A stretch of DNA of 44,448 nt from an uncultured SAR86 cluster bacterium. Its GTDB lineage: Bacteria; Pseudomonadota; Gammaproteobacteria; Magnimaribacterales; Magnimaribacteraceae. The translations under genes and the position numbers were made by a program. The stretch lies in NCBI GenBank assembly GCA_902594545.1, contig CACJMO010000008.1:1-44448 (forward strand), given 5' to 3'. Of the stretch, positions 1-44,448 are shown in pieces. Each line of letters starts with the position of its first letter. The first letter of the stretch is position 1. The notes under the pieces are model-generated. The model was not told where the DNA came from and searched no databases. It saw only the letters and a list, made by a program, of their open reading frames with translations.

Positions 1-1556
1 GCTAATGATGTAAATACCGAGGCTATTAAGCTATTCTCATCATCTAAAACTGCTTTTTGATATGAGGCTATTTGAGATATCGATCCAGCCTTTAAAATTT
101 GTGTATTGGAATTAGATATGGAATCCGCTACAGCCTGCACAATAGATGTTGCTTTAGTAGCTACTTCATCAGCAACATTTGCAATTGTAGAATCTAGTAT
201 TGTTTTTATTGCAGTTGCAGAATTTATATCCGTAGAGGTTTTAAGTGTATTAACAATTTGTGCAACAATAAGCTCATCACCTGCACCATCTGCTAGACCA
301 GACCCTTCTAATAACGCTTCACCGACAGCCATTATGTTTATAAGACTTGCATTTATTTTTTGTGCTTCTATGTCAGCCAAAGGATTTGAGGTTGTTAAAT
401 CAAAATCAGATGGGAGACCTAAATTACTCAAAACAGTTGCTGCATCTCCTCCTGCAGCATCAACTACAGTAGTAAGTGCAGAAACATATTTAGAGTCCTT
501 TGAGGCAGTTAAGGTTACTGTGACAACTTCCCCTGTAAGGGTATCAACACCACCTTCAGCTACTACTTTAACTCCGTTACTATCATCAAGATTGAAGGTA
601 TATTGACCCAGCGCATTTGTAGTCGTTTCAGCTATGACACTTCCATTAAGATCGAGAACTTTTACGGTAGAACCACTGACATAACCGTCAACGACCGTAC
701 CAGAGATTGTCTCAGGTATGGATACATTGTTTACAGAAATTGCAAAAGATTTACTAAAGGTAGCACCATCTGGATCAGTAGCTGTAATAGTTATGTTTAA
801 TGAGTTTATTGAATCAAAATCTAGAGACACACCATCTTTTAATTTCAAAACTCCATCATTTGTTATTTCTAGGAGAGAAGCATCTGTTCCACTCAGAGTA
901 AAAGTAACTGAATCTGAATCAACATCTGTAAAAGAAACTGTTCCAATAAGCGCACCAGCTGAATTTTCATCTACATCTAAGACTGTAATGCTTATGTCTG
1001 TAGGAGCATCATTAACTGCTGAAACTACAAAAGTATAAGTAGCGGAATCGGAGCCTCCCTGACCATCTGTGACCGTCAAAACTAAATCACCAATAGTGTC
1101 CGCATCACTATTAACGTCATCGTTAGGTGTAAAAGTAATATTTTCGAGTTGCGCTATTGTGAGCGTATCTCCAACAGATAGTACAGTTCCGTCTGATAAA
1201 GACAGGACTCCACCTGTAGGAATGGAAGTGACTGTTATGGTAAGAGTATCTCCATCAGCATCGGTAGGCGCTCCGATACCAAATGAAGCAGCAGTATCTT
1301 CAGTAAAAGAGAAAGAAGCATTAGCTCCCATATTGGGTGCATTATTTGTATTAGGAGTTGGGGCTGGTGTAGAGCTTCCGCCTCCTCCGCCTCCACCACA
1401 AGCAGCCAAAGCAAGCATTGCAAAATTGCTGAATAAGAAGTTTGTTGGCCCTTTAAGCTTGAATTGTTTCTTTGACAGTGCTTCTTCGCCTCTAAGAATA
1501 TTGATTAACTGATTTTCGTAATTTGAGTTATTTAACTCTTTTTTTATGTCGCCCAT
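1..1556 (-). CDS. Large surface protein with poly-Gly lipobox and cadherin-like repeats (5' part; runs off left edge)
   Basis: An open frame runs from an ATG at 1556 to the window edge, about 518 residues with no stop. A hydrophilic stretch of about 39 residues comes first. A short hydrophobic segment follows, ending LALAAC at Cys53, then seven glycines and a Ser/Thr/Pro linker. This looks like a lipoprotein signal with an unusually long N-region. Residues about 70-275 hold two beta-rich repeats with Asp-rich motifs (DADGD, DVDSD, DPDG) typical of cadherin-like or VCBS calcium-binding folds. Residues about 287-325 (GTVVDGYVSG, then TTTNALGQYTF) resemble a carboxypeptidase-regulatory-like Ig domain. 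The rest is Ala/Ser-rich and probably helical. I infer an exported outer-surface protein, perhaps an adhesin. Substrate and full length are unknown. A well-spaced sigma70-type promoter lies just upstream. Confidence 0.8.
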   Translation of the reverse strand, partial: MGDIKKELNNSNYENQLINILRGEEALSKKQFKLKGPTNFLFSNFAMLALAACGGGGGGGSSTPAPTPNTNNAPNMGANASFSFTEDTAASFGIGAPTDADGDTLTITVTSIPTGGVLSLSDGTVLSVGDTLTIAQLENITFTPNDDVNSDADTIGDLVLTVTDGQGGSDSATYTFVVSAVNDAPTDISITVLDVDENSAGALIGTVSFTDVDSDSVTFTLSGTDASLLEITNDGVLKLKDGVSLDFDSINSLNITITATDPDGATFSKSFAISVNNVSIPETISGTVVDGYVSGSTVKVLDLNGSVIAETTTNALGQYTFNLDDSNGVKVVAEGGVDTLTGEVVTVTLTASKDSKYVSALTTVVDAAGGDAATVLSNLGLPSDFDLTTSNPLADIEAQKINASLINIMAVGEALLEGSGLADGAGDELIVAQIVNTLKTSTDINSATAIKTILDSTIANVADEVATKATSIVQAVADSISNSNTQILKAGSISQIASYQKAVLDDENSLIASVFTSL

Positions 1557-1589
1557 AATTTATTTTAATTTATTTAAGTCACCGATTTT

Positions 1590-1618
1590 AATATATGACA
1601 AAGTGGCGTAAGTGCCAA
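1590..1618 (-). promoter_or_regulatory. Sigma70-type promoter for the surface protein
   Basis: Read on the minus strand, TTGGCA (1618-1613) and TATATT (1595-1590) are separated by exactly 17 bases. The expected start is near 1583, giving a leader of about 27 bases before the ATG at 1556. No good Shine-Dalgarno is seen in that leader. The match is by eye only. Confidence 0.45.
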
Positions 1619-1654
1619 CAAATATTTGACCGAAAGTTAAAGTATTTTTTGAAG

Positions 1655-3298
1655 TTAGTAATTGCTGTATTTTGATTGCAATTCTTTTATTTCCCTTCTT
1701 AACAATAAGATGGCAATAAGATTTGGAACTGTAGCAATAGGTCCTATCACAGTAGCTATGTCCCAAACAATTTTCGTATCTATTATTGAAGCAGTAAAAA
1801 AAGCTCCTACGTAAATAACTCTGTAATGCAGAACCCACTTTTCACCGAACAAATGAACCGTTGCCCTATCCCCATAATAGGACCATGCGATGGCTGTAGA
1901 GAAAGCAAATAATAATAGACCGATAGCAACGATGTATTGACCATAGTCACCAAAAACACTTCTTGTAAAGGCCTTGCCGGTTAAATCTGCACCTATTAGT
2001 AGAGAAGATCCTTCAATATAAATATCAGCTGTATTGAGTTTACCTTTTTCGATATTTATCATTCCTTCAAATAGGGTTCCATCCAAGTTACGAACTTTTA
2101 CATTCTCAGCAACAGATCTGTTATGCATAAGTGTTAAGTCAGATGAAACTATAGATCCAGATTTAATGTTTAGATCTGAATTTAGAGATAATTCACCAGA
2201 ACAGCTATAGATGTAGTCTCTTAATTTATTTATGTCCTCCTTGTTCTGATCAGATAGTTCTTCACTTAAAAAGCAAATAGAACTCTCTTCAAATCTATTT
2301 TCAAATTTTTCCGTCCACACACCTGAAGAGAGGATTACGAGTCCAGTGATAGTGCAAATTACTATAGTGTCAATAAAAGGTTCAAGTATAGATACCATAC
2401 CTTCTTCAATTGGATCTTCAGTTTTTGACGAAGCGTGTGCGATGGGGGCTGAGCCCTGCCCAGCTTCATTTGAATAAAGACCTCTATTGACACCCCTAGT
2501 TAAGGCAGCAGCAACAGATGCACCTAAGAAACCTCCAACAGCAGCAGCAGGAGTCAAGACATGGACAAATATAGACTGTAACGAAGGGATAATATTTTCA
2601 TAGTTCGAAATAATTACTGCAAACGAACCTACCAAGTACCAAAAAGCCATAAATGGCACAAGCTTGGAAGCAATTTGAGCTATCCTCTTTATGCCACCAA
2701 TAATCACCATCCACAACAGAACTGCGAGAGTAGCCCCTGTTAAAAATTTAGGTATGCTAAACGTGTCATTCATGATCACAGCAATACTACTGATTTGTGG
2801 CATATTTCCGGTACCAAGACACATCATCAAAAGACATACAGAGAATAGAACAGCTAACCATTTCATATTGAGGCCATTTTCAATGTAATACATTGGACCA
2901 CCAGATATAGAACCATCAGGTAACACCTCTCTGTACTTATGTGCAAGTGTCACCTCAACAAACTTAGTGGTCATACCAAAGAAAGCTGTGACCCACATCC
3001 AAAATATCGCTGCAGGTCCTCCTAGAAAAATTGCAAGGGCCACTCCACCGATATTACCCGTACCAACCGTACCAGATAACGCTGTGGTTAAAGCTTGAAA
3101 AGGTGTGGTTTCTCCCTGAGTATCATCTTTAACATATTTACCACTTAGGATTCTCCAACCGTGACGAAAATATTTAATCTGAGGAAATCCAAGATATATT
3201 GTAAAAAAGATACCTGACCCAATTAGAAAAACTGGAAACCAATACTGATCCACTAACCAGTACGTTAAAAATTCTAGAATACTTGTAAATGTTTCCAC
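1655..3298 (-). CDS. AGCS-family sodium:alanine/glycine symporter with inserted loop
   Basis: A 547-residue integral membrane protein of the alanine/glycine:cation symporter family, which imports small neutral amino acids with Na+. The family core is clear: TVGTGNIGGVA near residues 77-87, GGPMYYIE near 133-140, NEAGQGSAPIAHA near 287-299, and FSTAIAWSYYGDRA near the C-terminus. The start is GTG at 3298, overlapping the upstream glutaredoxin stop by one base (TAGTG), so translational coupling is likely. Residues about 331-437 form a soluble insertion of roughly 105 residues that most family members lack. It carries two Cys (352 and 376) and a beta-rich second half. The substrate cannot be told from sequence alone. 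Confidence 0.9.
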   Translation of the reverse strand: METFTSILEFLTYWLVDQYWFPVFLIGSGIFFTIYLGFPQIKYFRHGWRILSGKYVKDDTQGETTPFQALTTALSGTVGTGNIGGVALAIFLGGPAAIFWMWVTAFFGMTTKFVEVTLAHKYREVLPDGSISGGPMYYIENGLNMKWLAVLFSVCLLMMCLGTGNMPQISSIAVIMNDTFSIPKFLTGATLAVLLWMVIIGGIKRIAQIASKLVPFMAFWYLVGSFAVIISNYENIIPSLQSIFVHVLTPAAAVGGFLGASVAAALTRGVNRGLYSNEAGQGSAPIAHASSKTEDPIEEGMVSILEPFIDTIVICTITGLVILSSGVWTEKFENRFEESSICFLSEELSDQNKEDINKLRDYIYSCSGELSLNSDLNIKSGSIVSSDLTLMHNRSVAENVKVRNLDGTLFEGMINIEKGKLNTADIYIEGSSLLIGADLTGKAFTRSVFGDYGQYIVAIGLLLFAFSTAIAWSYYGDRATVHLFGEKWVLHYRVIYVGAFFTASIIDTKIVWDIATVIGPIATVPNLIAILLLRREIKELQSKYSNY

Positions 3299-3516
3299 TA
3301 GGCTAGGTGTGCATCCAATTCAGTAAAGCCACCTATGTAATTTCCATCCATGGTTATCTGAGGAAATGTTCTGGCCTCTGGAAATTTTTCGACAAATTCT
3401 TCTCGTGAATAATCCACATCCAACATGTATTTTTTATACTCAAGGGATTTCATTCTACAAAGCATTTCAGCCTTATCGCAAAAAATACAATTAGGCTTTG
3501 ACCATATCTCTATCAT
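3298..3516 (-). CDS. Small dithiol glutaredoxin
   Basis: A 72-residue glutaredoxin, near the minimal size of the fold. It has a dithiol active site CIFC at residues 11-14, the cis-Pro segment TFPQI, and the glutathione-binding segment GNYIGGFTEL. It should reduce mixed disulfides using glutathione in the cytoplasm. The protein ends right after the GG motif helix, so it is slightly shorter than GrxC-type proteins. Its stop codon overlaps the GTG start of the downstream symporter by one base, and the two form one transcription unit. The pairing with an amino-acid symporter has no obvious functional reason. Confidence 0.88.
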   Translation of the reverse strand: MIEIWSKPNCIFCDKAEMLCRMKSLEYKKYMLDVDYSREEFVEKFPEARTFPQITMDGNYIGGFTELDAHLA

Positions 3517-3554
3517 TGTTTATTCTCGTTGAAATTCAAATTTTAGGAGCTTCA

Positions 3555-4199
3555 ATGATACTTGATGGTTTCAAATTTTCTATAAATTTTTTTAGGGACA
3601 ATTTCAACAGATTAGTTTTCATATTAATAGCTCCCTGGTTTATCTACATAATATTTAATTTCTTTCTTTCTTCAGTAGTAATTAATGAAGATACTACGAA
3701 AGAACTTTTTCTTTTAATACCTATAATAATTTCACAAGCTTGGACTCAATGCTTGGTTATCATCGCCATTGCTGACAAAGATAAAAACAGGACTATACCG
3801 GATCTATACATATATACATTGTATAAACTACCTATTGTCATCTTGTGGAGTTTATTTGTTATGCTCGCAGTTGTAGTAGGTATTTTGCTCTTTATTATTC
3901 CTGGAATTTATATTGCTTGTAGGTACTCGGTATTAATTGTTGAACTGCTTTTATCTAATCAAGATAGTACTGAGGCTGCCAGAAGCGCTTTTACCTTAAC
4001 TGAAAATAAGGTTCTACAAATATTCATATATTTTCTAGCTATTATTCCAATTTTTATGTCTCTAAGCATTCTCACCATTTCCCTTGGAAACTCGGTCATC
4101 ATTGCCAGTATTCTAGATATAGCTATGGTTGCCTTCTCTACAACATATACCTACTATCTATATGAACAACTTGTTGAAGATTCTCAATATGGAACTTAA
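3555..4199 (+). CDS. Multi-pass membrane protein, YciC-like
   Basis: A 214-residue hydrophobic protein with about five to six membrane segments, resembling the YciC/glycerophosphodiesterase-membrane-domain type of inner-membrane proteins of unknown function. Recognisable pieces are the segment after SQAWTQCLVI, the strongly hydrophobic IPGIYIACRYS region, and the family-like ARSAFTLTENKVLQIF stretch. I place the start at ATG 3555 rather than an upstream in-frame codon at 3498, because AGGAG sits five bases ahead of 3555 and the upstream part overlaps the divergent glutaredoxin. The last 11 bases overlap the next gene. Family assignment is tentative. Confidence 0.65.
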   Translation: MILDGFKFSINFFRDNFNRLVFILIAPWFIYIIFNFFLSSVVINEDTTKELFLLIPIIISQAWTQCLVIIAIADKDKNRTIPDLYIYTLYKLPIVILWSLFVMLAVVVGILLFIIPGIYIACRYSVLIVELLLSNQDSTEAARSAFTLTENKVLQIFIYFLAIIPIFMSLSILTISLGNSVIIASILDIAMVAFSTTYTYYLYEQLVEDSQYGT

Positions 4200-5046
4200 A
4201 AAAAGCAATGACATGCATTACTTCACAGCTGGTGAAGGAAAGCCTCTATATCTTGTTCACGGATTCCCAGATTGTCCGCAAAATTTTGAACACCAAATTA
4301 AATTTTTTGCAGATGAAGGTTTTCAGGTTATAGCGCCTTATTTGCCAGGATACCATCCAGAGGATTCCGGCTTAGATACTTATCAAACGCTGAGAGTTTC
4401 AGAAATTTTGATTGAATTTATTGAATCTATAAGTGGTGACAAAAAGGTATTCTTGTATGGACATGATTGGGGGGCACCTATTGTGTATGGAATAACTCAA
4501 CAGAGACCTGATTTAATCTCAAAATTTTCTGCAGCATCTGTTCCCCACGGGATGTCATTTCAAGCTGCACTACTGACAAATTCAGAACAACAGAGAAAGT
4601 CGTGGTACATGTTTTTTTTCCAATTACCTATAGCTGATCTTGCTGTCCCTACAAATGATTTTGAATTCATTCATAAGCTTTGGCAGGATTGGTCGCCCGA
4701 TTTAAAAACTTATAAACCCTACTCAGATAAAGTTGTTTCTGTCTTGAGTAAATCAAATGTATTGTCTAATGCTCTTGCTTACTATAGATCTGCTTTTCAA
4801 GAATCTCTTCAATCAGAAAGAATTAATATGAAATCTCTTGAGTTCATTTCTACAAAAATTCAACCTCCCTGTCTGTATCTCCATGGAAAAAATGATGGAT
4901 GTATAAACTTTAATTTATCTGAGGGAATGAGTGAGCACTTTGAAGAATTGACTATAAAGATCTTAGAAGATTGCGGACATTTTATTCACTTGGAAAAAAT
5001 TGATGAATTCAACAAACTTCTTTTAGACTTTTTTACTGATACTTAG
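4189..5046 (+). CDS. Alpha/beta hydrolase, epoxide-hydrolase/haloalkane-dehalogenase type
   Basis: A 285-residue alpha/beta hydrolase with an aspartate nucleophile. HGFPD at residues 34-38 forms the oxyanion-side motif, GHDWGAP at 101-107 carries nucleophile Asp103, GKNDG marks the late acid-loop, and DCGH holds His264. The Asp rather than Ser nucleophile is typical of soluble epoxide hydrolases and haloalkane dehalogenases, so it should hydrolyse an epoxide or carbon-halogen bond through an ester intermediate. The substrate is unknown. I chose ATG 4189, which overlaps the upstream stop by 11 bases. A longer in-frame start at 4129 would lie deep in the upstream gene, and ATG 4213 is possible. 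The 3' end overlaps convergent holB by 24 bases. Confidence 0.85.
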   Translation: MELKKSNDMHYFTAGEGKPLYLVHGFPDCPQNFEHQIKFFADEGFQVIAPYLPGYHPEDSGLDTYQTLRVSEILIEFIESISGDKKVFLYGHDWGAPIVYGITQQRPDLISKFSAASVPHGMSFQAALLTNSEQQRKSWYMFFFQLPIADLAVPTNDFEFIHKLWQDWSPDLKTYKPYSDKVVSVLSKSNVLSNALAYYRSAFQESLQSERINMKSLEFISTKIQPPCLYLHGKNDGCINFNLSEGMSEHFEELTIKILEDCGHFIHLEKIDEFNKLLLDFFTDT

Positions 5047-6003
5047 GAGCTTTTCCCAATCTATAAATAAAGAATTCAACTGATACTCTTTATTCAAATT
5101 ACTGTCACTGGAGAATTGACTCCAGATTGCATTGGTCTGAGTTAACAGATTATGAACTTTTTCAATATGAGTATTCTGACTTAAATATCGGGAAATATTA
5201 TCTGTATCTTCAGTCAGCTTTTGAAGAGAATCATCTGCGTGAAACTTTATAGTGTCGTAAAGTATTTTTACCATCCATTCAACTTTCATAGGTAATGTAT
5301 CTAGCTCTTCAATCCATTTTTTAGAAATAGTCACAATATCCTTACCGCTTTTAATTATTCCAGAAATGTCATTTATAAATTCTTCCCTTATTTGCATTGT
5401 ATTTGTTTTTAAATATTCTTTAGCGAGGATTGGACAATTATCGGTTAGTGTTAGGGACATTTTTGCTTCTTCCTCAGTAAATTCACTTAACCAGCTCAGC
5501 GCATCTTTTGTAGAAGGAGTTTTAATATATATATTCAAGCATCTACTGAGTATTGTTTCAGGTATTAAATGTCTAAAACTCGATGTGAATATAAAGAAAG
5601 TATTCTTTGGAGGCTCCTCTAGGATCTTAAGTAATGAATTGAAACCATGATGATTGCAACTATCCAAATTTAAAACAGCAACTTTATTTTTTTGAAGGAA
5701 AGGAGTTTCAAAAAGTTTTAGAACCAATTCAGGAAATTGTTCAATTGAAATCAGCTTCTTACCGTCCAAAACATTTAGCGTATGGTAGTCGGGATGATCA
5801 TCTATGCTTTCTAGGTTACAAGCAAAACATGAAGAACAATCATTGGTTTCAGCATTTTGACAAAGTAATTTTTCTGCTAAATACTCAGCAAATAAAGATT
5901 TACCTAAGCCTTTCTTTCCTAGAATTAAGAAAGCATGATGAGATAATCCTCGACCTATTTGGTCAAAATAATCCTCCAACCAAATGGGTAAATTATTCTT
6001 CAT
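5023..6003 (-). CDS. holB: DNA polymerase III delta' subunit
   Basis: A 326-residue clamp-loader subunit that, with gamma/tau and delta, opens the sliding clamp. Walker A is GKKGLGKS at residues 29-36. The zinc module has Cys48, Cys56, Cys59 and Cys62, followed by HPDYH as in other delta' proteins. The EEPPKNTFFIFTS and ILSRC segments match the AAA+ sensor and SRC regions. Length is close to the E. coli protein (334). It is the last gene of the fab/tmk cluster, overlapping tmk by 11 bases at its start. Its 3' end overlaps the convergent hydrolase by 24 bases. Confidence 0.95.
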   Translation of the reverse strand: MKNNLPIWLEDYFDQIGRGLSHHAFLILGKKGLGKSLFAEYLAEKLLCQNAETNDCSSCFACNLESIDDHPDYHTLNVLDGKKLISIEQFPELVLKLFETPFLQKNKVAVLNLDSCNHHGFNSLLKILEEPPKNTFFIFTSSFRHLIPETILSRCLNIYIKTPSTKDALSWLSEFTEEEAKMSLTLTDNCPILAKEYLKTNTMQIREEFINDISGIIKSGKDIVTISKKWIEELDTLPMKVEWMVKILYDTIKFHADDSLQKLTEDTDNISRYLSQNTHIEKVHNLLTQTNAIWSQFSSDSNLNKEYQLNSLFIDWEKLLSISKKV

Positions 6004-6613
6004 CTAAAAAATTGGATAAAGTTTCTTTGACCTGAGATTCAACTTCATCAAAATTAAGGGATGAATCTACAATCTTGATTCTTTCTTGATGAAGTTCAGA
6101 CAATCTTAAATACTCGTCTCTGATTCGACCGTGAAACACCAAAGGTTCTTGCTCAAAACGATCTAATTCAGAACGATTTTTGGCTCTCTCCAATGCAATA
6201 ACGGGTGAAAGATCAAACAACAGAGTAAGATGTGGAAGAGGTATATTTAGTAAATTTACGAGATTATCTATTTTTGAAATATCTATCCCACGACCCCCAC
6301 CTTGATAAGCATAAGTTGAATCTAAGTAGCGATCAGAAATCACCCAAGTTCCTTTTTCCAGACTTGGTAAAACAATATTATCTAAATGATTTCTACGATC
6401 AGCCATCATCAAAAGAAGTTCAACCTCAGAAGAAATTTTAGATTCCTTGTTGAGTAACATAGAGCGAAGTTCTTTGCCAATTGGACCTCCACCGGGCTCC
6501 TTTGTTGTTATGTATTGAATATCCCTGCTTTCCAAAAAACTTTGAATAGTTTCTAGGCTTGTCGATTTTCCAGAGCCTTCAATACCTTCAAGTGTAATAA
6601 ATTTACCTGACAT
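5993..6613 (-). CDS. tmk: Thymidylate kinase
   Basis: A 206-residue dTMP kinase making dTDP for DNA synthesis. The P-loop is GIEGSGKS at residues 10-17. The DRY motif (ISDRYLDSTYAYQGGGRG) and the LID region with basic residues (RAKNRSELDRFEQE) are present. Length and domain order are normal. It overlaps mltG upstream by 11 bases and holB downstream by 11 bases, the usual mltG-tmk-holB order in gammaproteobacteria. Confidence 0.96.
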   Translation of the reverse strand: MSGKFITLEGIEGSGKSTSLETIQSFLESRDIQYITTKEPGGGPIGKELRSMLLNKESKISSEVELLLMMADRRNHLDNIVLPSLEKGTWVISDRYLDSTYAYQGGGRGIDISKIDNLVNLLNIPLPHLTLLFDLSPVIALERAKNRSELDRFEQEPLVFHGRIRDEYLRLSELHQERIKIVDSSLNFDEVESQVKETLSNFLDEE

Positions 6614-7559
6614 TCAATTGATACTCCCGAACTGCCTGATTATGTTCCTTTAATGTTTTTGAAAATTTATGAAAACCATTGCCCATTGAGACAAAATAAA
6701 GGTAATTTGTATCAGCAGGATTTAACGCTGCCCTCAGGGATTCTTCGCTTACAGTAGAGATTGGTGAAGGAGGCAGCCCTTTATATCGATATGTATTGTA
6801 GGGACTGTCGAAATTAAGATCTTTCTTTCTTAAGTCTCCGTCAAAATTTTTACCCAGTGCATATATAACTGTAGGATCAGATTGTAGTTTCATATCTTTA
6901 TTCAATCTATTTATAAACACGCTGGCAATTATTTCTTTTTCTGTACCCTCTTTCTCAATTATAGAGGCTAATGTGATTGCATCTTTTAAATTTTCAAAGG
7001 GTAGATTTGCATTTCTCTCTAACCAAAGTCTCTTGGAGACCTCATCCCACTTAATTTGAGACTGAAGAAGTATAGAAGAGAACGTATCACCTCGAATATA
7101 GAAATAGGTATCTGGATAAAACTGTCCTTCTTCAAAAAGAATAGAAAAGTTTTTATCTAAAATATTATCTTTAATAAAAAGATCATTTATTAAACCAACC
7201 TGATTACCTTTATTTAATATTTGGCTTAATGTCATACCGGGTAAGATAGTAAGCTTTCTATATAGAATGTCTCCATTAGAAAATTTTTTTCCCAATGAAT
7301 ATATTGACTCATAAGAATTGAGGTCGTATTCGCCGGCCTTGAAATTGTCATCTAGTGAAAAAAGTCTTGAATAAAAGTTAAAAAAGTTTGAGGAGAGAAT
7401 TAAATTTGAGTCATATAACTTTTGGGAAATAACGGATGTAGTTTCCCCAGATTCAATATGAAATACATAATCTTTATCAACCACTAGTCTAAAATGAACT
7501 ACCAATAAAGAGATACAAATTAAAAAAAGTAAAGATGTTGAGACGAATTTTGAAAGCAC
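6603..7559 (-). CDS. mltG: Endolytic murein transglycosylase
   Basis: A 318-residue single-pass inner-membrane protein of the YceG/MltG family, which cuts nascent glycan strands and helps set strand length. Residues about 7-27 form the N-terminal membrane anchor. The LysM-like part covers about residues 30-110. The catalytic region includes EEGQFYPDTYF and ASIIEKEG with probable catalytic Glu202, then the conserved SDPTVIYALG and YNTYRYKGLPPSPI segments. It lies three bases after fabF; pabC, which precedes mltG in E. coli, is absent. Confidence 0.95.
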   Translation of the reverse strand: MLSKFVSTSLLFLICISLLVVHFRLVVDKDYVFHIESGETTSVISQKLYDSNLILSSNFFNFYSRLFSLDDNFKAGEYDLNSYESIYSLGKKFSNGDILYRKLTILPGMTLSQILNKGNQVGLINDLFIKDNILDKNFSILFEEGQFYPDTYFYIRGDTFSSILLQSQIKWDEVSKRLWLERNANLPFENLKDAITLASIIEKEGTEKEIIASVFINRLNKDMKLQSDPTVIYALGKNFDGDLRKKDLNFDSPYNTYRYKGLPPSPISTVSEESLRAALNPADTNYLYFVSMGNGFHKFSKTLKEHNQAVREYQLNVR

Positions 7560-7562
7560 TGA

Positions 7563-8801
7563 TTAATCTAATTTTTTAAAAATTAGAGTAGCATTAGTGC
7601 CTCCAAAACCAAAAGAGTTTGAAAGGGAATATTTTAATTTCTTGTGGGTAGCTTGATTAGCCGAATAATTTAAATCACAACCTTCATCTGGGTTTTCTAG
7701 ATTGATAGTTGGAGGACAAATATCATCTCGCAGACTAAGTACAGAAAATATTGCTTCTATAGCTCCTGCAGCACCCAAGAGGTGACCGGTCATGGACTTA
7801 GTTGAACTAACAATTAAATTATCAAGAGTATCTTGAAACACAGATTTTATTGCGTCTGTTTCTGCAATATCGCCTGCAGGGGTAGAAGTCCCATGAGCAT
7901 TAATATATCCAATATCTTTTGGATCTATACCTGCATCACGAATAGCATTAGCCATCGATAAAGCAGCGCCTTCTCCACCATCAGGGGGTGAAGTTATATG
8001 ATGCGCATCGGCACTCATTCCAAAACCAACTATTTCTGCATAAATGTTTGCACCTCTAGATTGTGCATGTTCATATTCTTCAAGAATTAAGCACCCTGCT
8101 CCCTCCCCTAAAACAAACCCATCACGATCCTTGTCCCAAGGTCTACTTGCACCTGTTGGATTTTCATTATTGGTTGAGAGGGCCTTTGCCGCATTGAACC
8201 CTGCTATACCTAATGGTGTAGTAGCCATTTCAGCTCCACCTGTTAACATGATATCTGCATCCCCATGAACAATACTTCTAAAAGAATATCCTATAGAGTG
8301 GCTTGCGCTTGAACAGGCACTGGCTATAGAAATATTAGGTCCTTTAAGGCCAAATTTTAGAGAAGCATAACCGGATACCATATTTGATATTGCACCTGGC
8401 ACAAAGAAAGGAGATATTTTTTTTGGGCCACTTTCTGAGAGTTTAGTCTTACTTTCTTCGATAGTCCCAAGACCGCCAATCCCTGACCCAATAGAAACGC
8501 CAAATTTATTTTTATCTATTTGATTTAAATCGATTTCTGAATCTTCTAAGCATTCTTGAGAAGCAATTAAGCCGTATTGAATAAAAGGGTCTGTGCGTCT
8601 AATCTCTTTCTTGTCTAAAAGATTTTCTATATTTTCCTCAACGGTTGCAGCAAACTTGGTCTCAAAATTTTCAGTATCGAAATTGGTTATGGTTTTCACA
8701 CCACTTTTACCATCAAGTATGTTTGCCCAAGAATCAGTTACATTGTTGCCCACGGGCGATAGTAGACCGAGACCAGTAACTACTACCCTTCTGTTTGTCA
8801 T
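7563..8801 (-). CDS. fabF: 3-oxoacyl-ACP synthase II
   Basis: A 412-residue condensing enzyme that elongates acyl-ACP with malonyl-ACP. The Cys-His-His triad is complete: Cys163 in SACSSASHS, His in NAHGTSTPAGD near residue 303, and His in MTGHLLGAAGA near residue 340. The C-terminal NSFGFGGTNATL motif is intact. It lies 20 bases after acpP and is followed directly by mltG. No fabH is seen in this cluster, so initiation of fatty-acid synthesis must rely on an enzyme encoded elsewhere or on an alternative route. Confidence 0.97.
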   Translation of the reverse strand: MTNRRVVVTGLGLLSPVGNNVTDSWANILDGKSGVKTITNFDTENFETKFAATVEENIENLLDKKEIRRTDPFIQYGLIASQECLEDSEIDLNQIDKNKFGVSIGSGIGGLGTIEESKTKLSESGPKKISPFFVPGAISNMVSGYASLKFGLKGPNISIASACSSASHSIGYSFRSIVHGDADIMLTGGAEMATTPLGIAGFNAAKALSTNNENPTGASRPWDKDRDGFVLGEGAGCLILEEYEHAQSRGANIYAEIVGFGMSADAHHITSPPDGGEGAALSMANAIRDAGIDPKDIGYINAHGTSTPAGDIAETDAIKSVFQDTLDNLIVSSTKSMTGHLLGAAGAIEAIFSVLSLRDDICPPTINLENPDEGCDLNYSANQATHKKLKYSLSNSFGFGGTNATLIFKKLD

Positions 8802-8821
8802 GATAGCCTAGAGGCTAAGGA

Positions 8822-9052
8822 TTAAGAATTACTGTTTATATAGTCGACAGCATTTTTTACTGTTTGAATATTTTCAGCTTCTTCGTCAGGAATTTCTATT
8901 TCAAACTCCTCTTCAAAAGCCATAACCAATTCAACAGTATCAAGTGAATCAGCACCAAGATCATCTATAAAAGAAGCTTCTAATTTTACTTCTTCAGTAG
9001 ACACACCCAGCTGTTCGCAAACGATTTTTTGAACTCTATCTTCAACACTCAT
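8822..9052 (-). CDS. acpP: Acyl carrier protein
   Basis: A 76-residue acidic acyl carrier protein. The phosphopantetheine attachment site is Ser36 in [10 protein letters not shown], and the acidic helix II ([17 protein letters not shown]) is typical. A GGGAGA Shine-Dalgarno lies just upstream, and its own promoter is likely in the 111-base gap behind fabG, as expected for a protein needed in large amounts. Confidence 0.97.
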
Positions 9053-9099
9053 AATATATCTCCCATCTAAAACGCGATTGTTAGTCTCAGAAAGCGCGA

Positions 9100-9105
9100 A
9101 TTATA
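9100..9105 (-). promoter_or_regulatory. Probable acpP promoter (-10 box)
   Basis: The minus strand reads TATAAT at 9105-9100, about 48 bases ahead of the acpP ATG, followed by a GC-rich CGCGC discriminator. The -35 region is A/T-rich without a good consensus match. An extra acpP promoter inside fab clusters is known in other gammaproteobacteria. Confidence 0.45.
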
Positions 9106-9163
9106 CTTATTTTAAAAAAATTTTCTTTAGTTATATTTTTGAAAAAAAAATAATGTCAAGAAA

Positions 9164-9883
9164 TTACATATATAGACCACCATTTATATGAATAGTTTGT
9201 CCAGTTATATATGAAGCTTTAGAGGAACATAGAAAATTTACTAGATTTGCAACTTCTTCTGCTTCACCAAATCTTCCTAAAGGTATCTCTTTCATGAGAT
9301 ATTCAGCATTAACTCCTTTATTTTGTTCGGTCATATCGGTAGTGATAAAACCAGGAGCCACAGCATTTATTGTAATATCTCTTTTACCAACTTCTTTTGC
9401 TAATGATTTAGTAAACGCTTCTACACCTGCCTTAGCAGCAGCATAGTTAGATTGACCTCTGTTGCCAATGGAAGCAGATGCAGAGGATATATTAATTACT
9501 CTGCCCCATTTACTTTTCAGCATCATTTTTAAGGCTCTTTTGCATAATTGAAAAGTACCATTTAAGTGGACATTCATAATATCTGACCATTCGTCATCAG
9601 ACATCCTTAAAACAATATTGTCCCGGGTTATACCGGCATTATTAATTAATACAGAAATATTTTTATTCTCTGCTTCTATTTGATCCCAGAAGTTAACTAA
9701 AGAGTCTGAAGAATTTAGGTCTAGTACATACCCACCTATTCCTTGATCTTGTATTAACTTTACTCCTGAATCAGAAGTTGCAGTTCCTAAAACTTCGTAT
9801 CCATTATCTTTTAACTCACGAGCTATGGCATTTCCTATGCCTCTACTTGCCCCCGTAATCAGTGCAGTTTTAATGTCAGTCAT
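9164..9883 (-). CDS. fabG: 3-oxoacyl-ACP reductase
   Basis: A 239-residue NADPH-dependent short-chain dehydrogenase for the first reduction in fatty-acid elongation. The Rossmann motif TGASRGIG is at residues 11-18 and NNAG follows in the middle. The catalytic Ser-Tyr-Lys is in ISSASASIGN and SNYAAAKAG. The C-terminal ITGQTIHINGGLYM is the standard FabG ending. The start overlaps the end of fabD by eight bases. Confidence 0.96.
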   Translation of the reverse strand: MTDIKTALITGASRGIGNAIARELKDNGYEVLGTATSDSGVKLIQDQGIGGYVLDLNSSDSLVNFWDQIEAENKNISVLINNAGITRDNIVLRMSDDEWSDIMNVHLNGTFQLCKRALKMMLKSKWGRVINISSASASIGNRGQSNYAAAKAGVEAFTKSLAKEVGKRDITINAVAPGFITTDMTEQNKGVNAEYLMKEIPLGRFGEAEEVANLVNFLCSSKASYITGQTIHINGGLYM

Positions 9884-10811
9884 TGGCTTTAATCGAATTT
9901 AAGATATTTATGTCTTCAAGAGAATTGATCTCTGTGTTTTTAAACTTTCTTTTTATCAACCCGCAGAGTACTTTTCCAGGTCCACATTCATAAAAATGAG
10001 AGATATTTGCTTGTTCATATAGGTCCATAATTTCTGCCCAACGTACTGGACTGTAAAGTTGAGATACTAAATTATTTTTAATTATCTCAGGGTCATCACT
10101 ATGCTCTACAGAAAAATTCTGTATTACCTTTGTTTTTGGTTCACTGAAATTTATTTTATTTAACTCTTCTGTAAGTTGTATTGAGGCCGGGGTCATCAAC
10201 TTACAGTGTGATGGAACACTCATAGCCAAGGGTACTGCTCTTTTAGCTCCCCTTTCTTTAGATAAATTTACAGCTAAATCTACACCTTGCTTTGTTCCAG
10301 ATATTACAATTTGAGAGTCAGAATTTAAATTAGCCATACTTACAAGACTACCTTTAGCTGTTACTTCATCGCACACCGAAGATAATTGCTCTCTGTTAAG
10401 CCCCAAAATAGCAGCTATACCTCCCTCGCCTTCTGGTACCGCTTGCTGCATATATTTTGCTCTTAGAGAAACTAGTTTAAGGGCATCTTCAAAGGACAGA
10501 GCCTCTGCAGCTACGTAGGCAGAATACTCCCCTAGAGAATGACCAGCCATCAAGCTAACTTCTTCCGGCTTAATTCCTAAAGATTTCCAAATTGCATAAT
10601 TAGCAGTAAGCAAAAGGGGTTGAGTTATTTCGGTTGAAGAGAGTTCATCGGCACTTCCCTCATTTATAAGATTCTTAAAATCTATACCTAGGACATCTTT
10701 GGCTTTACTAAAGACATCATCAAAGATAGGTAAAGAAGAAAAATGATCAGGAAGCATGCCAGGAGATTGCGACCCTTGACCTGGAAAAGCCAAACCTATG
10801 GATTTAGACAA
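9876..10811 (-). CDS. fabD: Malonyl-CoA:ACP transacylase
   Basis: A 311-residue acyltransferase that loads malonyl onto ACP. GQGSQ is near residues 11-15, the nucleophile is Ser92 in GHSLGEY, and His202 lies in SVPSHCKLM. The ECGPGKVLCGLIKR segment near the C-terminus is conserved. It starts three bases after rpmF. In E. coli plsX and fabH lie between rpmF and fabD, and both are missing here. Confidence 0.96.
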   Translation of the reverse strand: MSKSIGLAFPGQGSQSPGMLPDHFSSLPIFDDVFSKAKDVLGIDFKNLINEGSADELSSTEITQPLLLTANYAIWKSLGIKPEEVSLMAGHSLGEYSAYVAAEALSFEDALKLVSLRAKYMQQAVPEGEGGIAAILGLNREQLSSVCDEVTAKGSLVSMANLNSDSQIVISGTKQGVDLAVNLSKERGAKRAVPLAMSVPSHCKLMTPASIQLTEELNKINFSEPKTKVIQNFSVEHSDDPEIIKNNLVSQLYSPVRWAEIMDLYEQANISHFYECGPGKVLCGLIKRKFKNTEINSLEDINILNSIKAND

Positions 10812-10814
10812 GGC

Positions 10815-11012
10815 CTATTCCTCTAATGCTTCTTCTTTTTGTTTTATTTCTACTACCTTTTTTCCCCTGTAGAAACCATCTGCTGTCATTTGATGCCTCA
10901 TATGTCTTTCTCCAGTCACAGGATCAGTAGAAAGCGTTGGATTAGAAAGAGATTGATGCGCTCTCTTTTGTAGTTTTTTTGATTTAGATTTTTTACTTTT
11001 TTGTACTGCCAT
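10815..11012 (-). CDS. rpmF: Ribosomal protein bL32
   Basis: A 65-residue bL32. It begins [13 protein letters not shown], has the conserved RAHQSL region and the [14 protein letters not shown] segment, and ends in an acidic tail. It has no zinc-binding cysteines, as is usual for gammaproteobacterial bL32. A GGAG Shine-Dalgarno is well placed before the ATG. It lies 29 bases behind yceD, the widely conserved yceD-rpmF pair. Confidence 0.95.
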
Positions 11013-11041
11013 AGTTAGCTCCGGCGCGAATTTTAAATGAA

Positions 11042-11500
11042 CTAATCGATCAAGTCTCTAATTTTTTTAAATGGTAAGTTTTTTTCCTCTTTCAATACTT
11101 CATTGTTTTCTTTGCATTCAATAGAACATTTAACAAAATCCGGATACAAAAGAGCTATTTCTTCATTTAAGAATGTATCTAAATTAAATATTTCCAATTC
11201 TTGATAGTGGACCTCTCCTTCTTCAGAATTATCCGAGTAAATCTCTTTTATATCTTTGATTACAACATCAATAGTATTGTCGAGCTTTATTGTGGTTTTC
11301 TCTAAACATTTTTGGCAATTATCTAAAAATTCTCCTTGTATTTCTCCCTTACATTTAAGAATTCCTTTTGAAATCTTTGATATTTCAATTTTTACTTTAA
11401 GTTTTGTTGATAAATCACCTATATTTGGAACCTCGACAGAATCTTGTTCAAAATCCAATTTAATAGGGAAAAATCCTTCGTTGAGATTTAATAATTTCAT
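11042..11500 (-). CDS. yceD: DUF177 protein YceD
   Basis: A 152-residue protein of the DUF177/YceD family, which is nearly always encoded just upstream of rpmF and has been linked to 23S rRNA accumulation. The pattern NCQKCLEKT near residue 65 and the later CSIECKEN pair give the four cysteines often seen in this family. The gene lies four bases after rluC and 29 bases before rpmF. Confidence 0.88.
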
Positions 11501-11504
11501 TACA

Positions 11505-12422
11505 TTAACTAAAGAATTTTAAAAAGGACTGAGGTGTTTCTGCTTCAGCATTTAAGTCTAAATTTTTAAAATTGATAGATCTTGCATGAAGCATCATTCG
11601 ATTAATACCTTCTTTTCTAACTTTATCGTTTAATTCTGAATCTCCATATCTAAGATCACCAACGATAGGAAAGCCTGCATGAAGAGCATGAGCTCTAATT
11701 TGATGCATACGACCAGTTATTATTCTAGACTGGAGAAGTGAATATTTACTAGAGGTCTTAACAATAGAAAATTCTGTTATGGCTTCTTTGCCAGTAGTGT
11801 CAATTATTGCTTCTCTCTCTCCATTACCAGTTCTGACTGTTTTTAGAGGCTTATCTAATTTTATAAGGCTATCGGGCCATCTTCCAAAAACAACAAGATC
11901 ATAAATTTTATCAACTTGCTTGTTTCTAATTTCTTCATGGAGATTTCTCAAAAAAGATTTTTTTAGTGCTATTACAAGACATCCAGAAGTGTCTTTATCT
12001 ATTCTATGTACTAGTTGAGCTTTTTGATATTTTCTATCCAGCTCTCTGATGATCTCTATTACTCCAGCTGAAATACCGCTTCCGCCATGGGAGGCTACAC
12101 CTGCTGGTTTATTGATAATCACATAATTCTTCTCTCTAACTATGATTGATTCTGATATTCTCTCTTTATCCTTTTGAGTAATATAAAGCCTAGTACCTGA
12201 AGAAACTCTATAAGGAGGTATTCTAATAATATCACCTTGTTTTAATTTTAAACTAGGCTTAGATCTTGATTTATTTACCCTCACCTCTCCTTTTCTGATG
12301 ATGGAGTATATTTTTGTTCTGGGTAAGCCCTTTAACCTCGAAATAAGACAATTATCAAGTCGAACTCCGTCATATTCCGACGTGACTTTATATGAGGAAA
12401 CGGGATGAAAATATTCTTCCAT
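11505..12422 (-). CDS. rluC: 23S rRNA pseudouridine synthase, RluC type
   Basis: A 305-residue pseudouridine synthase of the RluA family. Residues about 17-70 form an S4 RNA-binding domain. The catalytic motif is HRIDKDTSG with probable nucleophile Asp142, and IITGRMHQIRAH follows. The position divergent from rne matches E. coli rluC, which modifies 23S rRNA positions 955, 2504 and 2580; I infer the same role. It is the first gene of the ten-gene minus-strand run reaching holB. A TATAAT box for it overlaps the rne -10 region. Confidence 0.92.
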   Translation of the reverse strand: MEEYFHPVSSYKVTSEYDGVRLDNCLISRLKGLPRTKIYSIIRKGEVRVNKSRSKPSLKLKQGDIIRIPPYRVSSGTRLYITQKDKERISESIIVREKNYVIINKPAGVASHGGSGISAGVIEIIRELDRKYQKAQLVHRIDKDTSGCLVIALKKSFLRNLHEEIRNKQVDKIYDLVVFGRWPDSLIKLDKPLKTVRTGNGEREAIIDTTGKEAITEFSIVKTSSKYSLLQSRIITGRMHQIRAHALHAGFPIVGDLRYGDSELNDKVRKEGINRMMLHARSINFKNLDLNAEAETPQSFLKFFS

Positions 12423-12435
12423 ATTATTGAGAGCT

Positions 12436-12463
12436 TTGATCTAAGCTTTATTTAGGCTATTAT
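12436..12463 (+). promoter_or_regulatory. Probable rne promoter
   Basis: TTGATC (12436-12441) and TATTAT (12458-12463) are 16 bases apart and followed by a GC-rich discriminator. The expected start near 12470 gives an rne leader of about 183 bases. The box overlaps the minus-strand TATAAT used for rluC. Confidence 0.45.
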
Positions 12464-12464
12464 A
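12459..12464 (-). promoter_or_regulatory. Probable rluC promoter -10 box
   Basis: The minus strand reads a perfect TATAAT at 12464-12459, about 37 bases ahead of the rluC ATG. No good -35 is visible. It occupies nearly the same bases as the rne -10, so the two polymerases should exclude each other. Confidence 0.4.
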
Positions 12465-12536
12465 CGCGCGGTTTCGTGCATTTTAATGAGTTAATTGTAA
12501 GGCGCGTAAAGAATTTGAAAAATAATATATGAAGCA

Positions 12537-12598
12537 GAGAGATTGAGCTCTCAAGAATTTTCGCTACGTAGGCGTGGCATTTAAAGTAATTCGCCTAC
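12537..12598 (+). promoter_or_regulatory. rne 5' leader with two hairpins
   Basis: The 230-base gap before rne holds no gene. Within the predicted leader I see a small stem GAGAG/CTCTC (12537-12552) and a stronger seven-pair stem GTAGGCG/CGCCTAC (12568-12598) with a 17-base A/T-rich loop. In E. coli the rne leader carries hairpins through which RNase E controls its own mRNA. This leader is in the same place and could do the same, but I have not matched it to that motif. Confidence 0.45.
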
Positions 12599-12652
12599 AC
12601 AAAACAATATCATATTAGCTTTTGCTGTCTGCTTCCCTACATGGGGTAAAAC

Positions 12653-14800
12653 ATGAAAAGAATGCTTATTAATGCGACTCAACCAGAAGAGTTGAGGGTT
12701 GCTTTGGTTGATGGACAAAGTATTTACGACTTTGACATAGAACAGGTTGGACAGGAAAGAAAGAAATCAAATATATACAAAGCAAGAGTTTCGAGAATTG
12801 AACAAAGCCTTGGAGCAGCTTTCGTTGATTTTGGGTCAGAAAGGCATGGTTTCTTGCCTGTTAAAGAACTAAATCCAGTTTTAAATCCTGATAAACAAGG
12901 AAAAACTTCGATCACAGATATCCTTACTCAAGGTCAAGAAATTATTGTCCAGGTTGAAAAGGAGGAGAGAGGAAACAAGGGAGCTGCTCTAAGTACTTTT
13001 ATTTCTTTACCTGGCCATTATTTGGTCTTAATGCCAAACAATCCTGAAGCTGGTGGAATTTCCAAAAGCATAGAAGGTAAGGCAAGAGATGACATAAGAG
13101 ATAAACTCAAACAACTTGATATTCCAAAAGAAATGGGACTCATTGTTAGGACAGCTGGTGAAGGAGTTTCGCTTGAAGAATTAAAATGGGATTTAGATTA
13201 CTTATTAAATTTATGGGAAGCAATTCTAGAAGCTAACCAATTAAAAAAAGCTCCTTTTCTTATTTTTAGAGAAAATGATTTGATCTCAAGATCATTAAGA
13301 GACTTTTTAAGAGATGACATTACTGAAGTGTTAGTCGACACACCAGAGGCGTACGAAAAGGCTTTTGATTTTACTTCTAAATTAATGCCTGACTTTGAAG
13401 ACAAAATAAAACAATATGATGAAGCTATTCCTCTTTTCACTAGGTATCAAATAGAAAGCCAAATTGAGACTGCCTATCAAAGGGAGGTATCTCTTCCTAG
13501 TGGAGGCTCTATAGTCATAGATCAAACTGAAGCATTGGTAGCAATTGATATAAATTCTGCAAAAGCAACAGGTGGAAGTGATATTGAGGAAACGGCTTTA
13601 AATACTAATTTAGAGTCTGCAGTTGAAATTGCTAAACAATTAAGATTGAGAGATATAGGTGGATTAATTGTAATCGATTTTATTGATATGCTTTCTTTAA
13701 AGAATAAAAGAGCCGTTGAAGATAAATTATGGTCAGCCTTATCAATTGATAGAGCCAAAGTACAAGTTGGAAGAATCTCAAGATTTGGTCTTATGGAAAT
13801 GTCCAGACAAAGATTGAGGCCCTCCCTTCAAGAGAGATGGACACAAGATGTTGCTAGTCTTTCAACAGCGGTACTGCGTTTAATAGAAGAAGAGGCAAGT
13901 AAAAAGAAAAGTGGTGAAGTAAGGGCCGTTGTATCTTCTGATATGTCCATTTTTTTACTAAATGAAAGACGAGCAAGAATAAACGAGATAGAAGAAAGAA
14001 CGGGTGTCAGAGTTATAGTCGTATCAGATCCTACTCGTTCAGATAATCGTTTTGAAGTAACGAGATTAAGATCAGACGATAAAAAAAATAAAGATCATGC
14101 TAGTTACGATATCCAGAGCGAGATTGAAACTAATGGCTCCAATAATCACCAATTCAAAAAAACTAAATTTGAAAAACCCGCCGTTAATTTAACCCCACCA
14201 AAGAAACCTAAGAAAAAGAGTGAAAGTTTTATAAAGAAATTATTCAAACTGTTTGAGTCTTCTGAAAAAGACAATAAAAAGAAACCCACTAAAGCTAATA
14301 ACAGAAACAGAAGACGAGCCGATAGCAGAAGAAAAAGAAACGACAATAGAAATAAAAGACCTGAAAGTAAAAGATCTGCAGAAAATAAGAATAAAAATAA
14401 AAATACAGGCTCAACTAGAAAATCTGAAGACAAAAAACCTAAAACAGCTAAGGCACCTAAAAAACAAAAAAATTCATCAAATCATAAAGAACGCCTAAAT
14501 AAAGAAACAACTAAAGATAGAAAAACTAAGGATACGCCTAAAAAAAGTCCTGAAGAGTCAGAAAAACCCACAAAAAACTCAAATACTGAAAAACAAAAAG
14601 TAAAAACTAAAGACAAAGTAAGGGATAAACCAAAAAAAGAGATTCAGAAAAAGAAAATCTCTAATGAAACTCATGGAGAAAATGTAAAAGAAACTTCAAA
14701 CAAAGAATCAGTAAAAGAGACCAGTCCTGCTCCTATCCAAGAAGAAAAAAAGGCAAAAGATTGGGGAAGAGCTTCTAACGATCCTAGAAATAAGTCTTAA
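12653..14800 (+). CDS. rne: Ribonuclease E lacking the zinc-link cysteines
   Basis: A 715-residue endoribonuclease, shorter than the E. coli protein (1061), that starts mRNA decay and matures stable RNA. The S1 domain spans about residues 35-125. The catalytic metal ligands are Asp299 (VAIDINSAKATGG) and Asp342 (IVIDFIDM). Where E. coli has CPRCSGTG, residues about 388-400 read RPSLQERWTQDV, about 12 residues shorter, and the whole protein has no cysteine. Residues about 525-540 (SFIKKLFKLFES) look like the amphipathic membrane-targeting helix, and RNRRRADSRRKR is an arginine-rich RNA-binding segment. The remaining C-terminus is a Lys/Asn/Thr-rich disordered tail ending in GRASNDPR, a short motif also found at the C-terminus of other gammaproteobacterial RNase E proteins. 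The stop overlaps nudC. Confidence 0.96.
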   Translation: MKRMLINATQPEELRVALVDGQSIYDFDIEQVGQERKKSNIYKARVSRIEQSLGAAFVDFGSERHGFLPVKELNPVLNPDKQGKTSITDILTQGQEIIVQVEKEERGNKGAALSTFISLPGHYLVLMPNNPEAGGISKSIEGKARDDIRDKLKQLDIPKEMGLIVRTAGEGVSLEELKWDLDYLLNLWEAILEANQLKKAPFLIFRENDLISRSLRDFLRDDITEVLVDTPEAYEKAFDFTSKLMPDFEDKIKQYDEAIPLFTRYQIESQIETAYQREVSLPSGGSIVIDQTEALVAIDINSAKATGGSDIEETALNTNLESAVEIAKQLRLRDIGGLIVIDFIDMLSLKNKRAVEDKLWSALSIDRAKVQVGRISRFGLMEMSRQRLRPSLQERWTQDVASLSTAVLRLIEEEASKKKSGEVRAVVSSDMSIFLLNERRARINEIEERTGVRVIVVSDPTRSDNRFEVTRLRSDDKKNKDHASYDIQSEIETNGSNNHQFKKTKFEKPAVNLTPPKKPKKKSESFIKKLFKLFESSEKDNKKKPTKANNRNRRRADSRRKRNDNRNKRPESKRSAENKNKNKNTGSTRKSEDKKPKTAKAPKKQKNSSNHKERLNKETTKDRKTKDTPKKSPEESEKPTKNSNTEKQKVKTKDKVRDKPKKEIQKKKISNETHGENVKETSNKESVKETSPAPIQEEKKAKDWGRASNDPRNKS

Positions 14801-14806
14801 GACTTA
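14791..14806. repeat. 16-base perfect palindrome at the rne/nudC junction
   Basis: TAAGTCTTAAGACTTA is a perfect inverted repeat whose centre holds both stop codons (rne TAA 14798-14800, nudC TAA at 14799-14797 on the minus strand). It has no loop and no T-run, so it is a poor intrinsic terminator. Confidence 0.6.
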
Positions 14807-15630
14807 AGCTTATCTAGATAACTCTCTATTAGTTGTCCAGAAATAGATATATTTCCTGTGGGCACCTGGGGAAGCTCTTCAAAGTGAAACCAGTCTGCTT
14901 TGTCTATTTCTTTTCCATCAGGTTTCACGTCTCCTTTAGAATATTCAGCATGATATCCAAGCATGAGTTGACTAGGAAAGGGCCATGACTGACTTCCATA
15001 ATATTGTATATTTTGAACACTAACACTTACTTCTTCAAAAACCTCTCTTTCGATAGCCGATTCAGCTGTTTCGCCTGGCTCAATAAAACCCGCTAGGGTG
15101 CTATAAAATTCTCCTGGAAAGTTTTTGTTATGGGCTAATAATAATTCTTCACCTCTAGTTACCAATACGATAATGCAAGGAGAGATCCTGGGATAAATCA
15201 TTACGTTATTACAATCGCAAATCATTGCCCTCTCCTTTTCATGCATTGTGGTTTTTTTCCCGCAGTAGCCACAAAATTGGTTAGCTGTATACCAATCGCA
15301 AATCTGAAGAGATCTAGAACAAATAACAAACAAATTATCTGGAATTCTTCCTAACAAATTCCTTAACGAACTTAGCATCATCTCTTGAGGTATCATTGAA
15401 GAATCGTTCAATACGTTCGCGTAGCAGGGTTTTTTATCCAAATAACCTAAAAACTGTCTATGTACAAATTCCATCTCAGTCCATTTGAGATCATCATCTT
15501 CAAATAACAAAATTTCTGAAGCTTTAGTTGTTAAGAATTCTTGGTTTCTTAGTATAATTGATACACCAGATTCGGAAGATGTATTAACATTTTCCGGAAT
15601 AAACACTGAATTTTTGTGAACAGGTATCAT
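14797..15630 (-). CDS. nudC: NAD(H) pyrophosphatase / decapping Nudix hydrolase
   Basis: A 277-residue NudC-type Nudix enzyme, which splits NADH and, in E. coli, removes NAD caps from RNA. The zinc ribbon is CGYC (Cys120, Cys123) plus CDC (Cys138, Cys140). The second pair has one residue between the cysteines where E. coli has two. The Nudix box GFIEPGETAESAIEREVFEE is at 181-200 and the NudC signature SQSWPFPS at 223-230. The stop overlaps the end of rne, so an RNA-decay enzyme and a possible decapping enzyme are convergent neighbours. Confidence 0.94.
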   Translation of the reverse strand: MIPVHKNSVFIPENVNTSSESGVSIILRNQEFLTTKASEILLFEDDDLKWTEMEFVHRQFLGYLDKKPCYANVLNDSSMIPQEMMLSSLRNLLGRIPDNLFVICSRSLQICDWYTANQFCGYCGKKTTMHEKERAMICDCNNVMIYPRISPCIIVLVTRGEELLLAHNKNFPGEFYSTLAGFIEPGETAESAIEREVFEEVSVSVQNIQYYGSQSWPFPSQLMLGYHAEYSKGDVKPDGKEIDKADWFHFEELPQVPTGNISISGQLIESYLDKLKS

Positions 15631-15688
15631 TTTTAAAGTTTAAGCTATTAATAGGAAGTTTAAAATAAATTAATCTAAAGAGGTAAGT

Positions 15689-17059
15689 ATGGAAACTATA
15701 GTTATGGATCAAGGGATGCTAGTGTCAGGAATAATCCTGGCAGCAAGCTTCATCCTAATTTTTACAGAAACACTTCATGGGTTCCATAGAGTAAAAATAG
15801 CTATGGCCGGAGCTGCAGTTATGCTTGTAGTTGGACAGATGTATGGGTTTTATTCACCAGAAGAAGCCTTTGAGGCTGTAGATTGGAATGTAGTCTTCCT
15901 CTTAGGCTCTATGATGGCAGTAGTAGCGATTATGGTGAATACCGGTGGATTTGAAGTACTTGCAGCTAATATTGGAAGAATTGCTAAAGGAAGGCAATTT
16001 CTACTATTGGCTCTCCTTGGAACTGCCGTAACCGTTATTTCGCTTTTATTAGACAACGTTACAACAGTTGTTATTTTTGGTCCTCTTATTGTTTTGATTT
16101 GTCAAAAGATGAAGGTAAGCGCTATACCTTACTTGCTAGCAGCAGCATTACTATCAGATACTGGAGGTGTTGCAACATTGGTAGGAGATCCGCCTAATTT
16201 GATGATTGGATCAGCCTTTGATATTGCCTTCATGCCATTTGCTTACAAAATGTTCCCAATCGTATTTGTAGCTTGGATTGCTACCCTCTTCTTCATGAGA
16301 TACTTATTTAAAGAAGAATTGGCAATAGTGCCAGAAGGTAGATTTGAAGATACCATACCTTACAAAGATAAGACTCTTTGGAATAAGTCTCTCTCTATTT
16401 TAGGTCTTATGGTTATTCTCTTTGTAATCCATAACACAATCCACTGGGAACCTTGGATGGTCGCTGGTACAGGACTTATTCTATTGGTGATCTTAGCTAA
16501 AGAGATAGAGTTTGAAGATGTCATGAAAAATATGACACATGAGATTCCTCTCTTAATGTTTTTTGTAGCACTATTTATGCTTGTGGGTGGAGTTGAAGGG
16601 AGTAAATTCCTTGAGTATCTCGGACAATACATCATACCTTTCCTAATAGATCCTGTTTCTGGAGAAGTGATACAAGAAAACTTTATGTGGACTTGTATAG
16701 CTTTGATGTGGGTTGCTGCAATAATGTCCGCAGCTATAGACAATATTCCTTTTACAGCTGCCATGATTCCTATTATTGCTTCGTTGGAAACAGTTGGAGT
16801 AAATATTGCTGCACTTTGTTGGTGTTTAGCTATAGGTGTTGGAATGGGAGGAAATGGAACTCACATCGGTTCCACAGCAAATGTATACATTGTTACTGTT
16901 TCAGAAAAATTAGCCAAATCAACCGGAAACCCTGATTTAGCTATCACCCCTTTGAAATGGGCTAAAAAAGGTTTGCCAGTGATGCTGCTGACATTAACTA
17001 TATGTACCGTGATAATGTATCTATTTTTTGATTACTATTCGCTACCGCTTCACCCTTAA
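15689..17059 (+). CDS. nhaD: NhaD/ArsB-type ion transporter, probable Na+/H+ antiporter
   Basis: A 456-residue membrane protein of the ion-transporter superfamily (ArsB/NhaD/SLC13 fold) with about 11-13 membrane segments. Conserved pieces are the first re-entrant-like region LLLDNVTTVVIFGPL, SDTGGVATLVGDPPNLMIGSA, and the later AAIDNIPFTAAMIPI and GNGTHIGSTANVYIV. These match NhaD-type antiporters that export Na+ in marine bacteria, but ArsB-like anion transport cannot be excluded. AGAGG precedes the ATG. Its stop overlaps the dusA start (TAATG), so the two are coupled. Confidence 0.8.
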   Translation: METIVMDQGMLVSGIILAASFILIFTETLHGFHRVKIAMAGAAVMLVVGQMYGFYSPEEAFEAVDWNVVFLLGSMMAVVAIMVNTGGFEVLAANIGRIAKGRQFLLLALLGTAVTVISLLLDNVTTVVIFGPLIVLICQKMKVSAIPYLLAAALLSDTGGVATLVGDPPNLMIGSAFDIAFMPFAYKMFPIVFVAWIATLFFMRYLFKEELAIVPEGRFEDTIPYKDKTLWNKSLSILGLMVILFVIHNTIHWEPWMVAGTGLILLVILAKEIEFEDVMKNMTHEIPLLMFFVALFMLVGGVEGSKFLEYLGQYIIPFLIDPVSGEVIQENFMWTCIALMWVAAIMSAAIDNIPFTAAMIPIIASLETVGVNIAALCWCLAIGVGMGGNGTHIGSTANVYIVTVSEKLAKSTGNPDLAITPLKWAKKGLPVMLLTLTICTVIMYLFFDYYSLPLHP

Positions 17060-18015
17060 TGGCGCATAAGTTTTCCGTTGCTCCAATGATGGATCGAACG
17101 GATCGTCATTGCAGGTACTTCCATAGATTGCTTACAAAAAAAAGTAAGCTATATACGGAAATGCTTCATTCAAATGCAATTCTCAAAGGGGATACAGAAA
17201 GATTGCTTGAATTTAAAAATGAAGAGCATCCATTGGCTATCCAATTGGGTGGCTCAGATCCCAAATCTCTTGCTGAAGCTTCCGTGATTGCTGAAAAATT
17301 TGGCTATAAAGAAATCAACCTCAATGTAGGATGTCCTAGCAGCAAGGTGCAAAAAGGAAAATTTGGAGCTGTATTAATGAAAGAGCCAAAGTTGGTTTCT
17401 GAATGTATCAACGAGATGTACAAATCGGTAAATATACCTGTAACAGTTAAGTGCAGAATTGGTGTTGATGATATGGATAAAGAATCTGAACTCGATAGAT
17501 TTGTTGAAGAAGTAAGTTCTTCTGGTTGCAATACCTTTATTGTCCATGCCAGAAAAGCATGGCTGAAAGGATTAAGTCCGAAAGAAAACAGAGAAATACC
17601 TCCCTTAGATTATGAAAGAGTCTATAGATTAAAAGAAAAGTTCCATTCATTAAATATAGTCGTAAATGGAGGAATCAAATCAGTACAGGATTCTCTTAAT
17701 CATTTACAGTTTGTAGATGGGGTGATGCTGGGAAGAGAAGCCTATGATAATCCCTATATCTTAACTGAAGTAGATACTCTTATTTTTAATACGGTAGCTT
17801 GTGCAAAAACAAGGCAAGATATACTTTTAGAAATGCTGCCTTATATAGAACACGAATTACAAAAAGGTACAAAAATAACTAGGATTACCAAACACTTATT
17901 GGGCTTATTTAAGGGTCTAGATGGTGCAAAAAAAATTAGAGAATTTTTACTAACCTTAAATAATGAGATGAACCCCCTAGATTACAAATATTTTTTTTCA
18001 GGAACAGCTAAATGA
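17059..18015 (+). CDS. dusA: tRNA-dihydrouridine(20/20a) synthase
   Basis: A 318-residue FMN-dependent TIM-barrel enzyme that reduces uridine in the tRNA D-loop. The DusA signature is APMMDRTDRHCRYFHR at residues 8-23. Catalytic Cys92 lies in NLNVGCPSSKVQKGKFGA, and the FMN-binding segments CRIGVDDMD and VNGGI are present. Length is normal. It is coupled to the antiporter upstream (one-base overlap) and to the TerB-like gene downstream (ATGA, four-base overlap). Confidence 0.95.
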   Translation: MAHKFSVAPMMDRTDRHCRYFHRLLTKKSKLYTEMLHSNAILKGDTERLLEFKNEEHPLAIQLGGSDPKSLAEASVIAEKFGYKEINLNVGCPSSKVQKGKFGAVLMKEPKLVSECINEMYKSVNIPVTVKCRIGVDDMDKESELDRFVEEVSSSGCNTFIVHARKAWLKGLSPKENREIPPLDYERVYRLKEKFHSLNIVVNGGIKSVQDSLNHLQFVDGVMLGREAYDNPYILTEVDTLIFNTVACAKTRQDILLEMLPYIEHELQKGTKITRITKHLLGLFKGLDGAKKIREFLLTLNNEMNPLDYKYFFSGTAK

Positions 18016-18464
18016 TTAAAAAATTAAAAGACTTTATTTCAAATTTTTCCGAAAAAAATAAAGAGACAGATTTTCAAGACATTTCAAATCTTGATAATGC
18101 CTGTGCCGCTTTATTGATAGAAATAGCTTTTGCAGATAAAGACTTTGATAAAAGTGAGCAAGACTCTCTTAAAAAGTCTTTAATGGAATGTTACAAGATT
18201 TCAGAAGAAGATATAAATGAGATTATTGAGGATGCTGAAACAACAGTTAAAGAGAGTACATCTCTCTATGGTTATACTCGTATAGTCAACGACGAGTTTG
18301 AATATCTGGATAAACTAGATTTGCTGCGGAACATGTGGAAGATTGCTTATGCTGATGGAAGTCTTGATAAATATGAAGAACATTTGATACGAAAAACGTC
18401 CGACCTTATCCATATAAGTCACAGCGATTACATTAAGATAAAACTAGAAGTTAGAGATGATTAA
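18012..18464 (+). CDS. TerB-like protein
   Basis: A 150-residue all-helical acidic protein of the TerB/TerB-like group. Two DxD-type metal-binding helices are visible: IAFADKDFDKSEQD near residues 39-52 and IAYADGSLDKYEEH near 112-125. TerB-like domains bind divalent metal, and their roles range from tellurite resistance to membrane-associated stress. No other ter genes are present, so tellurite resistance should not be assumed. It overlaps dusA by four bases and convergent mlaA by four bases. Confidence 0.82.
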   Translation: MIKKLKDFISNFSEKNKETDFQDISNLDNACAALLIEIAFADKDFDKSEQDSLKKSLMECYKISEEDINEIIEDAETTVKESTSLYGYTRIVNDEFEYLDKLDLLRNMWKIAYADGSLDKYEEHLIRKTSDLIHISHSDYIKIKLEVRDD

Positions 18465-19153
18465 TTAAAATCATCAAAGTCATCAAAATCGTCTTCTATT
18501 TCACCATCTTCTATTTCGAATTGCCTGCTTTGTAAATAAGCATCTCTGTAAAAGAGATATTCATCACCTATTACTACACTTTCTAATCCTAAATACCTAG
18601 CTCTAGTATCAATCAAATCGATGGCAGTTAATGAATAACTTGTCCTGTCATGGTCAATAAGCCAAAGAGGAGTTAAAAACGCGTCTGGAATCATCGCCAA
18701 TGTATCTCTCATTGTACTGGGACCTAAACCGGGTAAGACAAGATATGGTCCATCTGGCACACCCCAAACAGCAAGTGTTTGACCGAAATCTTCATCATGC
18801 TTCTCTAGGCCTATGTCTGAAGCAATATCTAAAAATCCAGCGATTCCAATCGTAGAATTTATAGTAAAACGGCCAAGATCAGAAAAACCACTCTTAATTT
18901 TTCCTTGAAGAATATTGTTAACGCCTATACTTAAATCTTCTACATTTTGAGTAAAATTGGTCACACCCATTTCAATAAAGTCAGGAGTAATACGTTGATA
19001 AAATCTTGCAATTGGAGATGCAACTTGAAGGTCTAAAGTTTGGTTTAAATTATGTGTCTTTTGGTTCAAATCCTTAAGAGGATCAATTTCTGCAAAAACA
19101 TATGAAGTCAAGAAGAGAAAAGATAAAAGATAGACTAATTTATTGACATTCAT
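18461..19153 (-). CDS. mlaA: MlaA/VacJ-family outer-membrane lipid protein without a lipobox
   Basis: A 230-residue MlaA-family protein. MlaA removes mislocalised phospholipids from the outer leaflet of the outer membrane. The family core is clear: DPLKDLNQKTHNLN, NFTQNVEDLSIGVNNILQGK, GRFTINSTIGIAGFLDIA, and FGQTLAVWGVPDGPYLVLPGLGPS. The N-terminus (residues 1-21, ending TSYVFA) is a signal peptide of the ordinary type with no cysteine at the cleavage site, whereas E. coli MlaA is a lipoprotein. The C-terminus is very acidic. It overlaps the upstream Mrp gene by four bases (ATGA). Confidence 0.92.
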   Translation of the reverse strand: MNVNKLVYLLSFLFLTSYVFAEIDPLKDLNQKTHNLNQTLDLQVASPIARFYQRITPDFIEMGVTNFTQNVEDLSIGVNNILQGKIKSGFSDLGRFTINSTIGIAGFLDIASDIGLEKHDEDFGQTLAVWGVPDGPYLVLPGLGPSTMRDTLAMIPDAFLTPLWLIDHDRTSYSLTAIDLIDTRARYLGLESVVIGDEYLFYRDAYLQSRQFEIEDGEIEDDFDDFDDFN

Positions 19154-19974
19154 TTACTAATATTAACCTGAGGTATTCCATCAGATTTCTTCTCCTTAAG
19201 ATTTTTGACAGATTGCTCTAATTTATCAGCAATCGAAGAAAATTCAATTTTTAATAATTCATTTTCCATCAAATTCTTGTCTTCTTCTAATTCTATTAAA
19301 GGAAGTTGACCAAGCAGATCTAAAGAATATTCCTCAGCGAGTTGTTTTCCTCCATCTTTTCCGAATAGGTAGTATTTCCGTCCTTCCTTATCTGGCTGGA
19401 ACCAGCTCATATTTTCAATTAATCCAGAGATAGGTAAGCCTAATTTATTAATCATTTCTATTCCCTTTTTGCAGTCAGAAATAGATACTTCTTGAGGAGT
19501 GGTCACTATTACGGATGAGGTTAAGGGAATGCGCTGCAGAAGAGTCAGCTGGACATCACCCGTCCCTGGTGGTGTATCTACAATAAGATAATCAAGATTG
19601 CCCCAATCTGTTTGAGATAACAGTTGCATCACTGCACCACTGACCATTGGGCCTCTCCATATAACTGGCATTTTTTCATCGGAAATTAAACCCATAGAAA
19701 TGAACTTTATACCTTCTTTAACTAACGGTTCAATTACTTGTTCTTTTGTTAATTTCAATTCGCCTGGCTTGGCATTTAGCATTACAGGCTGGGATGGTCC
19801 ATAAATATCAGCATCAACCAACCCCACCTTAAAGCCTTTATCTTTAAGAGATAATGCGGTTTGAAGTGAGATTGCCGACTTCCCTACTCCGCCTTTAGCC
19901 GAGAAGATTCCAATAATATTTTTAACTTTTCTAAGGGTTTCTGGAATTCTAAGTTTATTGTCCTGACTAGCCAT
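19150..19974 (-). CDS. apbC: Mrp/ApbC-type P-loop ATPase lacking the CxxC cluster motif
   Basis: A 274-residue NTPase of the Mrp/NBP35 family, which carries and transfers Fe-S clusters. The deviant Walker A FSAKGGVGKSAIS is near residues 24-36. Other family motifs are VDADIYGPSQP, WRGPMVSGAV and DTPPGTGDVQL. The N-terminal MIP18-like domain is missing, as in E. coli ApbC to a large extent. The expected CxxC after ENMS is replaced by WFQPDKEGRKYYLFG, so there are no cluster-ligating cysteines there. Some bacterial Mrp proteins share this change. The Fe-S role is therefore uncertain. Confidence 0.88.
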   Translation of the reverse strand: MASQDNKLRIPETLRKVKNIIGIFSAKGGVGKSAISLQTALSLKDKGFKVGLVDADIYGPSQPVMLNAKPGELKLTKEQVIEPLVKEGIKFISMGLISDEKMPVIWRGPMVSGAVMQLLSQTDWGNLDYLIVDTPPGTGDVQLTLLQRIPLTSSVIVTTPQEVSISDCKKGIEMINKLGLPISGLIENMSWFQPDKEGRKYYLFGKDGGKQLAEEYSLDLLGQLPLIELEEDKNLMENELLKIEFSSIADKLEQSVKNLKEKKSDGIPQVNISK

Positions 19975-20003
19975 ATGTTCTAAATGGATTCATTTAAGTA
20001 GGT

Positions 20004-20009
20004 TATAAT
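20004..20009 (+). promoter_or_regulatory. Probable metG promoter (-10 box)
   Basis: TATAAT sits 26 bases ahead of the metG ATG in the 60-base gap between the divergent apbC and metG genes. No convincing -35 is seen. Confidence 0.3.
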
Positions 20010-20034
20010 TACAATTCGTTATTTTAACCCTACT

Positions 20035-21684
20035 ATGACTGAAGATTCTGAAAAAAGATCAATTTTAGTTTCAAGCGCGTTGCCTTATGCAAATGCCCCC
20101 CTGCATCTTGGTCATATTCTTGAACATATACAAACTGATATATGGGTTAGATATCAAAGACTGATAGGTAATGATGTAGTGTATGTTTGTGCTGATGATG
20201 CACATGGAACGCCCATCATGTTAAAAGCTGATGAGCTAAACATGACGCCTGAAGAATTAATTGCAGAAATGTATGAAAGTCACACATCTGTTTTTAAAAA
20301 ATTCAATATCTCTCATGATAATTATCATTCCACACACAGCGAAGAGAATGAGCTTTTATCACAGAAGATATTTCTAGCCTTACAAGACAAGGGTTTGATA
20401 GAAAAAAAGGAAATTGATCAACTTTATGATACGTCAAAAGAAATGTTTCTCTCAGATAGGTATGTTAAAGGTATTTGTCCCTCGTGCGGTGCAGATGATC
20501 AGTATGGTGATAATTGTGAAAAATGTAGTGCCACTTACAATGCAATAGAATTAAAAAATCCTGTTTCTGTGCTTTCGAATACTGCTCCAATAGTTAGAAA
20601 ATCTGAGCACTTATTCTTTAAACTAAGTTTATTAAAGGATGAGATATCTTCGTGGCTAGATACTTCTTTTGTTCAAAGTTCAGTGAGAAACAAATTAAAC
20701 GAATGGCTTAATGATGATCTTAAAGATTGGGATATCAGTAGAGACAGCCCGTATTTTGGTTTCAAAATACCAGGATACGAGGATAAGTATTTTTATGTTT
20801 GGTTAGATGCACCTATTGGATATCTTGCCAGTCATTTAAATCATTTGAAAAAAAATAAAAGGGAAAATTTATTTCACGAATTTTGGGACCCTCAATCTAA
20901 TGCTGAGATTTATCATTTCATAGGAAAAGACATAATGTACTTTCATGCGCTCTTTTTCCCCGTAATGCTTTCAAATGCAGAATTCAAGACTCCTAATGGA
21001 GTTTTTGTACATGGCTTTTTAACGTTAAATGGTGAAAAAATGTCCAAATCGAGAGGTAACTTCATATCTGCAGAAAGTTATCTTGATGCACTTCCATCAG
21101 ATTATTTAAGATACTACTTCGCATCTAAGTTGGGAACGGGAGTTGATGACATAGATCTTAGTGTTGAAGATTTTAAGCAAAAAAATAACTCCGACCTAGT
21201 GAATAAATATATAAACCTTGCGAGTCGATCTGCAAATTTTATAGGAAAATATTTTGACGGAAGATTGGCTAAAAATTTAGATTCACAGGAACTTGTAGAA
21301 GAATTTAAAGAGAAATCTTCTGAGATTTATGATCTTTATGAAAAAATGGAATTAAGCAAGGCAATGAAAGAAATAATGTTGCTCGCAGATAAAGCGAATC
21401 AATACTTTGATGCTAAAAAGCCTTGGGTTCAGATAAAAGATGAAGCTAATCTGCAAGAAGTTCATTCTGTTTGCACTACCACTTTGAATCTATTTAAAAT
21501 AATTTCTGTCCTGATAAGTCCTGTTCTGCCTGAATTTACAAAAAGTGTATTTACATTTATGCAATTAAATGATCCGGTATGGAGTGATATTCAAATTGAT
21601 ATAGTTGACAAGGACATAAATCAATTTGAATCCATAATTAGCAGAATAGATGATAATCACATAAATACAATGCTGGAGAGCTAA
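20035..21684 (+). CDS. metG: Methionyl-tRNA synthetase, catalytic part
   Basis: A 549-residue class I synthetase. The nucleotide-binding motif is HLGH at residues 24-27 and KMSKS is at 335-339. The zinc knuckle has Cys148, Cys151, Cys161 and Cys164. The anticodon-binding helical domain is complete. E. coli MetG is about 677 residues because it carries a C-terminal tRNA-binding and dimerisation domain. Here the ORF stops right after the anticodon domain, and that domain is a separate gene one base downstream in another frame. Activity should depend on the second protein for full tRNA affinity. Confidence 0.95.
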
Positions 21685-21685
21685 A

Positions 21686-22018
21686 ATGGATGATATAACT
21701 ATTGAAGACTTTATTAAGTTAGATCTTAGAGTAGCTAAAGTAATTTCTGCAGAACCAGTAGAAGAAGCTGATAAATTATTAAAATTAGAATTAGATGTTG
21801 GTGAATTTGGTTCAAAAGTAGTTTTTGCTGGAATGAAAAAAGCCTACAAAGCTGAATCATTAATCAACAAATTAGTTATTTGTGTAAACAACCTAAAACA
21901 TAGAAAAATGAGATTCGGAACTTCTGAAGGTATGATATTGGCAGCTGGAGACGATGATATTGGTATTTTCATATTATCTCCAGATGATGGAGCGAAACCA
22001 GGAATGCAAGTCAGATAA
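21686..22018 (+). CDS. Stand-alone MetRS C-terminal tRNA-binding domain (Trbp111-like)
   Basis: A 110-residue OB-fold protein of the EMAP-II/Trbp111 type. Segments [26 protein letters not shown] and [13 protein letters not shown] align closely with the C-terminal domain of fused bacterial MetG, more than with the chaperone CsaA. It begins one base after the metG stop in a different frame. A GGAGAG Shine-Dalgarno lies inside the end of metG, so it is a true second gene rather than read-through. It should dimerise and add tRNA affinity to the catalytic protein. Its stop overlaps the next start (TAATG). Confidence 0.9.
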
Positions 22019-23058
22019 TGATTAAAGAAACAGACATAATAATTGTTGGTGCTGGGCCAGTTGGTCTCTTTACTGTCTTTGAAGCAGGTTTGTTGGGCCT
22101 CGATTGTATTCTTATCGATAATCTAGATAAGATAGGTGGTCAGTGCAGTGAACTTTATCCCGAAAAGCCAATATACGATATACCGGGAGTACCAAATCAA
22201 ACAGCTCAAGAACATGTCAATGCTCTACTTGAGCAAATTAAACCATTCAATTACGAAGTTTTCTTGAATGAAAGAGTCGAAGTGCTGGAAGAAATAAATA
22301 ACGATAAAATATCGTCTTGGAAAATAGTGACCTCAGAAAAGAAAGAATTCGTTGCTAAAAGTATATTTATTGCTGCTGGTGCTGGTTCCTTTGAACCAAG
22401 AAGACCTCCAAATATTCTCGACCCAGACAAATTTGTTGATAAGGGAGTAGCTTATTCTGTTAGATCTAAAGAAAAATATAAAGATAAAAATCTATTGATC
22501 TTCGGTGGAGGAGATAGTGCACTTGATTGGACAGTTGAATTGGCCGACTTAGCTAAGTCGGTAACCCTAATTCACAGGAGAGATGAATTTCGTGGAGCAC
22601 CCAATACTGAGGCCAAGATGAGAGAGTTAATTAAATCAGGCAGCATAAGTCTGAAAACACCATATGTAATTGAAGACTTAATAGGTACATCTCATATTAC
22701 CGGTGCTTCGGTTAAAAACTTCGAATCAAAAGAAATTGAGGAAATACCCTGTGACGAAATTCTCTTTCTCTTTGGTTTAAATAAAAAACTAGGTCCAATA
22801 GCTGACTGGGGAATCGATATGAACAACAAAAAAGTCTCAGTAGATACAGAAAAATTCGAAACTTCCACTAAAGGGCTTTTTGCTGTTGGAGATATAAATG
22901 ATTATCCTGGAAAATTAGATCTTATATTATGTGGTTTTCATGAAACTACACTGGCCGTTCAAGAAGCCTATAGAAGAAGTTATCCGGGCGAAAGAGTTCC
23001 TTTTGGCTACACTACCTCAAACACAAAATTACAAAGAAAACTGGGTGTTAGCGATTAA
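22018..23058 (+). CDS. Ferredoxin/flavodoxin-NADP reductase, thioredoxin-reductase-like
   Basis: A 346-residue FAD- and NADP-binding protein with the thioredoxin-reductase fold. GAGPVG at residues 11-16 binds FAD and GGGDSALDW binds [26 protein letters not shown] is the second FAD segment. There is no CxxC redox pair, which separates it from thioredoxin reductase and points to the type 2 ferredoxin-NADP reductase (YumC-like) group. It likely supplies reduced ferredoxin or flavodoxin. It is coupled to the Trbp-like gene by one base and overlaps convergent argG by 11 bases. Confidence 0.88.
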
Positions 23059-24271
23059 TCTTACGTTTCCTTTTTGCAACCTGCTTTAATCTTAACGAAT
23101 TTATTTTAATAAAGCCTGAAGCATCTGCTTGATCGTAAGCATTTTCATCATCTTCAAAGGTAACAATTTTGGAATCATAAAGGCTATATTCAGAAGATCT
23201 GCTTTGGATACTGGTATTACCTTTATACAAAGATAACTGCACCGAGCCAGTTACAAATTCTTGGGTACTATCTATAAGAGCCTGTAAGGCTTCCCTTTCA
23301 GGACTCCACCAAAAGCCATCGTAGATTAATTTTGCATACTTAGGCATTAACTCATCTTTTAGGTGACCTGCATTGCTATCCAATGTAATTGATTCCATGG
23401 CTCTATGTGCTTTAAGTAACAGCGTACCTCCCGGTGTTTCATAACATCCTCTTGATTTCATACCTGTAAATCTATTTTCTACAAGATCCAATCTTCCAAT
23501 ACCGTGTCTTCCGGCTATTTCATTCAAATTGGTAAGAATCTCTGCGGGTGAGTAAGCTTTACCATCGAGAGCGGTTGCTAATCCCTTTGTAAAAGAAATT
23601 TCAATGACTTCTGGCTTATCAGGAGCTGATTCTAATGATGCTGTTCGTTTCCATATCTCTTCTGGCGCTGGAATAGAAGGATTTTCTAATATTTCGCCTT
23701 CGTATGAAGTATGCAAAAGGTTTTCATCTGTTGAATAAAGAGGCTCCTCCGGTCCAGCATCTATTGATATTTGATGTTCCTTACAATACTGAACTAAGTC
23801 TGCTCTAGAAGTAAATTCCCAAGTCCTCCAAGGGGCTATAACTTGGATGTCAGGATTCAATGAATATGATCCAATTTCAAATCTTATCTGGTCATTTCCT
23901 TTGCCCGTTGCTCCATGAGCAATAGCATCAGCGCCCTCTTGCTCAGCAATTTCTACAAGTCTTTTACTTATCAATGGTCTAGCAATAGAAGTACCGAGTA
24001 GGTATTCTCCCTCATATAATGTATTTGCTTTAAACATAGGAAAAATATAATCAAGGGTAAAATCTTCTTTTAAATCTTCGATTATCACTTTGGATGCGCC
24101 AATAGAGTTTGCGCGCTGTTTTACTAAATCAGCGTCATGGTCTTGACCAATATCTGCAGTAAAAGCTATCACCTCTGCGTCATATTCTTTTTTGAGCCAA
24201 TGCAGAATTACTGTTGTGTCCAAACCACCTGAATAAGCCAGGACTATCTTTTTAATGTTTTTGTTAGTCAT
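23048..24271 (-). CDS. argG: Argininosuccinate synthase
   Basis: A 407-residue enzyme that joins citrulline and aspartate with ATP, the step before ArgH in arginine synthesis. The ATP-pyrophosphatase loop [10 protein letters not shown] is near residues 12-21. The [11 protein letters not shown] and [13 protein letters not shown] segments are intact. The length is typical. No other arg genes are in the window. The 3' end overlaps the flavoprotein gene. Confidence 0.96.
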
Positions 24272-24367
24272 AACGCGGTGCGTATTGTATACCCTGTCTG
24301 AGTTAATTGCCTATGTGTTTGCTTGAATCTCATTTCATTTAATTTAGTTTGACGTTATTCTTTCTTG

Positions 24368-25885
24368 ATGAACTCTCTTCAAAACTTACTTGAAAAGTAC
24401 TCTATAGATAGAACTACTCTGGCAATTAGTTTCTTATCTGTAATATTTACAGCTGGTTTTATATTAATTGATGAGAATTTTGCAAAATACTCTATTGATC
24501 TTGCCTATCAATTAATTACCCGAATATTTGGATCCTCCTATCTGATTCTAACTATATTTTGTTTTTTCTTTCTTTTAATTTTAGGGTTTTCTAAATATGG
24601 AAAATACATGCTTGGCGGTAAAGAAGCTATACCTGAATTCAATTTTTACAGTTGGATAGGTATGTTATTTTGCTCTGGGATAGGTGGAGGTATTATCTAT
24701 TGGTCTAGCGTTGAATGGGCTTATTACGTTGAGATACCTCAATTTGGTATATCACCTTTCTCTGAAGAGTCTTATTCATTAGCCACAGCTTACGGATTGT
24801 TCCATTGGGGTATTAGTGCTTGGTCTATATATGGAATACCTGCTATTGCTCTTTCAATTGCTTTTTATAAATACAAACTAAATTCTTTGAGATTGAGTTC
24901 AAGCTTAAGAGGCTTAGGTATAAGCAGTATAGAGTCTACCTACTTTGGACGTTTTATTGATCTAATATTTATTCTTTCTACTGTAGGGGCTGCAGGTGGA
25001 ACGATCGGGTCTTATATACCTATGCTTTCTAATGGTTTTAGTGACCTGCTCAATATCCCCAATGGACTTCATATCGATATAGCTGTTATATGTTTCTGCG
25101 TAGGCTTATTTGGATTCAGTGTCTATAAAGGTCTAGATAAAGGAATCAAAAACTTAAGTAATTTCAATTTAACACTTGCACTTATTTTTCTATTTTTAGT
25201 TGTTTTGGCAGTGGATATAGTTAATTTAGTTGAAATAGCTCTCTCAGGAATACAATACTCCTTTGTTTACTTTTGGAATATGAGCACTTTAGGAATTAAA
25301 GAAAATTCCGATTTTGCTAGAGAGTGGACTATTTTCTATTGGGCTTGGTGGGTTGCATTCGGTCCGTTGGTAGGACTATTTATTGCCAGAATATCAAAAG
25401 GCAGGACCCTCAGAGAAATTATTTTTGGGATGCTTTTTTTTGGCACTTTAGGTACCTGGTTGTTCTATTTAGTTTTGGGTGGCTATGCCATGAATGGAGA
25501 GCTATCTAATGAAATAAAAGTAATAGAAAATCTTAAAGATATAGGTCATGCAAATACAGCAATCACAGTGGTCAATAGTATGCCTTTTAATTATTTGATG
25601 TTGTTTATCTTTTGTGTGATAACTATCATTTTTATAACAACCTCGTATGATTCAATGTCCTATGTAATTTCTTATCATGTTCTAAGGACTGATGGAGAAG
25701 TCACAAATCCTCACAGAAACTTAAGACTATTATGGGCTGTAATTTTAGGAATTTTGCCAGCTTGTTTGGTTTTATACTCTGATCATAGCGTAGCTCTTGA
25801 CCTAATACTCATAACCTCTCTCCCTTTACTATTCTGCTATCCATTAATGGCCATATCTATAGTTAAGGAGTTAAAAAATTATTAA
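24368..25885 (+). CDS. BCCT-family transporter (betaine/choline/carnitine type)
   Basis: A 505-residue membrane protein of the BCCT family with about 12 membrane segments. The family motif FYWAWWVAFGPLVGLFIARISKGRT is clear (key residues WAWW and FIARIS). The substrate-region motif SGIGGGIIYWSSVEWAYY mixes features of the Na+-coupled BetP type and the exchanger CaiT type. There is no long N- or C-terminal osmosensor tail. I take ATG 24368; a TTG directly before it is in frame. The likely substrate is a quaternary amine or DMSP. The next gene, a homocysteine methyltransferase, suggests use of the methyl groups. Confidence 0.9.
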   Translation: MNSLQNLLEKYSIDRTTLAISFLSVIFTAGFILIDENFAKYSIDLAYQLITRIFGSSYLILTIFCFFFLLILGFSKYGKYMLGGKEAIPEFNFYSWIGMLFCSGIGGGIIYWSSVEWAYYVEIPQFGISPFSEESYSLATAYGLFHWGISAWSIYGIPAIALSIAFYKYKLNSLRLSSSLRGLGISSIESTYFGRFIDLIFILSTVGAAGGTIGSYIPMLSNGFSDLLNIPNGLHIDIAVICFCVGLFGFSVYKGLDKGIKNLSNFNLTLALIFLFLVVLAVDIVNLVEIALSGIQYSFVYFWNMSTLGIKENSDFAREWTIFYWAWWVAFGPLVGLFIARISKGRTLREIIFGMLFFGTLGTWLFYLVLGGYAMNGELSNEIKVIENLKDIGHANTAITVVNSMPFNYLMLFIFCVITIIFITTSYDSMSYVISYHVLRTDGEVTNPHRNLRLLWAVILGILPACLVLYSDHSVALDLILITSLPLLFCYPLMAISIVKELKNY

Positions 25886-25956
25886 TTTGTTTTAGATTTC
25901 CCAATAAGATATTAAAGTAAACAATTAATTTAAATATTTTTAGACTTGGGGAAGAA

Positions 25957-26853
25957 ATGAATAAATTACTCATAGGAGATGGCGGTATGGGTTCTGAATT
26001 AAGATTCAGAGGCGTAGAAGTTCCCTCTCACATTGAATCTATTTGGTCTGCGCTAGCGCTTACAACAAACACTCAGATTATAAAAGAAGTACATTTAGAT
26101 TATATAGAGGCAGGTGCTCAGTATATTACTGCTAATAATTATGCCGTCACTCAACCCATTCTTGAAAGGGCTGATTTAGCAAATCAGTTGGAAGATCTAA
26201 CACTTTTATCCTTATCAATTGCTAGAGATGCGATACAAGAATCTGGTAAAGATATAAAACTGGCCGCATCTCTTCCTCCGCTAGAAACCAGCTACAGAGC
26301 TGATTTAATTTTGGATTACTCAAAGATGTATGATCAATATCAAGAATTAGCAAATATCCTAGAAGGTGAAGTCGATATCATTATATGTGAAACCATGGCT
26401 CATAGTTTAGAAGCTAAAGCCGCTCTTACGACTATTCAAGATTCAACATCAGAAAAATGGTTAGGATGGACCTTGCACGGTAATAGATCAAATACTCTTC
26501 CAAGCGGTGAAAATATAAACGATGCTTTTGAGGTAACAAAAGATCTGAAATGCGATGCATATATGATCAATTGTTGTGGGGTCAATATGGTTACAGAATC
26601 TCTTAAAAAGCTTAGAAAGCTTACAGATAAACCAATCGGTGGTTACGCTAACTCTGAAACTATTGAAACAATTAGCGATGACAGCATTGAAATTAATGCT
26701 GAAGAAGATCACTGGGAGTCCGCAACTACAATTGATGAAAATCGATACGCTAGTGAAGTATCAAAATGGGTAGATGAAGGTGCTTCAATTATTGCAGGAT
26801 GCTGCAGAACAAGGCCTTCTCACATAAAGAAACTTGTAGAATTATTTGGTTAA
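25957..26853 (+). CDS. Homocysteine S-methyltransferase family protein
   Basis: A 298-residue TIM-barrel methyltransferase (S-methyl_trans family: MmuM, BHMT, MetH N-domain). The zinc ligands are Cys206 (NCCGVN, also Cys207) and Cys282/Cys283 (GCCRTRP). GDGGMGSELR at the N-terminus is the family start. It moves a methyl group from a sulfonium or ammonium donor such as S-methylmethionine, DMSP or glycine betaine to a thiol. It follows the BCCT transporter by 71 bases with a GGGGAAG Shine-Dalgarno. The donor is not determined. Confidence 0.9.
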   Translation: MNKLLIGDGGMGSELRFRGVEVPSHIESIWSALALTTNTQIIKEVHLDYIEAGAQYITANNYAVTQPILERADLANQLEDLTLLSLSIARDAIQESGKDIKLAASLPPLETSYRADLILDYSKMYDQYQELANILEGEVDIIICETMAHSLEAKAALTTIQDSTSEKWLGWTLHGNRSNTLPSGENINDAFEVTKDLKCDAYMINCCGVNMVTESLKKLRKLTDKPIGGYANSETIETISDDSIEINAEEDHWESATTIDENRYASEVSKWVDEGASIIAGCCRTRPSHIKKLVELFG

Positions 26854-26854
26854 T

Positions 26855-27172
26855 TTATTCAGCTTCAGCAGAATCAATAATTGCCTGAAGGTCTCCCGCT
26901 TCGTGTAGTTCAGAAATAATATCGCAACCACCTATAAGCTCTCCATTAACGAATAGCTGAGGAAAGGTTGGCCAGTTAGAAAATTGCGGAAGGTTAGCTC
27001 TAATCTCTGGATTTGAGAGTATATCTACGAAAGAAAAAGGCTTTCCACAAGATATTAATATTTGAGACGCTTTAGAGGAGAAGCCGCACTGAGGTGCATC
27101 GGGCGATCCTTTCATATACAACAAAACCGGATTGTCTTTAACTTGTTGTTCTAGTTCTTCAATAATAGTCAT
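26855..27172 (-). CDS. grxD: Monothiol glutaredoxin
   Basis: A 105-residue CGFS-type glutaredoxin with its active Cys29 in PQCGFS. WPTFPQLFVNGELIGGCDII is the glutathione-binding region (key motifs TFPQ and GGCD). Such proteins carry [2Fe-2S] clusters with BolA partners. It is the last gene of the seven-gene run beginning with the SDR gene, 14 bases after pdxJ, and ends one base from the convergent methyltransferase. Confidence 0.96.
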   Translation of the reverse strand: MTIIEELEQQVKDNPVLLYMKGSPDAPQCGFSSKASQILISCGKPFSFVDILSNPEIRANLPQFSNWPTFPQLFVNGELIGGCDIISELHEAGDLQAIIDSAEAE

Positions 27173-27186
27173 ATGTATATTTTACA

Positions 27187-27921
27187 TTATTTACAAAGTT
27201 CTAGGTATTGCTTGGTTACAGCTTCTAAACCATAGACAAGTGCATCAGATATCAAGGCATGACCTATAGAAACCTCATCGGCTGGTACCTTGGATAAGAA
27301 AAGTGCTAAGTTGTTTAAATCTAGATCGTGTCCAGCATTTATACCCAACCCTATCTCCTTGGCATAAAGAAATGCATTTTCATACTCAGATAACTTATTT
27401 GATTTTGGATCTGCGGCGTAGGGACCCGTGTAAAGCTCTATTCTTTTAGCTCCTAATTCCTTAATAGCGTCAATTTGAGCTATATTAGGATCAACGAAGA
27501 AACTGACTCTAGTTTTATCTGTTTGAATTTCTTCTACAATATTTCTTATAGCATTATGGTCTTTTGCCTGAATTTCCCATCCATGATCTGATGTGAGTTG
27601 ATCAGGAGAGTCAGGAACTAAGGTGCATTGATCTGGCATTATTTCTTTTACAAGATTTAAAAATCCAGGATAAATCTTTGTTTGTTCTGAGTATGGATTT
27701 CCTTCTATGTTAAATTCCACTTTATTATCTGCACAAAGAATAGAAAGATCATAAACATCGTCAGGAGTTACATGTCTCAAATCAGGCCTTGGATGAACAG
27801 TCAGCCCATGCACACCTGATTCGATTAAGATTTTAGACATCTCAATAAGATTTGGTCTGTTTTCTCCCCTGGCATTCCTCAACCAAGCAATTTTATTTAC
27901 GTTTACGCTTAAATTAGTCAT
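27187..27921 (-). CDS. pdxJ: Pyridoxine 5'-phosphate synthase
   Basis: A 244-residue TIM barrel that makes pyridoxine phosphate from deoxyxylulose phosphate and 3-amino-1-hydroxyacetone phosphate. The start SVNVNKIAWLRNARG, TVHPRPDLRHV, FNIEGNP, and NAGHDLDLNNL with its active-site His are family landmarks. I use ATG 27921; an in-frame TTG at 27933 is less likely. The start overlaps the upstream dehydrogenase by eight bases (ATGACTAA). In E. coli pdxJ sits with recO and acpS, so this neighbourhood is unusual. Confidence 0.95.
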   Translation of the reverse strand: MTNLSVNVNKIAWLRNARGENRPNLIEMSKILIESGVHGLTVHPRPDLRHVTPDDVYDLSILCADNKVEFNIEGNPYSEQTKIYPGFLNLVKEIMPDQCTLVPDSPDQLTSDHGWEIQAKDHNAIRNIVEEIQTDKTRVSFFVDPNIAQIDAIKELGAKRIELYTGPYAADPKSNKLSEYENAFLYAKEIGLGINAGHDLDLNNLALFLSKVPADEVSIGHALISDALVYGLEAVTKQYLELCK

Positions 27922-28954
27922 TTTTATGATCAATCACCACTTTACCACTTACATGTCCTGTTGCTACTTTTGAATGCGCTTCTGATAAATCTTTTAAATG
28001 AAATATTGAATCTATGACAGGCTTTATTGTTTCATCTTGAACCAGATCAGTGAGTTGTTCTAATCCTGAAAGGCTAGGCCTGTATATTGACCAATATATG
28101 TTAATTGGTCTGTATTCGTTTTTGAGCTTTTGCCTTAAATACAGTGCATGAGGGGTGCCCAATATTAACCCTTTTGAATCTAAGGTTTTAACAAAAGGAT
28201 GGGTTAAAGTTATGTAATGCGAACCGGGATCAGGTTTAAGTATTTTGCAACACTTTTCTATAGAATTATCTAAAACACTATCTCCTAAAAGATCATAAGC
28301 AATATCAAAGTCGCTCAATTCATCTACGAAAGAAGATTGGTTGTAGTCAATAACATGATCAGCACCTAAACCTTTTAGTAAATCAATATTTTTTGAGCTA
28401 CAGGTTGTTGCAATCTCACAACCAAGACTTTTAAACAACTGGATAGAAAAGCACCCTACTCCTCCTGCACCTCCTTGAATAAAGATCTTTTTGCCATCTA
28501 AATCTTGGGGTCTCAAACCAGCCCATCTCACTATGGCTGACCAGGTCGTTAGCGCAACATAAGGAAGAGAAGCAGCACTTAAAAAGTCAATATTACTTGG
28601 TTTATGTGTAACTTCATCTATATCAACACAGACAAATTCTGCATGAGTTCCACAATTTGCATTAGATGAACAACCCCACACTTCATCACCAATAGCAAAA
28701 TTAGTAACTTTTGTTCCAATATCTACAATTTTTCCCGAAAAATCTGATCCTAATATCCAAGGAAATAAATTTTTTCTTTGCTTTTCAAAGATTGTTCTAC
28801 CGTATCCTTCTCTTTTCATGAGATCTATTGGATTAACAGAGGATGCCATAACCTCAATAAGAACTTGGTTAGGTTTTGGTGCAGGCACAGCGATATCAGT
28901 TTTAAAAGTTAACTCTGACTCGTTACCGTACTGATTGATTATTGAACCGAACAT
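27914..28954 (-). CDS. Zinc-independent MDR oxidoreductase (quinone-reductase / RTN4IP1-like)
   Basis: A 346-residue medium-chain dehydrogenase/reductase. SSVNPIDLMKREGYG, GSDFSGKI and IGDEVWG mark the substrate domain. The NADPH-binding loop is QGGAGGVGCFS. Structural-zinc cysteines are absent, so it belongs with NADPH:quinone reductases and their relatives rather than zinc alcohol dehydrogenases. The substrate is unknown. Its ATG directly follows the stop of the TauE-like gene (TAAATG), and its end overlaps pdxJ. Confidence 0.88.
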   Translation of the reverse strand: MFGSIINQYGNESELTFKTDIAVPAPKPNQVLIEVMASSVNPIDLMKREGYGRTIFEKQRKNLFPWILGSDFSGKIVDIGTKVTNFAIGDEVWGCSSNANCGTHAEFVCVDIDEVTHKPSNIDFLSAASLPYVALTTWSAIVRWAGLRPQDLDGKKIFIQGGAGGVGCFSIQLFKSLGCEIATTCSSKNIDLLKGLGADHVIDYNQSSFVDELSDFDIAYDLLGDSVLDNSIEKCCKILKPDPGSHYITLTHPFVKTLDSKGLILGTPHALYLRQKLKNEYRPINIYWSIYRPSLSGLEQLTDLVQDETIKPVIDSIFHLKDLSEAHSKVATGHVSGKVVIDHKND

Positions 28955-29695
28955 TTACATTCCATCGTTGAGTAATTTTAAACCTATTAATAGCAAGCAT
29001 GCATATGTTAATGAATAAAATCTTTCTCCATCAATCCTTTGAGTTAATTTGTATCCAATATAAAACCCAATAGGAGCAAACGGCATTAAAAGTAGAGCAA
29101 TAGTTATGTTTTCAATTCTTAGCTGATCAAGCAGATAGTAAGGATATAGTTTTATGAAATTAACAATTCCAAAAAATAAGGCTGCAGTACCCACATAAAC
29201 TCTATGGTCTAATTTTTGAGGAAGCATATATATGTTAAATGGCAGTCCTCCCGCATGTATACCAAAACTTGTAAATCCTGAGACTGCTCCCCAGAAGGTC
29301 CCTTTTGAAAGAGAAATAGAACCTTTTTTTAAAGTATCTGAAAAAAAGAAATAGTTTAATGAGAATATTATTGCAATAAGACCTAAGAAAATTTTTATAT
29401 TTTGCTCGGACAAAAGGCTAAACCATAAATAACCCGCAAATATACCTAGAATTGCTGCAGGTATAAGTATTTGTAAATTTTTTAAATGGAAACTGTTTCT
29501 ATAGCTATAAATAGTAATAAGATCTTGTACACAAAGAATTGGTAAAAGTATAGCTGCTGCCTGAAGAGGAGATATAACAAGGGACATCAGAGGCACACCC
29601 AAAATAGCTAAAGGTCCTGCAAAACCACCCTTTGCTATTCCATAAAGAAGAACAGCCGGTATGGCTACTGCAAAAAAGAGCGGATCAAAAGGCAC
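28955..29695 (-). CDS. TauE/SafE-family membrane transporter
   Basis: A 246-residue membrane protein with about seven or eight hydrophobic segments. The N-terminal GIAKGGFAGPLAILGVPLMS and the mid-protein FTSFGIHAGGLPFNIYMLPQ (key motifs KGGF and HAGG) are the two halves of the TauE/SafE (DUF81) repeat. Some members export sulfite or organosulfur compounds, while many have no known substrate. The start is GTG, overlapping the upstream Zn-dehydrogenase stop by one base (TAGTG). The context allows, but does not prove, export of an oxidation product. Confidence 0.87.
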   Translation of the reverse strand: MPFDPLFFAVAIPAVLLYGIAKGGFAGPLAILGVPLMSLVISPLQAAAILLPILCVQDLITIYSYRNSFHLKNLQILIPAAILGIFAGYLWFSLLSEQNIKIFLGLIAIIFSLNYFFFSDTLKKGSISLSKGTFWGAVSGFTSFGIHAGGLPFNIYMLPQKLDHRVYVGTAALFFGIVNFIKLYPYYLLDQLRIENITIALLLMPFAPIGFYIGYKLTQRIDGERFYSLTYACLLLIGLKLLNDGM

Positions 29696-30636
29696 TATTT
29701 CAAAGCGGGATCAAAGACTACTTTTATACATTCGGAAGTTTTATCTCCAGCTACCCTAAAAGCTTCTTCTGAATCATCTAAATGAAATCTATGTGTGATG
29801 ATTGTTTCTCCTATTTTTGGATATTTTGCTATAACTTTAGCTGCTATTAAAAAGTCCTTAACACCGTCAACGGAGCTATACATGATGGAAGGGAAAACCT
29901 TTATTTCATTCATGATAATTTTTAAGCCGGGTAGATTGATGCCCTTCATTGGTATCCCTAAAATCACTATCCATGATCCAGGTTTTGCATGTTTAGCAGA
30001 TAAATTTAGAGTTGTTTCGTTGGCAACACAGTCAACCACTCTATCGTAGCTTCCATTAACAATTCCTGCTCCCAACTTAAGACCTGCTTCTTTTTGATGA
30101 TCGTATTTTGCATATAAATCCACTTCACATCCCATGAACTTTGCAGCTACAACTGTGCACAATCCAATAGTGCCACCACCTATAACGGCTATCTTGTGAT
30201 GTTCTTTTGTTTTGGTTTGAATTAGGCCGTGAAGAGCAACAGCTATCGGCTCTACCAAACAGGCATCCTTTATTGGCACTTTGGTATCAAGTTCGATTAA
30301 GCAACTTTCAGGAACAATCATTTGCTCAGCCATACCTCCATTAATACTCATTCCCATGCCTTTACTTTCGTTCTTGCAGAGATGATAATTTTCCGAATGG
30401 CAGTGCTCACAATCCGAACAAGGAATAATTGGCTCAATAGCAACATGCTTCCCATTTTTAGTAATTCCAGATATCTCGTGACCTGCTACATGAGGTGAAT
30501 GAGCACCCACTTCAAGTAAATGCAAATCACTTCCACATATACCGGCCGATTGTATGTCTACTAATACACCCTCACCTGAAGGTTTCTGAATTTCTGAAGT
30601 TTTTACTTTGCCATCTGCATAAGATACTGCTTTCAT
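29695..30636 (-). CDS. Zinc-dependent alcohol dehydrogenase
   Basis: A 313-residue MDR alcohol dehydrogenase, slightly shorter than the usual 340-350. Catalytic zinc ligands are Cys34 (AGICGSDLH) and His53-Glu54 (GHEISG). The structural zinc has Cys73, Cys76, Cys79 and Cys87. The cofactor loop is IGGGTIGL. It resembles the sorbitol/threonine dehydrogenase branch and should oxidise a secondary alcohol with NAD(P)+. AGGAG precedes the ATG. It is coupled to the TauE-like gene. Confidence 0.9.
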   Translation of the reverse strand: MKAVSYADGKVKTSEIQKPSGEGVLVDIQSAGICGSDLHLLEVGAHSPHVAGHEISGITKNGKHVAIEPIIPCSDCEHCHSENYHLCKNESKGMGMSINGGMAEQMIVPESCLIELDTKVPIKDACLVEPIAVALHGLIQTKTKEHHKIAVIGGGTIGLCTVVAAKFMGCEVDLYAKYDHQKEAGLKLGAGIVNGSYDRVVDCVANETTLNLSAKHAKPGSWIVILGIPMKGINLPGLKIIMNEIKVFPSIMYSSVDGVKDFLIAAKVIAKYPKIGETIITHRFHLDDSEEAFRVAGDKTSECIKVVFDPALK

Positions 30637-30658
30637 TGAAATGCTTCTCCTGGTTTTT

Positions 30659-31516
30659 TTATAACTTAGGAAAGATTAGAAGTTGTCTTGTAGAGTTCAT
30701 ATACTCAACATAGTCTTTTCTTCTTTCTATGCTGCGATTATCCATCATCTGGCATGTTATGAGCGAAAACATTAGATTCATGATGAGTGGGCAAATAAAC
30801 AAATACCAATAATTGAGATCTAAAGAGATTGTCATAAAATATAGACCCCACCAAAAAAGAATTTCTCCTAAATAATTTGGATGTCTTGAAAGAGACCACA
30901 ATCCTTTTCTCATTGTTTTACCTAGATTTTCTTTATTACGTCTAAATTTTCTCATCTGCTCATCGGCTACAGTCTCCAAAATTACAGATAAAAAAGTAAA
31001 TAAAGAGGCTATGACAAGCCAAATATTTACATCTGCATTAGACAAAGAAAGAGAAAAATAAATTGGTAGAAGAGACAAATTTACCTGTAAGGTTGGATAG
31101 ATATGAATCCCAAATAGATCAATAAGAAGAGCGAAAGGTTTTTCTTTAAGATTAATGTATCGGAAGTCTTCATCAATTAGTCCTTTCCAGTCTCTGGCCC
31201 AGTTAAGAGTCAATCGAATACCCCAAAATAATATAGGCGCTGTTATCAGAAGAACTTTAGTGGTGTTTATTTCTCCTGTCTCTGGGTATAAAGATAAATA
31301 AATAGCTATGGGTATTGGTGCTACAGACCAGAACGGATCATATAAACTCGAATTTCTATAAATTCTGCTAAAAACAAAAACTACAAAAGTAGCCGATAAG
31401 TGGCCAATGAAAATCATTAACCACTGATTAAGGCCTATAGAGTATTTACAAGCAAAAAAAGCTACAAAAAAAGCTGTTATGTATGTGATAAGAGTTACTG
31501 AAAAGCTCTTTGTCAT
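30659..31516 (-). CDS. DUF1295 membrane protein (steroid 5-alpha-reductase-like)
   Basis: A 285-residue membrane protein with about six to seven segments. YDPFWSVAPIPIA near residues 58-70, the GIRLTLNWARDW segment and LWSLSRHPNYLGEILFWWGLY are hallmarks of DUF1295, related to steroid 5-alpha reductases and isoprenylcysteine methyltransferases. The bacterial function is not established; a lipid or isoprenoid reductase is one possibility. It lies six bases after the SDR gene and 22 before the Zn-dehydrogenase. Confidence 0.88.
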   Translation of the reverse strand: MTKSFSVTLITYITAFFVAFFACKYSIGLNQWLMIFIGHLSATFVVFVFSRIYRNSSLYDPFWSVAPIPIAIYLSLYPETGEINTTKVLLITAPILFWGIRLTLNWARDWKGLIDEDFRYINLKEKPFALLIDLFGIHIYPTLQVNLSLLPIYFSLSLSNADVNIWLVIASLFTFLSVILETVADEQMRKFRRNKENLGKTMRKGLWSLSRHPNYLGEILFWWGLYFMTISLDLNYWYLFICPLIMNLMFSLITCQMMDNRSIERRKDYVEYMNSTRQLLIFPKL

Positions 31517-31522
31517 ATTAGT

Positions 31523-32311
31523 TTAAGAACTAGCTACAGCTCCTCCATCACATGTAATGGTTTCACCAACAGTATAAGCTCCTGCTCTGGAACATAGAAA
31601 AATAGCTAAACCAGCTATATCTTCAGGAGTTCCAACCCTTCCTCTTGGATTAGAGTCTCCAACTGCTGCCCAATCGATGTCTAGATCACCGCCTCCACCT
31701 ACTCCTGTACTCAACATCCAGGTTGGAAAAGGTCCTGGAGCAATCGCATTTACAATAATATTTTCTTTCACAAGAGAAGCTGCCAAAACTCTTGTTAAAT
31801 GATGAAGTGCTGCTTTTGAAGGTCCATATGAAAACGCATCAAAAAGACCTGTTTTAATACCGTCTATGCTACCAATATTAATTACCCTAGACGGATCTTC
31901 AGCTGTTCCAGAGCTTCTTAGTAAAGGTAGAAGTTTTTGGGTAAGAAAAAAGACACCTTTAACATTTGTGTCCATCACTTTATCCCAGCCTTTCTCTGAA
32001 TACTCATCTATCGGTTCTCCCCATGATGCTCCAGCATTGTTCACCAAAATATCTAAAGACGTATCTGATAATTGACCAACCAAACTCTCAATACCTTCCA
32101 AATTAGACAGGTCAGCAGGTAAGGAAATACACTCTCCTCCATACTCCTCTTGCAATCTTTTGGCAGTAGCGTCGCAAGTTTCTGCTTTTCTAGAGCTTAT
32201 ATAAACTTTTGCTCCATTAGCTAAAAAACCAGCAGCAATCATCTCGCCGATACCTCTAGACCCACCTGTAACCAGTGCAGTCTTTCCTTCAATTGAAAAT
32301 AGATTTTTCAT
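31523..32311 (-). CDS. Short-chain dehydrogenase/reductase (RhlG-like)
   Basis: A 262-residue classical SDR. TGGSRGIG at residues 15-22 binds NADP(H), NNAGASWG follows, and the catalytic Ser-Tyr-Lys is in GSIDGIK and FSYGPSKAA. The long insert FPTWMLSTGVGGGGDLDIDW before the C-terminal part resembles RhlG-type ketoreductases. The substrate is not known. It is the first gene of the minus-strand run ending in grxD, and its Shine-Dalgarno region overlaps the -35 of the divergent hsp20 promoter. Confidence 0.88.
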   Translation of the reverse strand: MKNLFSIEGKTALVTGGSRGIGEMIAAGFLANGAKVYISSRKAETCDATAKRLQEEYGGECISLPADLSNLEGIESLVGQLSDTSLDILVNNAGASWGEPIDEYSEKGWDKVMDTNVKGVFFLTQKLLPLLRSSGTAEDPSRVINIGSIDGIKTGLFDAFSYGPSKAALHHLTRVLAASLVKENIIVNAIAPGPFPTWMLSTGVGGGGDLDIDWAAVGDSNPRGRVGTPEDIAGLAIFLCSRAGAYTVGETITCDGGAVASS

Positions 32312-32318
32312 ATTACTC

Positions 32319-32347
32319 CTTGATAATTAATTAATTGATCCCCATAT
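32319..32347 (+). promoter_or_regulatory. Sigma32-type heat-shock promoter of hsp20
   Basis: CTTGAT (32319-32324) and CCCCATAT (32340-32347) are 15 bases apart. This agrees well with the heat-shock consensus (CTTGAA and CCCCATNT, spacer 13-17). Transcription should begin near 32353, about 63 bases before the hsp20 ATG. Confidence 0.75.
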
Positions 32348-32352
32348 AAGTA

Positions 32353-32415
32353 GTGTAAGTGCCTTAGGGGCTTACGTAAATTGTTTAATAACTTGCTTAA
32401 TATAAGGAGAAGAAA
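32353..32415 (+). promoter_or_regulatory. ROSE-like RNA thermometer in the hsp20 leader
   Basis: Two hairpins fill the leader. The first is GTAAG/CTTAC with an inner G-C part (32355-32375). The second (32392-32409) pairs CTTGCTTA with TAAGGAG around an ATA loop and covers the whole Shine-Dalgarno. TTGCT at 32393-32397 faces AGGA at 32405-32408 with the G at 32395 unpaired. This is the UYGCU/AGGA arrangement that defines ROSE thermometers in front of small heat-shock genes. Confidence 0.7.
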
Positions 32416-32865
32416 ATGATTAATAATACATTTGACTTATTGTGGAGAGACATTTCTCCATTCACCATAGGGTTCGACAGAACCTTTGATACTTTAGCTT
32501 TACTAGCTAACTCAAAACAACAAACCTCTAATTATCCGCCCTATAACATTAGGAAGCTTAGTGAGGATAAATACACTATAGAGCTTGCTGTAGCTGGATT
32601 TGAAGAAGAAGAAATTGACATAGAGGCAGCAGGTGAAAACCTCACAATCAAAGGCTCTAAAGATAAAGAGGCTTCTGAGGGTCTTGTTCATCAAGGACTT
32701 GCAGCTAGAGACTTTAATAAAACATTTGTTCTATCGGATGATATGGTTATTAAAGGTGCAGCTTTAAGTAATGGAATGCTTTATATAGGAATAGAAAGAA
32801 TCATTCCTGAAGACAAAAAACCTAGAAAGATTGACTTCACATCGAAGAGCAAATTGCTAGGCTAA
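32416..32865 (+). CDS. ibpA: Small heat-shock protein Hsp20 (IbpA-like)
   Basis: A 149-residue alpha-crystallin-domain chaperone that holds unfolding proteins. The core includes YPPYNIRKLSEDKYTIELAV near residues 40-60 and GLAARDFNKTFVLSDDM. The IbpA-like ending has MLYIGIERIIPEDKKPRKI. Its regulation is visible in the DNA: a sigma32-type promoter, a ROSE-like thermometer over the AAGGAG Shine-Dalgarno, and a strong terminator 6 bases after the stop. So both transcription and translation should be heat-induced. Confidence 0.94.
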   Translation: MINNTFDLLWRDISPFTIGFDRTFDTLALLANSKQQTSNYPPYNIRKLSEDKYTIELAVAGFEEEEIDIEAAGENLTIKGSKDKEASEGLVHQGLAARDFNKTFVLSDDMVIKGAALSNGMLYIGIERIIPEDKKPRKIDFTSKSKLLG

Positions 32866-32870
32866 AATAG

Positions 32871-32899
32871 AAAAGGAGAGCTTAGCTCTCCTTTTTTTT
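32871..32899 (+). terminator. Intrinsic terminator after hsp20
   Basis: A seven-pair GC-rich stem GGAGAGC/GCTCTCC with a TTA loop (32875-32891) is flanked by four A-T pairs and followed by eight T. It is the only strong intrinsic terminator I found in the window. It also contains the stop codon of the small minus-strand gene and may act weakly in that direction. Confidence 0.9.
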
Positions 32900-33049
32900 A
32901 TCATCTTTTTTTGGACGTGAAATATTGTCTACAAAGAATACAAGATCATCTATAAATTTAGTTATAAGGTTTTCGGACTTTACAGAATATTCTTTAACCC
33001 TATTTTCAACTCTTTTAGCTCTTTCAACATATTTATCTTCTTCGTTCAT
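32882..33049 (-). CDS. Small charged protein, unknown function
   Basis: A 55-residue ORF beginning MNEEDKYVERAKRVENRV and ending in a lysine-rich tail (RPKKDDKKKES). The N-terminal half is charged and probably an amphipathic helix; a short hydrophobic patch LVFFVDNI follows. I do not recognise a family. Support is that it fills the gap exactly and its stop sits inside the terminator hairpin. A TATAAT (33061-33056, minus strand) lies so close to the ATG that the message could be leaderless. No Shine-Dalgarno is seen. Confidence 0.5.
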   Translation of the reverse strand: MNEEDKYVERAKRVENRVKEYSVKSENLITKFIDDLVFFVDNISRPKKDDKKKES

Positions 33050-33070
33050 TAATTAATTATACTGACAAGA

Positions 33071-33400
33071 ATGTCTTTAGAAGAAATAATAAAATCTGTT
33101 CAGTCAATCCTTCAAGATAATCAATCTAGCTTGGTATTATCATCTCTGAATGGAGTAACAGTATCTGAAAAAGCGCTCAAAGATTCATCAAAAGAACTTT
33201 ATCTAAGACTACAAGATAATATAAATTTTAGTGAAGCATCTCCTCAGGAAGGAGACTTTATTGTTCTGCTGACGGTCCCAATACTTGCCAAGGGAACAAA
33301 GATTTTAGATGAGGAAAGGTATTCAGACCTTAACAAGAAACTTGAAGTTTCTCTAAATATTGAATTCGAAAATAATCTATTGGTAGTTTTTAAGATTTAG
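33071..33400 (+). CDS. Hypothetical protein, 109 residues
   Basis: A small acidic soluble protein beginning MSLEEIIKSVQSILQ. It has no signal peptide, no cysteine, and no motif that I recognise. The pattern of an N-terminal helix then alternating strands near the end (FIVLLTVPIL, LEVSLNIEFENNLLVVFKI; both under 20 residues) suggests a small alpha/beta fold. A TATACT box (33058-33063) ends only seven bases before the ATG, so translation may be leaderless. The 3' end overlaps the convergent methyltransferase-like gene by 11 bases. Confidence 0.65.
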   Translation: MSLEEIIKSVQSILQDNQSSLVLSSLNGVTVSEKALKDSSKELYLRLQDNINFSEASPQEGDFIVLLTVPILAKGTKILDEERYSDLNKKLEVSLNIEFENNLLVVFKI

Positions 33401-34181
33401 TAGGCTTCCTAAAAAGGAGTGTCATTCTGTCGCTCTCTCCAATCTCGAGGTATTTATCTCTATCCACCTCTTTTAATCCCAAGTTTGGGGGTAAAGTCCA
33501 AACACCTCTGGGATGGTCGGCAGTATCTTTAGGATTTGAGTTCACTTCAGACTTTGCCACTAACTCAAAACCATGTTTTTTTGCAATTTCTATAGCAAGC
33601 TGTTCAGTCACATAGCCACTTTTTTTCATTATATCCATTGAAGTACCTGGTTTTGCTCTATGTTCAACTACACCAAAAACACCACCGGGTTTTAGTGCCT
33701 CGTAAGTATTAGAGAAAATTCCATCCATCTGAGGTCCTAACCAATTATGAAGGTTTCTAAAAGTTAACACAGCATCAACAGTTTCAGGGTCAGCCAAACT
33801 CGAATCAAGATCGACAATCTCCACCCTTCCGTACATAGGATTATTTGAAATTTTTTCTTCAAAATTTGCTCTGGACCTTCTGTAATAAGCCCTATCTGAA
33901 TCGGCATTAAAATGTGCAGCAATTAAAGTTCCTGGATAATGTATATAGTTAGCAAGTATTTCGGTATACCAACCGCCCCCAGGAGAAAGCTCTATAACTG
34001 TCATGTCTGACTCTATGCCGAAGAATGATAAAGTTTCATAAGGATTTCTGAATGGATCTCTCTGAACATTTTTAGGTGTTCTGTCCTCGCTTGCTATCGC
34101 ACCTTTTAGATCGTGCGAAAAAGACTGAGATATTTGGAGAACCAGTAAGAAAGATAATGTCAGTTTTAAAAAATTTTTCAT
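33390..34181 (-). CDS. Exported class I methyltransferase-like protein
   Basis: A 263-residue protein with a clear N-terminal signal peptide (residues 1-22, hydrophobic LTLSFLLVLQI, cleavage after SQSFS). A methyltransferase-like fold follows. The SAM-motif region is VIELSPGGGWYTEIL near residues 62-76, with FRNLHNW and KPGGVFGVVEHRA later. It resembles a COG4798-type group of predicted methyltransferases. Because SAM is not known in the periplasm, either the export signal or the methyltransferase activity needs explaining. It is the last gene of the six-gene run starting at the MFS gene. Confidence 0.82.
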   Translation of the reverse strand: MKNFLKLTLSFLLVLQISQSFSHDLKGAIASEDRTPKNVQRDPFRNPYETLSFFGIESDMTVIELSPGGGWYTEILANYIHYPGTLIAAHFNADSDRAYYRRSRANFEEKISNNPMYGRVEIVDLDSSLADPETVDAVLTFRNLHNWLGPQMDGIFSNTYEALKPGGVFGVVEHRAKPGTSMDIMKKSGYVTEQLAIEIAKKHGFELVAKSEVNSNPKDTADHPRGVWTLPPNLGLKEVDRDKYLEIGESDRMTLLFRKPTKS

Positions 34182-34196
34182 AAGAAAATAATATAA

Positions 34197-35528
34197 TTAA
34201 ATTGCCGTTTTTAATAGTGTAGAAATAACTCTTTCAAGTTGTTCTATGTTGCCGCATTGAAAAACTTTTGTGCAGTAAGCTGAATATTTTGTCATCACAG
34301 AATCACCTGTATCCCATCTATATTTTCCTTCAGGATTTAACCAAAAAACTTGTTTCGATCTTTCGTTAATTGATTTTAGTAAATTGGCTTTTTCAGGTCC
34401 GAAATTATTTCTTGCATCTCCAAGTATTACTACGGTTGTTTTTTTATCAATTTCATCTAGGCAAAGGCTAACAAAATCTGTCAGTGCTTGACCATAATCT
34501 GTGGACCCTCCCCCATGTTTCTGAAGAGCTTTCTCAATTGCTTCATCAAGTTGAGCGTCTTTAAAATCATTAGTCACTTCGCCAAGGTTGGAAGAAAAAA
34601 CAAAGGCCCTTAATTTAGAGACAACCTCAGTTAGGCTAAATAAAAACATCAACATAAATCTCGCGTAGGCACCTACCGATCCACTTACATCACAAATTAC
34701 ATATATTTTGGGTCTATCAATTTTTTTATAGGACCAACTAAGATTAAATAAGATTCCTTGATTCACCCAATTATCTCGGATTGTTTTTCTTATATCTAAT
34801 TTACCCTTCTTAAAGTTTTTCTTTCTTCTGGAATGTAAGTTGGCGAGTTTTTTTGCCATCTTTCTTACTAAAGTGTGCACCTCATGGAGATAAGATCTAT
34901 CGATCTGTGCCATATTCATGGATTTGAAGACTTGCTCTCTAAGCTGCTCCCCTGAAACATCTCCATGAAGTAAAAATTGTTGTTGTACATAATCAGAAAC
35001 ACGCTCCCTTAAATTGGTTAGCTGATTTCTAAGTTCTTGTTCAAGTTCTGAAGGAAGATCATCTTCTCTTGAAGCGCCTAAAGACATGAGTTCATCTTCT
35101 AATTTTCCAACACCCATCTTTTCAAGAATACGTCTTGTAAATACAGATCTTTGTGTGAAATATCTAATTTCCCTTATTTCAGCCTCTTCAGCAGCATCAG
35201 CAATGGATAACATTAATTCTGCTTGTGAGCCTTCCAGCAATTTTTTAGCTAAGTTAGAGTCAACATCTTTAATATCACTGAGTTGACTTTGATTAAGCTC
35301 AATCTGTTGTTTTAATTCATGTGAAAAAAATTCATCGAAACATGTTTCAAATTTTTCTTTTTCGTCTGGTGTTTTAGGAAGAACAATAGATAGGCTTTTC
35401 TTTAGCAACTCTTTGTCATCATAACCAACTGTGTTTACAACTGAGACGGCATCAAGAGTCTCAGCAGGCGAAACTCTAACATTAGAGTTTCTTAAAGCTT
35501 TAACAAAATCAGTTAATACTTTTTCCAT
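34197..35528 (-). CDS. VWA-domain protein (CoxE/ViaA type)
   Basis: A 443-residue protein with a long helical N-terminal part and a C-terminal von Willebrand A domain. The MIDAS motif DVSGS is at residues 280-284, with the later GGGSTDYG threonine and the LGDARNN aspartate. VWA proteins of this kind pair with MoxR ATPases, for example CoxD/CoxE, NorQ/NorD and RavA/ViaA, to mature or remodel metal enzymes. The start lies within the end of the MoxR gene (20-base overlap), so they are translated together. The client protein is not evident. Confidence 0.9.
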   Translation of the reverse strand: MEKVLTDFVKALRNSNVRVSPAETLDAVSVVNTVGYDDKELLKKSLSIVLPKTPDEKEKFETCFDEFFSHELKQQIELNQSQLSDIKDVDSNLAKKLLEGSQAELMLSIADAAEEAEIREIRYFTQRSVFTRRILEKMGVGKLEDELMSLGASREDDLPSELEQELRNQLTNLRERVSDYVQQQFLLHGDVSGEQLREQVFKSMNMAQIDRSYLHEVHTLVRKMAKKLANLHSRRKKNFKKGKLDIRKTIRDNWVNQGILFNLSWSYKKIDRPKIYVICDVSGSVGAYARFMLMFLFSLTEVVSKLRAFVFSSNLGEVTNDFKDAQLDEAIEKALQKHGGGSTDYGQALTDFVSLCLDEIDKKTTVVILGDARNNFGPEKANLLKSINERSKQVFWLNPEGKYRWDTGDSVMTKYSAYCTKVFQCGNIEQLERVISTLLKTAI

Positions 35529-36462
35529 CAGAAGTTTCAGTGGCTGAAGAAACTAGCGCGGGTATCTCTTTTTTTACCACCTCAATATCTTGTTGATGTT
35601 TGAGAAGTACGTTGAGTGTTTCTTCAGCTAATTTGGCATCTAACTCCTCAGAGTTTAAGAGTATGACCGTCTTAGCCCAGTCAATTGTTTCACTGATAGC
35701 CGGCTGTTTCTTAAGATCAAGATCTCTGATGCCTTGAACAAAATTAACTAACTGTATTTGCAAAGATTCAGATATATCGGGAACTCTGGCTTGTACAATT
35801 TGTCTTTCAAGCTTAGCATCAGGAAAAGGAATGTAGAGATGCAAGCATCTTCTTTTAAGTGCATCACCTATCTCTCTGCTGTTATTACTGGTAAGAACGA
35901 CTAAAGGTTTTACATCAGCTTTTCTGACACCCAATTCTGGGATAGAGATTTGGAACTCGGAAAGTATTTCTAATAATAAAGCTTCAAACTCCTCATCTGA
36001 TTTATCTACTTCATCTATTAACAAGACGGAACCTTTTTTTGAAGTTAGAGCTTCTAAGAGAGGTCTTGTTTCTAAAAAGTCTTCTGAAAAGAAGATATCT
36101 TCAAATTTCATCAATCTGTCTAAGGATTCTTTGAGTCCTTTGGCACCTTCAAGTACTTCTTGCATTTGTTCTTTTAGGATTTGAGTGTATAAAAGCTGCT
36201 TACCGTATCTCCATTCGTAAAGTGCCTTAGATTCATCAAGCCCTTCGTAACATTGCAGTCTGATCATTTCTTTTTTGAAGTACATGGCGGCAGTATTCGC
36301 TAGCTCAGTTTTTCCAACTCCGGGAGGCCCCTCGATAAGAATGGGTTTTTCTAGCTCAGAGGCTAGGTAGACTGCAGTTGCGATTTGCTCACTGCAGATA
36401 TATCCATGCTCAGCAAATCCTTCGGTTATATCCTCTATGATCTTTTTAGGTCCTTCTGACAT
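35509..36462 (-). CDS. MoxR-family AAA+ ATPase
   Basis: A 317-residue AAA+ ATPase. Walker A is GPPGVGKT at residues 45-52, Walker B ends LLIDE at 147-151, sensor 1 is VLTSNN, and the arginine finger region is ALKRRCLHLYIPFP. It matches the MoxR/CoxD class that acts with VWA partners. It is coupled to the upstream hydrolase (TAATG overlap) and overlaps the VWA gene downstream by 20 bases. Confidence 0.93.
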   Translation of the reverse strand: MSEGPKKIIEDITEGFAEHGYICSEQIATAVYLASELEKPILIEGPPGVGKTELANTAAMYFKKEMIRLQCYEGLDESKALYEWRYGKQLLYTQILKEQMQEVLEGAKGLKESLDRLMKFEDIFFSEDFLETRPLLEALTSKKGSVLLIDEVDKSDEEFEALLLEILSEFQISIPELGVRKADVKPLVVLTSNNSREIGDALKRRCLHLYIPFPDAKLERQIVQARVPDISESLQIQLVNFVQGIRDLDLKKQPAISETIDWAKTVILLNSEELDAKLAEETLNVLLKHQQDIEVVKKEIPALVSSATETSDGKSIN

Positions 36463-37322
36463 TAGTTCTCTCCAATTAGTTTTCTTAAAGCATCTATAAC
36501 GCTTAAAGGGTCGTCTACAAAAAGGTGGTGCATAGTACCAGGAATTCCGATAACTCTCTTTTCAGGTATGTTTCCTACATAAAGAGTGTAATCTAAAATT
36601 TCTTTTGTAAAAATTTGGCTCATTAAACCATAAACAATATTGATTGGGCATGGTGCGGACATTAAAACATCAGTTAAATCCTTTGATTTATACGTTTTCA
36701 TCATTTTTCCATCAGATTTAAGGACCCAACCCCCTTTTCCTTCTTTAAACGAATGGTGGGCAATATGATTAAGAAGATAATCATTATTACAAGGTTGAGG
36801 AGGTATAAGCCTGAAGCTCTCCTTAGCAGATTCTAGATCATCATAGATGAAGTCCGCTCTTATCATGGATTTATTGTTTGAAAATCCTCTGACTTTATCC
36901 GGAGGTAAAATGACAATCGAATCTAGGAGTGTCAAGGATTTAAAATAATTAGGAAAAATGGAAGTTGCATTTAATGAAATGGATCCACCCATACTATGAG
37001 CAATAACATCTACTGAATCCCAAGACATATCTTCACAAACCGCCTTAATTTCTTCTGCAAAAATTTCTTGAGAATAGTCATCTCTATGTTCGCTGTCTCC
37101 TGCTCCAGATAAATCTATGGCAACAACAGAGTAATCCTCTACAAACGCAGGAGCTATAAAGTCCCACCAATGAGCATGAGCACTGTAGCCATGGATAAAC
37201 AAAAGTCCTGGTTTGTTTGACTCTCCCCACTGTAAATAATGAATTTTTTTATCCCTTACCTCTACAAAATGAGAGGTAGGCAAGACTTTTATGGATTCTT
37301 CGAACCAATCAAAATTTGACAT
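36462..37322 (-). CDS. Alpha/beta hydrolase, serine type
   Basis: A 286-residue hydrolase with the usual triad: HGYSAHAHWW at residues 44-53 (oxyanion side), nucleophile Ser110 in AHSMGGS, and a late His in GTMHHLFVDDP. It lacks a signal peptide and a membrane segment. The substrate is unknown, and an ester, lactone or amide is possible. It lies four bases after the aminotransferase and overlaps the MoxR start by one base, so it belongs to the same message. Confidence 0.88.
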   Translation of the reverse strand: MSNFDWFEESIKVLPTSHFVEVRDKKIHYLQWGESNKPGLLFIHGYSAHAHWWDFIAPAFVEDYSVVAIDLSGAGDSEHRDDYSQEIFAEEIKAVCEDMSWDSVDVIAHSMGGSISLNATSIFPNYFKSLTLLDSIVILPPDKVRGFSNNKSMIRADFIYDDLESAKESFRLIPPQPCNNDYLLNHIAHHSFKEGKGGWVLKSDGKMMKTYKSKDLTDVLMSAPCPINIVYGLMSQIFTKEILDYTLYVGNIPEKRVIGIPGTMHHLFVDDPLSVIDALRKLIGEN

Positions 37323-37326
37323 TATT

Positions 37327-38646
37327 TTAGCTAACTGAACTTATAGCTTCTTTAAGAGTATCCGTAATTTTCTCGATGTGTGAGGTTTCGGCAATTAACG
37401 GAGGCGACAGAACTATATAGTCAGCTGAGAATCTGACCAAAACGTCGTTGTCATAACAATATTGAAAGACTTTTGGTGCAAATTCAGTTGCTGGAATACC
37501 ATCTGAACCGAAATGAATGGCTCCCATAAGACCAATATTACGAATATCTATTACTTGATTTGAACCCTTAAGGGAATGCAAGGCATCTTCAAAAACTGTT
37601 TCTAATTCTTTAGATCTATCGAATAAACTTTCTTCCTCATAAACATCTAGTGTAGCTAGACCTGCGGCACAAGCGACAGGATGACCGGAATATGTATAGC
37701 CATGAAATAACTCGATTGGAGTTTCAGAATGTTGGGTGATCTGATCATGTATTTGAGTATCGAAAGCAACTGCACTCATAGGAATCATGGCGCTGGTTAA
37801 GCCTTTTGCCATTGTAATAATGTCTGGTGTTACTTCAAATCTGTTAGCCGCAAAGCAACTACCCAATCTTCCAAATGCTGTTATCACTTCATCAAAAATT
37901 AGTAATACGTTATGTTTCGTGCAAATTTCCCGAATTTTTTCAAGATATCCTTTTGGAGGGACTATAACTCCGCCTGAACCCACAACTGGTTCAATAATAA
38001 CTGCGGCTACCGTTGAAGGATCTTGAAGCATAAGAATTTTTTCTAGCTCATCTGCCAAATGCCCTCCCCATTCAGGCTGTCCTTTTGAAAAGGCCATATG
38101 ATTTGGATCCCAAGTATGAGGCAAATGATCTATTCCTGGCAGTAAAGGTCCAAATGATTTTCGATTAGGGGTTATTCCTCCTACAGAAACGCCACCGAAA
38201 TTCACGCCGTGATAACCTTTTTCTCTTCCTATAAATTTAGTCTTTTGTGCATCGCCCTTTGACGCGTGATAAGCAAGAGCAACCTTCATTGCTGTTTCAA
38301 CTGCTTCAGATCCAGAGTTACCGTAAAAAATCCTATCCAAGCCTTCAGGAGTATGAGCTGCTATTCTTTCTGCTAACTCAAATGCCTTTGGGTGAGACAT
38401 GTTAAAAGCCGTTGCATAATCCATCTCAGCAACTTGACGTTGAACGGCGTCGACAATTTTGGGATGGCAATGACCAGCGTTTGTGCACCACAAGCCAGCT
38501 ATAGCATCTAATATTTCACGACCGTCATCGGTTTGATAATGCATTCCTTTAGATGAGACCAAGAGACGGGGATTAGATTTAAAAGCTTTATTTGCTGTAA
38601 ATGGCATCCAGTAATTTTCTAAATTTAGGTTTTCTTGAGATTTCAT
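37327..38646 (-). CDS. Class III PLP aminotransferase (omega-amino acid:pyruvate type)
   Basis: A 439-residue fold-type I aminotransferase. PLP lysine is Lys281 in TMAKGLTSA; Asp262 in IFDEVITAFGR binds the pyridine nitrogen. YGNSGSEAVETAMK and GYHGVNFGG are conserved. The N-terminal YWMPFTANKAF is typical of beta-alanine/omega-amino-acid:pyruvate transaminases. It likely deaminates an amine or omega-amino acid taken up by cells. It lies eight bases after the MFS gene. Confidence 0.9.
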   Translation of the reverse strand: MKSQENLNLENYWMPFTANKAFKSNPRLLVSSKGMHYQTDDGREILDAIAGLWCTNAGHCHPKIVDAVQRQVAEMDYATAFNMSHPKAFELAERIAAHTPEGLDRIFYGNSGSEAVETAMKVALAYHASKGDAQKTKFIGREKGYHGVNFGGVSVGGITPNRKSFGPLLPGIDHLPHTWDPNHMAFSKGQPEWGGHLADELEKILMLQDPSTVAAVIIEPVVGSGGVIVPPKGYLEKIREICTKHNVLLIFDEVITAFGRLGSCFAANRFEVTPDIITMAKGLTSAMIPMSAVAFDTQIHDQITQHSETPIELFHGYTYSGHPVACAAGLATLDVYEEESLFDRSKELETVFEDALHSLKGSNQVIDIRNIGLMGAIHFGSDGIPATEFAPKVFQYCYDNDVLVRFSADYIVLSPPLIAETSHIEKITDTLKEAISSVS

Positions 38647-38654
38647 ATTTTTAA

Positions 38655-39788
38655 TTATACTTTATCTGGACTTTCTAAATCCTTTTTTGTCATGCCTATG
38701 CAAACCATTGCAACCAGCAAAAACAATAATAAATAAGGATAAATTACAGTTAACTCATTCGTTAACATGACCCACCCAAATACAGCAGGTGCGACTGAAG
38801 CGCTTAATAAGATGCACGCATTTAACCACGAACCAAGCCTTCCAGAAGGATCAATATCTGCTGCTGCAGCAAGGATTAGAATAACCATCACTACAAACAC
38901 TATATTCCAAATGATATTGCCGTAATAAAATGTATTTATGCTTGGTATTCCAAATATAAAATAAACACAAAGAGCTGATACGAATAAACAAAAGAGAATA
39001 ATTATTTTTCTTTCTAATCTGTTTCCAAAAACACCCACAAAAACTGGCCCTCCCAGCGACAGAATAATAGCGAGAGAAATTACCCAGCCCACTTCGGATA
39101 TTTCCATGCCTACATATTCCACACCAAATCTTTCCATGAAGGCCCACATACCGCTTGATGGAATTTCATAGAAAAGTACCGCAGCTATCAACAAAAAGTA
39201 TAAAAATCTATTACTGATTGAGCCCTTAGCATTATCAGCAGAAGCTTGATTGATTTTATTGGCAAAGATGAAAAACAAAGATAGAGCTAGGTAAACATAA
39301 ATAAAGTTAAAAAAGTAGTTTTGATGACCTCCATCCTCTATCCAGGTACTGGATATATAGATAAGCGTTGCTGCAGTGAGTGAAGCGAATATAGTAAAGA
39401 TCGCATAGGACCTATTGGGATCATTAGAAGATGCTAATATTGAATGGCCCGAAGCAATCAACATTCCACATCCAATGCCCGAAAAGGCTTTTATGAAAGT
39501 TATTTGATTAACATCAGATGCTATTGAACATAAGAAATAGGAACATATAACAATTAGACTGCCACAAAATGCCAGAGCTTTGCCTTTATAAGAAACAGTT
39601 CCAAAAAACAAAGAACTTATTGCAGCAAAAAAAAGTTCAAGAGTTACAACTAACCCTGATTCTTGTGAATTAGCACCTAAACTTTCTGATACTGCACTCA
39701 CATTAAACGGTGCCAGTGATGAGGCTAAATTACCAAGTTCCAGCATCGCCATACCAGCAAAAAGATGTAAATAGTATTTATACTGCAT
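38655..39788 (-). CDS. Major facilitator superfamily transporter
   Basis: A 377-residue membrane protein with about 11-12 membrane segments, at the short end for MFS proteins. The motif-A-like loop is poorly kept, but the two-half arrangement and Gly-rich helices (FSGIGCGMLIASGHS in segment 4) fit the family. I cannot assign a substrate. It is the first gene of the run with the aminotransferase, and it is divergent from the TetR gene with only 59 bases between the starts. Confidence 0.82.
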   Translation of the reverse strand: MQYKYYLHLFAGMAMLELGNLASSLAPFNVSAVSESLGANSQESGLVVTLELFFAAISSLFFGTVSYKGKALAFCGSLIVICSYFLCSIASDVNQITFIKAFSGIGCGMLIASGHSILASSNDPNRSYAIFTIFASLTAATLIYISSTWIEDGGHQNYFFNFIYVYLALSLFFIFANKINQASADNAKGSISNRFLYFLLIAAVLFYEIPSSGMWAFMERFGVEYVGMEISEVGWVISLAIILSLGGPVFVGVFGNRLERKIIILFCLFVSALCVYFIFGIPSINTFYYGNIIWNIVFVVMVILILAAAADIDPSGRLGSWLNACILLSASVAPAVFGWVMLTNELTVIYPYLLLFLLVAMVCIGMTKKDLESPDKV

Positions 39789-39818
39789 CAGAGTTTTAAT
39801 TAGATATATCTTTTTAAG

Positions 39819-39831
39819 CTATAGTGTATAG
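39819..39831. promoter_or_regulatory. Candidate TetR operator
   Basis: CTATAGTGTATAG is an inverted repeat with five-base arms, 17 bases before the TetR start. A second palindrome AGATATATCT lies at 39802-39811. Both are in the short region between the divergent TetR and MFS genes, where a TetR regulator would act. TATAG-type sequence also overlaps a possible -10. Confidence 0.35.
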
Positions 39832-39847
39832 AGAAAGGAAAATTATT

Positions 39848-40408
39848 GTGTCTAAAGTTTTAACTTACAGCTACAACGAGCCCAAACAAGAAAGAAGCAA
39901 AGCAAGATTCAATGAAGTCTTGAAAACCGCTGAATTTATTTTGATGAACAAAGGTGCGTACAATTTAACCGTTCAAGATATTTCAAGACTATCTGGAATG
40001 AAGAGACCATCAATATATAAATTTTTTCCAAGTAATGAATCAATATTGGAAGCTGTATCGATTCAACAAGCTAGATCTCTGCAAAACTTGATTCACAACA
40101 ACCTTAAAAACTCTGGCAAGGAAAGCCTTCTGGAATCAATAAAAGTCATCATTGATGTCTACACAATCTATGTCAACAACAATCACCCGATCTCATCATT
40201 GGTTTTCAATGAGATTGCAAAATACTATCTATTTGAAAATATCTTAAAAGAATTAGGAGATGTACATACTGGAAATGAAAATAAAACAAGATTTGTTCTT
40301 AGCATCATCAATTCCTGTCTAGGAGATTTTTATTACAGCGAGGGAGCTATTAGTCCAAGGTGTGTTTCGGAAACAAAAAAGGCGTGCCTGTTGTACTTGT
40401 CCAGTTAA
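39848..40408 (+). CDS. TetR-family transcriptional regulator
   Basis: A 186-residue regulator. The N-terminal DNA-binding domain holds the helix-turn-helix LTVQDISRLSGMKRPSIYKFF. The C-terminal ligand domain is diverged, as is normal. I choose GTG 39848, which has AAGGA eight bases upstream; a GTG at 39824 lacks a ribosome site. It probably controls itself and the divergent MFS-to-methyltransferase run. Its 3' end overlaps the convergent aquaporin gene by four bases. Confidence 0.85.
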   Translation: MSKVLTYSYNEPKQERSKARFNEVLKTAEFILMNKGAYNLTVQDISRLSGMKRPSIYKFFPSNESILEAVSIQQARSLQNLIHNNLKNSGKESLLESIKVIIDVYTIYVNNNHPISSLVFNEIAKYYLFENILKELGDVHTGNENKTRFVLSIINSCLGDFYYSEGAISPRCVSETKKACLLYLSS

Positions 40409-41046
40409 GCTTCAGACAAAATATTATTAATTTTAAATGCCAAGCAGGCCCCTAATAACTGGAAAAGAATGAAAAAGATTACGTCAGCCGGGTCTATACC
40501 CGTAAAAGTATCAGAAAACATTCTCCCAATAGTGACTGCTGGATTTGCAAAAGAAGTTGAAGAAGTAAACCAATAGGCTGATGTTATGTAAAGACCGACT
40601 GCTGGTGCAACCAATTCAAAACGATAGGCACTTACCCTTAATATGACCAAGACCAAACCGAATGTAGCTATGGTTTCAGAGATATAAATATTAATCCCTC
40701 CTCTTGAATTTTGAGATAATTCATAAATCTCCAACCCGAACATGAAATTGGCAAGCAATGTTCCACACAAAGCTCCGAGAATTTGAGATGAAGAATAGCC
40801 CACAAAATCTTTACCGGAGAGTTGTTTTTTGAAGTAAAAAATCATTGATACAGCAGGATTAAAATGAGCACCTGAAATAGACCCCATCATCCATATCAAT
40901 ACGATTAAACCTGATCCAGTAGCTACAGTGTTTGCTAAAAGAACAATTGAATTATCGTTTGAAAGATTCTGACCCATGATGCCTGAGCCAACAACAATCA
41001 TCAAAAGAAAGCTTGTTCCTATAAATTCACTCAGATAATTCTTCAT
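40405..41046 (-). CDS. Aquaporin/MIP-family channel
   Basis: A 213-residue six-helix channel with both NPA motifs: HFNPAVS near residue 61 and FANPAVT near residue 168. The ending with MFSDTFTGIDPADV resembles the MIP group often found near arsenic genes, but there are no ars genes here. I prefer ATG 41046 (MKNYLSEFIGT), which matches the family start; ATG 41055 is possible. The start lies inside the end of the SRAP gene (20-base overlap). Confidence 0.9.
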   Translation of the reverse strand: MKNYLSEFIGTSFLLMIVVGSGIMGQNLSNDNSIVLLANTVATGSGLIVLIWMMGSISGAHFNPAVSMIFYFKKQLSGKDFVGYSSSQILGALCGTLLANFMFGLEIYELSQNSRGGINIYISETIATFGLVLVILRVSAYRFELVAPAVGLYITSAYWFTSSTSFANPAVTIGRMFSDTFTGIDPADVIFFILFQLLGACLAFKINNILSEA

Positions 41047-41644
41047 CGGATCCATCCGCCTCTTTCGTTGGAAATACACATTTAGGATCATTGTGCATTG
41101 GATTATTTACATGAGTAGAAACTGAATGATGAATAATAGATTTCGATAAGTTAGTATCCATACAATCAACTTCATCACCATTGAGCCAATTTTTGTAATG
41201 ATTCTTAGAGATTATAAGCGGCATTCTTTCATGAATGGGCTTCAAAGATTCTACTGCAGATGTCGTAACAATTGCGCAACCCACCTTACCTCTATAACCT
41301 CCAAAAATACCGCCAAAGAAAAATGTTTCCCCGTTTAGATGGTGAAAATATGGGATTTTCTTATCTGCAGTCTGCTCCCACTCATACCAACCATCTGAAG
41401 CTATTAAACATCTGTTTGAATTTACAAAAGAGGGTTTTTCATTGAGTGTCTCCAATCTTGCATTGATCAAGTTAAAAGGTTTTTCAGCCCAGTAAGGAGA
41501 AAAACCCCATTCAATTTCCTGAAACTTATCCGTCAGAGCTAAGATTTTTTGGCCAGGGCTGAGGTTGTAGCTTGGTTCAAAACTTGTATCGCCATACCTA
41601 GATTGAAGATCATCAATTTTTCTAAGCGTAAATCTTCCACACAT
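41027..41644 (-). CDS. yedK: SRAP-domain abasic-site protein (YedK/HMCES-like)
   Basis: A 205-residue SRAP protein. YedK/HMCES crosslink to abasic sites in single-stranded DNA and shield them. All active residues are present: Cys2 (MCGRF), Asn71 (NARLET), Glu88 (GWYEWE) and His138 (PIHERMP). The C-terminus is acidic. No LexA-box-like sequence is clear upstream. It is the first gene of a two-gene unit with the aquaporin. Confidence 0.93.
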   Translation of the reverse strand: MCGRFTLRKIDDLQSRYGDTSFEPSYNLSPGQKILALTDKFQEIEWGFSPYWAEKPFNLINARLETLNEKPSFVNSNRCLIASDGWYEWEQTADKKIPYFHHLNGETFFFGGIFGGYRGKVGCAIVTTSAVESLKPIHERMPLIISKNHYKNWLNGDEVDCMDTNLSKSIIHHSVSTHVNNPMHNDPKCVFPTKEADGSDEELSE

Positions 41645-41712
41645 AAGTTCTTTTTATACTCATTCTTTTGACTCATCAAGTAATTTACAGTGAGATCTTA
41701 GATAGAATTTAT

Positions 41713-42978
41713 TTATAAAAAGATACCTTTCAAAGTAAAGAAGAATAATATGGAAAGCCCAGCCCCTACAGGTAAAGTAACCACCCAAGAAACTATAATT
41801 CTTCCTACAACTGAGAAGTCTACAGCTGAAAGTCCCCTAGCTAAACCAACCCCTAGCACTGCGCCGACAAGAGTATGTGTTGTAGAAATAGGTAAACCAG
41901 TACCTGAAGCCAATACTACGGTTGTAGCAGCTGCTAGCTCCGCAGCAAATCCTCTGCTTGGAGTTAATTCAGTGATGTTTCTACCAACTGTTTCAATAAC
42001 TTTGTAGCCCAAAGTTGCTAGTCCCGCGACAATACCTGTTGCTCCAAGAAGTAGAATCCACCAAGGCATAGAAGATTTTGCAGCTATTTCACCGCCCGAT
42101 TGGACAACACTCGCTATGGCAGCCAAAGGTCCTACTGCATTAGCAACATCATTAGATCCATGAGCAAATGCCATGGCACAAGCTGTAAATACCATTAACA
42201 CGGCAAAAACCTTTTCTACACCATCAAACGTTACATCACCACGCTGTTGAGTAGTATTTTCTATTTTTCTCAAAAAGAAAGTACCGATCATAGCTATGAC
42301 AAAACCTATAACAATTGAGTAAGTTAAACTCTCCTGAAATGATAAAGATAGACCGATGTGTTTTAAACCTTTTAACAGGGTTACCATTGCAATGACAAAC
42401 CCCACTAAAAACATATAGCCAGGAACATATTTCTTGGCATTTTCAAAAGGTTTATCGGTATTTAAAATTAACTTTTGAACCGATATAAATATTAAGAAAG
42501 CTATAGTTCCAGACATCAAGGGAGATACAACCCAACTAGAGACAATTGAACCCACTTTAGACCAACTTACAGCATCAACACTGATTCCAACTGCAGCAAA
42601 ACCAACAATTGCTCCTACAATTGAGTGTGTTGTTGATACCGGCCAACCTCTTGAAGAAGCAATCAGCAACCAGGTGCCTGCAGCTAGTAGTGCTGCCAAC
42701 ATACCGAACACCAATAAATCTGGAGTTTCTTGAAGAAGGCTAGGATCAATGATTCCCTTTCGAATAGTAGAGGTAACTTCACCACCAGCCAAATAAGCAC
42801 CGGCAAATTCAAATATACAAGCTACGAGAATTGCCTGAGCCAGAGTAAGTGCCCTTGCGCCAACTGATGTACCCATTGCATTAGCGACATCATTTGCTCC
42901 AATCCCCCAGGCCATAAAGAAACCAAAAACACAGCCTGAAATAAGTAAGTAAGGTCCGTATAAAACAATTGTTTCCAT
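41713..42978 (-). CDS. pit: Low-affinity phosphate transporter PiT
   Basis: A 421-residue PiT-family transporter of inorganic phosphate. The duplicated signature is plain: GANDVANAMGTSVGARAL near residues 27-44 and GSNDVANAVGPLAAIA in the second half. STTHSIVGA and STTHTLVGA match each other in the two halves. It follows the DUF47 gene by nine bases, the standard PhoU-like/Pit pair. Confidence 0.95.
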   Translation of the reverse strand: METIVLYGPYLLISGCVFGFFMAWGIGANDVANAMGTSVGARALTLAQAILVACIFEFAGAYLAGGEVTSTIRKGIIDPSLLQETPDLLVFGMLAALLAAGTWLLIASSRGWPVSTTHSIVGAIVGFAAVGISVDAVSWSKVGSIVSSWVVSPLMSGTIAFLIFISVQKLILNTDKPFENAKKYVPGYMFLVGFVIAMVTLLKGLKHIGLSLSFQESLTYSIVIGFVIAMIGTFFLRKIENTTQQRGDVTFDGVEKVFAVLMVFTACAMAFAHGSNDVANAVGPLAAIASVVQSGGEIAAKSSMPWWILLLGATGIVAGLATLGYKVIETVGRNITELTPSRGFAAELAAATTVVLASGTGLPISTTHTLVGAVLGVGLARGLSAVDFSVVGRIIVSWVVTLPVGAGLSILFFFTLKGIFL

Positions 42979-42987
42979 ATTGATTTC

Positions 42988-43665
42988 CTATCTAGATGCG
43001 ATTAAAGAGATTCTGTGTCCAACCTGTTCAGCTCTATCAGACAACTCTCCAATTTTATTTATGACGTCGTACAAAAACATAACGTCTACTGGTGGCATGT
43101 CTTTTTCTATTTTAAAAAGTTCCCCTCTTAGAGTAATTTCAGTTTGATCATTAGTATTTTCTAAAGTACCTAGCTTTTCTATCAAACTCTCCATTTTCTC
43201 TGCAGCCTTTCCACCAAATGAAAATTGAAATAATTCATCTATATGATCAACTGCTTCAGCTGCAGCGTAAGTTATCTCTTTTGCCTCAAGAATGAAATTT
43301 TGAAATGATTGATGTATGGCTGAGGGAATTTCCATATTTCTGCCTATCATCAGACCAGAAATATCTTTTACAGTATTAGGAATATCATCAGCTAATTTTA
43401 TTAGATCCAATATATCTTCCCTTGGAACAGCAAAAAAGATACTTTTAGGCAACAGACTTCTAGTTTCAGCCTTTAATTCATCTGCTTGATTTTCCAGATC
43501 GGAAATTAATTTCCTAGATTGAGTGGCCCCACTCCAATCTGAGGCTACGACAAATTCAATAAATCTAAGCAACTCATCAACTGAGTTTGTGGAAACTTGC
43601 ATATGCGCCTTTATTGGGCCGAAAGGTGACTTCCTAATTATGTCATTGTAGCCAGTAGATTTCAT
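42988..43665 (-). CDS. DUF47/PhoU-like phosphate transport regulator
   Basis: A 225-residue helical protein of the DUF47 family (TIGR00153), distant kin of PhoU and almost always next to pit. SPFGPIKAHMQ near residue 12 and the FAVPREDILDLIKLADDIPN segment are typical. It is thought to control Pit activity. It is the first gene of the two-gene pit unit. A possible Pho box lies in the upstream gap. Confidence 0.92.
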   Translation of the reverse strand: MKSTGYNDIIRKSPFGPIKAHMQVSTNSVDELLRFIEFVVASDWSGATQSRKLISDLENQADELKAETRSLLPKSIFFAVPREDILDLIKLADDIPNTVKDISGLMIGRNMEIPSAIHQSFQNFILEAKEITYAAAEAVDHIDELFQFSFGGKAAEKMESLIEKLGTLENTNDQTEITLRGELFKIEKDMPPVDVMFLYDVINKIGELSDRAEQVGHRISLIASR

Positions 43666-43736
43666 GAATGGTCTCCCGAGATTATTGGTTTAGATTTTTT
43701 AAAAATCATCATTTTTAAGTATTTTGAATTCTTATT

Positions 43737-43753
43737 GTGGCATTTTTGTTACA
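43737..43753 (-). promoter_or_regulatory. Candidate Pho box before the DUF47-pit unit
   Basis: On the minus strand TGTAAC and TGCCAC are spaced by five A, an 11-base repeat close to the PhoB pattern TGTCAT-N5-TGTCAC. It lies about 72 bases before the DUF47 ATG. Four or five mismatches in 12 positions make it tentative. Confidence 0.3.
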
Positions 43754-43787
43754 AATTAAAGAATGATTTGTTAATTGAGGTCACTCT

Positions 43788-44448
43788 TTAAAATTTATAT
43801 TCAAATCCTATTCCTGTTATTTCTTTTTCTTTAGATATATTGTCCCCGCTTAAATCTGTAAAGAAGAAGAAGGCTTTAGCTTTATTGCTTAACTTATAGT
43901 CATAACCAAAAGAAAATTGTTTTCCTGAATCTAATTTCATATCGGACTCTGCCTGTTGAAATTTAAGTGTTCCTTTATCACCTACCTTCTGGGAAAAACT
44001 AATAACATAACCGTCTTCTTCTACTCCTGTAGATAATTTTTCACTATCCTGCAACATAATTCCTAATTTACTTCGGTTGAATGGAATTTGAAGTGTCAAT
44101 CTTGTTGAGTCGTAGCCCTTAAGTTCAGAATCAAAGGCCAAGGCAATATAAAAATTTTCTGAGTCGTAACTGAAAGAGGTTGAAGTTGAGTCACCTATGC
44201 TGTCATCACCGAGCCCTTCTGTGCCTTTTATTACATTAAATGTTGCAGAAAAGCCGTTAATCTCTGGAGTTGTATATCCTATGAGGTCGCTCATCCTGTT
44301 CTCCCCTTGCAATATATTTTTAATATCACCTGCAAGGTCATTAAAAAGATCTATTTTCATTTGTGATTTTTTTGTGGCTGTATCGTGCTTACCAAGGAAA
44401 ATAGTACCCATAGATCCTTTTAAACCCACAAAACTATTTCTTTGTTTA
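43788..44448 (-). CDS. Outer-membrane porin (3' part; runs off right edge)
   Basis: The C-terminal 219 residues of a porin; the 5' end lies beyond the window. The visible part opens with RNSFVGLKGSMGTIFLGKHD, the strand-and-loop segment found near the N-terminal third of Gram-negative trimeric porins. The remainder alternates amphipathic strands and ends IGFEYKF with the terminal Phe needed for BAM recognition. It precedes the DUF47-pit unit by 122 bases, so a phosphate-related role is possible but unproven. Confidence 0.88.
   Translation of the reverse strand, partial: KQRNSFVGLKGSMGTIFLGKHDTATKKSQMKIDLFNDLAGDIKNILQGENRMSDLIGYTTPEINGFSATFNVIKGTEGLGDDSIGDSTSTSFSYDSENFYIALAFDSELKGYDSTRLTLQIPFNRSKLGIMLQDSEKLSTGVEEDGYVISFSQKVGDKGTLKFQQAESDMKLDSGKQFSFGYDYKLSNKAKAFFFFTDLSGDNISKEKEITGIGFEYKF

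Follow-up and report, generated by a model that had tools for sequence, protein, structure and literature searches.

Based on the comparison of one hsp20 leader with its counterparts in related genomes, we propose, with a probability of about 0.83, that the 5′ leader of this gene in SAR86, an abundant lineage of the surface ocean, is a short ROSE-type RNA thermometer. The window (the whole stretch of 44,448 nucleotides that was analysed, from an uncultured SAR86 cluster bacterium) holds the gene, a sigma-32-type promoter and a leader of two hairpins, as listed in Table 1. A heat-shock promoter plus a ROSE-like thermometer on hsp20 had been proposed by a sequence-only reading of the window, and this proposal gains support from the conservation of the leader, the covariation in hairpin I, the ROSE_3 matches in relatives and the decay of the element at loci without hsp20. 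The letters that this reading described were all found in place (CTTGAT-15-CCCCATAT at 32319–32347, CTTGCTTAATATAAGGAG at 32392–32409 and ATG at 32416), and its two-hairpin leader would measure about 60–63 bases, given a transcription start near 32353, as the −10 element suggests.

Table 1. Features of the hsp20 locus in the window
Feature	Position	Strand	Basis
hsp20, IbpA-like small heat-shock protein, 149 aa; start ATG 32416	32416..32865	+	Pfam HSP20 and NCBIfam IbpA
Divergent SDR-like gene, sharing the intergenic region with hsp20	31523..32311	-	named by eye from sequence
−35 element CTTGATA of the sigma-32-type promoter	32319..32325	+	pattern match, conservation
−10 element CCCCATATA	32340..32348	+	pattern match, conservation
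Hairpin I: GTGTAAGT-G-CC, loop, GGGCTTACGT; G32361 unpaired or mismatched	32353..32377	+	folding, covariation
Possible lower arm, partner 32414-32421, over the start codon	32379..32386	+	prediction only
Hairpin II, anti-Shine-Dalgarno strand CTTGCTT, G32395 unpaired	32392..32398	+	sequence, invariance among leaders
Shine-Dalgarno AAGGAG, second strand of hairpin II	32404..32409	+	sequence, alignment

The encoded protein matched Pfam HSP20 with 64.4 bits, above the cut-off, and NCBIfam IbpA with 122.5 bits, below the equivalog cut-off of 212, and it is the sole HSP20 match in its own genome, which is 71% complete. Its closest relative, from SAR86 AG-447-A08, shares 97% protein identity, and the 22 titled relatives are labelled SAR86 cluster (16), Gammaproteobacteria (3) and Woeseiaceae (3). 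The records labelled Woeseiaceae (L098, L099, L100) carry the same leader with an Hsp20 75–77% identical, and could be mislabelled relatives or a case of transfer. Directly after hsp20, a terminator-like inverted repeat with a run of T behind it was seen by eye (32871–32899).

The leader recurs across the SAR86 order. A covariance model (R1), built from 15 leaders and applied to 203 genomes of the order with 23 candidates scored per genome, gave 63 matches in 62 genomes, the 15 training sequences included, and none in the remaining 141. Sixty of the matches lie at hsp20, 49 recognised via an Hsp20 reading frame, 10 via position, and one (G013) where the contig end falls within hsp20, a linkage that is somewhat inflated because the model spans 12 bases from the start codon onward. 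Two others (G022, G026) lie at the same locus without hsp20, and one (G042 C1, 25.4 bits) is off-target. Within family f1 (35 genomes), the element was found in all 21 genomes with a clear hsp20, a count that takes in G013 and leaves out G022, a weak match with an internal stop. R1 found no match in many hsp20-bearing genomes of families f2 and f4, and the ROSE models at E up to 1 gave none in the 11 f2/f4 loci scanned; loci of these families (L032, L033, L036–L042, L044) mostly show AGTCGCT facing AGGAGGAC(T) in a ROSE-like layout. An extra hairpin is apparent in the hsp20 leaders of genera g12 and g13 (L022, L023, L024, L027, L034, L035), and when L024 and L027 were folded a third hairpin appeared that is absent in the window.

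Within the window's own family covariation is scant, with one of 16 pairs changed on both sides, and because this variation is too little a wider set of 30 leaders, 27 of them distinct, was used. Excluded from it were two remnants (L071, L073), genera g12 and g13 for their extra hairpin, families f2 and f4 for their different hairpin II, the leaders L005, L009, L010 and L020, and the second copies of loci already included; an antisense match at L100 (19.9 bits) was spurious and was removed from the alignment. Standard pairs occupy 97.4% of the pair cells. Both partners have changed in eight of the 16 pairs, in 39 cells altogether; shuffling gave 10.9 on average (none of 500 shuffles reached 39), and slid versions of the structure gave at most seven. 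These figures lean upward because the alignment (A7) was adjusted to the structure and the shuffles keep relatedness. Hairpin I contributes seven of its ten pairs, with 96.6% of its cells paired. In hairpin II, one of the six pairs covaries: the loop-side pair 32398/32404 is U-A in 21 leaders, A-U in four (genus g17) and broken in two, and the other five pairs, and likewise the UUGCU strand including the unpaired G, are invariant in all 27 distinct leaders. Covariation in 32392–32409, on which the sequence-only reading would have its pairing judged, is therefore present but thin, being limited to one pair and one genus.

A sigma-32-like promoter could be assessed upstream of 43 of the 44 leaders; the spacer of the best-scoring pair measures 13 bases in 42 of these and 14 in the window. 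CTTG is kept in 38 of the 43, a number to be read in the knowledge that the promoter score itself rewards CTTG, and 11 of the 43, mostly from families f2 and f4, score 12 or less, which is the background level. Read on the opposite strand, the −35 element CTTGATA overlaps with the Shine-Dalgarno sequence that serves the divergent SDR gene; the full CTTGAAA occurs in ten leaders, and since no SDR start was seen close by in any of these ten, the conservation of the −35 element is probably not due only to the Shine-Dalgarno of the divergent gene. A score of 17 was reached by one of 1,108 window pieces of 160 bases, and this piece, judged by its score, should be the hsp20 promoter. In the own genome, the promoter pattern has eight matches against two for the reversed pattern, groES has CTTGAAA-13-CCCAAAATA, and a Clp ATPase match (below the ClpB cut-off) shows no promoter above background. 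Of 21 genomes searched for the sigma factor gene rpoH, 20, including the own genome, had a match above its cut-off.

Every one of the 27 distinct leaders can form the ROSE pairing, and its energy hardly varies among them, lying between −2.7 and −3.7 kcal/mol at 15 °C, between −1.4 and −2.2 at 25 °C and between −0.3 and +0.3 at 37 °C. For the window itself the values are −1.4 kcal/mol at 25 °C and +0.2 at 37 °C, and a register shifted by three bases, in which CTT and CTT pair with GAGAAG (32407–32412), reaches −3.3 and −1.2, respectively, and also covers the GAG of the Shine-Dalgarno; it requires G32412, and its full form is impossible in the other 26 leaders. When three registers were compared at 25 °C, the ROSE pairing was the strongest in 18 of the 27 leaders, and a shifted one was stronger in nine, including the window. 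Some leaders have a last hairpin predicted to be stronger, such as that of G044 at −5.0 kcal/mol at 37 °C. Thus, the pairing of TTGCT with AGGA, which had been read as hiding the Shine-Dalgarno, can form but is weak, and in the window the shifted register is stronger on paper. Folding across temperature, also suggested by the sequence-only reading, gives no sharp switch from the single sequence: predicted opening of the Shine-Dalgarno is shallow in the whole leader (0.14 at 15 °C to 0.27 at 37 °C) and without a temperature trend in the isolated hairpin fragment (0.33–0.40), and when 32350–32440 was folded, 32407 and 32408 were unpaired with probabilities of 0.92 and 0.87 at 15 °C, the best fold leaving both open. 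The start codon is predicted to be paired (32379–32386 with 32414–32421) in the window's genus and in g4, and more open in most other lineages. ROSE elements contain non-standard contacts that nearest-neighbour rules do not treat; therefore, such folding neither proves nor excludes a switch.

The Rfam family ROSE_3 (RF02523), which we take to be built on the short ROSE elements of Pseudomonas ibpA, aligned to 32353–32421 over all 69 positions with 17.6 bits (E 0.12 in 161 bases searched), the best of four matches listed, and other ROSE families, sought in the window leader at E up to 10, were not among the matches listed. The Rfam search that the sequence-only reading had called for thus left the window below the gathering cut-off of 43, and not filed as a formal member, while a relative, G024, passed it with 44.1 bits. 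In the search of 61 genomes (the own genome and 60 relatives), 17 had a ROSE_3 match: the best six, at 44.1, 33.9, 31.5, 25.8, 24.2 and 24.2 bits, are each located immediately upstream of hsp20, and 11 lie elsewhere at 15.2–18.5 bits, with no match in the own genome in this search. Six of 14 control genomes had a match at E up to 1, none above the cut-off. Over 38 loci at E up to 1, the eight ROSE_3 matches listed were all at hsp20 leaders, and the other 30 loci, including the window's own (L001) and 11 of families f2 and f4, had none. Over 274 genomes of the class one match was found at E up to 0.001, and absence in this search means little because just 17 candidates were scored per genome. 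In another gammaproteobacterium, a ROSE_3 match of 37.8 bits (L136:1501-1566) overlaps a short open reading frame, part of which is IbpA-like and which may be a truncated ibpA.

The window shows the general pairing and placement of the ROSE class, as TTGCT (32393–32397) faces AGGA (32405–32408) with G32395 unpaired in the last hairpin before the start codon, in the 5′ leader of a small heat-shock gene. This resembles the classical ROSE elements of Rhizobium species, Caulobacter, Salmonella and E. coli, in which a U(U/C)GCU strand pairs with the Shine-Dalgarno in the last hairpin of a heat-shock leader; those have three to four hairpins according to PMC3669281, whereas the window has two. The two-hairpin design is not new, as the same paper, of 2013, describes it on Pseudomonas ibpA with probing, mutants and reporters, including locked mutants without the unpaired G, and reports that the element melts upon warming. 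The view that ROSE elements have been found chiefly in rhizobia and enterobacteria, and that two hairpins would make a new minimal form, was therefore wrong. Like this short ROSE, the window has a sigma-32 promoter, here recognised by consensus and conservation only, and a pair of hairpins of which the first is conserved and shows compensatory changes. However, hairpin II of the 27 SAR86 leaders is much weaker, its ROSE pairing at −0.3 to +0.3 kcal/mol at 37 °C against −4.1 to −7.6 kcal/mol for the Pseudomonas sensing hairpins (PMC3669281), the two having been computed differently. The Pseudomonas Shine-Dalgarno core has G-C on both sides and the start codon is unpaired, whereas in the window the lower pair C32392-G32409 is present, the upper pairs are U-A, and the start codon of the window's genus is possibly paired, by prediction. 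Because the upper G-C clamp is missing, we file the leader under the ROSE type in general and not under the Pseudomonas form. The UUGCU motif is also common to ROSE-like elements upstream of ABC transporter genes (PMC11342760), although the genes differ. In the open-licence literature, we found no publication on RNA thermometers in SAR86 or on SAR86 small heat shock proteins.

Loci that have lost hsp20 bear on the function of the element. A search for the SDR neighbour (E up to 1e-60) covered the 14 f1 genomes outside the 21, plus the own genome, and found it in seven of the 14. At each of these seven SDR-keeping loci without hsp20, at least one of TTGCT and AGGAG is no longer intact. Judged by eye, remnants of hairpin I and the linker persist in five (G001, G005, G014, G022, G026), G023 retains only a −10-like stretch, and G030 nothing recognisable; G001, G005 and G014 look alike and probably reflect one loss event. 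As the Shine-Dalgarno and its partner are decayed in seven of seven, both decay after the loss of hsp20. More generally, hsp20 is absent in several SAR86 genomes, and promoter and leader remnants stand beside the SDR gene (L071, L073, L142, L147, L148).

Taken singly, the motifs of the window are not beyond chance. CTTGCT...AGGAG is expected 0.22 times per window (at least one in 16 of 100 shuffles) and the promoter pattern 0.12 times (at least one in 10 of 100), and the fold of 32340–32425 is not better than that of shuffles (z −0.44; 57 of 200 equal or better), so that, given this z-score and the competing registers, single-sequence folding was dropped as proof. The ROSE-like start pattern has three more matches elsewhere in the own genome, two of which were rejected as lying inside an open reading frame (L135) or antisense to one (L133). 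Expectations of 0.1–0.2 per window and such a z-score are in keeping with an AT-rich sequence that carries a Shine-Dalgarno complement and promoter-like words without meaning, but this explanation is contradicted by the conservation, the covariation, the hsp20 linkage and the ROSE_3 matches in relatives, and is scarcely credible. The comparison with relatives is decisive, and judged by it the promoter and leader motifs are far more than chance.

The leader could also be a structured 5′ end without switching in the living range, hairpin I serving mRNA stability and hairpin II a low, fixed translation. Most covariation does sit in hairpin I, and the predicted opening of the Shine-Dalgarno is shallow or flat; yet the invariant strand with its unpaired G is the ROSE motif itself, hsp20 belongs to the heat-shock genes, and in Pseudomonas an element built the same way melts when warmed (PMC3669281), so we hold this account to be unlikely. 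It is very unlikely that the leader is mainly the binding site of a trans-acting factor, e.g. IbpA itself, to which the Shine-Dalgarno pairing would be secondary. Enterobacterial IbpA represses itself at the mRNA, the conserved unpaired G in each hairpin is a potential contact, and hairpin II is weak unaided; however, nothing in this analysis points to any partner, and pairing with the Shine-Dalgarno is maintained in one genus in which 32398/32404 has switched from U-A to A-U.

For the ROSE-type thermometer that we favour, the following course is proposed. Under heat stress, sigma-32 (RpoH) would transcribe hsp20 from the promoter at 32319–32348. At normal sea temperature, CTTGCTT would pair with AAGGAG, leaving G32395 unpaired and the Shine-Dalgarno hidden, and warming would open the weak hairpin II so that the ribosome could bind, while hairpin I would remain folded and may aid the formation of hairpin II or shield the 5′ end. 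A wider picture, tentative and rather doubtful as it stands, is that of an order-wide SAR86 ROSE family on hsp20, in which the weak last hairpin would switch within sea-surface warming (below about 30 °C) and not at 37–42 °C, some genera would have extra hairpins, and repeated loss of hsp20 would leave decaying thermometers.

The short ROSE thermometers experimentally known in Pseudomonas would thereby be extended to streamlined bacteria of the ocean, which points to sea temperature being read directly by RNA. The natural weak variants, together with the decaying copies, may offer material on how the set point of a thermometer is tuned and lost.
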